From Klenkia soli (GTDB lineage Bacteria > Actinomycetota > Actinomycetes > Mycobacteriales > Geodermatophilaceae): 64,000 nucleotides of DNA. The position numbers were made by a program, and so were the translations under genes. Under the pieces are notes generated by a model. It was not told where the DNA came from and did no database searches. It saw only the letters and a list, made by a program, of their open reading frames with translations. The stretch spans positions 248,001-312,000 of the forward strand of contig NZ_FNIR01000001.1 of the NCBI RefSeq assembly GCF_900103975.1. The letters run 5' to 3'. This document shows, one piece after another, positions 1 to 64,000 of the stretch. Position 1 is the first letter of the stretch; the number at the start of each line of letters is the position of its first letter.

Positions 1-989
1 ATCTCGTCCGCCCGGTGGCAGGCGGCCGACCCCACCGCGGTCGGGGTGAGCTCCGGCTCGACCTCCCGGCACACCGGCAGCACCACCGGGCACCGGCTGG
101 CGAACGGGCACCCGGGCTCCAGCCGGCTGACGTTGGGCGGGGACCCCGAGATCGGGGTCAGCGTCTGCCCCGGCCGGTCCAGCCGGGGCACCGAGCCCAG
201 CAGCCCGATGGTGTACGGCATGCGGGGGGCGGCGTACACCGGCCCGACCGGACCCTGCTCGACGGCCTTGCCGGCGTACATGACCAGCACCCGGTCGGCG
301 ATGCCGGCCACCACCCCGAGGTCGTGGGTGATCATCACGGTGGCGGCGTTGGTCAGCTGCCGCGCGGTCTCCAGCAGCTCGAGCACCTGCGCCTGGATGG
401 TCACGTCCAGCGCGGTCGTCGGTTCGTCGGCGATCAGCACGTCGGGGTCGTTGGCGATCGCCATGGCGATCATCACCCGCTGCCGCATGCCCCCGGAGAA
501 CTCGTGCGGGAATGCCTTGGCCCGCTGGGCTGCGTTCGGGATGCCCACGCTGTCGAGCAGCTCGACAGCGCGCTGGGTGGCCGGGCCCGCCGCGAGCCGC
601 TGGTGGATGCGGATGGTCTCGGCGATCTGGTCACCGACGGTGTAGACCGGCGTCAGCGCCGACAGCGGGTCCTGGAAGACCATCGCGATGTCGTTGCCGC
701 GGATGCGGGCGAGCTCGCCGTCCGGGCGGCCCAGCAGCTCCACCCCGCGCAACCGCACGCTGCCGGTCACCCGGGCGTTGCGCGGGAGCAGACCCATGAC
801 CGCCAACGAGGAGACCGACTTGCCCGACCCGGACTCCCCCACGATGCCCAGGACCTCACCGGGGGCCAGGTCGTAGGCGACCCCGCGCACCGCCGGGACG
901 TCGCCGTCCTCCCCGCCCGGGAAGACCACGCCGAGGTCGCGGACGGACAGCAGCGGCACCTGGCTCACGTCGTCGCCCACGTCGCTCAC
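1..989 (-). CDS. Oligopeptide ABC transporter ATP-binding protein, OppD/DppD type (second set), 3' end cut by window
   Basis: The ATPase energises peptide uptake at the cytoplasmic face of the membrane permeases encoded just upstream. The first 329 codons are present. A Walker A motif (GESGSGKS) lies near residues 51-58, the ABC signature FSGGMRQR near 160-167 and Walker [12 protein letters not shown] near 183. The C-terminal oligopeptide-type cysteine motif (CPFASRC, then C and a final ACH) is visible near residues 295-325, so only a short tail is missing. The GTG start at 989 overlaps the TGA of the preceding permease (GTGA), indicating translational coupling. It closely resembles the OppD at 4025-5161, and both probably derive from the same family. 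An F-type ATPase partner may lie beyond the window edge. Confidence 0.93.
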
Positions 990-1945
990 TTCGTACCTCC
1001 GGCCCGGCTGGACGCCGGGTCCAGCGCGTCGCGCAGGGCGTCCCCGATGACGCTCACCGCCAGCGTGGTGGCGACCAGCAGGCCACCGGCGAACAGGAAC
1101 AGCCAGGGGAAGGTGAACGCCGACCGGGTGCCCGACGCGATCAGGTTGCCCAGCGAGACGTCGGGCGGCTGCACCCCGAAGCCGAAGTAGGACAACCCCG
1201 TCTCGGCGATGATCGCCGTGGCCACCGCGATGGTCGCGTCGATGATCAGCAACGAGGACATGTTGGGGATCAGGTGGCGAAAGATGATGCCGGCCGAGGA
1301 GACCCCGGAGTAGCGGGCGGCGAGCACGAACTCGCGTTCCTTGAGGCTCAGCGTCATCCCGCGCACGATCCGGGCGGTGATCATCCAGGCGAAGATGGCG
1401 ATCAGGAAGACCAGCACCAGCCAGCCCGCGCTCTGGAAGGCCGGGCTGATGATCGCCACGACCAGGAACGACGGGATGACCAGCAGCAGGTCCACCCCCC
1501 ACATCAGCGCGCGGTCCACCCAGCCGCCGAAGTAGCCGGCGCAGGCCCCGACCACCGCGGCCAGCCCGGTGGAGATGAGCGCGACGAGCAGCCCGATGAT
1601 CAGCGACTTCTGCAGCCCCCGCATGGTCTGGGCGAACACGTCCTGGCCGATCTGCGTGGTGCCGAACCAGTGGTCCGGGGACGGCGGCTGCAGGAACGCG
1701 GTGTAGTCCTGGGTGCTGTAGGTCCACCCGGTGATGGCCTGGTAGATCACCGGCCCCAGGAAGGCCCCGACGAACATCAGCACCAGGACGCCCAGCGCGA
1801 CCATCGCCCCCCGGCGGCGCCGGAACCGGCGCAGCACCAGGCTGCGGCGCCCGCGGACCACCACGGCGCTGGGGGCCTTCTGACCGGGGTGGTCGGAGAC
1901 GGCCGCGTCGTCGGCGACCACCAACGGATCGGCAGGTGCGCTCAC
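986..1945 (-). CDS. Oligopeptide ABC transporter permease, DppC/OppC type (second set)
   Basis: This is an integral membrane permease of the binding-protein-dependent (BPD) transport family, 319 aa. It has a basic cytoplasmic N-terminus, an OppC_N-type first membrane segment at about residues 48-66, and further hydrophobic segments. The EAA-type cytoplasmic loop ([20 protein letters not shown]) contacts the ATPase. The open frame extends further upstream, but I chose the GTG at 1945 because GAGGAGG lies seven bases before it and the upstream extension is arginine-rich shadow sequence. The gene follows the dppB-type permease by 26 bp and overlaps the ATPase gene by 4 bp. Substrate class (di- or oligopeptides, or nickel) cannot be told from the permease. 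Confidence 0.93.
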
Positions 1946-1971
1946 GGTTCCTCCTCGCCTCGGACCCGGCC

Positions 1972-2955
1972 TCAGACCCGCACGCGCGGGTCGAGGACGG
2001 CGTAGATCACGTCGGCCAGGAAGCCGGAGATCAGGATGAAGACAGCGGTGAACAACGTGACGGTGGCGACCACGTTGATGTCCTGGCTGGTGATGGAGTC
2101 GACCAGCCACTCCCCCATGCCGTGCCAGCCGAAGATCTTCTCGGTGAAGGTCGCCCCGACGGCCAGCGTGCCGAACGAGTAGGCCAGCAGCGTCGCCATC
2201 GGGATGAGCGCCGTGCGCAGCCCGTGCTTGTAGAGCGCCTTGCGTCTGGTCAGCCCCTTGGCCTCGGCCGTGCGCAGGAAGTCGCTGTTCATCACGTCGA
2301 GCATGGCGTTGCGCTGGTAGCGGGAGAAGTAGGCGATCTGGCCCAGGGCGATCGACAGGGTGGGCAGGATCAGGTGGCCGACCTGGTCGGCGACGTGGCC
2401 CCAGAAGCCGGCCTGGAGGTTGGGCGTCTCGTAGCCGGTGTAGTACAGCACCGTCGACCCGACCGCGTCGTTCACCGACAACGCACCGAACTTCAGCAGC
2501 ACGGCGGTGAAGAAGACGGGCGTGGCGATGAAGAAGAACGAGTAGGCGGTGATCGCGCGGTCGGTGACCTTGTACTTCTTGATCGCGCTCACCACCCCGG
2601 CCAGCACCCCCACCACCGCGCCGATGATCGAGCCGAGCACCAGCAGCCTGAGGCTGACCAGCGCCCGTGAGCCGAGCTGGTCGTTGATGTCCTGCCCGCG
2701 GACGGTCTGGCCGAAGTCGCCGTGCAGCACGACCCCGCCGATCCAGTCGGCGTACCGGCCCAGCAGCGGGTCCTTGTCGTTCACCCCGTACGCGGTGAGC
2801 TGCTGCTCGACCACCGCAGCGGGCGGCGGCGGGTTGCGCCCTTCGTAGGTGGACCGGGGGTTGAGGGCGAGCGAGGCCACGATGTAGGCCAGCGTCGTGG
2901 CGACCACGACCAGGACCACGTAGTTGGCCAGACGCTTCAGGAGGAAACGGCCCAC
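1972..2955 (-). CDS. Oligopeptide ABC transporter permease, DppB/OppB type (second set)
   Basis: This 327-aa permease partners the DppC-type protein at 986-1945. An N-terminal membrane segment follows the start immediately. The periplasm-side [13 protein letters not shown] region typical of DppB comes next, then five more hydrophobic segments, with the EAA loop ([18 protein letters not shown]) near residues 225-245. The start is GTG at 2955, preceded by GAAGGTAG. The gene begins 44 bp after the stop of the OppF gene, so it probably belongs to the same long transcript. It has no binding protein of its own in the window, so it may share the lipoprotein at 7274-9007 or use one encoded to the left. 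Confidence 0.93.
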
Positions 2956-2999
2956 GTTCTACCTTCGCTCGAGGGTGTGCACAGCTGGCGGCGGTGGAG

Positions 3000-4028
3000 T
3001 CAGAGCACCTTCGTGGCCTCGGCGTAGTGGCAGGCGCTGGTGTGGCCCTCGCCCCGGGACTCCAGCAGCGGCTCGACCGTCAGGCACTTCTCCCGCTGGG
3101 TGTCGGTCAGCTCACCGGCGAACTTCTGGCACCGGGTGCGGAACCGGCAGCCCGAGGGCGGGTTGGCCGGGCTGGGCACGTCGCCGGTGATGATGATCCG
3201 CTGCCGGCTGCGCTCGAGGCGCGGGTCGGGCAGCGGGATCGCCGACAGCAGCGCCTGGGTGTAGGGGTGCGTGGGCCGGTCGAACAGCTCGTCGCGGGGG
3301 GCGACCTCGATGATCTTGCCGAGGTACATGACGGCGACCCGGTCGGAGATGTGCCGCACCACCGAGAGGTCGTGGGCGATGAACAGGTAGGACAGCCCGA
3401 GCCGCTCCTTGAGGTCCTCGAGCAGGTTGATCACACCGGCCTGGATCGAGACGTCCAGGGCCGAGACGGGCTCGTCGAGCACCAGCACCTTGGGCTCCAG
3501 CGCGAGCGCCCGGGCGATGCCGATGCGCTGCCGCTGACCGCCGGAGAACTCGGCCGGGTACCGGTTGGTGTGCTCCGGGTTCAGGCCCACGGTCTCGACC
3601 AGGGTGCGCACGCGCTCGCGGAGCTCGGCCTCGTCCTTGGTCAGCCCGTGGATGATCAGCGGTTCGGCGACGATGTCGAAGACCGGCAGCCGCGGGTTGA
3701 GCGAGGCGTAGGGGTCCTGGAAGACGATCTGGATGTCGCGGCGCAGCGGCCGCATCTCCTTGCGCCCCAGCCCGACGATCTCGCGGCCCTGGAAGACGAC
3801 CGACCCGCCGGTCGCCGGCTGCAGGTTGAGGATGGCCCGGCCGGTGGTGGACTTGCCGCAGCCGGACTCGCCGACCAGGCCGAGCACCTCGCCCGGGTAC
3901 AGGTCCAGGTCGAGGCCGTCGACGGCGCGGACGGCGCCGACGGTGCGCTTGATCAGCCCACCGCCCTTGATCGGGAAGTGCTTCTCCAGACCGCGGACGC
4001 TCAGGATGGGCTCACGGGTGGCGGTCAT
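3000..4028 (-). CDS. Oligopeptide ABC transporter ATP-binding protein, OppF/DppF type
   Basis: This is the second ATPase of the first transporter set, 342 aa. It has Walker [10 protein letters not shown], signature [14 protein letters not shown], Walker [13 protein letters not shown] and the C-terminal oligopeptide/dipeptide domain with CRFRTRC and a late SACHYAE. The ATG at 4028 overlaps the TGA of the upstream oppD (ATGA). The longer open frame upstream of it is an out-of-frame reading of oppD and is rejected. OppD and OppF normally form a heterodimer beneath the two permeases. This gene therefore completes a B-C-D-F set, and the next 44 bp lead into a second B-C-D set. Confidence 0.94.
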
Positions 4029-5161
4029 GACGTCGCTCCCTCGGGTGTGGTGGCGGGGTCGGGCTGCGACGCGAGCACCGCGTCGTCGGCGGTCTCGTCG
4101 AACAGCGCGGACGCCTCGCCGTGGGCCTTGCCGACCTCGTCGACCCGGATGCAGGCTGCGGTGTGACCGCCCCCGACGTCGAGCAGCTCGGGTTCGACGA
4201 CGTCGCACTCGGCGACGTGCAGCGGGCAGCGGGGCGCGAACGGGCAGCCCGGCGGCATGTTCACCACGGAGGGCGGCGACCCCTTGATCGGGGTCAGCCG
4301 CTGCTTGGTGGAGGCGTCCAGCCGGGGCAGCGACCCGAGCAGCCCGAGCGTGTAGGGCATGCGGGGCTCGTAGTAGATGTCCTCGACGGCACCGATCTCC
4401 ACCGGCCGGCCGGCGTACATGACCAGCACCCGGTCGGCGATGCCGGCGACCACACCGAGGTCGTGGGTGATGAGGACCATCGCCGCCCCGGTCTCCGACA
4501 GCGCCTTCTGCAGCACCTCGAGGATCTGCGCCTGCACCGTCACGTCCAGGGCGGTGGTCGGCTCGTCGGCGATGATCACGTCGGGCTGGTTGGCCATGGC
4601 GATCGCGATCACCACGCGCTGGCGCATGCCGCCGGAGAACTCGTGCGGGTAGGACCGCACGCGCTCGGCCGCGTTGGGGATGCCGACCATGGCCAGCAGG
4701 TCGGCGGCCCGCGCCTGGGCTGCCTTCGACGACAGCTTGGGGTCGTGGGCGCGCAGCGTCTCCTCGATCTGGAACCCGACGCGGTACACCGGGTCCAGCG
4801 AGGTCATTGGGTCCTGGAAGATCATCGAGACGCCCTTGCCGCGGACCCGCGACATCGCCCGGTCGCTCTGCCCGAGCAGCTCCTGGCCGCGGTACCGCAC
4901 CGAGCCGCTCACCCGGGCGGAGCCGGGCAGCAGGCCCATGACGGCCAGCGAGGTGACCGACTTGCCCGAGCCGGACTCACCGACGATGCCCAGCACCTCG
5001 CCGGACCGCAGGGTGTAGTCCACCCCGCGGACCGCGTGGACCAGGCCGTCCTCGGTCGGGAAGCGGACGTTGAGGTCCTCGACGGCCAGCAGGGGGACGT
5101 CGGGGTCGACGGGGCGGGCCTGCGTGCGGCCCTGCTCCAGCGCTCCGGAACTGGTGCTCAT
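4025..5161 (-). CDS. Oligopeptide ABC transporter ATP-binding protein, OppD/DppD type
   Basis: This 378-aa ATPase has Walker [10 protein letters not shown], the signature [16 protein letters not shown], Walker [13 protein letters not shown] and the C-terminal oligopeptide domain ([13 protein letters not shown], then C and HTAAC). A 50-60 residue acidic tail follows that domain ([16 protein letters not shown] onward), which is longer than usual for OppD. The ATG at 5161 was chosen because GAGGGGA precedes it. The longer frame to 5710 reads the permease gene in another frame. It lies 11 bp after the dppC-type gene and overlaps oppF by 4 bp. Confidence 0.94.
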
Positions 5162-5172
5162 GCGTTGTCCCC

Positions 5173-6117
5173 TCAGGCCCGCACGCGGCGGTTGCTCGGG
5201 TCGAAGGCATCCCGGATCCCGTCGCCGATCAGGTTGATCGACAGCACGATGATCAGCAGGGTGATGCCCGGGAAGTAGAAGAGCCACGGCCGGGTCGAGG
5301 CCGCCTGCACGCCGTCGGAGACCAACCGGCCCAGCGACGTGGAGCTCGGGTTGTTCACACCGAAGCCCAGGTAGGTCAGCGACGCCTCGAGGATGATGGC
5401 GGTGGCCGCGGCCAGCGTCGTCCACACGATGAGCGAGCCGAGCGCGTTGGGGATCAGGTGCTTGAAGATGATCCGCCGGTTGGAGGCGCCGAGGGCGTGC
5501 GCGGCCTCGACGTACTCCTTCTCGCGCAGGGAGAGGAACTGGCTGCGCACGATGCGGGCCAGGTCCAGCCAGCCGAACAGACCCAGGATGATGCCGACCC
5601 CCAGCGGGGTGCGGGCGTCGCCGAAGTTCGAGGCGACCACGATGAGGACGACGAGCAGCGGCACGGTGAGGATCAGGTCGACGATGCGCATCAGCACGCT
5701 GTCCACCCACCGCCCGAAGTAGCCGGCCAGCGCACCCACGAGCAGGCCCACGGGCAACGCGATGGCGATGAACAGCAGCACGATGAACAACGACCGCTGC
5801 ACGCCGATCATCAGGCCGGCCAGCAGGTCGCGACCGATCTCGTCGCTGCCCAGCGGGTACCCCGCGCTGCCGGGCGGGACGGACTGGGCGCCGCTGTTCT
5901 GCGTCGCGTAGCTGGTGCCGTACACCAGCGGGCCGAGGAAGCCGAAGGCCAGCAGCAGCAGGAAGACGACCAGGCCGGTCATGCCGACCTTGTTGCGCAC
6001 GAAGCGCCGGACGATCTGCTGGCGCTGGCTGCGCGCCTTCACGGTGAACTCGCGCTCGACGCCGTTGCCGGGCCCCGTCGCGCCGGCCGCCTCCGTGGCG
6101 GCCTGGGTGGTGGTCAC
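5173..6117 (-). CDS. Oligopeptide ABC transporter permease, DppC/OppC type
   Basis: This is a 314-aa BPD-family permease. About 45 mostly cytoplasmic residues precede the first membrane segment ([19 protein letters not shown]). Several more hydrophobic stretches follow, with the EAA loop [20 protein letters not shown] near residue 210. The start is GTG at 6117 with GGAGGAGA five bases upstream. It sits 19 bp downstream of the dppB-type gene and 11 bp before oppD, in the order of a typical opp/dpp operon. Confidence 0.94.
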
Positions 6118-6136
6118 GATGTCTCCTCCGACCGGG

Positions 6137-7126
6137 TCAGGCGAGCCGGATGCGCGGGTCGAGGACCGCGTACAGCACGTCGGCGACGAGGTTGAACAGC
6201 ACGACGAACACCGCGCTGATGAGCAGCCAGCCCAGGACGACGTTGATGTCGTTCTGCCCGATGCCGTTCTTCAGCAGGTACTCCCCCATGCCGTGCCACA
6301 CGAAGACCTGCTCGGTGATGATCGCGCCGCCGAACAGCGTGCCGATGCCCAGGGCGACGACGGTGGTGAGCGGGATCAGGGCGTTGCGCAGCCCGTGCTT
6401 CATCACCGTGCGCCGGTAGGTCAGGCCCTTGGCACGGGCCAGGCGCATGTAGTCCGAGCCCAGCACGTCGAGCATCGCCGACCGCTGGAACCGGCTCCAG
6501 GCCGCGAACGACAGCAGCGCCAGGCAGATGGTGGGCAGCACCAGGTGGCCCAACCGGTCCCAGAAGATCTCCGACGGTGTCCCGTAGGACGAGATGCCCG
6601 GTGACTCCTCGCCGAGGGTGTACAGCACCTGCCGACCGAAGGCGTCGTTGATGCCGCCGGCCACGAACTCCTTGAGCAGGGCCGCGAACCAGAAGGTGGG
6701 CAGCGCGATCAGCAGGTAGGCCAGGAAGGTGAAGGCGTAGTCCGAGGGCTTGTACTGCCGCACCGCGCCGACGACGCCGACCAGGATGGCCAGGACGACG
6801 GCGATCACCACGGCGAAGAAGATCATCCGCCCGGTGACCCAGAGCCGGCCCCAGAGCTGGTCGGTGACCGCGGTGCCGCCGATGGTCTGGCCGAAGTCGC
6901 CGGTGAGGGCGCTGGACAGCCAGTGCCAGTAGCGGACGAAGAAGTTGTCGTCCAACCCCAGCTGGGTGCGCAGCTGGTCGAAGAACTCCGGCGGCGGCTG
7001 CGGGTTGCGCGAGTAGTACTTCGCCAGCGGGTCGAAGCTGGCGGCGCAGAGGACGAACACCAGGAACGAGCTGGCGAGCAACACGAGGACCGAGGCGACA
7101 ATCCGTCGGATCGTGAAGAAGAACAT
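6137..7126 (-). CDS. Oligopeptide ABC transporter permease, DppB/OppB type
   Basis: This 329-aa permease begins with a membrane segment (MFFFTIRRIVASVLVLLASS). It carries the DFGQTIGGTAVTDQL region of DppB proteins and an EAA loop (ARAKGLTYRRTVMKHGLRNA) near residues 230-250. It is the first membrane component of the transporter and is separated from the binding-protein gene by 147 bp that contain a strong hairpin (7199-7232). That spacing suggests the permease genes are expressed at a lower level than the binding protein. Confidence 0.94.
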   Translation of the reverse strand: MFFFTIRRIVASVLVLLASSFLVFVLCAASFDPLAKYYSRNPQPPPEFFDQLRTQLGLDDNFFVRYWHWLSSALTGDFGQTIGGTAVTDQLWGRLWVTGRMIFFAVVIAVVLAILVGVVGAVRQYKPSDYAFTFLAYLLIALPTFWFAALLKEFVAGGINDAFGRQVLYTLGEESPGISSYGTPSEIFWDRLGHLVLPTICLALLSFAAWSRFQRSAMLDVLGSDYMRLARAKGLTYRRTVMKHGLRNALIPLTTVVALGIGTLFGGAIITEQVFVWHGMGEYLLKNGIGQNDINVVLGWLLISAVFVVLFNLVADVLYAVLDPRIRLA

Positions 7127-7198
7127 GCGGGGACCTTACGCCGGGAGCGGAAGTCGTCCGGTGGGAACGACCAGTTCAGCTGGGACGTCCGGACACAG

Positions 7199-7232
7199 CG
7201 CGGCCCCCGGGGGTGAGCCCCCGGGGGCCGCG
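7199..7232 (-). terminator. Strong GC hairpin between binding-protein and permease genes
   Basis: A perfect 15-bp inverted repeat occupies 7199-7213 and 7218-7232 with a 4-base loop. There is no clear U-tract. It lies 41 bp after the stop of the binding-protein gene and 72 bp before the dppB-type start. In peptide transporter operons such intergenic stem-loops commonly act as partial terminators or 3' stabilisers that keep the binding protein in excess of the permease. That role is inferred here. Confidence 0.75.
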
Positions 7233-7273
7233 TCTGCGATCAGGTGGTGCGTGGTGCCTGAGGGGTCAGTGCA

Positions 7274-9007
7274 TCACTGCGAGGTCGTCCAGGTGCTGGA
7301 GTTCCACAGCGGCCCGCTCTGCGAGGCGTTGTCCTCGACGTTCTCCGTCGAGGAGTTCCACGCCAGGAACGTGGGCTTCTGGTACAGCGGGATGGTCGCC
7401 ATCTGGTCCCACAGCAGGACGTCGATCTGGTTGGCCAGATCAGCGGCCTGGTCCGGGTCGGGCTGCGCGACGAGCTCGTCGAAGAGCGCGTCGATCTCGG
7501 GGGTGCCGAGCCGGGAGTAGTTCTGCCCGACGTTGTCCCCGGTCACCTGCTGGTAGATGGACTCGTTCGAGGTGATGAACGGCGAGGCCACCCAGGCGAA
7601 CAGCGCGATCTGGAAGCCCCCGGCGATCAGGGAGGTCGGCTTCTCGGGCCCGGCGAAGATGTCCGGGTTGGCGTTGAAGGTCGCCTCGATGCCGGCTTCC
7701 TTCAGCTGCGGGATCATGACGTTGACCGTCGTCTCGCGCAGCGGGTTGTTGGCCGTGGTGTCGATCTGGAACGACAGCCGCTGACCGTCCTTGGCGTAGA
7801 TCCCGTCGGAACCCAGCACGTAGCCCGCACCCTCGAGCAGCGACTTGGCCTGGGCCGTGTTCTGCGTCTTGTACTCGTCGGGGGCGTTGTCCACGTACTG
7901 CGGCTGGTTGTTGACGTAGATCCGGTTGTCCAGGACCTGGGCGTCCGAGGAGAACTGGCCGACCGTCTGGTCCACGATCTCCTGGCGGTCGAGGGCCATG
8001 CCGAACGCCTGGCGGACCACCGGGTCGGCGAGCAGCGGGTCGGTGGTGTTGAAGTCCAGGTGCTCGAACGAGAGCCCGAAGCTGATGGAGCTGTCGACCT
8101 CGGGGGCGAGGTCGGCGACCTGTCCGACCAGGTCCAGCTGAGGCTGCGGGTAGATGACCCCGACCTCCTGGTTCTGGATGCCCTGGACGGCGGTCGTCGG
8201 GTCGCTGCCGATGTTCTGGATGACCAGCTGGGCCAGCCCGGTGGGCTCGCCGTACCAGTTCTCGTTGGGCGTCAGCGTGACGATCTGGCTGCCGACGTCG
8301 ATGTTGTCCTTCTTGATCTGCCACGGCCCGCCGGAGATGTCCTGCGGGATGCCGTCGGCGATCGGCCAGCCTGCCGTCGTGGCCTCGCACTGGGCCTCGG
8401 GGGAGGCGGCCTTCAGCACGTGGGACGGGAAGACCGGGTTGCTCGACCCGGACCAGAGGCCCTGCCAGTCGGCGTAGGGCGTCGTGTAGGTGACGGTGAC
8501 GGTCTTGTCGTCGTCACCGGAGCCCTCGACGGACGCGATGGAGCTGTAGCCCGTCGTGTTCAGCAGCGCCGCGCACCCGCCGTCGGCCGGGTCGGAGCTC
8601 CGCTGGAGCTGCCAGGAGAAGATGAAGTCCTCGGCGGTGATGGGCTCGCCGTCGCTCCAGACCGCGTCCGGGTTGATCGTGTAGACGTTGGTCTGCACCC
8701 CGTCGGTGACGTCCAGGGTCGGTTCCTCGGTCAGGAGGTCCTGGTTGTACTCGACCGAGAAGTCGGGCTTGACGTCGAAGGCGGACGGGAAGAGCTGGGC
8801 CTCGATGTTGGCGACGGAGGTGACGTTGCCGGCCGAGATCAGCGGGAACAGGTTCTCCGGGAAGTCGGCGGACTCACCCACGATGACCCGACCGGAACCA
8901 CCGCCGCTGCTGCCGCTGTCGCTGCTGCCGCCACCACAGGCCGACAGCACCATCGCGCCGGCCACGCCGGTGGCGACGAGCGCTGCGCCGCGCTTGCTGA
9001 ACTTCAC
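7274..9007 (-). CDS. ABC transporter substrate-binding lipoprotein, family 5 (oligopeptide)
   Basis: This is the extracytoplasmic solute-binding protein of the transporter, 577 aa. The N-terminus has KR basic residues, a hydrophobic core and a lipobox VLSAC with the lipid-carrying cysteine at residue 24, followed by a Gly/Ser linker. The body matches family 5 binding proteins: a VWSDGEPITAEDFIFSW motif in the N-terminal third and QAFGMALDRQEIVDQ in the middle. The start is GTG at 9007, seven bases after GGGAGG. The 51 extra residues of the longer open frame are not signal-like and are rejected. It is the first gene of the operon, with a candidate promoter at 9150-9178. Confidence 0.95.
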   Translation of the reverse strand: MKFSKRGAALVATGVAGAMVLSACGGGSSDSGSSGGGSGRVIVGESADFPENLFPLISAGNVTSVANIEAQLFPSAFDVKPDFSVEYNQDLLTEEPTLDVTDGVQTNVYTINPDAVWSDGEPITAEDFIFSWQLQRSSDPADGGCAALLNTTGYSSIASVEGSGDDDKTVTVTYTTPYADWQGLWSGSSNPVFPSHVLKAASPEAQCEATTAGWPIADGIPQDISGGPWQIKKDNIDVGSQIVTLTPNENWYGEPTGLAQLVIQNIGSDPTTAVQGIQNQEVGVIYPQPQLDLVGQVADLAPEVDSSISFGLSFEHLDFNTTDPLLADPVVRQAFGMALDRQEIVDQTVGQFSSDAQVLDNRIYVNNQPQYVDNAPDEYKTQNTAQAKSLLEGAGYVLGSDGIYAKDGQRLSFQIDTTANNPLRETTVNVMIPQLKEAGIEATFNANPDIFAGPEKPTSLIAGGFQIALFAWVASPFITSNESIYQQVTGDNVGQNYSRLGTPEIDALFDELVAQPDPDQAADLANQIDVLLWDQMATIPLYQKPTFLAWNSSTENVEDNASQSGPLWNSSTWTTSQ

Positions 9008-9149
9008 GTTCGATTGCCTCCCTCGACCCGCACCTGCGGGGGGATCTGACCTGGTCTGCCCGGCCGGACACGATCGGCGTCCGGGACGGGCTGGGTTCGA
9101 GCCGTGACGAACCTGTCCGACAGCTGTCGGTCCTGGAACCTCCCGGCGA

Positions 9150-9178
9150 ACACTAGGCACGCCCGTGGGGACCGTCCA
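9150..9178 (-). promoter_or_regulatory. Candidate promoter for the peptide transporter operon
   Basis: Reading the minus strand, TGGACG (9178-9173) and TAGTGT (9155-9150) are separated by 17 bases, matching a primary-sigma -35/-10 layout at 4/6 and 4/6 of consensus. Transcription from here would give a leader of about 135 nt before the GTG at 9007. Confidence 0.4.
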
Positions 9179-9183
9179 CGGCC

Positions 9184-9199
9184 GTCACCGTTTTGTGAC
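9184..9199. promoter_or_regulatory. Palindrome upstream of the transporter promoter
   Basis: GTCAC (9184-9188) and GTGAC (9195-9199) form a perfect 5+5 inverted repeat around a T-rich 6-base spacer. It sits just upstream of the candidate -35 box of the binding-protein gene, a position suited to an activator or repressor. No regulator is assigned. Confidence 0.25.
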
Positions 9200-9434
9200 C
9201 TGGCCTCACGACCTGCGACGACGCAGCCCCGGCGGCCTGCAACACGGCCGCAACACGACGGTCATCCCCGAACGTCTTGCGGGCCAGGGGGCCGGTGGGC
9301 GCAGTTCTTGCGGGACGCCGGGTACCGGGATCCCCAGGGAGCTGCCAGCAGACCGGCAGGTTCGTCGATGTGTGCAGGCCCGGCGGCCGGGTAGTGGTGG
9401 CGGGACCCCGAAAGCCGACGTGAGGAGCACTCCC

Positions 9435-9605
9435 ATGAGCGCCGTGGACAAGATCAAGAACAAGGCCGAAGAGCTGCTGGGCCAGGGCAAGGAGGCCGCG
9501 GGCAACGCGACCGACAACCAGGACCTCCAGGCCGAGGGCCAGAAGGACCAGGCCTCGGGCAACGCCAAGCAGGCCGGCGAGAAGGTCAAGGACATCTTCA
9601 AGTAA
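9435..9605 (+). CDS. CsbD family general stress protein
   Basis: This is a 56-aa, highly charged, cysteine-free protein. The pattern DKIKNKAEELLGQGKEAAGN, then a spaced repeat ending GEKVKDIFK, is typical of CsbD proteins, which are induced in general stress responses in Bacillus and other bacteria and whose biochemical role is unknown. ATG at 9435 follows GAGGAG by seven bases. An in-frame extension back to 9165 is possible but lacks coding character. A bidirectional terminator follows at 9617-9652, so the gene is probably monocistronic. Confidence 0.9.
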   Translation: MSAVDKIKNKAEELLGQGKEAAGNATDNQDLQAEGQKDQASGNAKQAGEKVKDIFK

Positions 9606-9616
9606 GAGGTCCCGAC

Positions 9617-9652
9617 GAGAGGCCCGTCCCGCAGGCGCGGGGCGGGCCTCTC
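9617..9652. terminator. Bidirectional hairpin terminator
   Basis: A 16-bp stem (9617-9632 with 9637-9652, one G-U pair) with a 4-base loop lies between the convergent CsbD and SRPBCC-Nudix genes. Both genes end within 12 bp of it. Confidence 0.8.
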
Positions 9653-9658
9653 GCGCGT

Positions 9659-10417
9659 TCAGAGGCGGGCCAGCAGGGCCCGGACGGCGGGGAGCAGCGG
9701 GCGGTCGGCCGGGATCCAGTCCAGCGCCTCCAGCTCGTCGGCCCGCACCCAGCGCAGCTCGGTGTGCTCGTGGTCGACCGGGTCGCCCGACTCGATCCGC
9801 CCCCACCAGACCCGCAGCGTCGATGCCCCCGGTTCGCCGCCCGCCACGACCCCGGGCAGTGGTACCTCGCCCAGGAACGCCTGCGGGGCGATCTCCACCG
9901 CGAGCTCCTCGCGGCACTCGCGCACCAGCGCCGCCAGCTCGGACTCCCCCGGTTCGACCTTCCCGCCCGGGAACTCCCACAGCCCGGCGAGGGAGCCGCC
10001 GCCCCGTTGCGCGACGAGCACCCGGTCGCCGTCGACGAGGGCGGCACCCACCACCTGGACGACGTCCTCGGCCCGGCGCTGGGCCGCCGCGGCGAGCAGG
10101 TCCAGGTGGGCCTGCATCGCCGCGAGGACATGCCGGCGGACGACCGTCTGGTCCAGCAGCCGGCCGAGCACCCCGGGGACCCGGTTGTCCCACTCGACCT
10201 GCTCGTCGACGAGCGTGCCGGCCCCGGTCGGGTGGAAGTGGCGGGTGTGGCGCACCTGCGCCATGAGCCCGCCGCCCCCGCGGTGCTCGTCGGCATGCGG
10301 TCGGTCGGAGGCGACCTCGGTCAGGGCCCACGGCCAGGGGCGGCCGAGCACGCGGGCGACGTCGAACGCCACGGTCAGCGGCGCCTCCACCAGCGTGGTG
10401 AATCGCAGCTGGAACAC
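9659..10417 (-). CDS. SRPBCC-like/Nudix hydrolase fusion (MutT-type)
   Basis: This 252-aa protein has two parts. Residues 1 to about 115 resemble the SRPBCC/polyketide-cyclase lipid-binding fold (LRFTTLVEAPLTVAFDVARV at the start, a hydrophobic helix AMQAHLDLLAAAA at the end). Residues 118-252 are a Nudix hydrolase with the complete box GKVEPGESELAALVRECREE. Its closest functional analogy is MutT-like sanitising of oxidised nucleotides (8-oxo-dGTP), which is inferred. The WEFPGGKVEPGE motif and C-terminal WVRADELEALDW region are standard for MutT. GTG at 10417 is the best start. It is divergent from the Rrf2 gene across 35 bp. Confidence 0.85.
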   Translation of the reverse strand: MFQLRFTTLVEAPLTVAFDVARVLGRPWPWALTEVASDRPHADEHRGGGGLMAQVRHTRHFHPTGAGTLVDEQVEWDNRVPGVLGRLLDQTVVRRHVLAAMQAHLDLLAAAAQRRAEDVVQVVGAALVDGDRVLVAQRGGGSLAGLWEFPGGKVEPGESELAALVRECREELAVEIAPQAFLGEVPLPGVVAGGEPGASTLRVWWGRIESGDPVDHEHTELRWVRADELEALDWIPADRPLLPAVRALLARL

Positions 10418-10452
10418 GGACCGAGTTTCCCAGACCGGGCAGGATGGGCTCC

Positions 10453-10926
10453 GTGCGCATCTCCGCCCGCGTCGACTACGCCGTCCGCGCCGCCATCGAG
10501 CTGGCCGCAGCCAGCCCCGACGCCCTCACCTGCGACCGCATCGCCACCGCGCAGGGCATCCCCTCCCGGTTCCTGCAGGCCATCCTCGGCGACCTGCAGC
10601 ACGCCCGGCTGGTGACCAGCCAGCGCGGGCGGGACGGCGGCTACCGGCTGGCGCTGCCGCCGAGCGAGGTGTCCATCGCCCGGGTCATGCGCGTGGAGCA
10701 GGGCTTCCTGGCCGAGGTGCACGGCCAGCGGCCCGAGGACGCCACCTACCCCGGCGTCGCCAAGGAGCTCACCAGCGTGTGGGTCGCCGCCCGCGACTCC
10801 TACCGCCGGGTCCTGGAGCAGGTCACGCTGGCCGACGTCGTGGCCGGGAAGCTCCCCGACGCGGTGGCCGAGCTGGCCGAGGTGGAGAGCGCCTGGCGTT
10901 CCTTCGGGGCCGTCCCCGTCGACTGA
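10453..10926 (+). CDS. Rrf2 family transcriptional regulator of sulfur assimilation
   Basis: This is a 157-aa winged-helix regulator. The N-terminus (ISARVDYAVRAAIELA), the recognition helix region (GIPSRFLQAILGDLQ) and the wing (QRGRDGGYRLA) are diagnostic of Rrf2. Only one cysteine is present (near residue 30), so the three-cysteine Fe-S site of IscR/NsrR is missing. This fits a CymR-like, protein- or metabolite-sensing regulator of cysteine synthesis. I prefer GTG at 10453, with CAGGAT seven bases upstream acting as a leaderless -10. ATG at 10444 would add three residues. It is 12 bp upstream of cysC, so it probably regulates that cluster. Confidence 0.88.
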   Translation: MRISARVDYAVRAAIELAAASPDALTCDRIATAQGIPSRFLQAILGDLQHARLVTSQRGRDGGYRLALPPSEVSIARVMRVEQGFLAEVHGQRPEDATYPGVAKELTSVWVAARDSYRRVLEQVTLADVVAGKLPDAVAELAEVESAWRSFGAVPVD

Positions 10927-10938
10927 GAGACTGGCGGC

Positions 10939-11475
10939 ATGAGTGGTGTCGCCGTCCTCCTCACCGGCTTCTCCGGCGCCGGCAAGTCCACGATCACCGA
11001 CGCCCTGGTCGCCGAGCTCGAGGCCGAGGGCACCCCGGTCACCGTGCTGGACGGCGACGTCGTCCGCACGCACCTGTCCAGCGAGCTCGGCTTCTCCCGG
11101 GCCGACCGCGACCTCAACATCCGCCGCATCGGCTGGGTGGCCGGCGAGGTGGTCCGGCACGGCGGCACCGTCGTGATCGCCGCCATCGCCCCGTTCGAGG
11201 AGGCCCGCGAGCAGGCCCGCGCGCTCGTCGAGCAGCACGGCCGGTTCGTGCTGGTGCACCTGTCCACCCCGCTGGCGGTCTGCGAGGCCCGGGACGTCAA
11301 GGGCCTGTACGCGAAGGCGCGCGCCGGGGAGATCGCCACCTTCACCGGGGTCAGCGACCCCTACGAGGAGCCGGTGCGCGCCGAGCTGCGGGTGGACACC
11401 TCCCAGGTCCCCCTCGCCGAGGCGGTCGCGCAGGTCCGGGCGGCCATGGCCGGTGTGGGAGACTCGACGGCGTGA
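10939..11475 (+). CDS. cysC: Adenylylsulfate (APS) kinase
   Basis: The enzyme phosphorylates adenosine 5'-phosphosulfate to PAPS with ATP. The 178-aa protein shows the P-loop GFSGAGKST at residues 10-18, the DGDVVRTHLSSELGFS substrate motif, the DRDLNIRRIGWVA helix and the KGLYAKARAGEIATFTGV lid, all in the usual order and length. It is a stand-alone kinase, not fused to CysN or ATP sulfurylase. It lies between the Rrf2 gene and the leader peptide, whose GTG overlaps its stop. The neighbouring CysH is an APS-type reductase, so PAPS from this kinase may serve sulfation or PAP signalling instead of the main reduction route. Confidence 0.95.
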   Translation: MSGVAVLLTGFSGAGKSTITDALVAELEAEGTPVTVLDGDVVRTHLSSELGFSRADRDLNIRRIGWVAGEVVRHGGTVVIAAIAPFEEAREQARALVEQHGRFVLVHLSTPLAVCEARDVKGLYAKARAGEIATFTGVSDPYEEPVRAELRVDTSQVPLAEAVAQVRAAMAGVGDSTA

Positions 11476-11558
11476 CTGACCGCGGGACGCCTCTGGTGGC
11501 GCGCCTGCACATCGACCTGGGCCGCGTCGTCAGCGCCGCCTGTCGCCGCTCGTCCTGA
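11472..11558 (+). CDS. Short cysteine-containing leader peptide upstream of sulfite reductase
   Basis: A 28-codon frame starts with GTG at 11472, inside the cysC stop (GTGA), eight bases after GGGAGA. It reads TPLVARLHIDLGRVVSAACR in its core. That core matches the small 'putative leader peptide' family that precedes sulfur assimilation genes in actinobacteria (pattern ARxHxDLxRxxSALC as I remember it). A single Cys codon (TGT, codon 24) sits four codons from the stop. By analogy with known actinobacterial cysteine attenuators, ribosome stalling at Cys would control the downstream reductase. The sequence shows the peptide, and the mechanism is inferred. It lies 62 bp upstream of the sulfite reductase. 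Confidence 0.82.
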   Translation: MTDRGTPLVARLHIDLGRVVSAACRRSS

Positions 11559-11620
11559 GCCGCCGCACCCCAGTCCCCGCAACGCCGCGCGCCCGTCCCG
11601 CGCGAAGATGGAGCCCTCCC

Positions 11621-13279
11621 GTGTCCTCCCCCACCCGCACCAGCCGCTCGGCCCAGAAGGGGCAGGGTCAGTGGGCCCTCGGCTACCGCGAACCGCTCAA
11701 CCCCAACGAGCGGATGAAGAAGGACTCCGACGGCCTCGACGTCCGCCAGCGGATCCTCGACATCTACTCGCACACCGGCTTCGACGGCATCGACCCCGGT
11801 GACCTGCGCGGTCGCATGCGGTGGATGGGGCTGTACACCCAGCGCGCGCAGGGCATCCCCGGCGGCAAGACCGCCGTGCTGGAGCCCGAGGAGCTCGAGG
11901 ACTCCTACTTCATGCTCCGCGTGCGCATCGACGGCGGGCAGCTGTCGGCCGAGCAGCTGCGGGTCATCGCCGGCATCTCGACCGAGTTCGGCCGCGGCGT
12001 CGCCGACGTGACCGACCGGCAGAACGTGCAGCTGCACTGGATCCGCATCGAGGACGTCCCCGAGATCTGGGAGCGGCTGGAGTCCGTCGGGCTGTCCACC
12101 ACCGAGGCCTGCGGCGACACCCCGCGCGTCGTCCTGGGCTGCCCGCTGGCCGGGGTGCTCGACGACGAGGTGCTCGACGCGACCCCGGCCGTCGCCGAGG
12201 TCGTGGCGACCTACCTCGGCGACCGGGAGTTCTCCAACCTGCCGCGCAAGTTCAAGTCCTCCATCTCCGGGTGCGCCCACCACTGCACCAACCACGAGAT
12301 CAACGACGTCGCCTTCGTCGGCGTGCGCAACTCCGCGGGCGAGGCCGGCTACGACCTGTGGGTCGGCGGCGGGCTGTCGACGAACCCCCGGTTCGCCGAG
12401 CGGCTGGGCGTCTTCGTGCGCCCCGACCAGGTCTCCGACGTGTGGGCCGGGGTCTGCGCCGTGTTCCGCGACTACGGCTACCGCCGCTCGCGCACCCACG
12501 CGCGGATCAAGTTCCTCATGGCCGACTGGGGCCCGGAGAAGTTCCGCCAGGTGCTGCAGGACGAGTACCTGCACGAGGCGCTGCCCGACGGCCCCGCGCC
12601 CGACCGGCCGGCGACCGACCAGCGCGACCACGTCGGCGTCCAGAAGCAGGTCGACGGGCGCAACGCCCTGGGGTTCGCGCTGCACACCGGCCGCATCGGC
12701 GGCGAGCTGCTGGCGACCGTGGCCGACCTCGCGCAGCAGTACGGGCAGGGCCGGATCCGGACGACGGCCGACCAGAAGCTGGTCGTCCTCGACGTCCCGG
12801 ACGACGTCGTCGAGGAGGCGATCGCGGCGCTGGCCGAGCACGACCTGCAGGTGCGGCCCAGCGTCTTCCGCCGGCAGACCATGGCCTGCACCGGCATCGA
12901 GTTCTGCAAGCTGGCCATCGTCGAGACCAAGGGCCACGCCAAGGAGCTGACCGCCGAGCTCGAGCGCCGGCTGCCCGACTTCGACACCCCGTTGACCATC
13001 AACGTCAACGGCTGCCCGAACTCCTGCGCCCGCTTCCAGACCGCCGACATCGGCTTCAAGGGCATGGTCGTGGGCGGCGAGGAGGGCTTCCAGGTCCACC
13101 TCGGCGGCCACCTGGGCTTCGAGTCCTCCATCGGGCGCAAGCTCCGCGGGCACAAGGTGCTGGCCACCGACACCGCCGACTACGTCGAGCGCGTGCTGCG
13201 CGGGTACCTGGAGCACCGCACCGAGGGCGAGTCCTTCGCGGCCTGGGCGACCCGCGCCGACGAGGACCTGCTGCGGTGA
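11621..13279 (+). CDS. Ferredoxin-dependent nitrite/sulfite reductase (assimilatory)
   Basis: The enzyme performs the six-electron reduction of sulfite to sulfide using siroheme and a 4Fe-4S cluster. The 552-aa protein has two ferredoxin-like repeats, substrate-site arginines and lysines (KFKSSISGCAHHCTNHEIND) and the four cluster cysteines: C423 and C429 (CTGIEFC), C465 and C469 (GCPNSC). The overall form matches mycobacterial SirA/NirA. Nitrite reductase activity is possible, but the location between cysC and cysH strongly favours sulfite. The start is GTG at 11621. The gene overlaps the following zinc-ribbon gene by 4 bp. Expression is likely controlled by the leader peptide at 11472-11558. 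Confidence 0.93.
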   Translation: MSSPTRTSRSAQKGQGQWALGYREPLNPNERMKKDSDGLDVRQRILDIYSHTGFDGIDPGDLRGRMRWMGLYTQRAQGIPGGKTAVLEPEELEDSYFMLRVRIDGGQLSAEQLRVIAGISTEFGRGVADVTDRQNVQLHWIRIEDVPEIWERLESVGLSTTEACGDTPRVVLGCPLAGVLDDEVLDATPAVAEVVATYLGDREFSNLPRKFKSSISGCAHHCTNHEINDVAFVGVRNSAGEAGYDLWVGGGLSTNPRFAERLGVFVRPDQVSDVWAGVCAVFRDYGYRRSRTHARIKFLMADWGPEKFRQVLQDEYLHEALPDGPAPDRPATDQRDHVGVQKQVDGRNALGFALHTGRIGGELLATVADLAQQYGQGRIRTTADQKLVVLDVPDDVVEEAIAALAEHDLQVRPSVFRRQTMACTGIEFCKLAIVETKGHAKELTAELERRLPDFDTPLTINVNGCPNSCARFQTADIGFKGMVVGGEEGFQVHLGGHLGFESSIGRKLRGHKVLATDTADYVERVLRGYLEHRTEGESFAAWATRADEDLLR

Positions 13280-13440
13280 GCGAGCCGGGCGGAAGAACCA
13301 GGCAGCTGCCGCCGTTCTACTGCCCGTACTGCGGCGAGGAGACCCTGCGGCCGCGCGAGACCGAGGGAGAATGGCACTGCGGGTCCTGCCTGCGGGCCTT
13401 CACCCTGCGGACGACGGGAACGGGAGTGCAGCAGCCGTGA
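13276..13440 (+). CDS. Small zinc-ribbon protein in the sulfur cluster
   Basis: This 54-aa protein starts at GTG 13276 (GTGA overlap with the reductase) and its stop overlaps the cysH start. Two cysteine pairs, CPYCGEE and WHCGSCLRAF, are 18 residues apart and form a likely zinc ribbon or small metal site. It has no other recognisable domain. The double 4-bp overlap shows it is co-translated with both reductases. Small Cys-rich proteins are found at this place in other actinobacterial sulfate clusters, but I know of no assigned function. It could shuttle metal or electrons or help assemble the Fe-S enzymes. That is speculation. Confidence 0.8.
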   Translation: MSEPGGRTRQLPPFYCPYCGEETLRPRETEGEWHCGSCLRAFTLRTTGTGVQQP

Positions 13441-14150
13441 GCGCAACCCTGGTCGAACCCACACCCGAGCTGGCCGCCGAGGCCGATGCCCGCTTCGAGG
13501 GGATCGCCGACCCGGTCGAGCAGGCGCTCGCGGTGCTGCGCTGGGCCGGGGAGACCTTCGGCGACTCGTTCGCGCTCACCTCCTCGATGGCCGACGGCCT
13601 GCTCGCCCACCTGGCCGCCCGCGCGCACCCCGGCGTCCAGGTGGTGTTCCTGCAGACCGGTTACCACTTCGCCGAGACCATCGGCACCCGCGACTGGATC
13701 GCCTCGGTCATGGACATCCGGGTGCTCTCGGTCGAGGCCGAGAAGACCGTCGCCGAGCAGGACGCCGAGTTCGGCCCGGCCCTGCACGACCGCGACCCCG
13801 ACCTGTGCTGCGACATGCGCAAGGTGCAGCCGCTGGCCCGCACCCTCGCGGGGTTCAGCGCCTGGGGGTCCGGCGTCCGGCGCGACGAGTCCGAGACCCG
13901 GGTGGGCACCAAGGTCGTCGACTGGGACGCCAAGCGGGGCATGGTCAAGGTCAACCCGCTGGCCGCCTGGAGCCAGGACGACGTCGACACCTACGTCGCG
14001 CAGCACCAGGTGCCGGTGAACCCGCTGGTCGAGATCGGGTACGCCTCGATCGGCTGCGCCCCCTGCACCCGCCCGGTCGCCCCCGGCGAGGACCCCCGCG
14101 CGGGCCGCTGGGCCGGCCGGAACAAGGTGGAGTGCGGCCTGCACACCTGA
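13437..14150 (+). CDS. cysH: Adenylylsulfate (APS) reductase, 4Fe-4S type
   Basis: The enzyme reduces APS to sulfite and AMP using thioredoxin. The 237-aa protein has the PP-loop nucleotide region (SLTSSMADGLL, VVFLQTGYHFAET) and the cluster ligands C124-C125 and C207-x-x-C210. The catalytic cysteine C233 is in the C-terminal ECGLH motif. The CC...CxxC set marks the plant/bacterial APS reductase class, as opposed to the PAPS reductases of enterobacteria. GTG at 13437 overlaps the preceding stop. The frame could extend to 13371, but the overlap start gives the expected length. It is the last gene of the overlapping sulfite-forming block. Confidence 0.94.
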   Translation: MSATLVEPTPELAAEADARFEGIADPVEQALAVLRWAGETFGDSFALTSSMADGLLAHLAARAHPGVQVVFLQTGYHFAETIGTRDWIASVMDIRVLSVEAEKTVAEQDAEFGPALHDRDPDLCCDMRKVQPLARTLAGFSAWGSGVRRDESETRVGTKVVDWDAKRGMVKVNPLAAWSQDDVDTYVAQHQVPVNPLVEIGYASIGCAPCTRPVAPGEDPRAGRWAGRNKVECGLHT

Positions 14151-14173
14151 GGGCGACGCCGCACACTGCCCCC

Positions 14174-14479
14174 ATGACACGACCGCAGGCGCTGTCCGCC
14201 GAAGAAGTCGCCACCGCGGTGGCCGAGCTGACCCACTGGGACGGCGACCCCCAGGGCATCTACCGGCGGTTGACCTTCCCGTCCTTCCGCGCCGCGGTGG
14301 ACGCCGTCGTGCAGATCGCGGACATCGCCGAGCAGATGGACCACCACCCCGACCTCGACCTGCGCTACGACTGCGTCCGGGTCGCCGTGGTGACGCACGA
14401 CGCCGGCGGTGTCACCGAGCTCGACGTCGAGCTCGCCCGCCGGGTCGACGCCCTGTTCCCCGGCACCGACGCCGGCTGA
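14174..14479 (+). CDS. 4a-hydroxytetrahydrobiopterin dehydratase (pterin-4a-carbinolamine dehydratase)
   Basis: This is a 101-aa PCD/DCoH family protein. The conserved active-site motif EQMDHHPDLDLRYDCVRV with the paired histidines is intact, as is the C-terminal ELARRVDALFPG helix. The enzyme dehydrates 4a-hydroxytetrahydropterin so that the cofactor of aromatic amino acid hydroxylases can be recycled. Many bacteria with this gene lack such a hydroxylase and its role there is less clear. It begins 23 bp after cysH, so it may be co-transcribed, but the functional link to sulfur metabolism is not obvious. Confidence 0.92.
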   Translation: MTRPQALSAEEVATAVAELTHWDGDPQGIYRRLTFPSFRAAVDAVVQIADIAEQMDHHPDLDLRYDCVRVAVVTHDAGGVTELDVELARRVDALFPGTDAG

Positions 14480-14596
14480 CCGCCGGGCCAGGTCACCGGC
14501 TGTTCACCCGCAGGGCGACCGCCCGTCGTCCGCTCCTCGCCGTGCTCGACCAGGGTCGGGTGGTCCAGCACGCATGCGATCGGGGAGGACGCCGGG

Positions 14597-16357
14597 ATGG
14601 GCCACGACCACGGGCACCCGCACGACCACGGGCACGACCACGGGCACGACCACGGCCACGACGGCGACGCCGAGGGGACCTGGCGGGACGGCCGGGTCGA
14701 GGACCCGCTGTCGGTGTCCCGCCGCGCGTTCCTGACCCGGGCGGCCGTCGTCGCCGGGGCGGCCGCGGGCGCCGGGGTCCTCGGCGTCGGCGCGGCAGCG
14801 GCCGCGCCCGGCGGCGGACCGGGCGGCCCGGGTGGACCGGGCGGCCCCGGCGGCCGCCCGCAGCCGACCAACCCGTGGAGCGGGGGCAGCCGGTTCCTCG
14901 CCGGGGACCACCACATCCACACGCAGTACTCCCCCGATGCGCAGTACCCGATCGAGACCCAGGTGGCCAAGGCGCAGCAGTACGGCCTGTCGTGGGTGGT
15001 CATCACCGACCACGGCGGCACCGCGCACCAGAAGTTCTCGATCGACCAGATCACCCCGAACATCGAGGCCGCGCGCAGCGCGCACCCCTCCCTGCTCGTC
15101 TACCAGGGCCTGGAGTGGAACATCCCCGGCGCCGAGCACGCGACGGTCTTCCTGCCGCCGGGCCGCAACACCGTCGACATCCTCAAGGCCTTCGAGGCCG
15201 CCTACGACGGTTCCGTGCTGGCCGACCAGAAGAAGATCGCCCGCGCGACCTCCGCCGACGGCGAGCCGTTCGCCCTCGACGCGCTGCGCTACCTCGACCA
15301 GCAGGTGACCGGCGGGCGCACCGAGATCGCCCTGATGTTCGCCAACCACCCGGCCCGGCGCGGCATCGACAGCCCGCACGAGATCCGCGGCTGGCGCGAC
15401 ACGGCCCCGCGGGTGGCCGTCGGCATGGAGGGCGCGCCCGGCCACCAGGCGGCCGGCATCCCGCTCACCGCGCAGGGCCCGGGCAAGGCCCGCGGCTACT
15501 ACGACTTCGCGCCGACCGTCGACAGCTTCGCCGGCTACGCCCCGACCGCGCTGGAGAACCCCTACCGCACCTACGGCGGTTTCGACTGGATGACCGCGAA
15601 GGTCGGCGGGCTGTGGGACTCGCTGCTCGCCGAGGGGCTCCCCTGGTGGATCACCTCCACCTCCGACTCCCACCAGGTCTGGCAGGACACCCTCGCGCCG
15701 GGCACCCAGGACTTCGCGTCCACCGGCAGCCGCGGCGCCCCCGTCGACACCGGCGCACCGATCACCACCTACGGCGACTTCTGGCCCGGCTACTACAGCT
15801 CCACGCTGGTCGCGGCGCCGTCCCGGCGGTACGTCGACGTGATGCGCGGGCTGCAGTCCGGCCAGGTGGTGGCGGTGCACGGCCGGTTGGTCGACGGGCT
15901 CGACGTGCGCGTGCGGGCCTCCCGCGGGGACGGCGACCGGCGCGGGGTCACCCTCGGCGGGCGCACCTGGGTCCGCCGCGGCGGTGACGTCCGGCTCGAC
16001 GTCACGATCGACCTGCCGGCCGGGCCGAACGCCTCCGGCGCGGTGCCGCGGTTGGCGAAGGTCGACCTGATCAGCGGTCCGGTCACCGGCCGCAGCGCGG
16101 ACCAGGACGCGCTGTCGGCCCCGCGGACCACCGTGGTGAAGACCTTCGACGTCAGCGGCTCGGCCGGCGGCCGGCGCGTGCGGCTGGACTTCACCTTCAG
16201 CGGCGTGCAGGAGTCGTTCTACCTGCGGCTGCGCGGCAGCGACGGCAACCAGCTCGACGCGGCCGGCAACCCGCTGCAGGACGTCACCGGGAACGAGGAC
16301 CCCTTCGCCGACCTGTGGTTCTACGCCAACCCGGTGTTCGTGGACGTCCTGCCGTGA
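14597..16357 (+). CDS. Tat-exported PHP-domain phosphoesterase with His-rich N-terminus
   Basis: This is a 586-aa protein. Residues 3-21 carry histidine at every second position (ten His alternating with Asp/Gly). A Tat-type signal follows: SRRAFLTRA at 41-49, a hydrophobic alanine-rich segment, and an AAAA cleavage region near 70. A Gly/Pro-rich linker (repeats of GGP) occupies about 71-90. The PHP metallohydrolase domain begins at DHHIHTQYS (104-112), with TDHGG as its second metal motif. The C-terminal 180 residues look beta-rich. The n-region before RR is unusually long at 41 residues. ATG 14597 follows GGGAGG. The next gene overlaps by 4 bp. Confidence 0.85.
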   Translation: MGHDHGHPHDHGHDHGHDHGHDGDAEGTWRDGRVEDPLSVSRRAFLTRAAVVAGAAAGAGVLGVGAAAAAPGGGPGGPGGPGGPGGRPQPTNPWSGGSRFLAGDHHIHTQYSPDAQYPIETQVAKAQQYGLSWVVITDHGGTAHQKFSIDQITPNIEAARSAHPSLLVYQGLEWNIPGAEHATVFLPPGRNTVDILKAFEAAYDGSVLADQKKIARATSADGEPFALDALRYLDQQVTGGRTEIALMFANHPARRGIDSPHEIRGWRDTAPRVAVGMEGAPGHQAAGIPLTAQGPGKARGYYDFAPTVDSFAGYAPTALENPYRTYGGFDWMTAKVGGLWDSLLAEGLPWWITSTSDSHQVWQDTLAPGTQDFASTGSRGAPVDTGAPITTYGDFWPGYYSSTLVAAPSRRYVDVMRGLQSGQVVAVHGRLVDGLDVRVRASRGDGDRRGVTLGGRTWVRRGGDVRLDVTIDLPAGPNASGAVPRLAKVDLISGPVTGRSADQDALSAPRTTVVKTFDVSGSAGGRRVRLDFTFSGVQESFYLRLRGSDGNQLDAAGNPLQDVTGNEDPFADLWFYANPVFVDVLP

Positions 16358-16905
16358 CCGCCGGCTGGTGGGCCGCCGCCCCGGCTGCGGACCTGTCGGC
16401 CGATGCGCACCTGCTGCACGCGATCGACGGCGCGCTGGCCGGCACCGGTCGGCGCGCCGTCCTCGTGCAGACCCACGTCGACCGCCGGCACGTCGTCGCG
16501 GCCACCACGGTGAGCTGGCAGCTCGACGGCGGCGGCGGGGAGGTCGAGCACGACGCCCTGGCCGCCGCGCTGGGCGGGCCGGTCACGCAGGTGGACGACG
16601 GCGGCGCGGCCGGCGGGGCGCTGGTCGAGGCGCCCCGCGCCGGCCGGCTGGTGCGCTTCCCGGGGTCGGCCGACGTGCGGGGCGAGGTACCCGTGGACCG
16701 GCTGCTGGCCCGCACCGCGATCGACGCCGTGGTCGGGGTCGGGGCTCCGGTGGGGCCCGGTGACGTCGTGGACACCCTCGACGGGCACCTGCGACCGCAG
16801 CGGCGGGACGGCGCCGTCGAGCTGCTGGTGGAGCCCAGCGGCCCGGGCCGGTGGCGGCCGGTGGAGATCGCCGATCCCCACCGGTGCTGCGGCGGGCACG
16901 CCTGA
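16354..16905 (+). CDS. Hypothetical protein coupled to the PHP-domain gene
   Basis: This is a 183-aa protein I do not recognise. It starts at GTG 16354, overlapping the PHP gene stop, so the two are translated together. No signal peptide or membrane segment is evident. The central region has alternating hydrophobic/acidic beta-like stretches (VLVQTHVDRRHVVAATTVSW). The protein ends with HRCCGGHA, a vicinal cysteine pair flanked by histidines. The tail could bind metal, which would suit a partner of a metal-dependent enzyme, but that is conjecture. Confidence 0.75.
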   Translation: MTAGWWAAAPAADLSADAHLLHAIDGALAGTGRRAVLVQTHVDRRHVVAATTVSWQLDGGGGEVEHDALAAALGGPVTQVDDGGAAGGALVEAPRAGRLVRFPGSADVRGEVPVDRLLARTAIDAVVGVGAPVGPGDVVDTLDGHLRPQRRDGAVELLVEPSGPGRWRPVEIADPHRCCGGHA

Positions 16906-16911
16906 CCCCGC

Positions 16912-17295
16912 TCACCCCAGCGGCAGCACCAGGAGGGCGAGCAGCCGGTCGGCCTCGGCGTCGGGGTCGGCGGTCAGCCCGGTGTGCACCGGGGAGGGCT
17001 GGACGACGGTCGAGCGCGGCGCGGTGAGCCAGCGGAAGCGCGACCCCAGGGCCTCGCGGCCGGCCGCACCCGCCACCTGCGCCGCCGCGCAGACGTCGGC
17101 GGCGGCCTGCAGCGCCCAGGCGACCGCCACCGGGTCGGCGGTCGGGTCCAGGGCGCGGAGCCGATCCAGGTCCAGGTGCACCCGTGACCCGAGGTAGTCG
17201 CGCTGCCGGCAGTACACGAGCACCCCGGCGTTGAACGCCTCACCGCGCTCGACCCGCGGCACCACGCGGAGCACGGCGTACTCGTAGGTGTTCAC
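16912..17295 (-). CDS. DUF3037 domain protein
   Basis: This 127-aa protein begins YEYAVLRVVPRVERGEAFNAGV, the hallmark N-terminus of DUF3037, followed by the RLRALDPTADP and helical regions usual for the family. Its biochemical role is unknown. The GTG at 17295 overlaps the TGA of the HipA-like kinase gene, so the two are a translationally coupled pair. This HipA-like/DUF3037 arrangement recurs widely in bacteria. The partner relationship is therefore probably functional, possibly as a kinase with its regulator or substrate. Confidence 0.88.
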   Translation of the reverse strand: MNTYEYAVLRVVPRVERGEAFNAGVLVYCRQRDYLGSRVHLDLDRLRALDPTADPVAVAWALQAAADVCAAAQVAGAAGREALGSRFRWLTAPRSTVVQPSPVHTGLTADPDAEADRLLALLVLPLG

Positions 17296-18146
17296 CGCTG
17301 CGAGACCCCGGGCGGCGGCGGGGGCCCCAGCCAACCGGGCCGGTTCTGCCCGCGCGGTGCGGGCGCGCGGCCCCGCGACCCGTCGGCGGCGGCCTGCACC
17401 AGTGCCGGCAACCAGGCCGGGCGGGCGTCGAGCCGGGCCAGCAGCTGGGCCACGTACCGCTCGCGGGTCACTGCCGCCGGCTCGGCCTCGGGCCCGCGGA
17501 GCCAGGCGTCGGGCACCAGGGAGAGCACCCGCTCGAGCAGCGGACGGGTCACCCGCGGGCCCAGCTCGGCGTCGGCGGCCCGGACGTCGGGGTGGGACTC
17601 GACCAGTGCGTGCTGGCTCGCGTCGTAGACCCGCTCGACCGCCGCCGGCGCGCCGGGCCAGTGGTGGTGGAAGGTCAGCGCGGCGCCGTGGTCGATGAGC
17701 TGGAGCCGGCCGTGCCAGAAGAGCATGTTCGGGTTCCGCCACGAGCGGTCGACGTTGCCGACGAGGGCGTCGAACCAGAGCACCCGGCCGGCGAGCTCGG
17801 GGGCGACGTCCGGGCCCTGGGCCGAGAAGTCCAGCGCGCCGGGCAGGTAGTCCATGCCCAGGTTGGTGCCGGCGGAGTGCTTCAGCAGCTCCTGCACCTC
17901 CTGGTCGGGCTCGCCCACCGCGAGCTCGGGGGCGACGTCGACGGTGACCAGCGCCGGCACCGGCAGGGCCAGCGCCCGGGCGAGCTCGCCGCAGACCACC
18001 TCGGCGGCCAGCACCGGCACCCCCTGGCCGGCCGCGCGCCACTTCACGACGTAGGTGCCCAGGTCGTCGGCCTCGACCAGCCCGGGCAGGGACCCGCCCT
18101 CGCGCAGGGGGAGGACGTAGCGGGTGGCGGTGACGGCGGGGAGCAC
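17292..18146 (-). CDS. HipA-like kinase family protein
   Basis: This 284-aa protein has the core of a HipA/PI3K-like kinase: a Lys in the N-lobe (YVVKWRAAGQG) and the catalytic segment WFDALVGNVDRSWRNPNML, with the D and N residues that bind ATP and metal. The IDHGA motif, near residue 165, corresponds to the DFG-type metal motif. It lacks the N-terminal HipA subdomain and the HipB partner of the classic toxin-antitoxin system. Its partner is instead DUF3037, overlapping by 4 bp. A TAGCCT element lies 10 bp upstream of the GTG start. The target (tRNA synthetase, other protein or small molecule) is unknown. Confidence 0.85.
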   Translation of the reverse strand: MLPAVTATRYVLPLREGGSLPGLVEADDLGTYVVKWRAAGQGVPVLAAEVVCGELARALALPVPALVTVDVAPELAVGEPDQEVQELLKHSAGTNLGMDYLPGALDFSAQGPDVAPELAGRVLWFDALVGNVDRSWRNPNMLFWHGRLQLIDHGAALTFHHHWPGAPAAVERVYDASQHALVESHPDVRAADAELGPRVTRPLLERVLSLVPDAWLRGPEAEPAAVTRERYVAQLLARLDARPAWLPALVQAAADGSRGRAPAPRGQNRPGWLGPPPPPGVSQR

Positions 18147-18171
18147 AGTGCCCGGCAGGCTACCGGGGCCC

Positions 18172-18177
18172 TACCGT
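18172..18177 (+). promoter_or_regulatory. -10 element of a leaderless promoter for the M1 peptidase gene
   Basis: TACCGT ends six bases before the ATG at 18184. There is no ribosome site, which fits a leaderless transcript. A minus-strand TAGCCT for the HipA-like gene is at 18162-18157, so this 37-bp gap is a divergent promoter. Confidence 0.5.
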
Positions 18178-18183
18178 GCAGCC

Positions 18184-19587
18184 ATGCCCCGCCGCCCGCT
18201 CCTGGTCGTCGGCTCCCTCGTCGTCCTGACCGCCTGCAGCACCGCGGTGCTGCGCCCGCTCCCCGTGGTGGGGGCCACCGGCATCGGGGACCCGTACTAC
18301 CCCGGCGACGGCAACGGCGGCTACGACGTCGACGCCTACGACCTGGACATCGGCTACGACCCGGCCACCGATGTGCTCACCGGCACCGCGACCATCACCG
18401 CCCGGACCACCGACGCCCCGTTGGCGAGCTTCTCCCTGGACCTGGTCGGGCTCGACGTCGCCGACGTCCGGGTCGACGGCACCCCGGTCGAGGTCACCCG
18501 GGACGGCGACGAGCTGGTCGTCGACCGCGGCCAGGTGGTGGTCGACGGCGGGTTCACCGTCCGCGTCGAGTACTCCGGCGTGCCCGAACCGGTGCAGGAC
18601 GGCCCCGGCGAGTCCGGCGTGGTGACCACCGACGACGGCGTCCTGGTGGTCGGGCAGCCCGACGTCGCGGCCACCTGGTTCCCGGTCAACGACCACCCCA
18701 GCGACGCCGCCGCGGTGCAGCTGTCGGTCACGGTGCCGCAGGACCTCGTGGCGGTCTCCAACGGGGAGCTGGTCGAGCGCGGCGACCCGGTGGACGGTGC
18801 GCGCACCTGGGTGTGGCGCAGCGACGAACCGATGGCCCCGTACCTGGTGACGCTCGCCGTCGGCGACTTCGACCTGACCGAGCGGGAGGTCGACGGCATC
18901 ACCTTCCGGGACGCCGTCGCCGCCGGGCTCACCGACCGCCGCGCGGAGAACGCCCGCGCCGCGCTGGACCGGCAACCGGAGATCCTGGGCTTCCTCGCCG
19001 GCATGTTCGGGTCGCCGTACCCGTTCACCGAGGCCGGCGGCATCGTCACGGCGTCCTCGTTGGGTTTCGCCCTGGAGACGCAGACCCGGCCGATCTACGC
19101 CCAGGACTTCTTCGGCTCCGCCTCGGAGGCCGAGCTGGTCGTGGTGCACGAGCTGGCCCACCAGTGGACCGGTGACGACCTGCGGCTGGACCGCTGGCGC
19201 GACATCTGGCTCAACGAGGGCTTCGCCACCTACGCCGAGTGGGCGTGGACCGAGGCCCAGGGCGGCGAGACCGTCGCCGAGCAGCTCGCCGACGTGCTCG
19301 GGACCCCGGCCGACGACGAGTTCTGGGAGCAGGCCATCGGCGACCCGGGCCCCGCCGGCGACGAGCTGTTCAGCGAGCAGGTCTACGTGCGCGGCGCGGC
19401 CACGCTGGCTGCGCTGCGGGCCGAGATGGGCGACGACGCCTTCGCCGAGCTGCTGTCGCGGTGGACCACCGAGCACGCCGGCCAGGCGGTCACCACCGCG
19501 GAGTTCACCGACCTGGCCACCGAGGTGGCGGGCACCGACCTCACCGGCTTCTTCGACTCCTGGCTCGGCACGGGCAAGCCGGCATGA
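18184..19587 (+). CDS. M1 family zinc metallopeptidase lipoprotein
   Basis: This is a 467-aa secreted aminopeptidase-like protein. It has a short signal with lipobox LTAC (cysteine near residue 19). An N-terminal beta-saddle domain (DAYDLDIGYDPATDVLTGTA) precedes the thermolysin-like catalytic domain with HELAH at 322-326 and the third zinc ligand E345 in NEGFATY. The usual GAMEN exopeptidase motif is replaced by SLGFALETQTRP, as in a subgroup of actinobacterial M1 enzymes. It is shorter than aminopeptidase N because the C-terminal helical domain is absent. ATG 18184 was chosen over an upstream frame start for its -10 spacing and signal peptide. Confidence 0.92.
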   Translation: MPRRPLLVVGSLVVLTACSTAVLRPLPVVGATGIGDPYYPGDGNGGYDVDAYDLDIGYDPATDVLTGTATITARTTDAPLASFSLDLVGLDVADVRVDGTPVEVTRDGDELVVDRGQVVVDGGFTVRVEYSGVPEPVQDGPGESGVVTTDDGVLVVGQPDVAATWFPVNDHPSDAAAVQLSVTVPQDLVAVSNGELVERGDPVDGARTWVWRSDEPMAPYLVTLAVGDFDLTEREVDGITFRDAVAAGLTDRRAENARAALDRQPEILGFLAGMFGSPYPFTEAGGIVTASSLGFALETQTRPIYAQDFFGSASEAELVVVHELAHQWTGDDLRLDRWRDIWLNEGFATYAEWAWTEAQGGETVAEQLADVLGTPADDEFWEQAIGDPGPAGDELFSEQVYVRGAATLAALRAEMGDDAFAELLSRWTTEHAGQAVTTAEFTDLATEVAGTDLTGFFDSWLGTGKPA

Positions 19588-19603
19588 GCCGACACTGGAC
19601 CGG

Positions 19604-20131
19604 GTGCACCCCGACCTCGCCGCGCTGACCGACGCCCCGTTCACCTACGCCGAGGTGGGCGCCACCCGCACCGGCGACCTGCCGGCGGGGGTGCACGTCG
19701 TCCGGCGGCGGGCCGTCGTGGGGCAGGGCGACGCCGCGTTCGCCCGCGCCGTGGCCGCGGTGTTCGACTGGGCGCCGCAGCGGCACGCCGGGCTGCGGGT
19801 GCGGGCCAGCGGGCCGGCCAGCGAGCCCGGGGCCGTCGTCCTCATGACCGCGGGCCGGCCGCCGCTGGGGCTGCGCATCCCGTGCCGGGTGGTCTGGTCG
19901 GTCACCGAGGGCGACCGGCAGGGCTACGCCTACGGCACCATGCCCGGGCACCCGGAGAGCGGCGAGGAGTCCTTCGTCGTCCGCCGCGACGGCGCGGACG
20001 TGGTGTTCGAGATGGTCGCCTTCTCGCGGCTGGCGACCCGGGCCGCCCGGCTGGGCGGCCCGGTCAGCCGGGTCCTGCAGTCGATCGCGCTCACCCGCTA
20101 CACCGGCGCGGTGCGGCGCGCCGCCCGCTGA
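19604..20131 (+). CDS. DUF1990 family protein
   Basis: This 175-aa protein has the family pattern FTYAEVGATRTGDLPAGVHVVRR at the N-terminus, the central VVWSVTEGDRQGYAYGTMPGHPESGEESFVV and a C-terminal SRVLQSIALTRYTGAVRR. DUF1990 proteins have a lipocalin/SRPBCC-like fold with no settled function. The start is uncertain: no ATG or good ribosome site exists, and GTG at 19604 gives the family's usual length. It follows the M1 peptidase by 16 bp and converges with the reductase gene at 20136. Confidence 0.85.
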   Translation: MHPDLAALTDAPFTYAEVGATRTGDLPAGVHVVRRRAVVGQGDAAFARAVAAVFDWAPQRHAGLRVRASGPASEPGAVVLMTAGRPPLGLRIPCRVVWSVTEGDRQGYAYGTMPGHPESGEESFVVRRDGADVVFEMVAFSRLATRAARLGGPVSRVLQSIALTRYTGAVRRAAR

Positions 20132-20146
20132 ACGCTCAGGCGGCGC
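20118..20146. terminator. Candidate overlapping hairpin between convergent genes
   Basis: An 8-bp GC stem (20118-20125 with 20139-20146, 13-base loop) covers the ends of both the DUF1990 and reductase genes. It could terminate in both directions, but the evidence is only the repeat. Confidence 0.35.
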
Positions 20147-20828
20147 TGGGGCCGAACCGCTCGACCCGGACGGCGGACGGGGCGAACCCCATGCCGACGA
20201 GCAGCTGGCTCGCCGACTCCGCGAACCCGGAGGACCCGCACACGAACGCCGTCTGGCCCTCCTCCCACAGCGGGAGCAGGTCCACCGCGGTCAGCCGCGC
20301 CGGCGGACGGACGCCGTGCGCCTCACGGGTGAGGACGACGACCGCGCCGGCCGCCAGCAGCTCGTCGGCGTAGGGCAGCTCCGCCAGCGTGCGGGCCGAC
20401 ACGGCCACCCGCAGCAGGTCGAGCCGGTCGGTGGCCACCGCGTGCCGGACCATCGCCACGAGCGGCACCACGCCGGTGCCCCCGCCGACCAGCAGCGCGG
20501 GGGTCTCCCCGTCCCAGGCGAACCAGCCGCCGATCGGCCCGCGCACCTCGAGGGTGTCCCCCGGCTCGGCGACGTCGGCGAGGTAGGTGGACACCTCGCC
20601 GTCGTCCAACCGCTCGACGAACAGCTCGACCAGCGGGTCCGACGGCGCCGAGGCCACCGAGTAGGACCGCTGCGCGGTGTAGCCGTCCTCGGCGGTCAGC
20701 CGCACCACGTAGTGCTGGCCGGGCAGGTGGTCGACCCGGTCGGCGACGTCCAGCCGGAGCTGGACCGACCGGGCGATCGGCCGCTTGAGCCCGGCGATCG
20801 TCGCCGTCGTCCAGGGGCCGACGGTCAT
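20136..20828 (-). CDS. Ferredoxin--NADP reductase-like flavoprotein (partner of molybdopterin oxidoreductase)
   Basis: This 230-aa protein has an FAD-binding beta barrel (motif RSYSVAS near residue 58) and an NAD(P)-binding half (VGGGTGVVPLVAMVRHA; the C-terminal CGSSGFAES). It has no 2Fe-2S domain. It would pass electrons between NAD(P)H and the adjacent sulfite-oxidase-like protein. The ATG at 20828 overlaps the TGA of that gene, so the two are translationally coupled. The much longer open frame upstream is an alternative reading of the neighbour. Confidence 0.9.
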   Translation of the reverse strand: MTVGPWTTATIAGLKRPIARSVQLRLDVADRVDHLPGQHYVVRLTAEDGYTAQRSYSVASAPSDPLVELFVERLDDGEVSTYLADVAEPGDTLEVRGPIGGWFAWDGETPALLVGGGTGVVPLVAMVRHAVATDRLDLLRVAVSARTLAELPYADELLAAGAVVVLTREAHGVRPPARLTAVDLLPLWEEGQTAFVCGSSGFAESASQLLVGMGFAPSAVRVERFGPSAA

Positions 20829-21439
20829 GCGTCGCCCTGGTAGCGCTGCTGGCGCCACGGGTCGCCGCGGTCGTGGTAGCCGTTGCGCTCCCAGAAGCCC
20901 TGCTGGTCCCGCTTGAGGACGTCGAGCTTGGTCACCCACTTGGCGCTCTTCCAGAAGTACAGGTGCGGCACCAGCAGCCGCACCGGGCCACCGTGCTCGA
21001 TGCTCAGCGGCTGCCCGTCGAACTCCCAGACCAGCCAGGCCTTGCCGCCGACGAGGTCCTCGATCGGCAGGTTGGTCGTGTAGCCGGACTTCGAGGTGGC
21101 CATCACGAAGGCGCCCTCGGTCGTGGGGCGGGCGACGTCCCACAGCGAGTCCAGCGAGACCCCGGCGAACCGGGTGTCGAACTTCGACCACGTGGTCACG
21201 CAGTGGATGTCGCCGCGGTACTCGCTGGCCGGCAGGGCGTGCACGCCGGCCCAGTCCCAGGTCGTGGGGTTCTCCACCTTCCCGGCCACCGTGATGCTCC
21301 AGGTCTCGGGGCTGATCCGCGGTGTGGGCTCGGCGGTCAGCACGGGCCAGTCGGCGCCGACGTCGTACTGGCCGGGGGGCAGCCGGGGGTCGCGGGCGGG
21401 GCGGCTGCGGCCGAGGAAACCTCGGGTGGGTCCGGGCAC
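20825..21439 (-). CDS. Sulfite oxidase-like molybdopterin-dependent oxidoreductase, cytoplasmic
   Basis: This 204-aa protein has the oxidoreductase molybdopterin-binding domain: a PETWSITVAGKVENP region and the Mo-ligand cysteine in YRGDIHCVTTWS. FAVSLDSL-like and SGYTTNLP segments follow, then the LLVPHLYFWKSAKWV motif. It lacks the C-terminal dimerisation domain of animal sulfite oxidase and has no Tat signal, so it is probably cytoplasmic, unlike MsrP/YedY. GTG at 21439 is preceded by GAAGGAGG. Its substrate is unknown. The overlapping reductase gene implies an NAD(P)H-linked reaction. Confidence 0.88.
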   Translation of the reverse strand: MPGPTRGFLGRSRPARDPRLPPGQYDVGADWPVLTAEPTPRISPETWSITVAGKVENPTTWDWAGVHALPASEYRGDIHCVTTWSKFDTRFAGVSLDSLWDVARPTTEGAFVMATSKSGYTTNLPIEDLVGGKAWLVWEFDGQPLSIEHGGPVRLLVPHLYFWKSAKWVTKLDVLKRDQQGFWERNGYHDRGDPWRQQRYQGDA

Positions 21440-21564
21440 GGTGGCCTCCTTCTCGGGTCGATCCGGGGAACACCGGGCGGGGGTCGATCGTTCCGACCGG
21501 TAAGGGTCACCTTGCATGAGACGTGTCACGCCGCGTTCATCTCGGTGTGACCTGTGCATGGTCG

Positions 21565-21570
21565 TACCGT
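21565..21570 (+). promoter_or_regulatory. -10 element of a leaderless sdhC promoter
   Basis: TACCGT is followed by seven bases and then the GTG at 21578. There is no ribosome site. This supports GTG 21578 as the sdhC start over the ATG at 21554, which would lie upstream of the transcript. Confidence 0.5.
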
Positions 21571-21577
21571 GGGCGGC

Positions 21578-22291
21578 GTGGCGACAGTGACGACGCAGCA
21601 GGCGGGGCCGCGCAAGGCCCCCAAGACCGGACGGTTCTCGTCCTCGGTCTTCAAGAAGTCCGTGATGGCCGTCTCCGGCATCATCTTCGTGCTCTACCTC
21701 ATCGCGCACATGGTGGGGAACCTGAAGGCGTTCGCCGGGGCGGACACCTTCAACCACTACTCGGAGTTCCTCCGCGAGCTGGGCGAGCCGATCCTCCCCC
21801 GCCTGACCGTGCTGACGATCATCCGCGTCGTCCTGCTGGTCGCGGTCGCCGCGCACATCTGGGCGGCCGTCTCGCTCTGGCGCCAGGCCAAGCGGGCCCG
21901 GCCGATCGGCTACGTGACCAAGAAGCGCGTGCAGCAGAGCTACGCCTCCCGCACGATGCGCTGGGGCGGGATCATCCTGATCCTCTTCATCATCTGGCAC
22001 ATCCTCGACCTCACCCTCGGTGCGGTGAACCCCGCCGGACGAGACTCGCTGCCCTACGGCCGACTGGTCGAGGGGTTCCAGAACCCGATCGTCACCATCT
22101 GGTACGCCGTCGCACTCGTCGTCCTCGGCTTCCACATCCGGCACGGCGTCTGGTCGGCCACCCAGACCCTGGGCCACAGCAACAAGCGGCGCGAGCGGGC
22201 CCTCAACATCTTCGCGACGGCCTTCGCCGTCGTGCTGATCGGCGGCTACCTGCTCATCCCGTTCTCGGTCCTCTTCGGCATCATCGACTGA
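21578..22291 (+). CDS. sdhC: Succinate dehydrogenase cytochrome b subunit (b558 type)
   Basis: This is the 237-aa membrane anchor of complex II. Hydrophobic segments with conserved histidines are visible ([45 protein letters not shown]), giving about five transmembrane helices and the ligands of two hemes. This is the single-subunit b558/fumarate-reductase-like type, so no separate SdhD is needed and none is present. It starts the sdhCAB operon, 13 bp before sdhA. It passes electrons to menaquinone in the cytoplasmic membrane. Confidence 0.94.
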
Positions 22292-22304
22292 CAGGAGCAC
22301 CGCC

Positions 22305-24250
<1,946 letters not shown>

Positions 24251-24251
<1 letters not shown>

Positions 24252-25006
24252 TGCAACTGACCCTCAGGGTCTGGCGCCAGCCCTCCCCCGCCGTCAAGGG
24301 GAAGATGGCCAACTACCACCTGACCGACGTGTCCCCGGACATGTCGTTCCTGGAGATGCTCGACGTGCTCAACGAGCAGTTGATCCTCTCCGGCGAGGAG
24401 CCGGTGGCCTTCGACCACGACTGCCGCGAGGGCATCTGCGGCAGCTGCGGCCTGATGATCAACGGCATCGCGCACGGCCCGGAGCAGACCACCACGTGCC
24501 AGCTGCACATGCGGTCCTTCTCCGACGGCGACACCATCGACATCGAGCCGTGGCGCTCCGGGGGTTTCCCGGTCATCAAGGACCTCGTGGTCGACCGGTC
24601 CGCCTTCGACCGGATCATCTCGGCCGGCGGCTTCATCTCGGCCCCGACCGGCACGGCCCCGGACGCGCACGCCACCCCGGTGCCCAAGGTCGACGCGGAC
24701 GCCGCCTTCGACGCGGCCACCTGCATCGGCTGCGGCGCCTGCGTGGCCGCCTGCCCCAACGGCTCGGCGATGCTGTTCACCGCCGCCAAGGTGACCCACC
24801 TCGGCCTGCTCCCCCAGGGCCAGCCCGAGCGCGACACCCGCGTGGTGCGCATGGTCGCCCAGCAGGACGCCGAGGACTTCGGCGGCTGCACCAACATCGG
24901 CGAGTGCTCCGCGGTGTGCCCCAAGGGCATCTCCATGGAGACCATCTCGCGGCTGAACCACGACCTGCTCGGTGCCCTCCGCGCCGGCGGGGTGCCGACG
25001 AGCTGA
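24251..25006 (+). CDS. sdhB: Succinate dehydrogenase/fumarate reductase iron-sulfur subunit
   Basis: This 251-aa subunit carries electrons from FAD to the heme protein. It has the 2Fe-2S motif ([15 protein letters not shown] plus a later TTTCQLH), the 4Fe-4S motif [15 protein letters not shown] and the 3Fe-4S motif [14 protein letters not shown]. All cluster cysteines are present. The ATG at 24251 overlaps the sdhA stop. A rho-independent terminator follows at 25024-25057, ending the operon. Confidence 0.96.
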
Positions 25007-25023
25007 TCACCACGTAGTTCGGT

Positions 25024-25057
25024 AAGGGCGGTGGACCTCGGTGTCCACCGCCCTTTT
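25024..25057 (+). terminator. Rho-independent terminator after sdhB
   Basis: A perfect 13-bp stem (25024-25036 with 25043-25055, 6-base loop) runs into TTTT. It is the most classical terminator in the window. Confidence 0.9.
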
Positions 25058-25149
25058 CCGTCGTCCTGGACCGATTCGACGACGGATTCCCCATTCGGGC
25101 GTCATCGGTGCCACCATGGGGGGCCACCGACGACGTGAGGGGTTCTGCG

Positions 25150-26496
25150 ATGACCGACCTGCTCGACCAGACCGCGCTGCAGCAGCGCCGCCACCTGGTC
25201 ACCGAGATCCCCGGCCCGCGCTCGGTCGAGCTCATGGCCCGCCGCAACGCGGCGGTCTCGGCCGGGGTCGGCACGACGCTGCCGGTGTTCGTGGCCCGGG
25301 CCGGCGGCGGGGTGATCGAGGACGTCGACGGCAACACCCTCATCGACCTGGGCTCGGGCATCGCCGTGGTCAGCGTGGGCAACGCCGCGCCCCGGGTGGT
25401 CGAGGCCGTGCAGGCGCAGGTCGCCGACTTCACCCACACCTGCTTCATGGTCACGCCCTACGAGGGCTACGTGGCGGTCTGCGAGGCACTGGCCGAGCTG
25501 ACCCCCGGCGACCACGCGAAGAAGAGCGCGCTGTTCAACTCCGGCTCGGAGGCCGTGGAGAACGCGGTCAAGATCGCCCGGCACGCCACCGGCCGGCAGG
25601 GCGTCGTGGTCTTCGACCACGCCTACCACGGGCGCACCAACCTCACGATGGCCCTGACCGCGAAGAACATGCCCTACAAGCACCGCTTCGGACCCTTCGC
25701 CGGCGAGGTGTACCGGGTGCCGATGAGCTACCCCTACCGGGACGGGCTGTCCGGCGCCGACGCCGCGGCCCGCGCGATCTCCCAGATCGAGGTGCAGGTC
25801 GGGGCGGGCAACACTGCGGCGGTGCTGGTCGAGCCGGTGCAGGGCGAGGGCGGGTTCATCGAGCCGGCCCCGGGCTTCCTGACCGCGATCAGCGAGTGGT
25901 GCACCGCGAACGGCGTCGTGTTCATCGCCGACGAGATCCAGTCCGGGTTCTGCCGCACGGGCGAGTGGTTCGGCTGCGACGCCGAGGGCGTCGTCCCCGA
26001 CCTGGTCACCACCGCGAAGGGCATGGCCGGCGGTCTGCCGCTGGCGGCGGTGACCGGCCGCGCCGAGATCATGGACGCCGTCCACCCGGGCGGGCTGGGC
26101 GGCACCTACGGCGGCAACCCGGTGGCCTGCGCAGCCGCGCTGGGCTCGATCGCGACCATGCGCGAGGACGACCTGAACGGGGCGGCCCGGGCGATCGGCG
26201 AGCGCATGCTGCCCCGGCTCCGCGCGCTGGCCGAGCGGTTCCCGGCGGTCGGCGACGTCCGCGGGCGGGGCGCGATGATCGCCCTCGAGCTCGTGCGGCC
26301 GGGCACCACCGAGCCGGACGCCGCGCTGGCCGGCGCGGTCGCGAAGGCCTGCCACGCGCAGGGCGTCGTCGTCCTCACCGCCGGGTCCTACGGCAACGTG
26401 CTGCGCTTCCTGCCGCCGCTGGTCATCGGGCACGACCTGCTCGACGAGGCCCTCGACGTCATCGAGGCCGCCTTCGCCGAGGTGGCCGGGGCCTGA
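25150..26496 (+). CDS. gabT: 4-aminobutyrate--2-oxoglutarate transaminase
   Basis: This is a 448-aa class III PLP aminotransferase. It has the EDVDGNTLIDLGSGIAVVSVG N-terminal motif, the cofactor-contact segment NSGSEAVENAVKIAR and the PLP-binding DEIQSGFCRTG. The Schiff-base lysine is K290 in TTAKGMAGGLP. Overall it matches GabT-type enzymes, which convert GABA to succinic semialdehyde. Related omega-amino acid or ornithine-type transaminases are possible alternatives. ATG 25150 follows GAGGGG. No succinate-semialdehyde dehydrogenase gene lies next to it. Confidence 0.9.
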   Translation: MTDLLDQTALQQRRHLVTEIPGPRSVELMARRNAAVSAGVGTTLPVFVARAGGGVIEDVDGNTLIDLGSGIAVVSVGNAAPRVVEAVQAQVADFTHTCFMVTPYEGYVAVCEALAELTPGDHAKKSALFNSGSEAVENAVKIARHATGRQGVVVFDHAYHGRTNLTMALTAKNMPYKHRFGPFAGEVYRVPMSYPYRDGLSGADAAARAISQIEVQVGAGNTAAVLVEPVQGEGGFIEPAPGFLTAISEWCTANGVVFIADEIQSGFCRTGEWFGCDAEGVVPDLVTTAKGMAGGLPLAAVTGRAEIMDAVHPGGLGGTYGGNPVACAAALGSIATMREDDLNGAARAIGERMLPRLRALAERFPAVGDVRGRGAMIALELVRPGTTEPDAALAGAVAKACHAQGVVVLTAGSYGNVLRFLPPLVIGHDLLDEALDVIEAAFAEVAGA

Positions 26497-26504
26497 CCAC
26501 CCGG

Positions 26505-26558
26505 CTCGGCACGGATCCTTCGCATTCCCGTTGCGGAAGGCGGAGGATCCGCACCGAG
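26505..26558. terminator. Convergent terminator between gabT and formaldehyde dehydrogenase genes
   Basis: An imperfect inverted repeat (26505-26520 with 26544-26558, two mismatches) surrounds a smaller inner stem of TTCGCA/TGCGGAA. The two convergent genes end on either side of it. Confidence 0.6.
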
Positions 26559-26568
26559 GCCCGTCAGG

Positions 26569-27783
26569 TCAGCGCCGAACCGAGCCGTGCGGGTCGATCA
26601 CGTACTTCTGCGCGGCGCCCCTGTCGAAGTCCGCGTAGCCCTGCGGTGCGTCGTCCAGGCTGATCACGGTGGCGTTGACCGCCTTCGCGATCTGCACCTT
26701 GTCGGCCAGGATCGCCTTCATCAGCCCCAGGTTGTAGCGCATGACGGGGCACTGGCCGGTGGTGAACGAGATCGACTTCGCCCAGCCGGTGCCCAGGCTC
26801 AGCGACAGCGCACCCACCTTGGCCGCCTCGTCGATGCCGCCCGGGTCGCCGGTGACGTACAGCCCGGGGATGCCGATCGCCCCACCGGCGGCCGTCACCT
26901 CCATCAGCGAGTTCAGCACCGTGGCCGGGGCCTCGCCGGCGTCCGCACCGTGCCCGCGGGCCTCGAAGCCGACCGCGTCGACGGCGGCGTCGACCTCGGG
27001 CACCCCCAGCAGCTGCTCGAGCTGGTCCTGCGGGGAGCCCTTCGAGACGTCGACGGTCTCGCAGCCGAAGCTGCGGGCCTGGGCCAGCCGCTCCTCGTTG
27101 AGGTCGGCCACGACCACGACCGAGGCGCCGAGCAGCTGGGCCCCCACCGCCGCGGCCAGCCCGACCGGCCCGGCCCCGGCCACGTAGACCGTCGAACCGG
27201 GCTTGACCCCGGCGGTCACCGCGCCGTGGAAGCCGGTCGGGAAGATGTCGGACAGCATGGTCAGGTCGAGGACCTTCTCCATCGCCTGGTCCTTGTCGGG
27301 GAACCGCAGGAGGTTCCAGTCGGCGTACGGGATGGTCACGTACTCGGCCTGCCCGCCGACCCAGCCACCCATGTCCACGTAGCCGTAGGCCGCGCCCGGG
27401 CGGGCCGGGTTCACGTTCAGGCAGATGCCGGTCTTGCCCTCCTTGCAGTTCCGGCACCGCCCGCAGGCGATGTTGAACGGCACCGAGCACAGGTCCCCGA
27501 CCTCGATGAACTCGACGTCGCGGCCCTTCTCGACCACCTCGCCGAGGATCTCGTGGCCCAGGACCAGGTTCGGCGGAGCCGTCGTGCGGCCGCGGACCAT
27601 GTGCTGGTCGCTGCCGCAGATGTTGCTGGTGACCACCTTCAGGACCACGCCGTGCTCGAGCGTGCGCCCCACGTTGGCCGGGTTGACCCCCGGCCCGTCC
27701 TTGAGCTCCAGGCCCGGGTAGTCGATCGACTGCACCTCGACCTTGCCGGGTTCGATGTACGCCACGCCCCTGTTGCCAGCCAT
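26569..27783 (-). CDS. Formaldehyde dehydrogenase, glutathione-independent
   Basis: This is a 404-aa zinc-dependent medium-chain dehydrogenase of the Pseudomonas putida FdhA type. It has the catalytic zinc motif NICGSDQHMV (C56, H61), GHEILGEVVEKG, and the structural-zinc cysteines CGRCRNCKEGKTGIC. The Rossmann motif is AGAGPVGLAAAVGAQLLGAS. The long insertions typical of PFDH (PGLELKDGPGVNPANV, GGIDEAAKVGALSLSLG) distinguish it from ordinary alcohol dehydrogenases. It oxidises formaldehyde to formate with tightly bound NAD. ATG 27783 follows GAGGAG. It diverges from the dihydroxyacetone kinase operon. Confidence 0.93.
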   Translation of the reverse strand: MAGNRGVAYIEPGKVEVQSIDYPGLELKDGPGVNPANVGRTLEHGVVLKVVTSNICGSDQHMVRGRTTAPPNLVLGHEILGEVVEKGRDVEFIEVGDLCSVPFNIACGRCRNCKEGKTGICLNVNPARPGAAYGYVDMGGWVGGQAEYVTIPYADWNLLRFPDKDQAMEKVLDLTMLSDIFPTGFHGAVTAGVKPGSTVYVAGAGPVGLAAAVGAQLLGASVVVVADLNEERLAQARSFGCETVDVSKGSPQDQLEQLLGVPEVDAAVDAVGFEARGHGADAGEAPATVLNSLMEVTAAGGAIGIPGLYVTGDPGGIDEAAKVGALSLSLGTGWAKSISFTTGQCPVMRYNLGLMKAILADKVQIAKAVNATVISLDDAPQGYADFDRGAAQKYVIDPHGSVRR

Positions 27784-27904
27784 GCGTCTGCTCCTCGCTC
27801 CGGTCGTGCTCGCCGCACACCCGGTGCCCCCGACCCCGGACGCGCCTGACCCGTGCAGTGTGGCGCACCCCACAAGGGGGCTCGCCTCCTGCGGCGCGGA
27901 CCTC

Positions 27905-27910
27905 TAGCGT
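27905..27910 (+). promoter_or_regulatory. -10 element of a leaderless dhaK promoter
   Basis: TAGCGT is followed by eight bases and the GTG at 27919. The same hexamer and spacing occur before the citrate synthase start at 60939. Confidence 0.5.
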
Positions 27911-27918
27911 CCTGTTCC

Positions 27919-28910
<992 letters not shown>

Positions 28911-28914
<4 letters not shown>

Positions 28915-29489
28915 ACCCCGAGCAGCTGACCGCCTGGCTGCAACGCTTCGCCGAGCTGGTGCACGAGCAGAAGGACGAGCTCACCGCCCTGGACTCCGCG
29001 ATCGGGGACGCCGACCACGGCTCGAACATGGACCGCGGCATGACCGCCGTCGTCGCCGCGCTGGCCGAGGCTCCCCCGGCCGACGCGGCCGCCGTCCTGA
29101 AGAAGACCGGCACCACCCTGGTCTCGAAGGTCGGCGGTGCGTCCGGTCCGCTGTACGGGACGCTCTTCCTGCGGATGGCCGGGGCCGCGGACGGCGGGTT
29201 CGCCCCCGCGCTGCGGGCCGGGTTCGAGGGCGTGCTGGCCCGCGGCAAGGCCGAGCCGGGCGACAAGACGATGGTCGACGCCCTGGGCCCGGCCTGCGAC
29301 GTGCTGGACGCCGGGGGCTCGCTCGCCGAGGCCGCGCAGGCGGCCGCCGACGGACGCGACGCCACCGTCCCGCTGGTCGCCCGCAAGGGCCGGGCCAGCT
29401 ACCTGGGTGAACGGAGCGCCGGGCACGCCGACCCGGGCGCAACCTCCACCGCCCTGCTGCTGCGGGCCGCCGCCGAGACGCTGTCGTGA
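28911..29489 (+). CDS. dhaL: Dihydroxyacetone kinase, ADP-binding subunit DhaL
   Basis: This 192-aa subunit holds ADP as a permanent cofactor that is rephosphorylated by DhaM and passes phosphate to dihydroxyacetone. The metal-binding aspartates lie in [17 protein letters not shown] (residues 27-43). The nucleotide-site motifs [16 protein letters not shown] and [13 protein letters not shown] follow. The GTG start overlaps dhaK and the stop overlaps dhaM, so all three genes are coupled. Confidence 0.95.
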
Positions 29490-29893
29490 CGGTCGGGATC
29501 GTCGTCGTCTCGCACAGCCGGGCGCTGGCCGACGCCGCGGTCGAGCTGGCCCGGCAGATGCTGCCCGGGCGTCCGCTGACGATCGAGGTCGCGGCCGGCA
29601 CCGAGGACGGCGGGCTGGGCACCGACGCGATGGCGGTGTCCGAAGCGATCGCGGCGGCCGACACCGGCGAGGGCGTCGTCGTCCTCATGGACCTGGGCAG
29701 TGCGGTGCTGTCGGCCGAGACGGCGCTGGAGTTCCTCGAGGACGACGTCCGGGAGCGGGTGCTGCTGTCGGCCGCGCCGCTGGTGGAGGGGTTGGTCGGC
29801 GCGGTCGTGGTGGCGGCCGGCGGGGCGACGCGCGAGCAGGTGGCCGCCGAGGCCGCCCGCGGGTTGGCGCCGAAGGAGGCCCAGCTGCGCTGA
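29486..29893 (+). CDS. dhaM: Dihydroxyacetone kinase phosphotransfer subunit DhaM (EIIA domain only)
   Basis: This 135-aa protein is a PTS EIIA-mannose-like domain with the phosphorylated histidine H10 in GIVVVSHSRALAD and the VVLMDLGSAVLSAE motif. It lacks the HPr and EI domains fused to the E. coli DhaM. General PTS components (EI, HPr) encoded elsewhere must supply phosphate. GTG 29486 overlaps dhaL. The pathway product is dihydroxyacetone phosphate, which enters glycolysis. Confidence 0.93.
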   Translation: MTVGIVVVSHSRALADAAVELARQMLPGRPLTIEVAAGTEDGGLGTDAMAVSEAIAAADTGEGVVVLMDLGSAVLSAETALEFLEDDVRERVLLSAAPLVEGLVGAVVVAAGGATREQVAAEAARGLAPKEAQLR

Positions 29894-29913
29894 GATGACC
29901 TAGCCTGCTCGCT

Positions 29914-29940
29914 GTGACTCCCCTGAGCGGCCCCGCCTGA
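29914..29940 (+). CDS. Possible leaderless 8-codon mini-ORF coupled to the DUF808 gene
   Basis: A TAGCCT hexamer at 29901-29906 is followed by seven bases and a GTG at 29914, the same layout as the leaderless genes in this window. That GTG opens an 8-codon frame (VTPLSGPA) whose TGA overlaps the DUF808 ATG as TGATG. The DUF808 ATG has no ribosome site of its own. The simplest reading is that a ribosome loads on the leaderless mini-ORF and reinitiates on the main gene. This is inferred only from layout. Confidence 0.35.
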   Translation: MTPLSGPA

Positions 29941-30893
29941 TGGCCAGCGGCCTGTTCGCCCTCTTCGACGACGTCGCGGCGCTGGTGCGGTTGTCCGCCG
30001 CGTCGCTGGACGACATCGGTGCCGCCGCGGGCCGGGCCGGGGTCAAGGCGGCCGGTGTGGTGGTCGACGACGCCGCGGTGACGCCCCGGTACGTGCAGGG
30101 GCTGGAACCGAAGCGTGAGTTGTCGATCATCTGGCGCATCGCCAAGGGGTCCATCCGCAACAAGCTGCTGATCATCCTGCCGGCGATCCTGCTGCTCTCG
30201 CAGTTCCTCCCGTTCCTGCTGACCCCGATCCTGATGTGCGGCGGTGTCTACCTCTGCTACGAGGGCGCCGAGAAGCTGTGGGAGAAGGTGTCCGGCCACC
30301 ACCCCGCGGAGGCGGCCGCCGGCGACGCGGACGTCGACCCCGCCGAGCGGGAGAAGACCGTGGTGTCCGGCGCCGTGCGCACCGACTTCATCCTGTCGGC
30401 CGAGATCATGGTGATCGCCCTCAACGAGGTCGACACCGAGCCGTTCGTGTCGCGGGCGATCATCCTGGTCGTCGTCGCGCTGCTGATCACCGCGCTGGTC
30501 TACGGCGTCGTCGCGCTGATCGTGAAGATGGACGACGCCGGCATCGCGCTGGCGGCGAGGAGGTCGACCGCGGTCGCCACGTTCGGGCGCGGTCTGGTGA
30601 AGGCCATGCCGATCGTGCTGGCCACCCTGGCGACCGTCGGCATCGCCGCCATGCTGTGGGTCGGCGGGCACATCCTGCTGGTCGGCGCCGACGAGCTGGG
30701 CTGGACCTGGCCCTACCACCTGGTGCACCACGTCGAGGTGGCGGTGCACGACGCGACCGGGGCGCTGGGCGGGGTGCTCGGCTGGCTCACCAACACCGCG
30801 CTCTCGGCGGTCGTGGGCGTCGTGGTGGGCGCCGTCGTCGTGGCCGTGCTGCACGTCGTCCCGAAGCGCGGCGGCCAGGCCGCCGCGCACTGA
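29940..30893 (+). CDS. DUF808 family inner membrane protein (YedI-like)
   Basis: This 317-aa protein begins ASGLFALFDDVAALVRLSAAS and continues through DDIGAAAGRAGVKAAGVVVDDAAVTPRYV, the DUF808 signature. Several membrane segments follow (LLIILPAILLLSQFLPFLL, AIILVVVALLITALVYGVV, IVLATLATVGIAAMLWVGG, and a C-terminal one). The function is unknown. The ATG at 29940 has no Shine-Dalgarno sequence and overlaps the stop of the mini-ORF at 29914. It converges with the small gene at 30895 with one base between the stops. Confidence 0.92.
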   Translation: MASGLFALFDDVAALVRLSAASLDDIGAAAGRAGVKAAGVVVDDAAVTPRYVQGLEPKRELSIIWRIAKGSIRNKLLIILPAILLLSQFLPFLLTPILMCGGVYLCYEGAEKLWEKVSGHHPAEAAAGDADVDPAEREKTVVSGAVRTDFILSAEIMVIALNEVDTEPFVSRAIILVVVALLITALVYGVVALIVKMDDAGIALAARRSTAVATFGRGLVKAMPIVLATLATVGIAAMLWVGGHILLVGADELGWTWPYHLVHHVEVAVHDATGALGGVLGWLTNTALSAVVGVVVGAVVVAVLHVVPKRGGQAAAH

Positions 30894-30894
30894 C

Positions 30895-31095
30895 TCATCC
30901 GCCGCGGGCGAAGAGCTCCGCGGCCTGGGCGTCGTCCACGAACGGGTACTTGACCTTGAACTGGGTCAGGGCGTCGGGCACGGACAGCACGTGGGTCGCG
31001 CGCCTCCCCGCCGCGTCGACGGTCTGCACGGTCACCATGTCGTCGTTGATCGGCACCCAGTGGGTCTGCGCGTAGTCGGTGAACACGTTCGGCAC
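30895..31095 (-). CDS. Small hypothetical protein
   Basis: This 66-aa protein I do not recognise. It is soluble and reads VFTDYAQTHWVPINDDMV near the start and DALTQFKVKYPFVDDAQAA near the end. Evidence that it is real: a TAGGGT hexamer (31107-31102) lies exactly six bases before the GTG at 31095, matching the leaderless promoters elsewhere in the window. The protein has a balanced composition, not that of a shadow frame. It could be co-transcribed with the 54-aa gene upstream. Confidence 0.7.
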   Translation of the reverse strand: MPNVFTDYAQTHWVPINDDMVTVQTVDAAGRRATHVLSVPDALTQFKVKYPFVDDAQAAELFARGG

Positions 31096-31101
31096 CCCGC
31101 G

Positions 31102-31107
31102 ACCCTA
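31102..31107 (-). promoter_or_regulatory. -10 element of a leaderless promoter for the 66-aa gene
   Basis: On the minus strand TAGGGT is followed by six bases and GTG at 31095, the same arrangement as for ispH and the M1 peptidase. Confidence 0.45.
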
Positions 31108-31114
31108 CGACCGG

Positions 31115-31279
31115 TCAGACCGCGACGGCGAGGTCCAGCGGCCGGTCCTCCAGCGCCTCGGTGACCGCGGTGCTCAGCCAGCCCGCCGCGGAGAACAGGT
31201 CGCCGTCCCCGGGGTCGGCCGAGAGGGTGGCCGCGGCGAGGCCGAGCCGGTGCAGCGCGTCGCAGACCGTCGTCGTCAT
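31115..31279 (-). CDS. Small hypothetical protein
   Basis: This is a 54-aa frame starting ATG 31279 (VCDALHRLGLAAATLSADPG) and ending with EDRPLDLAVAV. It ends 19 bp upstream of the 66-aa gene on the same strand and is divergent from the deacetylase gene. No domain or membrane segment is visible. The start has no strong ribosome site. It is plausible because it fills an otherwise empty stretch in a dense genome. Confidence 0.5.
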   Translation of the reverse strand: MTTTVCDALHRLGLAAATLSADPGDGDLFSAAGWLSTAVTEALEDRPLDLAVAV

Positions 31280-31305
31280 GCCCTGGGTATCGGCAGGTCG
31301 GCCCG

Positions 31306-31311
31306 TAATCT
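31306..31311 (+). promoter_or_regulatory. -10 element of a leaderless promoter for the deacetylase gene
   Basis: TAATCT is followed by seven bases and the GTG at 31319. This is the closest match to the TATAAT consensus among these sites. Confidence 0.5.
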
Positions 31312-31318
31312 CGACACC

Positions 31319-32128
31319 GTGGATCGACGACGTTTCCTGGCGCTGACCCTGGCCGGTGGTGCGGCCGTGACGGGCTGCCGGGCGACGCCGTCCGCGGCGC
31401 CCGCGACGACGACGACCACCTCGGCGCCGCCGACGACCACCCCGCCCACCACCACCCCACCGGCCCCGACGTTCCCGGCACCGCAGCTGGTCAAGGTGCC
31501 GATCCCGCCCGGCGAGCTCACCGGCCTGCCCGGCGACGGTTCGCTGCTGGCCTGGACGGTGGACGACGGCGACGACACCACCGTGGTGCGCGACTACACG
31601 CAGTTCGCGAAGGACACCGGCACCCGGCTGACCTACTTCCTCAACGGGTCCAAGCCGTCGTGGACCGACAACGCCGCGCTGCTGGAGCCGCTGGTCGCCT
31701 CGGGGCAGATCCAGCTCGGCAACCACACCTGGAGCCACGCCGACCTGACGTCGCTGTCGACGGCGGGCATCCAGGACGAGCTGCAGCGCAACCACGACTT
31801 CGTGCTCAGCACCTACGGCGTGGACATGCGGCCCTACTACCGGCCGCCCTACGGCTACCGCGACGCCAGCACCGACGCCGCGGCCGCCGAGATCGGCTAC
31901 ACCTGCCCGGTGCTCTGGTACGGGTCGCTGTCGGACTCCGGGCTGCTCACGCCCGAGGCGATCGTCGGCTTCGCCGACCAGTGGTTCCTGCCCCAGCACA
32001 TCGTCATCGGGCACCTGAACTTCACGCCGGTGACGACGGTGTTCCCGCAGCTCAGCCAGATCATCGCCGACCGCGGGCTCACCACGGTCACCCTCGACGA
32101 CGTGTTCGAGAAGCCGACCGCGGGCTGA
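31319..32128 (+). CDS. Polysaccharide deacetylase (NodB domain), exported
   Basis: This 269-aa protein has a Tat-like and lipobox N-terminus (DRRRFLALTLAGGAAVTGC), then a Thr/Pro-rich linker (repeats of TTTPP) and the carbohydrate esterase 4 domain. Motif 1 is WTVDDGDD with the base and metal aspartates, motif 2 HTWSH with both histidines, motif 3 RPPYGYR, and a late IGHLN supplies the C-terminal histidine. All catalytic residues appear present. It probably trims acetyl groups from peptidoglycan or a surface polysaccharide outside the membrane. It converges with a second NodB protein gene at 32132. Confidence 0.9.
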   Translation: MDRRRFLALTLAGGAAVTGCRATPSAAPATTTTTSAPPTTTPPTTTPPAPTFPAPQLVKVPIPPGELTGLPGDGSLLAWTVDDGDDTTVVRDYTQFAKDTGTRLTYFLNGSKPSWTDNAALLEPLVASGQIQLGNHTWSHADLTSLSTAGIQDELQRNHDFVLSTYGVDMRPYYRPPYGYRDASTDAAAAEIGYTCPVLWYGSLSDSGLLTPEAIVGFADQWFLPQHIVIGHLNFTPVTTVFPQLSQIIADRGLTTVTLDDVFEKPTAG

Positions 32129-32131
32129 CGG

Positions 32132-33568
32132 TCAGGGGCGCTCCGGGCCGCGGGCGTAGGCCGCGCCGGGGACGAGGTCGGTGCCGAGCAGCTGGCTCAC
32201 GGTCACGAAGGTGAACCCGCGCTGCTGCAGCTGGGCGACCAGGCCGGGCAGGGCGTCCACGCTCGAGGGGTGGATGTCGTGCATGAGCACGATCGAGCCC
32301 GGCACGGCGCCGGCCAGGGCCCGGGTGGTGGTGATCCCGGCGTCGCGGTTCTGCCAGTCCAGGGTGTCGACGTCCCAGGTCACGGCCGACTCACCGCGGG
32401 CGGCCAGCTCACCGAGCACGGCGTCGTCGTAGTCGCCGTAGGGCGGACGGACGATCGTCGGGGGTGCGCCGCCGGTCGCGGCGGCGACGGCGTCGGAGGT
32501 CCGGTCGAGCTCGGTGTCCACCTGGGCCGCGCTCAGGGTCGTCAGCTGCGGGTGGTCCCAGCTGTGGTTGCCGATCTCGTGGCCCTCGGCCGCTGCGCGG
32601 GCGACGAGCTGCGGCCGGGCGGCGACGTTATGGCCGACGACGAAGAACGTGGCGTGCACGCCGGCCGCAGCCAGCTCGTCGAGGAGCCGGGCGGTGTACG
32701 GGCCGGGGCCGTCGTCGAAGGTCAGCGCGATGCAGGACTGCACGGCGCAGTCGACCGCCCCGGTGGCGGCCGGCGCTCCGGACGACGGGGTGGCCGACGC
32801 CAGCTCGTCGACGACCCGCCGACCGGCCGGGCTGAGCCAGTCGGCGGCGCGGGCCGCGGGCACCAGCACGGCGGTCTCCCCCGCAGCCGGCGCCGCGGGC
32901 GGCACGACGGCGACCAGCGAGCCGTCGCCCTGCACCCGGAGGTCGTCGAGCAGGGCGGGGCCGGGCGCCGCCCCGCCCTGCAGGGTGTCGGTGACCGCCG
33001 CGGTCAGCGCCGTCCGGCCGTCGTCGGTGAGCAGCTCGGGCGAGGTGACCACCTCCCCGGTGCCCTCGCCGGTGCCCTCGCCGTCCGGGCGGACGGCGTG
33101 GGCCGTGGCCGCGGTCCGGGTCGGATCCGTGCCCTGCTGGACGGCGGAGATCGTGGCGATCCGCAGCCCGACGGCCCGTCCCCCGGCGGCGACCAGGTCG
33201 GTGGTGACGGTCAACCGGCCGTTGCGGGCCTTCTCGTCGGCGATGGCCTGCAGCCGCGCGGTGTAGCCGGCGACGACCCCGGCGACCACGCCGGCGGCGA
33301 CGTCCCGGTAGCCGGGCACGCCGGGGACGTCGTAGGTGGTGGTGAACCGGGCGTCGCGCGGGTCGCCGCTGGACCCCGGGACCGCGAGGAGATCGGGTGC
33401 CGCGGACATCGGCAGCCCGGCAGGCACCGCGACCACCGACGGGTCGGGCACGGGTGCAGCCGTGGTCGACACCGGCGCGCCGACCGGTGGCTGCGCCCCG
33501 CCGGAGCACCCGGCCACGACGACGGCGGCCAGCAGCACCCCGCACCACCGCGACCCGGCACGCAGCAC
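32132..33568 (-). CDS. Polysaccharide deacetylase lipoprotein with N-terminal extension
   Basis: This 478-aa protein has a signal peptide with lipobox VAGC near residue 20 and a Pro/Val-rich linker. A roughly 200-residue region (FTTTYDVPGVPGYRDVAAGV and beyond) resembles DUF3298/RsiV-like sensor domains of cell-wall deacetylases. The CE4 domain from about residue 280 has TFDDGPGPYTARLLDELAAAG, NHSWDHPQL, RPPYGDYDD and DIHPSSVDAL. The PdaC-like architecture suggests a peptidoglycan or chitooligosaccharide deacetylase. Its stop lies 3 bp from that of the convergent deacetylase. Confidence 0.9.
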   Translation of the reverse strand: MLRAGSRWCGVLLAAVVVAGCSGGAQPPVGAPVSTTAAPVPDPSVVAVPAGLPMSAAPDLLAVPGSSGDPRDARFTTTYDVPGVPGYRDVAAGVVAGVVAGYTARLQAIADEKARNGRLTVTTDLVAAGGRAVGLRIATISAVQQGTDPTRTAATAHAVRPDGEGTGEGTGEVVTSPELLTDDGRTALTAAVTDTLQGGAAPGPALLDDLRVQGDGSLVAVVPPAAPAAGETAVLVPAARAADWLSPAGRRVVDELASATPSSGAPAATGAVDCAVQSCIALTFDDGPGPYTARLLDELAAAGVHATFFVVGHNVAARPQLVARAAAEGHEIGNHSWDHPQLTTLSAAQVDTELDRTSDAVAAATGGAPPTIVRPPYGDYDDAVLGELAARGESAVTWDVDTLDWQNRDAGITTTRALAGAVPGSIVLMHDIHPSSVDALPGLVAQLQQRGFTFVTVSQLLGTDLVPGAAYARGPERP

Positions 33569-33676
33569 CGCGACCTACCCCGTCGGACGTCCACCCCGAC
33601 CAGCCGACCGGGCCGGGTGATGGTGCCACGCCCGGCCCTCCGGACCGCTGCGACGAGGTCCGGGAGGATGGTCGGC

Positions 33677-34456
33677 ATGGGGTCCTCGGTCGTCCAGCTG
33701 GGCCCCGGCCTCGTCGTCGCCCTCGTCGCGCTGCTGGCGCTGGGGGTCGTGGTGGGCCGGTCGTCCGGCCTGGGCCAGGAGCGACCGGTCCTGCGGGCCT
33801 GCCTCCGGGCGGCGGCCCAGCTCGCCGTCGTGTCTTCGCTGATCGTGGTCGTCGTCGGGTCGCTGTGGGCGTCGGCCGCCTTCGCGGTCCTCATGCTGTG
33901 CGTCGCCGCGGCGACCTCGGCCGGCCGGGTCACCGGTGGTCCTGCCCGGGGTCGGGGAGCAGCACGCCGGGCCCTCCGGCTGGCCGCACCCCTCGCCGCG
34001 GGGGTCCTGCCGGTGCTGGCGCTGGTGCTGGCCAGCGGGGCGGTCCCGCTGCGCGGGGAGGCCGTCGTCCCGGTCGCAGGGATCGTCATCGGCGGGGCGA
34101 TGGCGGCGACCTCCTTGGCCGGACGGCGCATGCTCGACGAGCTGGAGCAGCGGCACGGCGAGGTCGAGGCCGCGCTCGCGCTGGGGTTCCTGCCCCGGGA
34201 CGCAGCGCTGCTGGTGGCCCGACCCGTCGCCGCCACCGCCCTGGTGCCCGCGCTGGACCAGACCCGCACCGTCGGCCTGGTCACGCTGCCCGGCGCCTAC
34301 GTCGGCGTCCTCCTCGGCGGCGGCAGCGCCCTGCAGGCAGGTGCTGCCCAGCTCCTGGTGCTGGTGGGTCTGCTCGCCGCGGAGGTCATCGCCGTCTGGG
34401 TCGTCACCGAGCAGGTGACCCGGGGCGCCGTCCGCCGCTGCGGCACCACGCCCTGA
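33677..34456 (+). CDS. FetB-like ABC transporter permease (UPF0014)
   Basis: This 259-aa membrane protein has six or more hydrophobic segments. Family hallmarks are VLRACLRAAAQLAVVSSL, AGIVIGGAMAATSLAGRRMLDEL, EAALALGFLPRDAALLVARPV and LVTLPGAYVGVLLGGGSALQAG. FetB proteins work with the ATPase FetA in iron export and oxidative-stress resistance in E. coli. No FetA gene is adjacent, so the ATPase must be encoded elsewhere or the gene is an orphan. ATG 33677 follows GGGAGG by nine bases. The huge frame upstream is the antisense of the deacetylase gene. Confidence 0.88.
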   Translation: MGSSVVQLGPGLVVALVALLALGVVVGRSSGLGQERPVLRACLRAAAQLAVVSSLIVVVVGSLWASAAFAVLMLCVAAATSAGRVTGGPARGRGAARRALRLAAPLAAGVLPVLALVLASGAVPLRGEAVVPVAGIVIGGAMAATSLAGRRMLDELEQRHGEVEAALALGFLPRDAALLVARPVAATALVPALDQTRTVGLVTLPGAYVGVLLGGGSALQAGAAQLLVLVGLLAAEVIAVWVVTEQVTRGAVRRCGTTP

Positions 34457-34553
34457 TGCCACCGATCGGACGAGCCGGAACCTCCACCGGCACCCGCTGA
34501 CGACGTGCACGGTCTCCACGTCGCCGGGGCGTCGTCCGTGATCTGGTGCTCCC

Positions 34554-35492
34554 ATGACAGACGACAGCGCAGTCCACCAGCCGAGCCTCCCCCGAACCGC
34601 CGGCGAGGACGGCACCGGCGCCACGACCGAGGTGGTCGAGACCGCGGCCGGGCCGTTCGAGGTGCTGACCCGGCCCGGCACGACCGAGCCGGTGCTCGCG
34701 GTGCACGGCGTGTCCAGCAACAACCGGCTGTGGTCCTGGGTCCTCGACGCCGCGCCGGAGGTGAGCGTGGTCGCCCCCGACCTCGCCGGCCGCGGCGGGA
34801 CACCGGCCCGACCCGGCCCGTCCTCGGTGCCCGCGCACGCCGAGCAGCTGGTCGCGCTGCTCGACGCGCTGGGGCTCGACCAGGTCCACCTGCTCGGCAT
34901 GTCGCTGGGCGGCTTCGTCGTCGCCGAGCTCGCCGCCCGGCACCCCGACCGGGTCCGCACCGTCACCCTGGTCGACGGCGGGCTGCCGCTCGAGGTCGGC
35001 GAGCAGGGGCCGCCGCCGGCGGAGGCGGTCGCGCCGAAGCTCCGCGCGCAGTACGCCACCGACCAGGTCTGGACCGACGAGGCGGCCTACCTCGTGCACT
35101 ACCGGGGTGGCGTCGCGCCGCTGACCGGGGACGACGACCCGCGCATGCTGGCCCTGGTGGCGCACGACCTGGCGGCGGTCGACGGCGGGGTGACCGTGCA
35201 CCGCGACCTCGAGACGGTCGTCGCCGACGCCGTCTCGGTCTTCACCTCCACGGCTCCGGCCGAGGCCCTCGCGGCCGTGCGGGCGCCGATCAGGCTGGTC
35301 CACGCACCCTGGAGCACCGGGGCCGGCTCGCCGCCGATGTACGCGGCCGCGCACGTGGCCGGCCTGGTCGCCGCGACCCCGGCGATCGTCTCCGCCGAGC
35401 TGGTGGACGCGGTCGACCACGCCGCGATCATCATGACCGACCACGGCGCGGCGGCCTGCGTCGCGGCGCTGCGGGCCAACCTGGGGACGTGA
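34554..35492 (+). CDS. Alpha/beta hydrolase
   Basis: This 312-aa protein has an alpha/beta hydrolase fold from about residue 35: the oxyanion HGVSSNNRLWSWV, the APDLAGRGGTPARPG strand, and nucleophile elbow GMSLGGFV with the catalytic serine near residue 118. The final histidine is probably in VDAVDHAAIIM. The first 30 residues are acidic and probably disordered. The substrate is unknown. It is transcribed alone or with the MFS transporter gene 130 bp downstream. Confidence 0.85.
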   Translation: MTDDSAVHQPSLPRTAGEDGTGATTEVVETAAGPFEVLTRPGTTEPVLAVHGVSSNNRLWSWVLDAAPEVSVVAPDLAGRGGTPARPGPSSVPAHAEQLVALLDALGLDQVHLLGMSLGGFVVAELAARHPDRVRTVTLVDGGLPLEVGEQGPPPAEAVAPKLRAQYATDQVWTDEAAYLVHYRGGVAPLTGDDDPRMLALVAHDLAAVDGGVTVHRDLETVVADAVSVFTSTAPAEALAAVRAPIRLVHAPWSTGAGSPPMYAAAHVAGLVAATPAIVSAELVDAVDHAAIIMTDHGAAACVAALRANLGT

Positions 35493-35622
35493 GGCACGGG
35501 TGTGGACAGACCCCCCGTACCGGAGTGCGTTCCGTGGAGAGGTTGCCCATCGTCCGGCCAGCCCGGGGTGCTTAGCGTCACAGCACCCGGTGCAGACGAG
35601 CCGGCTCGAACCAGGAGAGACC

Positions 35623-36909
35623 ATGGCGACCAGCGAGATCCCGACCACCGCCCTGCCGGGCGACCCCACCGGGGCGGCCCCGGCACCCGCGCCCCGGATG
35701 CGGCGGATGTCGACCGGGCTCCTGCTGGTCTACGTCGCGATCCTCGCGGTCAACTCGGGCGGCAACGGCATCCTGCTGCCGAACATCGTGGCGGGGATCG
35801 ACGAGGCCGGGAAGATCGGCAACCTCGCGATCGTCACCACCGTCGCCTTCATCGCCAACATCTTCGCCCAGCCGATCGCCGGCGCCCTGTCCGACTCGAC
35901 CCGGTCGCGCTTCGGCCGCCGCACCCCGTGGATGGTGGGCGGCGCGCTGCTCACGAGCGGGTTCCTCGTGGGCCTGCCGATGGCGCAGTCGGTGCTCACC
36001 GTCGCGCTGGTGTGGCTCGTGGTCCAGGTCGGCGTCAACGCCCTGCAGGCCGCCGCGACGGCCATCGTGCCCGACCGCTACCCCGCGGCCCGCCGCGGCG
36101 GCGTCTCCGCGATGATCGGGGTCGGCATCACCATCGGCAACGCGGTCGGGGTGGCCGTCGCCGGCAGCACCGCCACGCAGGGTTCGCTCCCCTACGTCGT
36201 CCTGGCCGGGCTCGTGCTCGTCGTCGTCGGCGTCTTCGTCCTGGTCAACCGCGACGAGCCCAGCACGCACCTGCCCCGCGAGCGCACCGGTGCCCGGGAG
36301 TTCCTGCGCGGGTTCTGGGTCAGCCCCCGCCAGCACCCCGACTTCGCCTGGGCCTTCGCGTCCCGCTTCCTCATGGTGATCGGGTTCTACGGCGCGCAGA
36401 CCTACGGCCTCTACATCCTGCGCGACTACATCGGCCTGGGTGACGAGGAGTCCAACTCCTTCGCCGCCACGATGGGCGTCGTCCTGCTCGTGGGGGTCCT
36501 GGTCTCGGCGTCGGGCAGCGGCTGGCTCTCCGACCGGGTCGGCAGGCGCAAGCCCTTCATCGTCTGGTCCTCGGTCGTCATGGCGGTCGCCCTCGCCGTC
36601 CCCCTCGTCATGCCGACGACCACCGGCATCCTGGTCTACGCCTTCCTGCTGGGCCTCGGGTTCGGGACCTACATCTCCATCGACCTCGCCCTCATGACCG
36701 AGGTGCTGCCCGCCCGCCCCGGCAGCAGCAGCGCCGGTCGCGACCTGGCGATCCTGGGTCTGGCCACCACCCTCCCGCAGGCGATGAGCCCCTCGATCGC
36801 CGCCGGCCTCGTCACGCTCACCGGTGGATACCCCGTGCTCTTCGTCTCCGGCATCGTCTTCGTCATGCTCGGCGCGATCGCCATCCGCCCGGTCAAGGCC
36901 GTGCGGTGA
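35623..36909 (+). CDS. MFS transporter
   Basis: This 428-aa protein has about 12 membrane segments. The cytoplasmic motif SDSTRSRFGRRTPWMVGGAL between helices 2 and 3, and its relative SDRVGRRKPFIVWSSVV between helices 8 and 9, are characteristic of the SLC45/GPH-like sugar transporters. That points to a sugar or polyol substrate, which is inferred. ATG 35623 follows AGGAGAG. A TAGCGT hexamer at 35573-35578 could be its -10. The stop overlaps the following hydrolase gene by 4 bp, so the two are co-translated. Confidence 0.9.
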   Translation: MATSEIPTTALPGDPTGAAPAPAPRMRRMSTGLLLVYVAILAVNSGGNGILLPNIVAGIDEAGKIGNLAIVTTVAFIANIFAQPIAGALSDSTRSRFGRRTPWMVGGALLTSGFLVGLPMAQSVLTVALVWLVVQVGVNALQAAATAIVPDRYPAARRGGVSAMIGVGITIGNAVGVAVAGSTATQGSLPYVVLAGLVLVVVGVFVLVNRDEPSTHLPRERTGAREFLRGFWVSPRQHPDFAWAFASRFLMVIGFYGAQTYGLYILRDYIGLGDEESNSFAATMGVVLLVGVLVSASGSGWLSDRVGRRKPFIVWSSVVMAVALAVPLVMPTTTGILVYAFLLGLGFGTYISIDLALMTEVLPARPGSSSAGRDLAILGLATTLPQAMSPSIAAGLVTLTGGYPVLFVSGIVFVMLGAIAIRPVKAVR

Positions 36910-37652
36910 AGCTGGCGACGCAGGTCCACGGCGCAGGCCCGCGCCGGCTCGCCCTGGTGCACGGGCTGGGGGCCGACGGCGCGACCTGGCGCGGGCTCAC
37001 CGAGCGCCTCGTCGCCGCGGGCGGGGTCACCGTCACCACGGTCGACCTGCGCGGGCACGGGGGCAGCGACCGGGCCACCGACTACTCCGTCGGCGCGTTC
37101 GCCGACGACCTCGTCGAGACCCTGCCTGTCGGGCTGGACGTCGTCGTCGGCCACTCCCTGGGTGGCTCGGTGCTCGAGCGGGCGGTCGCGCGGCTGGCAC
37201 CGGCGTCCGCGGTCTACCTCGACCCCGGCTTCCGGCTCGGGCTCCCGACCGGGGGCCTCGCCGGGCGGCTGTTCTGGGCCACCGCGCCGGTGGGTCTCGC
37301 GGTGGCCGCGCTCGCCCAGAAGCGGCGCAGCCGCGGTCGTCCGGCCCCGTCGCCGGAGGACGCGCGGCTGCGGGACGCGGCGACCGCGCGGTTCGACCGC
37401 GGGATGGCCCTGCGCGTCTTCCGCGACGTCGCGCACTCGCCGGCGCCGATCGCCGCTCCCGCGGTCCCCTCGACGATCGTGCTGTCCGACGACTCGCCCG
37501 CCGTCCTCCCGGACCCGACGGCGTCGCGTCTGGAGGCACTGGGCTGGGACGTCCGGCGGCTGACCGGGGTCGGCCACGACTTCTGGCTCCAGGACGCCGA
37601 CCGGACCTGGACGTCGGTGCGCGACCTGCTCCTCGGCAGCCGGGTTCGCTAG
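36906..37652 (+). CDS. Alpha/beta hydrolase coupled to the MFS transporter gene
   Basis: This 248-aa alpha/beta hydrolase has HGLGADGATWRGLTERL, VDLRGHGGSDRATDYSVG and nucleophile elbow GHSLGGSVLERA, with the catalytic serine near residue 84. The late histidine is VGHDFWLQD. Its GTG overlaps the MFS stop, suggesting it processes a compound moved by that transporter. Its TAG stop at 37650-37652 interlocks with the TAG of the convergent ychF gene through a shared CTAG. Confidence 0.87.
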   Translation: MKLATQVHGAGPRRLALVHGLGADGATWRGLTERLVAAGGVTVTTVDLRGHGGSDRATDYSVGAFADDLVETLPVGLDVVVGHSLGGSVLERAVARLAPASAVYLDPGFRLGLPTGGLAGRLFWATAPVGLAVAALAQKRRSRGRPAPSPEDARLRDAATARFDRGMALRVFRDVAHSPAPIAAPAVPSTIVLSDDSPAVLPDPTASRLEALGWDVRRLTGVGHDFWLQDADRTWTSVRDLLLGSRVR

Positions 37653-38722
37653 ACGTTGAAGCGGAACTCCACCACGTCGCCGTCGGCCATGACGTACTCC
37701 TTGCCCTCGATGCGCACCTGGCCCTTGGTCTTGGCCGCGGCCATCGAGCCGGCGGCGACCAGGTCGTCGAAGGAGACGACCTCGGCCTTGATGAAACCGC
37801 GCTGGAAGTCGGTGTGGATGACCCCGGCGGCCTGCGGCGCGGTGGCGCCGACCGGGATGGTCCAGGCCCGGGACTCCTTGGGGCCGGCGGTCAGGTAGGT
37901 CTGCAGGCCCAGGGTGGCGAAGCCGACGCGGGCGAGCTGGTGCAAGCCCGGCTCGTCCTGGCCGACGGCGGCCAGCAGCTCGGCGGCCTCCTCGTCGGGC
38001 AGCTCGGCCAGCTCGGCCTCGGTCTGCGCGTCGAGCACGATCGCCTCGGCCGGGGCGACCAGGGCGCGCAGCTCGTCGAGCAGCTCGGTGTTGGTGAGCT
38101 CGTCGGAGTCCACGTTGAACACGTAGAGGAACGGCTTGGTGGTCATCAGGCCCAGCTCGCGCAGCGGCTCGGCGTCCACACCGGCGCTGAAGAGGGTCTG
38201 CACGCCGTCGAGCACCTTCTGCGCCTCGACCGCGGCGTCGTGCAGGGCCTTGCGGTCCTTGTCCTTGCGCATCTCCTTCTCCAGCCGCGGGATCGCCTTC
38301 TCCAGCGTCTGGAGGTCCGCGAGCAGGAGCTCGGTGTTGATGGTCTCGATGTCGTCCTTCGGCGAGACCTTGCCGTCGACGTGCACGACGTCGGGGTCGG
38401 TGAACACCCGGATGACCTGGCAGATCGCGTCGGACTCCCGGATGTTGGCCAGGAACTTGTTGCCCAGACCCTGGCCCTCGCTGGCCCCGCGCACGATGCC
38501 GGCGATGTCGACGAAGGACACCGTGGCCGGGATCTGCTTGGTGCTGCCGAACACCTCGGCCAGCTTCGCGATGCGCTCGTCGGGGACACCGACCACACCG
38601 ACGTTGGGCTCGATGGTCGCGAACGGGTAGTTCGCGGCCAGCACGTCGTTCTTGGTCAGCGCGTTGAACAGGGTCGACTTGCCGACGTTGGGCAGACCGA
38701 CGATGCCGATGGAGAGAGCCAC
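37649..38722 (-). CDS. ychF: Ribosome-binding GTPase/ATPase YchF (Obg family)
   Basis: This 357-aa protein has G1 GLPNVGKSTLFNALT, switch region YPFATIEPNVG, G3 DIAGIVRGASEGQGLGNKFL and the G4 region FLYVFNVDSDEL, where NxxE/D replaces NKxD as expected for ATP-preferring YchF. The coiled coil and C-terminal TGS domain (YLTAGPKESRAWTIPVG) follow. YchF binds ribosomes and affects redox stress tolerance. GTG 38722 is chosen over a 17-residue extension because TACCCT lies eight bases upstream and the extension has no counterpart in the family. Confidence 0.96.
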   Translation of the reverse strand: MALSIGIVGLPNVGKSTLFNALTKNDVLAANYPFATIEPNVGVVGVPDERIAKLAEVFGSTKQIPATVSFVDIAGIVRGASEGQGLGNKFLANIRESDAICQVIRVFTDPDVVHVDGKVSPKDDIETINTELLLADLQTLEKAIPRLEKEMRKDKDRKALHDAAVEAQKVLDGVQTLFSAGVDAEPLRELGLMTTKPFLYVFNVDSDELTNTELLDELRALVAPAEAIVLDAQTEAELAELPDEEAAELLAAVGQDEPGLHQLARVGFATLGLQTYLTAGPKESRAWTIPVGATAPQAAGVIHTDFQRGFIKAEVVSFDDLVAAGSMAAAKTKGQVRIEGKEYVMADGDVVEFRFNV

Positions 38723-38730
38723 GTCGGACC

Positions 38731-38736
38731 AGGGTA
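38731..38736 (-). promoter_or_regulatory. -10 element of a leaderless ychF promoter
   Basis: TACCCT on the minus strand (38736-38731) is followed by eight bases and the GTG at 38722. It fixes the start given for ychF. Confidence 0.45.
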
Positions 38737-38750
38737 CGGGCCCGGGTGGG

Positions 38751-39824
38751 TCAGCCGACCGCCACCGCGCCACGACGCAGCGCCGTCGCCCGGTTCTCGG
38801 CCGCCCGCTGCCACGCCCCCAGCCACAGCGGGACGCTGTGCTCGGTGAGGTGCTGGTCGAGCACGACCTGGTGGGCGGCCCGGGCCTGCTCCCGGCGCCA
38901 CTCGTCGTCCCGCACGGCCTTGGTCAGCGCCTTCGCCCAGTCCTTGGGCGCCTTGGCGCGCCAGCCCAGCCCCAGCCGCTCGTACTCCGCGCTGGCCGAG
39001 CGCACCGAGTAGACCCCGCGGGCCGAGTACTCGAGCACCTTCAGCCAGCTCTTCGCGGTGTTGAACTTGTCGATGCGCAGCGGGGCGACGCCGACGTCGA
39101 ACAGCTCGCCGATGGCCTGGATGTAGGCGTCGACCTCGGGCAGCCACAGCACCTCACGGGGGTCGGTGGTCAACCCCAGCCGCTGCTGCATGTCGAACTT
39201 CTGGCCGAGCACGGTGAAGCGGCTGCTCCCCGCGGTGGCCGAGAGCGCCTGCTCGAGCCCGGAGCCCATCACCTGCAGGTCGTAGGGGTGGCCCAGCACG
39301 TTGCCGGTCCACCCGATCTCGACGACGTCCGACGTCCGCTCGTAGGCCGGCGGGAGCTCGGCGAGCCGCCGCGGGATGGCGTTGGGGACGACGGCGCCAC
39401 GGCCGTGGCGGGCGTACTCGTCGCGCAGCGCCGGCGTCGTCACGGTGACCATGTCGGCCTCCCGCGCGCAGTCCGCGGCCCGCTGCGCCAGCCCGCTGCG
39501 CACGATGCCGTGGCCCTGGTGGCCGAAGGGGACGCCGGAGAGCAGGTCGTCGATCTCGACGACGACGGCGACCCCCCGCGCCTGCAGGATGCGCATGCAC
39601 TGCAGCAGCTCCACCGTCTTGGGCAGCTGCAGCACCACGACGTCGGCGCCCTGGTCGTCGACGTCGAGGACGACGGAGTCGGCGCCCCGGCTCATCGTCG
39701 TCGAGAGCCCCTGGGCCACCGTCACGCGCACCCCGACCCCGGCCTCGTTCACGGCGCGGGCCGGCTCCTCGACCCGGTGGTAGCTGAGGCCGGAGTACTT
39801 GGTCTTGCAGATGAGGACGTCCAT
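38751..39824 (-). CDS. Glycosyltransferase, GT4-like (GT-B fold)
   Basis: This 357-aa protein starts ATG 39824 (MDVLICKTKYSGLSYHRVEE), an N-terminus typical of GT-B enzymes handling nucleotide sugars. The middle has VVVEIDDLLSGVPFGHQGHG and MVTVTTPALRDEYARHGRG. The C-terminal domain has VVPNAIP, WTGNVLGHPYDLQVMG, LGLTTDP and the FNTAKSWLKVLEYSARGVYSV segment that includes the late acidic donor-binding position. Acceptor and donor are unknown. It is 28 bp upstream of ychF, on the same strand, but they are probably unrelated in function. Hypothetical extension to 39941 is not supported. Confidence 0.83.
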   Translation of the reverse strand: MDVLICKTKYSGLSYHRVEEPARAVNEAGVGVRVTVAQGLSTTMSRGADSVVLDVDDQGADVVVLQLPKTVELLQCMRILQARGVAVVVEIDDLLSGVPFGHQGHGIVRSGLAQRAADCAREADMVTVTTPALRDEYARHGRGAVVPNAIPRRLAELPPAYERTSDVVEIGWTGNVLGHPYDLQVMGSGLEQALSATAGSSRFTVLGQKFDMQQRLGLTTDPREVLWLPEVDAYIQAIGELFDVGVAPLRIDKFNTAKSWLKVLEYSARGVYSVRSASAEYERLGLGWRAKAPKDWAKALTKAVRDDEWRREQARAAHQVVLDQHLTEHSVPLWLGAWQRAAENRATALRRGAVAVG

Positions 39825-39951
39825 GCCTGCTGCCTGCCTGTGCGACGAGGGGAACCGATCACGACCCTCATCGGCAGCCTCACCCCGAGCCGGCACCACC
39901 GTGTCCGATTCCCGCCAGAGCTGCTCGGGCACCGCTGGCATGCTCGGTGCC

Positions 39952-41445
39952 GTGACCGAGCTGCTGGAGGGACGCGGGCTGGACGCCGAGCGCTGCTACC
40001 GCGCGGTGGCCAGCCGGGACGCGCGGTTCGACGGCTGGTTCTTCACCGCCGTCCGCACCACCGGCATCTACTGCCGCCCGTCGTGCCCGGCCCGCACCCC
40101 GCTGGCGGGCAACGTCGAGTTCCACCCCACCGCGGCCGGCGCGCAGTCGGCCGGCTTCCGGGCCTGCCGGCGGTGCCGCCCCGATGCCGTCCCGGGGTCG
40201 CCCGAGTGGGACGTCCGCGCCGACGTGGTCGCCCGTGCGATGCGGTTGATCGCCGACGGCGAGGTCGAGCGGAGCGGCGTGGCGGGGTTGGCCGCCGCCC
40301 TGGGCTACAGCGAGCGCCAGCTGCACCGCCTCGTCGTCGGGGAGCTCGGCGTCGGACCGCTGGCCCTGGCCCGCGCGCAGCGGGCGCAGACCGCCCGGGT
40401 GCTGCTGGAGACCACCGACCTGCCGGTCGGCGACATCGCCTTCGCCGCCGGGTTCGCCAGCATCCGGCAGTTCAACGACACGGTGCGCGAGGTGTTCGCC
40501 ACCACGCCGAGCGCCCTGCGCGGTTCCCGCCGCCCGGCCGCCGGGCCCTCGGGGTGGCTGACCCTCCGGCTGGCCGCCCGGGCCCCGTTCTGCGCCCCGG
40601 AGGTGCTGCTGTTCCTGGGCGGGCACGCCGTCGCCGGGCTCGAGGAGTGGGACGGCGAGACCTTCTCCCGGGTGCTGGACCTGCCGCACGGGCCCGGCGT
40701 CGTGCGCCTGTCCCCCGCGGCGGACGGCACCTCGGTGACCGCACGGCTGCGGCTGGCCGAGCTGCGCGACCTGGGGGTCGCCGTCGCCCGCTGCCGGCAC
40801 CTGCTGGACCTGGACGCCGATCCGCTGGCCGTCGACGAGGTCCTGGCCACCGACCCCGCACTGGCCGGGCTCGTCCGCGCGGCCCCCGGGCGTCGGGTGC
40901 CCACCCACCCCGACGCCGCCGAGGCCGCCGTCCGGGCCGTGCTCGGCCAGCACGTCTCGCTCGCCGGCGCCCGCACCTTCACCGCCCGGGTGCTGGCCGC
41001 CGCGGGCACCCCGCTGCCCGAGCCGGTGGGCACGCTGACCCACGCCTTCCCCCGGCCCGAGGCGCTCGTCGACGCCGACCTCGCCGCGGTGGGGCTCACG
41101 GGGAACCGCCGCCGCACCGTGCACGCCCTCGCCGCCGGCCTGGCCGACGGGGACGTCGACCTCGGTCCCGGGGCCGACCGGGTCGAGGCCGGTCGCGCGC
41201 TGCTCGCCGTCCCCGGGATCGGCCCCTGGACGGTCGCCCTGGTCGCGCTGCGCGGGCTGGGCGACCCCGACGTCTGGCTCCCCGGGGACCTCGCGCTGCG
41301 CCGGTCGCTCACCGCGCTCGGCAGCTCCGACGCCGAGGCCGCCACCCGCTGGCGCCCCTGGCGCTCGTACGCCGTCCTGCACCTGTGGGCGATGTCCGCC
41401 CCGACCCTCTTCACCCGCCACCCGACACCGGAGGTCCCGTCGTGA
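39952..41445 (+). CDS. Ada-AlkA fusion: methylphosphotriester-sensing regulator and 3-methyladenine DNA glycosylase
   Basis: This 497-aa protein combines three domains. Residues 1-80 are the Ada zinc domain with C41, C45, C72 and C75. C41 in IYCRPSCP is the methyl acceptor that switches Ada on. Residues about 85-185 are an AraC-type helix-turn-helix (GVAGLAAALGYSERQLHRLV). The rest is AlkA N-terminal plus HhH-GPD glycosylase (VPGIGPWTVALVALRGLG) with catalytic D446 in LPGDLALR. It both repairs and regulates alkylation damage. GTG 39952 fits a CATGCT -10 seven bases upstream. ATG 39940 is an alternative. It overlaps ogt by 4 bp. Confidence 0.92.
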   Translation: MTELLEGRGLDAERCYRAVASRDARFDGWFFTAVRTTGIYCRPSCPARTPLAGNVEFHPTAAGAQSAGFRACRRCRPDAVPGSPEWDVRADVVARAMRLIADGEVERSGVAGLAAALGYSERQLHRLVVGELGVGPLALARAQRAQTARVLLETTDLPVGDIAFAAGFASIRQFNDTVREVFATTPSALRGSRRPAAGPSGWLTLRLAARAPFCAPEVLLFLGGHAVAGLEEWDGETFSRVLDLPHGPGVVRLSPAADGTSVTARLRLAELRDLGVAVARCRHLLDLDADPLAVDEVLATDPALAGLVRAAPGRRVPTHPDAAEAAVRAVLGQHVSLAGARTFTARVLAAAGTPLPEPVGTLTHAFPRPEALVDADLAAVGLTGNRRRTVHALAAGLADGDVDLGPGADRVEAGRALLAVPGIGPWTVALVALRGLGDPDVWLPGDLALRRSLTALGSSDAEAATRWRPWRSYAVLHLWAMSAPTLFTRHPTPEVPS

Positions 41446-41948
41446 CCGCGCTGCACGCCACCACCGCCACCCCCATCGGCCCCTTCACCGTCCTGGTCGA
41501 CGAGGCGACCGACGCCGTCCTGGCCAGCGGCTGGACCGCGGAGGTCGACGACCTGGTCCCGGTCGTGCACCGCTCGCTGCGCCCCGCCGCGGTCGTGGCC
41601 GCCGACCGGCTGCCCGTGCTGGACGTCGTCGACGCCTTCCACGCCGGGGACGTCGCGGCCATCGACGGCGTCGTGGTGTCGCAGCGCTCGGGCCCGTTCC
41701 TGCAGGAGGCGTGGCAGGTGCTGCGCACGGTGCCGGCCGGCCACCCGGACAGCTACGCCGGGTTCGCCGCCCGGTGCGGCCGCCCCGCCGCGGTCCGCGC
41801 GGCGGCGGGCGCCTGCGCGCGCAACGCCGCCGCGCTCTTCGTGCCGTGCCACCGGGTGCTGGCCACCGGTGGCGGCCTGGGCGGCTTCCGCTGGGGGACG
41901 CCGGTCAAGCGCTGGCTGCTCGACCACGAGGCCGCCCACGCCGCCTGA
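41442..41948 (+). CDS. ogt: Methylated-DNA--protein-cysteine methyltransferase
   Basis: This 168-aa suicide enzyme removes O6-methyl groups from guanine. The acceptor cysteine C136 lies in the invariant PCHRV, with the helix-turn-helix SYAGFAARCGRPAAVRAAAGACARNA and the arginine finger in it. GGLGGFRWGTPVKRWLLDHE closes the domain. GTG 41442 overlaps the Ada-AlkA gene. Together they are a self-contained alkylation-response operon where the C-terminal methyltransferase domain of E. coli Ada is supplied as this separate protein. Confidence 0.95.
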   Translation: MTALHATTATPIGPFTVLVDEATDAVLASGWTAEVDDLVPVVHRSLRPAAVVAADRLPVLDVVDAFHAGDVAAIDGVVVSQRSGPFLQEAWQVLRTVPAGHPDSYAGFAARCGRPAAVRAAAGACARNAAALFVPCHRVLATGGGLGGFRWGTPVKRWLLDHEAAHAA

Positions 41949-41979
41949 ACTGTCGTACCCCTGGGGCAGCCTGCCGGGC

Positions 41980-43041
41980 ATGGACGCCGCTGCCCTGCTG
42001 CTGGGCCTGCTGATCGGTGCACTGCTGGCCACGGCGGTGACGCTGGGGGCCGTCGCCCTCCTCCGTGCGCGCGCACCGCGACCCGACGGGCTGGAGCCCG
42101 TGCACGAGTCGCTGGACCACCTGCACCGGCTGCTGGCCGGCATCGAGCGCGACCGGGCCACCGCCCACGGCGAGCTGCGCGAGCAGGTGGGCACCGTCGG
42201 GCAGACCTCGGCGCAGCTGCGGCAGGAGACCGCCGCCCTGGTCACCGCGCTGCGCACGCCGCACGTCCGCGGCCGGTGGGGCGAGGTGCAGCTGCGTCGG
42301 GTGGTCGAGGTCGCCGGGTTGCTGGAGCACTGCGACTTCGTCCAGCAGCCCGCGGCGGTCAACGACGTCGGCGCCGGGGTGCGTCCCGACCTGGTGGTCA
42401 CCCTCGCCGACGGCAAGCAGGTCGTGGTCGACGCCAAGGTGCCCTTCGCCGGCTGGATCGAGGCGGTGCAGGCCACCGACGAGGCGGTCCGGGTCCAGCG
42501 GGTCGCCGACCACGCCCGCCAGCTGCGCACGCACGTCGAGGCGCTGGCCGCCCGCCGCTACCCGACGGCGTTCGACTCGGCCGCACCGTTCACGGTGCTC
42601 TTCGTGCCCTCCGACGGTTTCCTGACCACCGCGCTCGAGGCCGAACCGGGCCTGCTCGAGCACGCCTTCGGGCGCGACGTCGTGATCGCCACGCCCAGCA
42701 CCCTCCTGGCCCTGCTGCGCACCGTCGCCTACTCGTGGCGCACCGAGCGCCTGGCCCGGGACGCCGCCTCGGTGCTCGAGGTCGGCCGGCAGCTGCACAC
42801 CCGGCTGGGCACCCTGTCGGGCCACCTCACCCGGCTCGGCTCGGCCCTGGGCTCGGCCGTCGGCCGGTACAACGACACCGTGGGCAGCTACGAGCGGTCG
42901 GTCCTGACCACCGCCCGCCGGTTCGACGACCTCGGCGTCGCCGCGGTCCCGGTCCCGCAGCCCCCCGCCCTCGAGGCCCAGGTGCGCGAGCTGCGCCCGG
43001 TCACCGACAGCCGGCCCGACGACGACCTCCGCTTCGGCTGA
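41980..43041 (+). CDS. rmuC: DNA recombination protein RmuC
   Basis: This 353-aa protein has an N-terminal membrane anchor (LLLGLLIGALLATAVTLGAVALL), a coiled coil (residues about 45-95), and the RmuC nuclease-like core. That core reads GRWGEVQLRRVVEVAGLLEHCDF, RPDLVVTLADGKQVVVDAKVPF, FTVLFVPSDGFLTTALEAEPGL, VVIATPSTLLALLRTVAYSW. RmuC limits DNA inversions and is a predicted PD-(D/E)xK endonuclease. The D, DAK and E/Q residues are visible in the second segment. It follows ogt by 31 bp, fitting a DNA-repair neighbourhood. Confidence 0.94.
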   Translation: MDAAALLLGLLIGALLATAVTLGAVALLRARAPRPDGLEPVHESLDHLHRLLAGIERDRATAHGELREQVGTVGQTSAQLRQETAALVTALRTPHVRGRWGEVQLRRVVEVAGLLEHCDFVQQPAAVNDVGAGVRPDLVVTLADGKQVVVDAKVPFAGWIEAVQATDEAVRVQRVADHARQLRTHVEALAARRYPTAFDSAAPFTVLFVPSDGFLTTALEAEPGLLEHAFGRDVVIATPSTLLALLRTVAYSWRTERLARDAASVLEVGRQLHTRLGTLSGHLTRLGSALGSAVGRYNDTVGSYERSVLTTARRFDDLGVAAVPVPQPPALEAQVRELRPVTDSRPDDDLRFG

Positions 43042-43211
43042 CCAGGGCCGCGCCGACACCCCGACACCGGTCACGGCCGACGTCCAGCCCCTGGACAGGT
43101 CCGGCCGTTACCGTGGCGTGACCGATCGGCGGCCATGCATGGGTGCTGCCGGGAGCGAGGGGGTGCAAGATCGCACCGATCAGTGCTGTCGAGTCCAGGC
43201 GGGAGGGTGCT

Positions 43212-43751
43212 GTGCGCGCCGAGCGCAGCCAGCGGGACGAGCTGGGTGGCGGCATCCCGCTGCCCCGGTCGCAACCGCCGCGCAGCCGGGCGGGCCACGA
43301 CGAGTGGTCCCCCGCCCGCCCCGACCCCCGCAGTCCCCGCCCCCCGCGGCCGGCTGCGGGCGACCGCCCCCGCACGGCACGCCGCACCGCGCCGCCGCAG
43401 CGCGGCATCCGCGGTGCCCTCGGCGTCCTCGGGGCCTTCCTGGTCACCCTCGCCGGGGCCGGCGCCGACTCCCTGCTCGGCGTGGGCCTGGGCACCCTCA
43501 CCACGATCGCCCTGGTCGGTTCGGTGGTCGTCGCCACGCTGCTGGTGCGGCGCCGCGACCTCGGCACCCTCGTCGTCGCCCCGCCCCTGGTCTTCGTGGG
43601 CGTCGCCGTCGTCAACATCGTGCTGGCGCCGTCGGCGACCTTCTCGCTGCCCACGATCGCCACGCTGCTGATCCGCGGCTTCCCGGCGATGGCCATCGCC
43701 GTCGCGGCGGCCCTGGTCATCACCGTGGTCCGGCTGGTCGCCCGCCGCTGA
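43212..43751 (+). CDS. DUF6542-type membrane protein
   Basis: This 179-aa protein has an 80-residue Arg/Pro-rich, probably disordered cytoplasmic N-terminus. Four hydrophobic segments follow (GALGVLGAFLVTLAGAGADS, TTIALVGSVVVATLLV, LVVAPPLVFVGVAVVNIVLA, AIAVAAALVITVVRLV). It corresponds in place and architecture to Rv1111c beside lytB2 in M. tuberculosis. Function is unknown. GTG 43212 is preceded by GGGAGGG. It converges on ispH across a 22-bp stem terminator. Confidence 0.82.
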   Translation: MRAERSQRDELGGGIPLPRSQPPRSRAGHDEWSPARPDPRSPRPPRPAAGDRPRTARRTAPPQRGIRGALGVLGAFLVTLAGAGADSLLGVGLGTLTTIALVGSVVVATLLVRRRDLGTLVVAPPLVFVGVAVVNIVLAPSATFSLPTIATLLIRGFPAMAIAVAAALVITVVRLVARR

Positions 43752-43762
43752 CCCCAGCCGCA

Positions 43763-43810
43763 CACGCAGCAGGCGCCCTCCCGGTCATCCGGGAGGGCGC
43801 CTGCTGCGTG
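43763..43810. terminator. Bidirectional hairpin terminator between DUF6542 and ispH genes
   Basis: A perfect 22-bp inverted repeat (43763-43784 with 43789-43810) with a 4-base loop separates two convergent genes. The stops are 12 and 7 bp away. Confidence 0.85.
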
Positions 43811-43816
43811 CGGGGC

Positions 43817-44794
43817 TCAGTCGGCGGCGGTGTCGACCGCGAGTGCCTGCTTGCGCTGCTTGAGCTCGTGCGGGAGCGCGAAGACCAGCCGCTCCTCGGC
43901 GGCCTTCACCGTCTCGACGTCGGGGTAGCCGCGCTCGCCGAGCCAGTCCAGCAGCTCGGCGACGAGCACCTCGGGCACCGAGGCGCCGCTGGTGACCCCG
44001 ACGGTGGAGACGCCCTCGAGCCACGCCTCGTCGACCTCGGAGGCGTAGTCGACCAGGTACGAGGCCCGGGCCCCGGCCTCCAGCGCCACCTCGACCAGCC
44101 GCACCGAGTTCGACGAGTTGGTCGAGCCGACCACGAGCACCAGGTCGCACTCGCCGGCCATCTGCTTGACGGCCTGCTGCCGGTTCTGCGTGGCGTAGCA
44201 GATGTCGTCGCTGGGCGGGGCCTGCAGGCCGGGGAACCGGCCCTTGAGCCGGTCGACGGTCTCGAGGGTCTCGTCGACCGACAGCGTGGTCTGGGACAGC
44301 CACACGACCTTCTCGGGGTCGCGCACCTGGACGTTGGCGATGTCGTCGGCGCCGTCCACCAGCTGGGTGCGCTCGGGGGCCTCGCCCATCGTGCCCTCGA
44401 CCTCCTCGTGCCCGCGGTGGCCGATCAGCAGGATGTCGAAGTCCTCCTTGGCGAATCGCTGGGCCTCCTTGTGCACCTTGGTCACCAGCGGGCAGGTGGC
44501 GTCGATGGTGCGCAGCGAGCGGGCCGCCGCCTGCTCGTGCACCGCCGGGGACACCCCGTGCGCGCTGAAGACGACGACCGCACCCTCGGGCACCTCGTCG
44601 GTCTCCTCGACGAAGACCGCGCCGCGGCGCTCCAGGGTGGCCACCACGTGCTTGTTGTGCACGATCTGCTTGCGGACGTAGACCGGCGCCCCGTGGATCT
44701 CCAACGCCTTCTCCACGGCGATCACCGCCCGGTCCACCCCGGCGCAGTAGCCGCGGGGATCGGCGAGCAGGACACGTCCGCGAGCTTCAGGCAT
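43817..44794 (-). CDS. ispH: 4-hydroxy-3-methylbut-2-enyl diphosphate reductase
   Basis: This 325-aa enzyme makes the last step of the MEP isoprenoid pathway. The three cluster cysteines are in [10 protein letters not shown] (C17), [11 protein letters not shown] and the [14 protein letters not shown] region. The substrate and proton-relay residues are in FSAHGVSP (His), [15 protein letters not shown] and [18 protein letters not shown] 44794 is six bases from TACCGT (44806-44801), a leaderless promoter. It diverges from the lipid-droplet-type protein across 66 bp, as in the mycobacterial lytB2 region. Confidence 0.97.
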
Positions 44795-44800
44795 GGCTCC

Positions 44801-44806
44801 ACGGTA
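44801..44806 (-). promoter_or_regulatory. -10 element of a leaderless ispH promoter
   Basis: TACCGT on the minus strand is followed by six bases and the ispH ATG. Confidence 0.5.
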
Positions 44807-44860
44807 ACCGCGCCGGTGCCCGGGAGCGCGGGTCCGCCGCCGCTGGGGCACGCTGGGGGC

Positions 44861-45679
44861 ATGGCCCGTGAGATCCCCGAACCCGTCCGCGCCGTGGCCG
44901 GACTGGCCGCCACCCTGCTCGACGAGGCGCGCAAGCTGCCCGCGACGCTGCCCGCCCTGCCGGTGCGGGCCATCGGCCTGGCCATGCAGACCACGCTGCG
45001 GCTGCAGCAGGAGTACTCCGGGCTGGTGGCCCGCGGCGACGAGGTGCTCACCGGCCTCCGCGGCGACGCCGAGCCCGGGCTGGCCACCTTCGACGACGAC
45101 GTGGACGACGTCGCCCCCGCCACACCGGGTGGCGGTCTCGGGTCGCGCACCTCGGCCTTCGACCGGGTGCCGGTGGACGTCGAGGACTCCTTCGACAGCG
45201 AGCCCGAGCCGGAGACCCCCCTGGTCGTGGTCGACGAGGCCGCTGCGGTGGGCGACGACGACCTGACCGACGAGACGCTGGCCGCCGAGGAGCTCGTCGC
45301 GACCGGGCTGACGGCCGAGCTGGGTGGCGTCGAGCTGTCCGACGCCGACGTCGCCGCCCTCCCCGACGACCCCGCCGCCGACGAGATCACCTCCACCGTC
45401 GACGAGCTGGCCGTGAACATGAGCGACGACGCCGCCGAGGACGACGCGATGATCGCCGCCTCGGAGAAGGCGATCGAGGCGGTGCACGAGGCGGCCGCCG
45501 AGGCGCCGGTCACCGGGTACGACGGGTTCACCATCGCGCAGCTGCGCGGCCGGCTCCGCGGCTACCAGCCGGTCACGGTCGAGGAGCTGCTGGCCTACGA
45601 GCAGGCCCACGAGGCCCGTCCGCCCTTCCTGACCCTGCTGCGCAACCGGCAGGAGAAGCTGCAGCGCGAGCAGGGCTGA
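44861..45679 (+). CDS. Lipid droplet-associated-type protein
   Basis: This 272-aa protein has an N-terminal amphipathic segment ([22 protein letters not shown], residues 9-30) with helices [18 protein letters not shown], like the lipid-droplet proteins described in Rhodococcus. A long acidic middle (about 70-215) and a C-terminal helical motif [20 protein letters not shown] follow. Its place between ispH and xseA is conserved in mycobacteria (Rv1109c). Acidic linker length is unusual and probably disordered. The likely role is coating or tethering storage-lipid or membrane surfaces, which is inferred. Confidence 0.8.
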
Positions 45680-45703
45680 GCCGCCTCAGCACACTGAGCC
45701 GCC

Positions 45704-47785
45704 TCAGCACACGAGGGTGAGGTCGCCCTCGGTGAACGGGCAGTCCCCCCCGTCGGGCACGCCCAGCACGCTGCGGTCGGCGGGCGGGAAGGACGTCGAC
45801 GGCGTCTGCTCCAGCACCGGTGCCATCGCGTCGTGCCAGATGCGGGCACCCTTGTCCCCGCCGTAGCCGCCGACGTCCACGTCCTCGTCCGGGTTGAACA
45901 CCATGACCCCGGCGGTGTACTGCGGGGTCGAGCCGACGAAGGCGATCGAGTAGTTGTGCTGGGCGGTGCCGGTCTTGCCGGCGACGTCGTACCCGGGGAT
46001 GCGGGCCCGGCCGGCGGTGCCGATGTCGGACTGCACGTCGCCGCGCATCACCTGGGCGAGCGTGTTCGCCACCGGCGCGGGCAGCGCGTCGGCCGTGCAG
46101 TGGTCGCCGGTGTCCAGCACCGCGCCGTCCGGGCCGGTCACCGGTGCGCCGTCCGGGCCGGTCACGGCGGTGACCGGGGTGGGGTCGCACTGCGTCCCGC
46201 CGGAGAACACCGTGGCGTAGGAGTCGGTCAGGTCCAGCGGGCTGGTCCCGATCGGGCCGAGGGTGAACGACCCCTGCTCGCCGTCGACCATCTGCTGCGC
46301 CTGGTCGTCGGTGAGCGAGGCCAGGCCCAGCTGCTGCGCCTCGCGCACCGGCCCCTCGACGCTGCCCAGGTGGTCCTCGAGCCCCACGAAGAAGGTGTTC
46401 GACGACATCACCAGCGCGTCGGCCAGGTCCAGGGTCTCGGGGTAGTGGGTGCTGGCGTTCTCCACCACGTACGGCGCCCCCCGGGTGCCGCCGTTCTCCT
46501 TGTAGACCGTCGAGGTGTACGGGCTCGACGTGGTCTGGGTGAACGACGCGGTGTACCCGTGCTGCAGGGCGTAGGCCGCGGTGAACAGCTTGTACGTCGA
46601 CCCCGAGCCGCGGGCGGCCGCGGTCGGCAGGTCGACCGAGGTGCAGTCGTCGCCGTTGCAGCCGAACGTGCGGTTCACGCTCATCCCCAGCACGTGGCCG
46701 GTGCCCGGCTGCACGACGTCGTAGACCGCGGCCAGCGGGCTGTCGGCCGCCACGGTCTTCACCACGGCCGCGTCGCCCGAGCGCTGCACGGTCGGGTCGA
46801 GGGTGGTGCGGATGGTCAGCCCGCCCTGGTCGAGCTGCTGGTCGGTGAGCCCCAGCGTGCCGGTGAGGTACTGCCGGGCGTAGTCGCAGAAGAAGCCGCC
46901 GACCACGGCCTGCGCGCAGCCCTGCGGCAGGTCCGGACCCGGCGCGGTGGTCACCGGCGCGGCGGTGTCGGCGGCCAGGTCGGCGTCGGACAGGTCGCCC
47001 TGGCCGTGCATCCGCTGCAGCACGACGTCGCGACGGGCCTGCGCGGCGTCGGGGTGGTCGATGGGGTCGTCGGCCGACGGGTTCTGCACCAGCCCGGCCA
47101 GCGTGGCCGCCTGCAGGGTGCTCAGCCCCGACGCGTCCACCGAGAAGTAGGTCTGCGCCGCGGCCTGCACGCCGTAGGCACCGTGCCCGAAGTAGACGGT
47201 GTTCAGGTACCGGGTGAGGATCTGCGACTTGGTCAGCTGGGCGTCGACCGCCAGCGCGAGCCGCGCCTCGGTGATCTTGCGGGCGACGGTGTCGGCCGTG
47301 GCGGCCTCCTGCCCGGCGGTGGTGGTCGCGTCCTGCAGCAGCGTCTGCTTGACCAGCTGCTGGGTCAGCGTCGACCCGCCCTGCGCGGCGCCCCCGGACG
47401 AGACGTCGGCCACCAGCGCGCGCAGCGTGCCGATCGGGTCCACCCCGCCGTGCGAGTAGAAGCGGGCATCCTCGACGTCGACCAGGGCCGTGCCCATGAC
47501 GGGGGCGATCTGGTCGGCGGTCACCGGGACCCGGTCGCGGTCGTAGAAGTCGGTGATCAGCGACCCGTCGGCGGCCAGCACCCGGGTGACCCCGGACAAC
47601 GGCTGCTCCGTCACCTCCGCGACCGTCGTGGTCGACAGGGGCCCCTGGTGGTCCTGGACGACCCGCCACGCGGCGTCCAGGGCCGCCACCCAGGGCAGCG
47701 CACCGGCGCCCACGAGCACCCCGGCGGTGACGACCGCCCCGACCAGCCCGGTCCATGTCCGCACGCGCACCGGTGCAGGCTGCAC
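45704..47785 (-). CDS. Class A penicillin-binding protein (transglycosylase/transpeptidase)
   Basis: This bifunctional cell-wall synthase is about 693 aa. An N-terminal anchor ([22 protein letters not shown]) precedes the GT51 glycosyltransferase with [13 protein letters not shown] and [12 protein letters not shown]. The transpeptidase domain has the S-x-x-K serine in GSGSTYK near residue 396, SSN in VMSSNTFF, and KTG in AGKTGTAQ near residue 604. It ends with an extra tail containing DCPF and LVC cysteines. The start is uncertain: several GTGs lie between 47764 and 47800, and 47785 is a compromise. The frame also extends to 47863 across the xseA start. It is divergent from xseA. Confidence 0.92.
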
Positions 47786-47853
47786 CCACCCCCTGTCCAC
47801 CGGCTGGCAGCGGGCTGGCAGCCCGCGGGCCCCGCACCTGGCAGGCTCGACCC

Positions 47854-49074
47854 GTGACCGCACCCTCCTCCGCCGAGCAGCCGTGGCCCGTGCGCACGGT
47901 GGCCCGCAAGGTCGCCGAGTACATCGGCCGGTTGGGTGAGGTGTGGGTCGAGGGCCAGGTCGCGCAGCTGTCCCGACGGGGCGCGGCCACGGTGTTCCTC
48001 ACCCTGCGCGACACCGCCGCCGACCTGTCGATCCCGGTCACCTGCCCCCGCGACGTCGCCGACCGGCCCGGGCTGGCCCTGACCGAGGGCGCCCGGGTGC
48101 TGGTGCGCGCCCGCCCCGACTACTACATCGCCCGCGGGTCGTTCTCGCTGCGGGCCACCGAGATCCGGGCCGTGGGGCTGGGCGAGCTGCTGGCCAGGAT
48201 CGAGCGCATCCGCGGGCTGCTCGCCGCCGAGGGCCTCTTCGACGCCGTCCGCAAGCGGCCGCTGCCCTTCGCCCCGGCCGTCGTCGGGCTGGTGACCGGC
48301 AAGGACAGCGCCGCCGAGCGGGATGTCCTGGTCACGGCCCGCCGCCGCTGGCCGGCCGTCCGCTTCGCGGTGCAGCACTGCGTCGTCCAGGGCCCGTCGG
48401 CCGCCGGCGAGGTCATCGAGGCGCTGCAGCGGCTGGACCGCGACCCCGAGGTGGGCGTGATCGTCGTGGCCCGCGGTGGCGGGTCGGTCGAGGACCTGCT
48501 GCCGTTCTCCGACGAGGGCCTGGTGCGGGCCATCGCGGCCTGCCGCACGCCGGTGGTCACCGCCGTCGGGCACGAGACCGACACCACCCTGGTCGACCAC
48601 GTGGCCGACGTCCGCGCGGCCACCCCCACCGACGCCGCGCACCGGGTGGTGCCCGAGATCGGCGAGCAGCGCCGACTGGTCGACGGCCTGCGCAGCCGCG
48701 CGCTGGCCCTGGTCACCGGCCGGCTGGACCAGCAGGTGCGCTGGCTGGACCAGGTGCGCAGTCGCCCGGTGCTGGCCGACCCCCAGCGGCTGCTCGCCGG
48801 TCGGGACGACGACGTCGCCGCACTCCGGCTCCGCGCCACCCGCACCCTGACCCACCGCGTGGACCTGGCCGCGCGGGACCTCGAGCACGCCCGGGCGAGG
48901 GTGGCGGCCCTCTCGCCCCAGGCAACCCTGGACCGCGGCTACGCCCTGGTGCAGACCGCCGACGGCGAGCTGGTGCGCGACCCGGCCGACGTGGCCGACG
49001 ACCAGCCGCTCACCGTGCGGGTGGCCGGCGGTCGCATCCCCGTGCGGGTCGACCGGCAGGATGGGCAGCCATGA
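47854..49074 (+). CDS. xseA: Exodeoxyribonuclease VII large subunit
   Basis: This 406-aa protein has an N-terminal OB fold ([24 protein letters not shown]), the catalytic core [20 protein letters not shown] and [21 protein letters not shown], and a long C-terminal helical region. GTG 47854 sits six bases after CAGGCT, suggesting a leaderless transcript. The 33-residue upstream extension is shadow sequence. XseA needs XseB, whose ATG overlaps its stop by 4 bp. The enzyme degrades single-stranded DNA. Confidence 0.96.
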
Positions 49075-49307
49075 GCACGCCCGAGCCCGCCGCTGGGAAT
49101 CTCCCCGCGAACCCCCCGACGCAGTCCTACGAGCAGGCCCGCGAGGAGCTCGCCGACGTCGTCCGCAAGCTCGAGGGCGGGGGGCTGACCCTCGAGGAGT
49201 CCCTGGCGCTGTGGGAGCGCGGCGAGGTGCTGGCCGGCACGTGCCAGCACTGGCTGGACGCCGCCCGCGAGCGGTTGGCGAAGGCCGGGCCTCAGCCTGC
49301 GGAGTAG
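49071..49307 (+). CDS. xseB: Exodeoxyribonuclease VII small subunit
   Basis: This 78-aa protein has the family motif [20 protein letters not shown], then the [20 protein letters not shown] helix, usual for XseB. ATG overlaps the xseA stop. Its last 16 bp overlap the end of the convergent DUF4245 gene at 49292, an unusual antisense overlap of two coding sequences. Confidence 0.95.
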
Positions 49308-49909
49308 GGGGCGACCGCGGCGGCGAGGGTGCGCAGCTCGTCGTCGGACGCCGAACCGGTGACCACGGCGGTGACGTCGCCGTCCTCGAGGCGGTAGGCC
49401 GTCTCGTCCCGGGCGGTGGTGAGCTGCGTCCAGGAGCGGTCGCCGATCTGCACGGCGCCCTGCTCGGTGGCACCGCTGAGCACGGTGTCCAGGTCGTCGG
49501 CCCGCGGGTCGTCGCCGACGACGTAGCCCGCGTACTCCTCGTCGGGGGTCACCCAGCCGATGGCCAGCGTGACGGGGTCGCCGGCCTCGGTGGCGTTGCC
49601 GGCGTCGGTGCGGATGCTGGTGGGCCGCCAGTCGTCGGGCAGGTCCTGCGGCACGAGCAGCGGGTAGCCCGCCCGGGCCGCGGCCAGCTGGATGCCCGAG
49701 GAGATCTCGACGGGGCGCACCGGGTCCGCGGAGTTCTGCCGCAGCGCCACGAACCCCACCAGGACGAGCACGATCACCGTCAGCGGGAGGAGCGACCGCA
49801 CCATGTTGGCGGCGGTGAACTTGGCCGCGCGCTCGTCGGCGGAGGTGCGGACCACGGCCGCCTGGGCGCCCTCGGGAGCCTCGTGACCCTGCGGTGCGGT
49901 GTCGGCCAT
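49292..49909 (-). CDS. DUF4245 membrane-anchored protein
   Basis: This 205-aa protein has a single N-terminal membrane segment (LLPLTVIVLVLVGFVALRQ, about residues 38-56). An extracytoplasmic domain follows, with DPVRPVEISSGIQLAAARAG, LPDDWRPTSIRTDAG, and a C-terminal [14 protein letters not shown] helix. Its order next to glpX matches Rv1100 in M. tuberculosis. The function is unknown. ATG 49909 is the best start, with no useful extension. It diverges from glpX, 83 bp away. Confidence 0.88.
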   Translation of the reverse strand: MADTAPQGHEAPEGAQAAVVRTSADERAAKFTAANMVRSLLPLTVIVLVLVGFVALRQNSADPVRPVEISSGIQLAAARAGYPLLVPQDLPDDWRPTSIRTDAGNATEAGDPVTLAIGWVTPDEEYAGYVVGDDPRADDLDTVLSGATEQGAVQIGDRSWTQLTTARDETAYRLEDGDVTAVVTGSASDDELRTLAAAVAPYSAG

Positions 49910-49992
49910 GCACCTAGGATCGCAGCAGCGCTCCCCCATCCCGTCGCCCGGCGGTGCTCCACCGGCGCGGCGGCCTCCCGAGGAGGTCCTCG

Positions 49993-51048
49993 TTGTCCCT
50001 GCCCGTACCGGACGGTCCGGCCCCGACCTACCACTCCGCCTTCCACGAGCAGACCCCGCCCACGGGCATCCGCCCCGACCGCAACCTGGCGATGGAGCTG
50101 GTCCGGGTCACCGAGGCCGGTGCCATGGCCGCGGGTCGCTGGGTGGGCCGCGGTGACAAGAACGGCGGTGACGGCGCAGCGGTCGACGCCATGCGGGCGC
50201 TGATCCAGACGGTGAGCATGCGCGGCACGGTCGTGATCGGCGAGGGCGAGAAGGACGAGGCGCCCATGCTGTTCAACGGCGAGGAGGTCGGCGACGGCAC
50301 CGGCGCCGAGTGCGACGTCGCCGTGGACCCCGTCGACGGCACCACCCTGATGGCCAAGGGCATGCCCAACGCCGTCTCGGTGCTCGCGGTGGCCGACCGC
50401 GGCGCCATGTACGACCCGTCCGCGGTGTTCTACATGGACAAGATCGCCACCGGCCCGATCGCGGCCGACGTCGTCGACATCCGCCTCCCGGTGAAGGAGA
50501 ACATCCGTCGGGTCGCGAAGGCGAAGAAGGCGTGGCCGGCCGACGTCACCGTCGTCATCCTCGACCGCCCCCGGCACGAGAAGCTGGCCCAGGAGGTCCG
50601 CGACGCCGGCGCCCGGATCAAGTTCATCTCCGACGGCGACGTCGCCGGCGCCATCGCCGCGGCCCGCGAGGGCACCGGCGTCGACCTGCTGCTGGGCATC
50701 GGCGGCACCCCCGAGGGCATCATCACCGCCTGCGCGCTCAAGTGCATGGGTGGCGCCCTGCAGGGCCGCCTCATGCCCAAGGACGACGACGAGCGGCAGA
50801 AGGCCATCGATGCCGGCCACGACCTCGACCGGGTGCTCGACATCGACGACCTGGTCCGCGGCGACGTGTTCTTCGTGGCCACCGGCATCACCGACGGCGA
50901 GCTGCTGCGCGGGGTGCAGTACCGGGCCGGTGGCTGCACCACGCAGTCCCTGGTGATGCGCTCCCGCTCGGGCACCATCCGGGCCATCGAGAGCCTGCAC
51001 TCGCTGGAGAAGCTCAACCAGCTCTCGGGCGGCGAACCGCCCTACTGA
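49993..51048 (+). CDS. glpX: Class II fructose-1,6-bisphosphatase
   Basis: This 351-aa gluconeogenic enzyme has [21 protein letters not shown], the metal-site [13 protein letters not shown] and [16 protein letters not shown], and the [20 protein letters not shown] motif. The start is TTG at 49993: AGGAGG ends exactly six bases before it. The next in-frame ATG is 34 codons into conserved sequence and the upstream ATG at 49954 has no ribosome site. A 21-bp bidirectional hairpin follows the stop. Confidence 0.95.
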
Positions 51049-51055
51049 CCCCGCA

Positions 51056-51099
51056 CACGACGACGGCCGGGCCCCCGCGGGGGCCCGGCCGTCGTCGTG
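51056..51099. terminator. Bidirectional hairpin terminator after glpX
   Basis: A perfect 21-bp inverted repeat (51056-51076 with 51079-51099) with a 2-base centre lies between glpX and the convergent low-complexity protein gene. The stem is all G/C-rich, and no U-tract follows. Confidence 0.85.
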
Positions 51100-51105
51100 C
51101 CGGGA

Positions 51106-51816
51106 TCAGTACTTGATGCAGTCGGTGACGAAGGAGTTCTCGGTCAGCGGCAGGCGGCCGGCGCAGGTGTTCGCGTAGGACTCGTAGGGCGAGTCGTAGT
51201 CGGAGTTGATGTACAGGTCGTAGCAGCCCTGGAACGAGCCGTCGTAGCACTGCTGCGCGTACTGGTTGAGCTCGGAGTCGCTCCCCAGGCCGTCGGGCGA
51301 GGTCGGGGTGCCGTCGATGATCTCGTAGTCCGAGTAGTCGCCCGAGTCGTCGGAGCTGCTCGACGACGAGCTCGAGGACGAGCTCGAGCTGGAGGAGCTG
51401 GACGACGAGCTCGTCGTGACGGAGGTCGCGGTGGCCGGGGCCGTCGTGTTGTCGTCGTCACCCGAGTTCACGAAGATCAGCAGGCCCGCCACGACGGCGG
51501 CGATGACGACGACGGCGCCGATCGACAGCGCGATGACGGTGTTCTTGTTGCCCTTGGGCGGCTGGCCGTAGGGCTGCTGGCCGTACTGCGGCTGCTGGCC
51601 GTAGGGCTGCTGCCCGTACTGCGGCTGCTGGCCCCACCCGGACTGCTGGCCGTACTGCTCCTGCCCGTACTGCGGCTGTCCCTGGCCCTGCTGCCCGTAC
51701 TGCGGCTGCTGGCCGTAACCGGGCTGCTGGCCGTACTGGCCCTGCCCGTACTGACCCGACTGGTCACCACCCCACGGCTGCTGACCGTCGTTGGGGGGAT
51801 AAGGGGGCTGCGACAT
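51106..51816 (-). CDS. Low-complexity (YGQ-rich) membrane protein, paralog A
   Basis: This 236-aa protein has three parts. Residues 1-88 are a Gln/Tyr/Gly/Pro-rich low-complexity region with ten YGQ repeats. A single membrane helix ([23 protein letters not shown], about 92-114) follows, then a run of 20 serines and a cysteine-containing C-terminal domain ([34 protein letters not shown]). The predicted topology is low-complexity part inside, Cys domain outside. The 20 serines use AGC, TCG and TCC mixed, not one repeated codon. ATG 51816 follows GAGGAG. It is a paralog of the protein at 51923. Confidence 0.85.
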
Positions 51817-51922
51817 GCGGTGGACTCCTCGGTTCCGGACCCTGGCGAGCGGATCTTAAGGACCCCCTCGACGCAGGGCTACTCGTCGTGATCCACCGGT
51901 GACCTCCCGGGGCCGAGAGCGC

Positions 51923-52513
51923 TCAGGCGTCGGGGAAGGTGACGGTGCAGTACTGGCCGGTGTCCGCCGGCTGGCGTCCTGCGCAGGTGTCGCCGTAGGT
52001 CTCGTAGGCGCTGTCGTAGTCCGACTGCAGGAAGAGGTCGTCGCAGGACTGCATGTCCCCGTCGAAGCAGTCCTGCGCCAGGCCGTCGAGGGTGGCGTCG
52101 TCCCCCAGGCCGTCCGGCTCGACCGTCGCGTCGACCAGCGGGCCCGGCGCGCGCGCCGTTCCACCGGCGCCGGACGCCGCGGCGCTGCTGAGCTGGGACG
52201 CCAGGGCCGAGGCCGCGGCCTGCGGGCCGGCGGCCCGGCTGTCCTCGTCGCCGCCGGCGAAGACCGTGAAGACCAGCACGAGGACGACCGCGGCGACCAG
52301 GACGACGACCCCGGCGACGATCGCGATGACCTTGCCGTTGCCCGAGCTGCCCGACGGCGGCGCACCGTGCTGGCCGGGTGGGGGTCCGTACTGGCCCTGC
52401 GGCGGTCCGTACTGACCCGGCGGCGGTCCGTACTGGCCCTGCGGGGGGCCCTGGGGACCCGCGGGCTGGTTCCACTGCGACCCGTCCGGCGGCGGGTAGG
52501 GCGGCTGGGACAC
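51923..52513 (-). CDS. Low-complexity (PPGQYGPP-rich) membrane protein, paralog B
   Basis: This 196-aa protein has the same plan as its neighbour: SQPPYPP start, a Pro/Gln/Gly/Tyr-rich region (repeats like PPPGQYGPPQGQYGPP), one membrane helix (VIAIVAGVVVLVAAVVLVLVF) and an Ala/Ser-rich linker. The C-terminal domain (DGLGDDATLDGLAQDCFDGD, SCDDLF, YGDTCAGR) aligns closely with the paralog's cysteine domain. GTG 52513 follows AGGAG. The 12-residue extension back to 52549 is not needed. It lies 106 bp upstream of the paralog on the same strand. Confidence 0.85.
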   Translation of the reverse strand: MSQPPYPPPDGSQWNQPAGPQGPPQGQYGPPPGQYGPPQGQYGPPPGQHGAPPSGSSGNGKVIAIVAGVVVLVAAVVLVLVFTVFAGGDEDSRAAGPQAAASALASQLSSAAASGAGGTARAPGPLVDATVEPDGLGDDATLDGLAQDCFDGDMQSCDDLFLQSDYDSAYETYGDTCAGRQPADTGQYCTVTFPDA

Positions 52514-52643
52514 GGCAGGCTCCTGGGCTCGAGCGGCGTCGATGCGCACCCTAGGGGTCAGCGGGCCGGGCCACCAGGGCCTGCGGCGTCGTCCCGCGGG
52601 TGCCCTCGGCCCGACCTCGTCGCACCGCTGCCCGGACGGTGTC

Positions 52644-52649
52644 TAGGGT
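52644..52649 (+). promoter_or_regulatory. Candidate -10 element upstream of fumC
   Basis: TAGGGT lies 48 bases before the fumC start, far enough for a short leader that carries the GGGAGAGC ribosome site. No clear -35 box is seen. Confidence 0.35.
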
Positions 52650-52697
52650 CTGCGGGACGGCTCAAGCCGACACCGATCGAGACCCCGGGAGAGCAGC

Positions 52698-54092
52698 GTG
52701 GCCACCGAGCAGGACTTCCGCATCGAGCACGACTCCATGGGCGAGGTCCGGGTGCCGGCGCACGCCAAGTGGCGCGCGCAGACCCAGCGGGCCGTCGAGA
52801 ACTTCCCGATCAGCGGGACCCCGATCGAGCGGGAGCTGATCGGGGCGCTGGCCGCCATCAAGGGTGCCGCCGCGACCGTGAACGCCGAGCTGGGCGTGCT
52901 GCCGGCGGACATCGCCCAGGCCGTCCGGGCAGCGGCCCAGGAGGTCGCGCGCGGCGACTGGGACGACCACTTCCCGATCGACGTGTTCCAGACCGGGTCG
53001 GGCACCTCGTCCAACATGAACACCAACGAGGTCATCGCCACCCTCGCGTCCGAGGCCTCGGGTCTGGCCGTGCACCCCAACGACCACGTCAACGCCTCGC
53101 AGTCCTCGAACGACGTGTTCCCCTCGGCCATCCACATCGCGACCACGCGCGCCGTCGTCGTCGTCCTGGTGCCGGCCCTGGAGCACCTGGCCGCGTCGCT
53201 GGAGCGCAAGGCGACCGAGTTCGCGACCGTGGTCAAGAGCGGCCGCACCCACCTGATGGACGCCACCCCGGTCACCCTCGGGCAGGAGTTCGGCGGGTAC
53301 GCCGCGGCGATCCGCTACGGCGTCGAGCGGCTGCAGGCCTCGCTCCCCCGCATCGGCGAGCTGCCGCTGGGCGGCACGGCCGTCGGCACCGGCATCAACA
53401 CCCCGCCCGGCTTCGCCGCGCAGATCATCTCGACGCTGGCCGCCGAGATGGAGCTGCCGCTGACCGAGGCGCGCGACCACTTCGAGGCGCAGAGCTCGCG
53501 CGACGGCCTGGTCGAGGCCTCCGGGCAGCTCAAGACCATCGCGGTCGGGCTGGTGAAGATCTGCAACGACCTGCGCTGGATGGGCTCGGGGCCGCGCACC
53601 GGTCTCGGCGAGATCGCCCTGCCCGACCTGCAGCCGGGCTCCTCGATCATGCCCGGCAAGGTGAACCCGGTGCTGCCCGAGGCCGCGATCCAGGTCGCCG
53701 CCCAGGTCATCGGCAACGACGCCGCCGTCACCTTCGCCGGCACCACCGGCTCCTTCGAGCTGAACGTGACGCTGCCGCTGATGGCCCGCAACGTGCTCGA
53801 GTCGATCCGGCTGCTGGCCAACGTCTCCCGGCTGCTGGCCGACCGCTGCGTCGACGGCATCACCGCGAACGTCGAGCAGTGCCGCACGTTCGCCGAGAGC
53901 TCGCCCTCGATCGTCACGCCGCTGAACAAGTACATCGGCTACGAGGAGGCGGCGATCGTCGCCAAGACCTCGCTCAAGGAGCAGAAGACCATCCGGCAGG
54001 TCGTGGTCGAGCGCGGATACGTCGAGGCCGGCAAGCTCACCGAGGAGCAGCTGGACGCCGCCCTCGACGTGCTGTCGATGACCCACCCCTGA
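52698..54092 (+). CDS. fumC: Fumarate hydratase, class II
   Basis: This 464-aa oxygen-stable fumarase hydrates fumarate to malate in the TCA cycle. It has [15 protein letters not shown], the B-site [14 protein letters not shown], the catalytic [17 protein letters not shown] and the superfamily signature [14 protein letters not shown] 52698 follows GGGAGAGC. The gene is not linked to sdh in this window but shares the pathway with sdhCAB and gltA. Its position beside glpX parallels fum-glpX of M. tuberculosis. Confidence 0.97.
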
Positions 54093-54198
54093 CCGGCTCG
54101 CGCGCCTGCTGCGACGGCTGGGGCAGGACGTGCACGGCCCCAGCGCGTCGCCCGGCGGCTCCGTGCCGGGCACCGACCGCGCTGGGAGCATGCCCGGC

Positions 54199-54918
54199 GT
54201 GACGGCACCCCCCACGACCGAGCAGCAGCGTCTGGACCGCATCGCCCAGGACAGCTGGTACGCCCAGGGCCCCATGCCGACCAGCGTGCGTCACCTCGCC
54301 GGGATCCTGGCCCGGCACTGGCGCGGCAGCAGCTGCCTGGAGCTGGGGCCGGCCGAGGGGCTGATGAGCGACGCCCTGGCCGCCCGCTTCGCCGACCTCA
54401 CGCTGGTCGACGGGTCGACGGCCTTCTGCCGCGAGCTGGCCCAGCGGCTCCCGGCGGCGACGGTCGTCCCGGCGCTGTTCGAGGAGTACGAGCCCGGGCG
54501 GCTGTTCGACACCATCGTGCTGGGCCACGTGCTCGAGCACGTCGTCGACCCCGTCGACCTGCTCCGCCGGGTGCGCAGCTGGATGGCGCCCGGAGGCGTC
54601 GTGCTGGCGGCGGTGCCCAACGCGCACAGCATCCACCGGCAGGCCGCCGTCCTCATGGGGCTGCTCCGCACCGAGGACCAGCTCAACGAGACCGACCTGC
54701 ACCACGGCCACCGCCGGGTGTACGACCCCGCGGGCCTGCTCGCCGACGTCACCGCAGCGGGTCTCGTGGTCGAGGAGTCCGGTGGCTACTGGCTCAAGCC
54801 GGTGTCCAACGCGCAGACCTCCGAGCACTGGACCCAGGAGATGCTCGACGCCTTCATGGTGCTCGGCGAGCAGTACCCGGACGTGGCCGCCGAGATCTAT
54901 GTCGTCGCCCGGGGCTGA
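54199..54918 (+). CDS. Class I SAM-dependent methyltransferase, first gene of the glycan island
   Basis: This 239-aa protein has SAM motif I CLELGPAEGLMSDALA and post-motif LTLVDGSTAFCRELAQ. The motif IV region FDTIVLGHVLEHVVDPVDLLRRVRSW and motif VI PNAHSIHRQAA follow. This is the UbiG/CmcI-like type often seen in polysaccharide and secondary-metabolite clusters. GTG 54199 lies ten bases after GGGAG. ATG 54190 is an alternative with poor spacing. It overlaps the FkbH gene by 20 bp, so it belongs to the island downstream. The substrate is unknown, possibly a sugar or acyl group. Confidence 0.85.
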   Translation: MTAPPTTEQQRLDRIAQDSWYAQGPMPTSVRHLAGILARHWRGSSCLELGPAEGLMSDALAARFADLTLVDGSTAFCRELAQRLPAATVVPALFEEYEPGRLFDTIVLGHVLEHVVDPVDLLRRVRSWMAPGGVVLAAVPNAHSIHRQAAVLMGLLRTEDQLNETDLHHGHRRVYDPAGLLADVTAAGLVVEESGGYWLKPVSNAQTSEHWTQEMLDAFMVLGEQYPDVAAEIYVVARG

Positions 54919-56611
54919 GGCCCTGGCCGTCCGGCACTCGCTGGACCGGCTGGAGTGGCAGTCGCGGGTCCTCGCCGAGCACCCGCGCCGGCTGGACCTG
55001 CTGCGCCTGGCGCCGTCGTGGCCCACGCGGGAGATCCGCGTCCGGGTGCACCGGAACACCCCGGTCGAGTACGTGACGTCGCTGGCCGGGCCGTTCCTGG
55101 CCTACGCCGGGCTGTCCGCGGTGTTCGAGCTCTCGGACTACGACGACTCCCTCGCCGCCCTGGACGCCGTGGACCCCGGCCCCGACGTCGAGGTCGTCTG
55201 GCTGGACCACACCCGGTACGACCACCTGGCAGCCGACGAGGTGGCGGACTGGCTGATCGGTCGGATCACCGCGCTGCGGACCCGGACGACGGCGCCGGTC
55301 CTCGTGGTCGACCGCCCGGGGGACGACGACCGGGCCCGCCTCCTGCGCGACCGGCTGAGCGGCTTCGGCACCGTCCTGCCCGACGTCGCCGTGGCCGACC
55401 TCGGCGCGGTCGCGGCGCGGCTGGGAGACGCGTTCACCGACACCCGTCTGCAGGCCGTCGGGGGCACGGCGCTGAGCTCGGCCGCCACCGTGCTCGTCGC
55501 CCAGCGGCTGGGTCTGCGATGGCTCCCGGTCGCGACCGGGGTCCGGGTCAAGGCCGTCGCGGTCGACCTGGACATGACGCTGTACGACGGCGTCCTCGGG
55601 GAGGACGGGCCCCGGGGAGTCACCCTCACCGACGGGCACGCGGACCTCCAGCGGGTCCTCCGAGGGCTGGCCGACGACGGCGTCCTGCTGGCCGTCGTGT
55701 CCCGGAACGAACCCGCGGACGTCGAGGAGCTGTTCCGGCTGCGCCCGGACTTCCCGCTGCGCTGGTCGGACTTCAGCGCACGGGCCGTCGGGTGGGGGGC
55801 CAAGAGCCAGGGCGTCGCCGCCGTCGCCGCCGATCTGCGGATCGCCCCCGACGCCGTCGTGTTCGTCGACGACAACCCCGGGGAGCTCGCCGAGGTCGCC
55901 GCGGGCACCACCGTCGCCGGTCTCGTGCAGGCCGGCGACCCCCGGGCCACCGCCACCGCGCTCGGCCTCTTCCCGGGGTTGCACGGCCACGTCCGGACGA
56001 CCGAGGACCGGCTGCGCGCCACCGACCTCGCCGCGGCCACCACCCGGGCCGCGGCCGCCACGACCGACCCCGCGAGCTACCTCGCGTCGCTGGACGTGCG
56101 GATCGACCTGGCCCTCGACGCACGGGAGGACCTCGACCGGGTGGCCGATCTCGCGGCCCGCACCAACCAGTTCAACGTCTCCCTCGGGCGCACCCCGGCC
56201 GCCGCGTTCGCCCGGTGGATGGCGGCCGCGGACGCCGGGGTCGTCACGGCGCGGCTGCGCGACCGGTTGTCCGACAGCGGGCTGGTCGCCGTGGTCGCCG
56301 GGCGGCGGGACGACGACGGCGGGCTGCTGGTCGAGGAGGCCTTCATCAGCTGCCGCGCCCTCGGCCGGGGCGTCGAGGACGTGCTGCTGGCCGCGGCGGT
56401 CGAACGGCTCCTGGACCTGGCCTCGACGCCCGGGGTGCGCCTGCGCTACCGGCCGGGTCCGCGCAACGAGCCGGCCCGCGCCTGGCTGCGCCGCCGCACC
56501 GCGGACCCGGTGGTGGACGCCGCCGACGTGCTGGTGGACTGGGGCCCGCAGGAGTGCAGGACCGTGGTCGCCGACTCCCCGGTGACCCTTCACTGGGAGG
56601 ACAGGACGTGA
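54899..56611 (+). CDS. FkbH-like HAD-IIIC family protein
   Basis: This 570-aa protein has an N-terminal region (about 1-210) with SGNH-like/Rossmann character, a HAD phosphatase domain and a GNAT-like C-terminal region. HAD motif I is VDLDMTLYDGVLGEDG with D223 and D225, against the usual DLDNTLWGGV. Motif II is SRNEP, motif III SQGVAAVAADLRIAPDAVVFVDDN. The tail has RTNQFNVSLGRTPAAAFARW and LSDSGLVAVV. FkbH proteins load a glyceryl or lactyl-type unit from a phosphorylated precursor onto an acyl carrier protein. The adjacent ACP gene overlaps it by 4 bp, which supports that role here. Confidence 0.88.
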   Translation: MSSPGAEALAVRHSLDRLEWQSRVLAEHPRRLDLLRLAPSWPTREIRVRVHRNTPVEYVTSLAGPFLAYAGLSAVFELSDYDDSLAALDAVDPGPDVEVVWLDHTRYDHLAADEVADWLIGRITALRTRTTAPVLVVDRPGDDDRARLLRDRLSGFGTVLPDVAVADLGAVAARLGDAFTDTRLQAVGGTALSSAATVLVAQRLGLRWLPVATGVRVKAVAVDLDMTLYDGVLGEDGPRGVTLTDGHADLQRVLRGLADDGVLLAVVSRNEPADVEELFRLRPDFPLRWSDFSARAVGWGAKSQGVAAVAADLRIAPDAVVFVDDNPGELAEVAAGTTVAGLVQAGDPRATATALGLFPGLHGHVRTTEDRLRATDLAAATTRAAAATTDPASYLASLDVRIDLALDAREDLDRVADLAARTNQFNVSLGRTPAAAFARWMAAADAGVVTARLRDRLSDSGLVAVVAGRRDDDGGLLVEEAFISCRALGRGVEDVLLAAAVERLLDLASTPGVRLRYRPGPRNEPARAWLRRRTADPVVDAADVLVDWGPQECRTVVADSPVTLHWEDRT

Positions 56612-56850
56612 CCGACACCGACACCGAGGCCCGTGTCAACGAGGTGCTGGGGCTGGTCCTCGCCCTGCCGGCCCCCGTGACCGGCCCCGTCCTGCGCTCG
56701 GCGACGCCGGCGTGGGACAGCCTGGCGCACGTGGAGATCATCTACGCGCTCGAGGAGACCTTCGGGGTCCTCTTCCCCGAGGAGTCCCTCACCGAGCTCG
56801 ACGGCACCACCGCGATCGCGACGAGGGTGGACCGCCTCCGTGCTGCATGA
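56608..56850 (+). CDS. Acyl carrier protein (stand-alone)
   Basis: This 80-aa protein has the 4'-phosphopantetheine attachment serine S38 in WDSLAHVEIIYALEETFGV, followed by the usual acidic third helix. It is smaller and less acidic than fatty acid AcpP. The GTG overlaps the FkbH stop and its last 11 bp overlap the GNAT gene. The FkbH-ACP-GNAT order suggests that an acyl group is loaded on this carrier and moved to an amino group. Confidence 0.9.
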   Translation: MTDTDTEARVNEVLGLVLALPAPVTGPVLRSATPAWDSLAHVEIIYALEETFGVLFPEESLTELDGTTAIATRVDRLRAA

Positions 56851-57424
56851 CGTCCACGTGGCCGGTCCGGCGTTCGGGCTGCGGCCCGTGGTCCCCGGCG
56901 ACGCGGCGGCCATCGTCGCGCTCCGTCGTGATCCCCGGCGCTCGGGCTTCATCCACGAGACCAGCCCGGACGTCGCGGACCAGGAACGCTGGCTGGATGC
57001 CTACTCCCGGCGTCCCGGCGACCTGTACTGGGCCGTCCACCGGCTGTCCGACGGCGCCGTCGAGGGGTTCGTCGGCCTGTACGACATCGCCGACGGCGAA
57101 GCCGAGTGGGGGCGGTGGGTGCTGCAGCCCCGGTCCCTGGCCGGCGCGGAGACCGTCTGGCTGGTGCACGAGGCCGGTTTCGGCGTGCTGGGCCTCGGCG
57201 CCCTGGTCACCCGGACCCTCGCCGCCAACGAGTCCGTCGTCGCCCTGCACGAGCGCTACGGCGCGACGCGCACGCGGGTGCTGCCCGCCCACGCGACCAT
57301 CGCCGGCGAGACCCACGACGCCGTGGAGATGCGGGTCACCGCCGAGGACTGGGCGAGGATCGGTCCGCCGCTGCTGGCCTCCAGCCAGCGGGCCGCCCGC
57401 CTGGTGGGCCGCACGCGGTCCTGA
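56840..57424 (+). CDS. GNAT family N-acyltransferase (sugar amine type)
   Basis: This 194-aa protein has a GNAT fold: GLRPVVPGDAAAIVALRRDPR, ISDLYWAVHRLSDGAVEGFVGLYDI-type beta strands and the late GALVTRTLAANESVVALHERYG. The pattern resembles the PseH-like acyltransferases that modify nucleotide-linked amino sugars. Its neighbour ACP suggests it takes its acyl group from ACP, not from acetyl-CoA. GTG 56840 overlaps the ACP gene. It converges with the VOC gene 15 bp away. Confidence 0.83.
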   Translation: MLHDVHVAGPAFGLRPVVPGDAAAIVALRRDPRRSGFIHETSPDVADQERWLDAYSRRPGDLYWAVHRLSDGAVEGFVGLYDIADGEAEWGRWVLQPRSLAGAETVWLVHEAGFGVLGLGALVTRTLAANESVVALHERYGATRTRVLPAHATIAGETHDAVEMRVTAEDWARIGPPLLASSQRAARLVGRTRS

Positions 57425-57439
57425 GCCGGCGGGTCGTCC

Positions 57440-57871
57440 TCAGCGCTGCAGGAGCTCCACCAGGCTGCGGGTGCGCAGCATGACGAAGGCCACCGGACGT
57501 CCGCCGAAGGCCACCGCCGGGGCGGGCCGGGACACCGCCCGGTGCCCTCCCCGGCCCAGGGCGTCGAGGGCGCCGGCGAGGTCGTCGGTCTCGTAGCAGA
57601 CGTGGTACATGCGGATGCCGCGACGCAGCCAGTCCTGCACCGGCGACTCCTCGTCGAGCGGGGCCAGCAGCTCCACCCGGAACGACCCCAGCACCTGGAA
57701 GGACCCCCGGACCCGCTGGTGCGGGTCCTCGAAGACCTCGCCCTCGGGTCGGAACCCCAGCAGCGCGTGCGCCGCCGTCTCCGCGGCGAGGTCCCGGCAC
57801 GCCAACCCGACGTGGTGGAACTCCAGGCCGGCGATCGGCGCCGCCCCGCCGTCCGTCGTCGCTCCCTGCAT
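57440..57871 (-). CDS. VOC superfamily (glyoxalase/epimerase-like) protein
   Basis: This 143-aa protein has the N-terminal metal-ligand pattern LEFHHVGLACRDLAAETAAH and a mid-repeat HQRVRGSFQVLGSFRVELLAPL. The late motif MYHVCYETDDLAGALDALG contains another histidine. It resembles methylmalonyl-CoA epimerase. It is the only minus-strand gene inside the island. It may epimerise or isomerise an intermediate of the sugar-acyl pathway, or be unrelated. ATG 57871 is used because the upstream extension into the ketoisomerase gene is not homologous. Confidence 0.82.
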   Translation of the reverse strand: MQGATTDGGAAPIAGLEFHHVGLACRDLAAETAAHALLGFRPEGEVFEDPHQRVRGSFQVLGSFRVELLAPLDEESPVQDWLRRGIRMYHVCYETDDLAGALDALGRGGHRAVSRPAPAVAFGGRPVAFVMLRTRSLVELLQR

Positions 57872-57917
57872 CCCGACCGCCCCTCCCCGTGCCGACCTGT
57901 CCGCCGGCCGCGCTGCC

Positions 57918-57923
57918 GATAAC
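57918..57923 (+). promoter_or_regulatory. Candidate -10 of a leaderless promoter for the ketoisomerase gene
   Basis: GATAAC is followed by six bases and the ATG at 57930. No ribosome site precedes that ATG. Confidence 0.4.
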
Positions 57924-57929
57924 CACAGC

Positions 57930-58445
57930 ATGACCGTCATCGACCAGCGTTCGCCCGCGCCCGGCCGCCGCGTCGGCGACTGGGACACGCGGGTCCAGGG
58001 CCCCGGCTCCGGGTGCCGGCTGATCGACCTGCCCCGCATCGCCGACCCCCGCGGCAACCTGACGTTCGTCGAGTCCGGCGACCAGGTGCCCTTCGACATC
58101 GCGCGGGTCTACTACCTGTACGACGTCCCGGGTGGCGAGTCCCGGGGGGGCCACGCCCACCACGGGCTCCAGCAGCTCATCGTGGCCGCGGCGGGCAGCT
58201 TCGACGTGCTCGTCGACGACGGCACCACCAGCACCCGCTTCCACCTCAACCGGTCCTACTACGGCCTGCTGCTCCCCCGGCTTGTCTGGCGCGAGCTGGG
58301 CAACTTCTCCTCCGGCAGCGTCTGCCTCGTGCTGGCGTCCCAGCCCTACGCCGAGGACGACTACTACCGCGACTACCCCGCGTTCGTGACCGCCCGCCGC
58401 GCCGCGGAGGCGGCGGGCGAGGTGCCGGACGCCGCCGGGCTGTGA
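57930..58445 (+). CDS. Sugar 3,4-ketoisomerase (FdtA/QdtA-like cupin)
   Basis: This 171-aa cupin has LIDLPRIADPRGNLTFVESGD, YYLYDVPGGESRGGHAHHGLQ with the metal/active-site histidines, and the characteristic LVWRELGNFSSGSVCLVLAS. These enzymes convert dTDP-4-keto-6-deoxyglucose into the 3-keto isomer. An aminotransferase then makes the 3-amino-3,6-dideoxyhexose. The next gene, overlapping by 4 bp, encodes precisely such an aminotransferase. No glucose-1-phosphate thymidylyltransferase or dehydratase is in the window, so the precursor comes from elsewhere. Confidence 0.9.
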   Translation: MTVIDQRSPAPGRRVGDWDTRVQGPGSGCRLIDLPRIADPRGNLTFVESGDQVPFDIARVYYLYDVPGGESRGGHAHHGLQQLIVAAAGSFDVLVDDGTTSTRFHLNRSYYGLLLPRLVWRELGNFSSGSVCLVLASQPYAEDDYYRDYPAFVTARRAAEAAGEVPDAAGL

Positions 58446-59563
58446 GCACGGCGACGGGCCACCACCAGGTCGCCTTCCTGGACCTGCAGGCCCTGCACCG
58501 GGAGATGCACGAGGAGCTGACCGCGGCAGCCGCTGCGGTCATCGGCAGCGACCGGGTCCTGCTGGGTCCCCGGCTGACCGCCTTCGAGGCGTCGTGGGCT
58601 GCGCAGGTGGGCGCCCGGGAGGCCGTCGGGGTGGGGAGCGGGCTCGACGCCCTCGTCCTGGCCCTGCGCGCCCTGGGTGTGGGGCCGGGTGCCGAGGTCG
58701 TCGTCCCCTCGCACACCTTCGTCGCCACGTGGCTCGCCGTCCTGCACCTCGGGGCGGTCCCGGTGGCGGTCGACGTCGAGTCGGCCACCGGGACCTGGGA
58801 CCCGGCGGCCGTCGCCGCCGCCGTGGGCCCCCGCACCCGGGCACTCCTCCCGGTGCACATGTACGGCCACCCCGTGGACCTGGCCCCCCTGCTCGACATC
58901 GCCGACCGGCACGGCTTGGTGCTGGTGGACGACGCGGCCCAGGCGCACGGTGCCCGCACCCGTGGCGTCCCCGTCGGTGCCGACGGCCACGCCACGGCCT
59001 GGAGCTTCTACCCGGGCAAGAACCTGGGCGCCCTGGGCGACGGCGGTGCCGTGACCACGTCCGACACCGACGTGGCTGCCCGCGTCCGGTCGCTGCGCAA
59101 CTACGGCAGCCGGGTGAAGTACGTGCACGACGAGGTCGGCTACAACAGCCGGCTGGACGAGCTGCAGGCGGCGCTGCTCGAGGTCAAGCTGCGGCACCTC
59201 GCGGTGCACCAGGCCCGCCGCGTCGCGGTGGCGGCGGCCTACGCCGACGGGCTGGCCGACTGCGACCTGGAGCTGCCCGTCGTCCCGGTCGGCACCGAAC
59301 CGGCGTGGCACCTCTACGTCGTCCGGACGCCGCACCGGGACGCCCTGCAGCAGCACCTGGCCGCGCGGGGCGTCCAGACCCTCGTCCACTACCCCGTGCC
59401 CTGCCACCGGCAGCCCGCCTTCGCCGGCACCCCGCTGGCCCGGCAGCACCTCCCGGTCGCCGACGCGCTGGCCGCGCAGGTGCTGAGCCTGCCGATGGGG
59501 CCGCACCTGTCGGCGACCGACCGGGACACCGTCATCGACGCCGTGAGGAGCTTCCGACCGTGA
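58442..59563 (+). CDS. DegT/DnrJ/EryC1 family sugar aminotransferase
   Basis: This 373-aa PLP enzyme of the FdtB/QdtB type has GSGLDALVLALRALGVGPGA, VDDAAQAHGARTRGVPVG and the lysine K193 in FYPGKNLGALGDGGA. The LRNYGSRVKYVHDEVGYNSRLDELQ segment is typical of sugar aminotransferases. With the upstream ketoisomerase it should form a dTDP-3-amino-3,6-dideoxyhexose. GTG 58442 and the GT2 start both use 4-bp overlaps, so the three genes are tightly coupled. Confidence 0.93.
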   Translation: MSTATGHHQVAFLDLQALHREMHEELTAAAAAVIGSDRVLLGPRLTAFEASWAAQVGAREAVGVGSGLDALVLALRALGVGPGAEVVVPSHTFVATWLAVLHLGAVPVAVDVESATGTWDPAAVAAAVGPRTRALLPVHMYGHPVDLAPLLDIADRHGLVLVDDAAQAHGARTRGVPVGADGHATAWSFYPGKNLGALGDGGAVTTSDTDVAARVRSLRNYGSRVKYVHDEVGYNSRLDELQAALLEVKLRHLAVHQARRVAVAAAYADGLADCDLELPVVPVGTEPAWHLYVVRTPHRDALQQHLAARGVQTLVHYPVPCHRQPAFAGTPLARQHLPVADALAAQVLSLPMGPHLSATDRDTVIDAVRSFRP

Positions 59564-60927
59564 CCGAACCCCTGGTGAGCGTGCTCATCCCCACCTACAA
59601 CGGGGAACGCTTCCTGCGGCACACCCTGCGGTCGGCCACCACGCAGACCCACCGCGAGCTGGAGATCCTCGTCGGGGACGACGCCTCCACCGACCGCACG
59701 CCGGAGATCCTCGCGGAGCTGGCGGCGGCCGACCCGCGGATCCGGGTCATCCGGCACGAGCAGAACAAGGGCCCGTGGGGCAACCCGGCCGCGCTGCTGG
59801 CGCAGGCTCGCGGGGAGTACGTGAAGTTCCTGCTCCACGACGACCTGCTGGTCCCGGAGTGCGTCCGCACCCTGGTCCGGGGCATCGAGTCCGAGCCCGG
59901 TCTGCACCTGGCGTTCTCCCGCCGGTGCCTCGTCGACACGGACGGACGTCCCGTGCCCGGGCACGAGTTCCCGGCCCTCGCCGACCGACCCGGCGTGCTC
60001 GAGGGCCGCGAGCTCGGTGACCGCATGCTGGTCTCCTGCAGCAACCTCGTCGGGGAGCTCACCTCGGTGCTCGTCCGACGGGCCGACGTCGACCCCGACG
60101 ACCTGCTCCGCGCGGACGGCGCCCTCCTGCAGATCCTGGGCGACCTGGCCGAGCACCTCAAGCTGCTCGAGCGCGGCGGCGCCTTCTACACCCCGCGCGT
60201 GCTCAGCAAGTTCCGCGTGCACCCGACCCAGAACTCGCAGAACGGGGCCTTCATGGCCCGCGGCGTGCTGGACTGGCCGCTGATCACCGACTGGGCGTCC
60301 CGACGGGGCTTCCTCGCCGACCCCGCCCTGCGGCAGCGCGCCCGGGCCCGCGTGCTCCAGGTGGCCGCGGCGCGGCTGGCCGAGCTCGCGGAGGGTCCCG
60401 ACGCCGCCCCGGTGCTGGAAGCCGTGCACCTGGCCGCCGCCGCCCTCGTCGAGCACGCCGCCGGCCTGCCGGTCGACGCCGCGACCGGGCTGGCCGAGCG
60501 CGCCCACGGTCCGGCCGTGGGTGCGGTGGTCGCCCAGGACCTGCGGGCGTCCTGCGGCCGGTTCCCGGTCGGCGTGGCCGCACCCTCGCCGTCCCACGAC
60601 GAGCTCGCCGCAACGCTGCGGGCCTTCCACGACATCCGCGACCGCGGGGTCGCCGGACGGTTCCTCGTGGCCGCGACGGCCGCGGACGCGGACGCGGTCA
60701 CGGCCGCTCTCGCGACGGCCGTCGAGGACGTCCCGGGCCTGGACGTGCAGCTGGTCGTAACCGACGAGCCCGCCCGGCTGGTCGCCGGACCGTGGCTCGC
60801 CGTGGCGGCCGCGTCCGCGACGTGGTGCCGCGACTCCGCCGTGCGCTGGCGACTGCCCGAGCCGGCCGACCGGACGCGCTGCACCGTCGGGGACCCGTCC
60901 ATCGCGGTGACGGGCCGGAGGCAGTAG
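59560..60927 (+). CDS. Glycosyltransferase family 2
   Basis: This 455-aa protein has an N-terminal GT-A domain: VSVLIPTYNGERFLRHTLRS, VGDDASTDRTPEIL, and the DXD-type YVKFLLHDDLLVPE. It continues into an acceptor region (VSCSNLVGELTSVLVRR) and a C-terminal portion of about 200 residues without a domain I recognise. It probably attaches the amino sugar to a lipid, protein or glycan acceptor. Its TAG stop is shared with the -10 element of the citrate synthase promoter (60925-60930). Confidence 0.9.
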   Translation: MTEPLVSVLIPTYNGERFLRHTLRSATTQTHRELEILVGDDASTDRTPEILAELAAADPRIRVIRHEQNKGPWGNPAALLAQARGEYVKFLLHDDLLVPECVRTLVRGIESEPGLHLAFSRRCLVDTDGRPVPGHEFPALADRPGVLEGRELGDRMLVSCSNLVGELTSVLVRRADVDPDDLLRADGALLQILGDLAEHLKLLERGGAFYTPRVLSKFRVHPTQNSQNGAFMARGVLDWPLITDWASRRGFLADPALRQRARARVLQVAAARLAELAEGPDAAPVLEAVHLAAAALVEHAAGLPVDAATGLAERAHGPAVGAVVAQDLRASCGRFPVGVAAPSPSHDELAATLRAFHDIRDRGVAGRFLVAATAADADAVTAALATAVEDVPGLDVQLVVTDEPARLVAGPWLAVAAASATWCRDSAVRWRLPEPADRTRCTVGDPSIAVTGRRQ

Positions 60928-60930
60928 CGT
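60925..60930 (+). promoter_or_regulatory. -10 element of a leaderless gltA promoter
   Basis: TAGCGT is followed by eight bases and the ATG at 60939. The TAG of this hexamer is also the stop codon of the GT2 gene. The same hexamer and spacing occur at dhaK. Confidence 0.5.
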
Positions 60931-60938
60931 CGCTCCCG

Positions 60939-62249
<1,311 letters not shown>

Positions 62250-62267
62250 GCCGGCCCCGGAGCACAC

Positions 62268-62453
62268 GTGGACGACGGGGACACCTTCCGCGTGCCTCCG
62301 GTGCCGCTGGCCTCCGGGCGTCGGCTGCCCGACCCGGACGGCCGGGCTGTGGCCGCCGTCGAGCTGGTGGTCACCACCGAGGACGGCGCCACCACCCGCA
62401 TCCCGCTGAGGGCCGAGCACGGTGCGTGGTGGCCGCCTCACCCGCAGGGGTGA
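62268..62453 (+). CDS. Small hypothetical protein after gltA
   Basis: This 61-aa protein starts GTG 62268 (CGGAG lies five bases upstream) 18 bp after gltA and is probably co-transcribed with it. It is soluble, with a beta-like core (VAAVELVVTTEDGATTRIPL) and a Pro/Trp end (HGAWWPPHPQG). I recognise no family. Confidence 0.6.
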   Translation: MDDGDTFRVPPVPLASGRRLPDPDGRAVAAVELVVTTEDGATTRIPLRAEHGAWWPPHPQG

Positions 62454-62578
62454 GTCCCACCCCCTCCACGGGGTAGCTCCCTCAACCGGGTCCCCCGGTG
62501 TCCCGATCCCCTCCGTGGACACCGGTCGACCGACTGCCCGCCACCGGCGTGGGCACGACCCGGTGCGGGGGGAGCACC

Positions 62579-64000
62579 GTGCCCGCGCGCCCCCCTGCCC
62601 CTGCCCGGCCAACCGCCGCGGCGCGGACCCCCGAGGAGCTCGCCCGGGCGAAGGCGCGCGCGCGGGCCCTGGCCAGGAAGAAGGCCGCCGCCGCGCGCGC
62701 GCAGCGCAAGGCCGAGGCGAGGGCCCGCCGGGTGGCGGCCCTGCGCCGGTGGACGCACCGCACCGGTGCGGTCGGCAGTGCCCTGGCCGCCGTCCTCGTC
62801 GCCGCCGTCGTCGTCTCGGGCGTGCAGGGCGAGACCCCGGCGGCCGCCTCGATCGCCCTCGACCCGGCCGCCGCGGCGACCCAGCTGCGCGACGAGCTGA
62901 CGGCCACGACCACCGACCTGCAGGCCGCCCGGGTGGCCGTCACCGCGGCCGAGAACGGGGTGGCCGCGGCGCAGACCGACCTCGCGTCCGCGCAGGCCGC
63001 ACTCGCCACCGCCCGGGCCGCCGTCGGCAGCGGGGCGGGCGAGCTGTACCAGGACACCCCGGCCGACCGCGCGCTCGCCGCCGGCTTCCCCGCCGCTGCC
63101 GATCCCGCCCTCGCCGGGTCCCTCGCCGTCGCCGCCGAGCGGAGCGGCCGCCAGCTGGCCGCGCTGACGGTCACCGCCCAGGCCGCCGAGCGAGCCGTGC
63201 AGTCGGCCACCGCCCGCGCCGCCGGCGCCGACGCCGTGCTCACCGCCGCCCGCCAGCAGGTCGCCGCCGTCACCGACGCCGCCCACGAGCGGGCCACCGG
63301 GCTCGACCCGGCGGTGACCGTCGCCCTCGCCGGCCTGGTCGTCGCCCCCTCGCCGGCCGACCAGCAGGCCACCGACGCCGCTGCCCGCACCGCCTGGCAG
63401 ACCCGGCTGGCCGCGCTGACGGCCGCCGGCGTCACCCTGCCCACCGCCCAGCAGCTGCTCGACGGCGACCTCCCGGGCGCGCTGACCCCGGCCCGCGACG
63501 CCTCGGGCGCCGTCGTGCCCGGGGTCGCCGCGGGTGTGGTCGACGGCGCGGTCGTCGACGTCCCGTCCGCCGAGACCGCGGCCGCGGTCAGCTACGCCTT
63601 CGCCCAGCTCGGCACGCCCTACCTGGCCGGCGGGACCAGCACCGCCGGCATCGACTGCGGTGGCCTCACCGCTGCCGTCTGGACCGCGGCCGGGACCGCC
63701 CTGGGCGCCGACCTGCCCGCCCAGTGGGCCGGCGGGACGGTCGTGACGGCCGACCGGCTGCAGGCCGGCGACCTGGTCTTCGGCGTGGACAGCGTCACCG
63801 GGCTGGACGACGTCGGCATCTCCGTGGGCGACGGCCTCGTGGTGACCGCTTCGGCGGTGCGCCACCAGGTCGTCGTCGCGCCCCTCCCCGAGGGGGCCAC
63901 CGGCATCCGCACCACCGTGCCCTCCACCACCCCGAACGCGGTCCCGCCGGGCACCGGCGCGCTCCCGGCGACGTGCGGTGCGACGTCCGCGCCGGTGGCA
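62579..64000 (+). CDS. NlpC/P60-type secreted protein lacking the catalytic histidine, 3' end beyond window
   Basis: 474 codons are present. A basic N-terminus (about 1-60, Ala/Arg/Lys-rich) leads into a membrane/signal segment (GSALAAVLVAAVVVSGVQG). A long alanine-rich coiled coil (AATQLRDELTATTTDLQAARV onward) follows, then a C-terminal NlpC/P60 fold with the cysteine in GIDCGGLTAAVWTAAG. The usual HVGIY histidine is D-V-G-I-S here, and the following His site is Thr (LVVTAS). It may be inactive or use other residues. GTG 62579 follows GGGGGGAG. GTG 62498 is an alternative. Any residue past 64000 is unseen. Confidence 0.82.
   Translation, partial: MPARPPAPARPTAAARTPEELARAKARARALARKKAAAARAQRKAEARARRVAALRRWTHRTGAVGSALAAVLVAAVVVSGVQGETPAAASIALDPAAAATQLRDELTATTTDLQAARVAVTAAENGVAAAQTDLASAQAALATARAAVGSGAGELYQDTPADRALAAGFPAAADPALAGSLAVAAERSGRQLAALTVTAQAAERAVQSATARAAGADAVLTAARQQVAAVTDAAHERATGLDPAVTVALAGLVVAPSPADQQATDAAARTAWQTRLAALTAAGVTLPTAQQLLDGDLPGALTPARDASGAVVPGVAAGVVDGAVVDVPSAETAAAVSYAFAQLGTPYLAGGTSTAGIDCGGLTAAVWTAAGTALGADLPAQWAGGTVVTADRLQAGDLVFGVDSVTGLDDVGISVGDGLVVTASAVRHQVVVAPLPEGATGIRTTVPSTTPNAVPPGTGALPATCGATSAPVA

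Follow-up and report, generated by a model that had tools for sequence, protein, structure and literature searches.

Runs of Cys codons in leaders before the cys operons of Mycobacterium and Propionibacterium, and before cbs of Bifidobacterium, are reported in the accessible text of Seliverstov et al. (2005; PMC1262725), where these leaders are described as having no terminators and Rho is suggested. In the corresponding portion of Shell et al. (2015; PMC4633059), Cys-rich small ORFs were placed on leaderless mRNAs, and the cysA2 example is described as occupied by ribosomes; a conserved small ORF was placed on a leaderless mRNA before nirA/Msmeg_4527, and Cys-rich leaders were proposed as attenuators. 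Mycobacterial Cys leaders are cysteine-responsive attenuators according to Canestrari et al. (2020), as summarized in an excerpt of PMC9031893. A survey of S. lividans listed eight leader peptides, none of which was assigned to cysteine in the available part of its text (PMC8079986). Outside the actinobacteria, the excerpted description of uORFC-8-2 (PMC8632094) concerns a uORF of Rhodobacterales with conserved Cys codons that precedes a cysteine-related gene, cysS, and resembles the leader described here in these respects; it differs in its tandem Cys codons, the dominance of UGC, and the presence of an intrinsic terminator.

We analyzed a 64,000-nt stretch of the Klenkia soli genome (hereafter, the window), in which genes on the + strand follow the order Rrf2 regulator, cysC, leader, reductase, small zinc-ribbon-like ORF, and cysH. 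The features of the locus are as follows.

10444..10926, + strand: Rrf2-family regulator gene (TIGR00738, 92.7 bits; cut-off 73.3)
10939..11475, + strand: cysC, adenylyl-sulfate kinase (TIGR00455, 190.6 bits; cut-off 138.7)
11459..11464, + strand: -10-like hexamer GAGACT with TGG before it, inside the end of cysC, 7 nt 5' of the leader GTG (-10-like score)
11472..11558, + strand: leader peptide ORF, 28 codons plus stop, GTG to TGA (translation, NCBIfam matches, same-strand leaders in relatives)
11493..11543, + strand: conserved core LVARLHIDLGRVVSAAC, with R11, D15, and C24 in fixed register (register and pN/pS)
11541..11543, + strand: sole Cys codon, TGT, codon 24 (TGT bias across relatives)
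11559..11620, + strand: C-rich, G-poor spacer, candidate Rho loading stretch (33 C, 17 G, 8 A, 4 T)
11610..11613, + strand: GGAG, likely Shine-Dalgarno sequence of the reductase gene (read from the sequence)
11621..13279, + strand: ferredoxin-type sulfite/nitrite reductase of the cysI/sir/nirA kind (Pfam NIR_SIR and NIR_SIR_ferr above cut-offs)
13437..14150, + strand: cysH, phosphoadenylyl-sulfate reductase (NF002537, 246.6 bits; cut-off 154)

All NCBIfam matches of the reductase fell under their cut-offs. Between reductase and cysH, the small ORF (13276-13440) carries two CxxC pairs and overlaps each of its neighbors by GTGA. The leader translates as VTDRGTPLVARLHIDLGRVVSAACRRSS and contains one Cys; its GTG overlaps the cysC stop as GTGA (11472-11475), and a 62-nt spacer separates its stop from the reductase GTG at 11621. 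Coordinates and translation thus confirmed the initial annotation of a 28-codon frame set against the cysC stop, with one Cys, 62 nt before the reductase. The nesting in cysC held in the window's genus (six aligned loci) but not everywhere; at locus L015, for example, the cysC match stops approximately 100 nt before the leader. Among the 30 best-scoring family loci examined, an Rrf2 gene lay upstream of the leader in all 30 and cysC in 23, and the Rrf2 gene claimed for the window scored over its cut-off. The Rrf2 regulator may act on the reductase gene, which would give the two-layer control suggested at the outset.

The likeness to the leaders of actinobacterial sulfur genes noted at the outset was borne out by two NCBIfam models, although both matches were below the curated cut-offs: NF042936 (leader_Ms4527A; 30.1 bits, E 2.6e-7, cut-off 45) and NF042934 (cis_reg_atten; 25.0 bits, E 1.1e-5, cut-off 27). 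The window leader resembles the Ms4527A-type leader in preceding the same kind of gene, in its matching core, and in a putative leaderless geometry, suggested here by a -10-like hexamer, whereas it has one Cys instead of a Cys run. Its core matches positions 3-19 of the 19 positions of the putative leader NF042934; two other Geodermatophilaceae leaders scored 33.2 and 22.0 bits. The mycobacterial precedent cited in the initial annotation was apt in part: cysteine attenuation has been described there, but the leaders concerned carry Cys runs in the source texts available, and the present one has a single Cys.

To determine the distribution of the leader, we built a profile seeded from the surveyed loci, with the best score of reversed-sequence controls (8.3 bits) as threshold. 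The reductase was found in 104 of 112 Geodermatophilaceae genomes (E 1e-60), and 100 family loci were examined after four genomes with fragmentary matches (G036, G037, G038, and G095) were left out. To these we added 128 class and order loci, a non-random sample of best-scoring loci and others chosen by family, drawn from sources with a match in 233 of 296 and 73 of 81 genomes; both draws overlap Geodermatophilaceae. Same-strand leaders scored above the threshold in 218 of the 228 loci, and G301, which at 7.0 bits did not reach the control maximum, was added after inspection by eye. Locus G126 did not offer enough sequence for the test; of the 227 testable loci, 219 have a same-strand leader with this core upstream of the reductase gene, including 100 of 100 examined in Geodermatophilaceae. 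No same-strand leader was found within up to 900 nt in G143, G130, G401, G214, G158, G124, G407, and G424; seven of these eight loci have a leader on the opposite strand. Our profile is not independent of the loci that supplied its seeds, but NF042934 is: counting leaders upstream of any gene, it matched 111 of 112 family genomes at E 0.1 (104 over the cut-off) and, among 14 control genomes, one, which stayed below the cut-off. Judged by sequence conservation, the gene for the 28-residue leader peptide before the reductase is real and widely conserved.

Several comparisons below used a mixed set of 226 leaders, comprising the best match on either strand; 13 of these are divergent, seven of them from the loci without a same-strand leader. 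It underlies the tail and distance ranges, the single-Cys count, the Arg and Asp codon usage, the codon comparison with reductase genes, the -10-like test, pN/pS, third-position T, and RNAalifold. Single-fold pairing was computed for its same-strand members with sufficient room, and terminator and shuffle folding for a part of it (146).

Conservation was centered on an RxHxD core and a Cys codon. Numbered from the core His (H), Arg at H-2 and Asp at H+2 were present in 218 of 218 same-strand leaders, and Cys at H+11 in 217, the exception (G131) having it one codon later; Glu replaced the His in four of the 218. The reductase leader of G301 has Tyr at the His position. In the mixed set, 0 to 11 residues follow the Cys, the distance from leader to reductase match ranges from 28 to 324 nt, and 144 of the 226 leaders have a single Cys codon. 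Since tail length and gene distance vary, what is fixed is how far the Cys codon stands from the RxHxD motif, and not its distance to the stop or the gene. The Arg is written with five codons and the Asp with two, and this synonymous variation points to constraint on the peptide. Ungapped nucleotide identity within the family was 0.838 for the core, 0.339 for the upstream sequence, and 0.464 for that following the stop, in agreement with the earlier expectation that core and Cys position would be conserved more than the flanking DNA. Within the family, the core had a pN/pS of 0.34 and the N-terminal part one of 0.64, and the four codons that follow the Cys reached 1.88; between families (one representative each of 28), pN/pS was 0.52 in the core against 1.06 in codons further upstream. 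The fixed register of Arg, Asp, and Cys is a new finding of this study.

The spelling of the Cys codon was similarly constrained. At H+11, 213 of 217 leaders spell the Cys TGT. The corresponding share was 4.3% in 76 reductase genes (679 Cys codons), and 20 of the 109 Cys codons counted elsewhere in leaders were TGT; at the other NNY codons of leaders, a third-position T occurred in 11.6% (357/3070). All four TGC cases belonged to one family (f4), two more leaders of which have TGT; in the mixed set the other 27 of 28 families had TGT throughout, family f22 being represented by a divergent leader only. Among 80 named loci, which partly duplicate the G-numbered loci, 79 had the leader and all 79 had TGT. 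The Ser codon at H+8 was AGY in 201 of 205 leaders. A pattern search found at least one tRNA-Cys (anticodon gca), and this anticodon reads UGU by wobble, so that a slower codon is the simplest reading of the bias. The near-invariant use of TGT, the rarer of the two cysteine codons, is also new here: no report of a UGU bias was found in the literature searched, and Canestrari et al. (2020), which lies beyond that search, may report part of this.

Leaders of the same kind also precede other genes. We scanned 71 such loci and recognized 57 leaders, of which 49 had TGT and six TGC at the Cys position and two had no Cys there; eight of the 57 were themselves reductase leaders, and the rest had TGT in 41 of 47 Cys codons. 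Outside the window's own genome, the names of the genes that follow these leaders were read by eye. The His position is occupied by Ala, Val, or Thr in the 18 leaders that precede rhodanese, DUF4395, or cysteine dioxygenase-like genes and by His in the other 39. The window's own genome contains six further NF042934 matches (L116, L117, L118, L119, L120, and L122), of which L122 is weak (17.4 bits) and absent from the matches of our own profile. According to Pfam, the genes after these leaders encode DUF4395 and rhodanese (L116), cysteine dioxygenase (L117), a transcriptional regulator C-terminal domain (L118), an FAD-NAD(P)-binding protein (L119), and TauE/SafE (L120). Cysteine dioxygenase destroys cysteine, and look-alikes of the L117 arrangement occur at L344, L347, L348, L358, L359, and L361; induction of such a gene by cysteine starvation would be odd. 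The leader HVDLCRTGSALGRC (L119 and L350) has no Cys at the usual place, and in L119 the last Cys lies two codons later and is written TGC. Of the 228 loci, 18 (e.g., G072, G070, G421, and G416) carry an upstream leader of the same kind on the opposite strand, 11 of them together with a same-strand leader; in L035 and L376, the divergent gene looks by eye like a sirohydrochlorin chelatase or PAPS reductase gene.

Next to the leader, two features of the surrounding DNA recurred. A -10-like hexamer (score of at least 4 of 6) was placed 6-8 nt upstream of an in-frame start codon in 100 of 100 family leaders and in 115 of 125 class leaders with a start, compared with 32 of 220 controls treated alike; the test is loose, as its scale weights A2 and T6 and the best of several starts is taken. 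The promoter scan found no full sigma-70-like site in 11300-11700. The position of the box in relatives, about 6-7 nt before the start, suggests that the leader is probably the 5' end of a leaderless mRNA of its own. Over 215 leaders, C minus G averaged +0.226 in the 50 nt that follow the leader stop and was positive in 212, with +0.26 in the window; it was +0.025 after 35 other genes of the window (two of which reach 0.228) and +0.026 before 30, these controls resting on crude gene calls.

Known forms of RNA-based control were also considered. Classical attenuation through an intrinsic terminator was not supported, as none was found in 11300-11700 of the window and terminator-like sites occurred in 2 of 146 loci. 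A riboswitch was rejected; Rfam gave two matches in 9000-15000, both under their gathering scores and neither at the leader. A conserved hairpin that would explain both UGU and AGC was likewise discarded, there being no class-wide fold and pairing of the Asp codon with UGU in only some members of the family.

On these data, the reading that we favor, and hold to be reasonably probable, is that the leader acts in cis on the sulfite reductase operon, the nascent chain and a slow UGU codon together sensing the supply of Cys-tRNA and the held ribosome keeping the reductase gene on. Transcription would probably start at or beside the leader GTG, so that the ribosome would start on a bare 5' end; in the window's genus, the GTGA overlap may also pass ribosomes on from cysC. 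With Cys-tRNA(Cys) in short supply, the ribosome would wait with UGU in the A site. Counted back from the residue in the P site, the invariant Asp and Arg would then be 8 and 12 residues away, close to where the exit tunnel is narrow, and we propose that the nascent chain deepens this pause. A ribosome waiting there would cover the start of the C-rich spacer and so prevent shut-off of the reductase gene by Rho or by an RNA fold that spans the downstream start. With cysteine plentiful, it would reach the stop a few codons on and leave, and expression would fall. The earlier interpretation is partly supported, namely as to the conserved leader peptide and Cys position, the kinship with actinobacterial sulfur-gene leaders, and the adjacent Rrf2 gene. 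Gating of the reductase by cysteine and two-layer control are proposals, and switching on of the reductase gene by a ribosome awaiting cysteine is the most likely form that such gating would take.

Other explanations share parts of this evidence. Translational attenuation without Rho, in which the leader ribosome would open an RNA fold hiding the reductase start as reported for mycobacterial poly-Cys leaders, is possible but doubtful. The M. smegmatis case is called translation attenuation in the available part of a citing paper (PMC13236596), the leader with the first 60 nt of spacer folded better than shuffled sequences on average (mean z -1.03; 30 of 146 below -2), which indicates that structure may matter in some groups, and RNAalifold gave structures within some single, smaller families. 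However, these differed from family to family, no shared structure emerged from the 209 unique core windows or from the 91 of the family, the window's own leader region folded no better than shuffles (z +1.13), and the spacer alone had a mean z of -0.47 (n=144). We consider an arrest peptide that senses a metabolite to be unlikely; in this case, cysteine, sulfide, or a similar small molecule, not tRNA charging, would be the signal, and its binding to the nascent chain within the tunnel would cause arrest at the Cys codon. Conservation at the peptide level at a fixed distance is what such an arrest peptide would show, and the replacement of His by Ala, Val, or Thr in leaders of the rhodanese, DUF4395, and cysteine dioxygenase-like group would be consistent with ligands or thresholds that differ. 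The conserved Arg and Asp lie 12 and 8 residues before H+10, matching W12 and D16 of Escherichia coli TnaC relative to P24, its site of arrest, in the accessible description (PMC10941005); this is a single coincidence in the spacing, and only one of the two residues is shared. Decoding accounts for a fixed synonymous UGU more readily than ligand binding does. The comparison with TnaC is one of working, not of kinship: in both, conserved residues stand at the same distances from the P site and the spacer after the stop could load Rho (here by its C-rich, G-poor composition only), but the sequences are unrelated and TnaC arrests at a stop with free tryptophan, whereas the candidate site here is a sense codon.

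That UGU is kept for pairing or as a protein site in RNA or DNA, rather than for decoding, appears improbable. The AGY bias of the Ser codon indicates that nucleotides are constrained too, and the third U of UGU was paired in about half of single folds, mostly with A (n=213). Pairing with the A of the Asp codon nevertheless averaged only 0.11, at most 0.03 in 23 of 28 families, with 0.21 in the window's family and a maximum of 0.48 in f22; leaders of other genes mostly keep TGT in different surroundings, and AGY can persist because a switch between AGY and TCN is impossible by one silent step. A chance frame without function is negligible as an explanation. The leader frame is open upstream as far as 9762 in a GC-rich genome, and its openness alone proves nothing; it is conservation that carries the case, and class-wide conservation has already refuted this explanation; the profile matches and purifying selection also speak against it.

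The favored cysteine-supply reading has points against it: a lone Cys codon makes a weak sensor under the usual repeated-codon rule, eight of the 227 testable loci have no same-strand leader, and leaders of the same kind precede cysteine dioxygenase genes, which is not expected under starvation induction. The looseness of the -10-like test and the lack of a full promoter in 11300-11700, the small spacer control (35 and 30 stretches of this window), and possible local RNA structure in some groups also count against it.

A broader and more speculative proposal is that these leaders are nascent-chain arrest peptides across the class, in which a single UGU Cys codon, placed 11 codons downstream of the His in an RxHxD tunnel motif, would serve as a one-codon sensor, its spelling being part of the mechanism and the residue at the His position determining which sulfur genes answer to which signal. 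The kind of leader is known from mycobacteria, but single-Cys leaders across the class are not explained by the repeated-codon model. If decoding speed is relevant, one silent change from TGT to TGC should alter regulation. The mechanism, if true, would tie a leader now annotated only as putative to a mode of action and to a set of sulfur genes.
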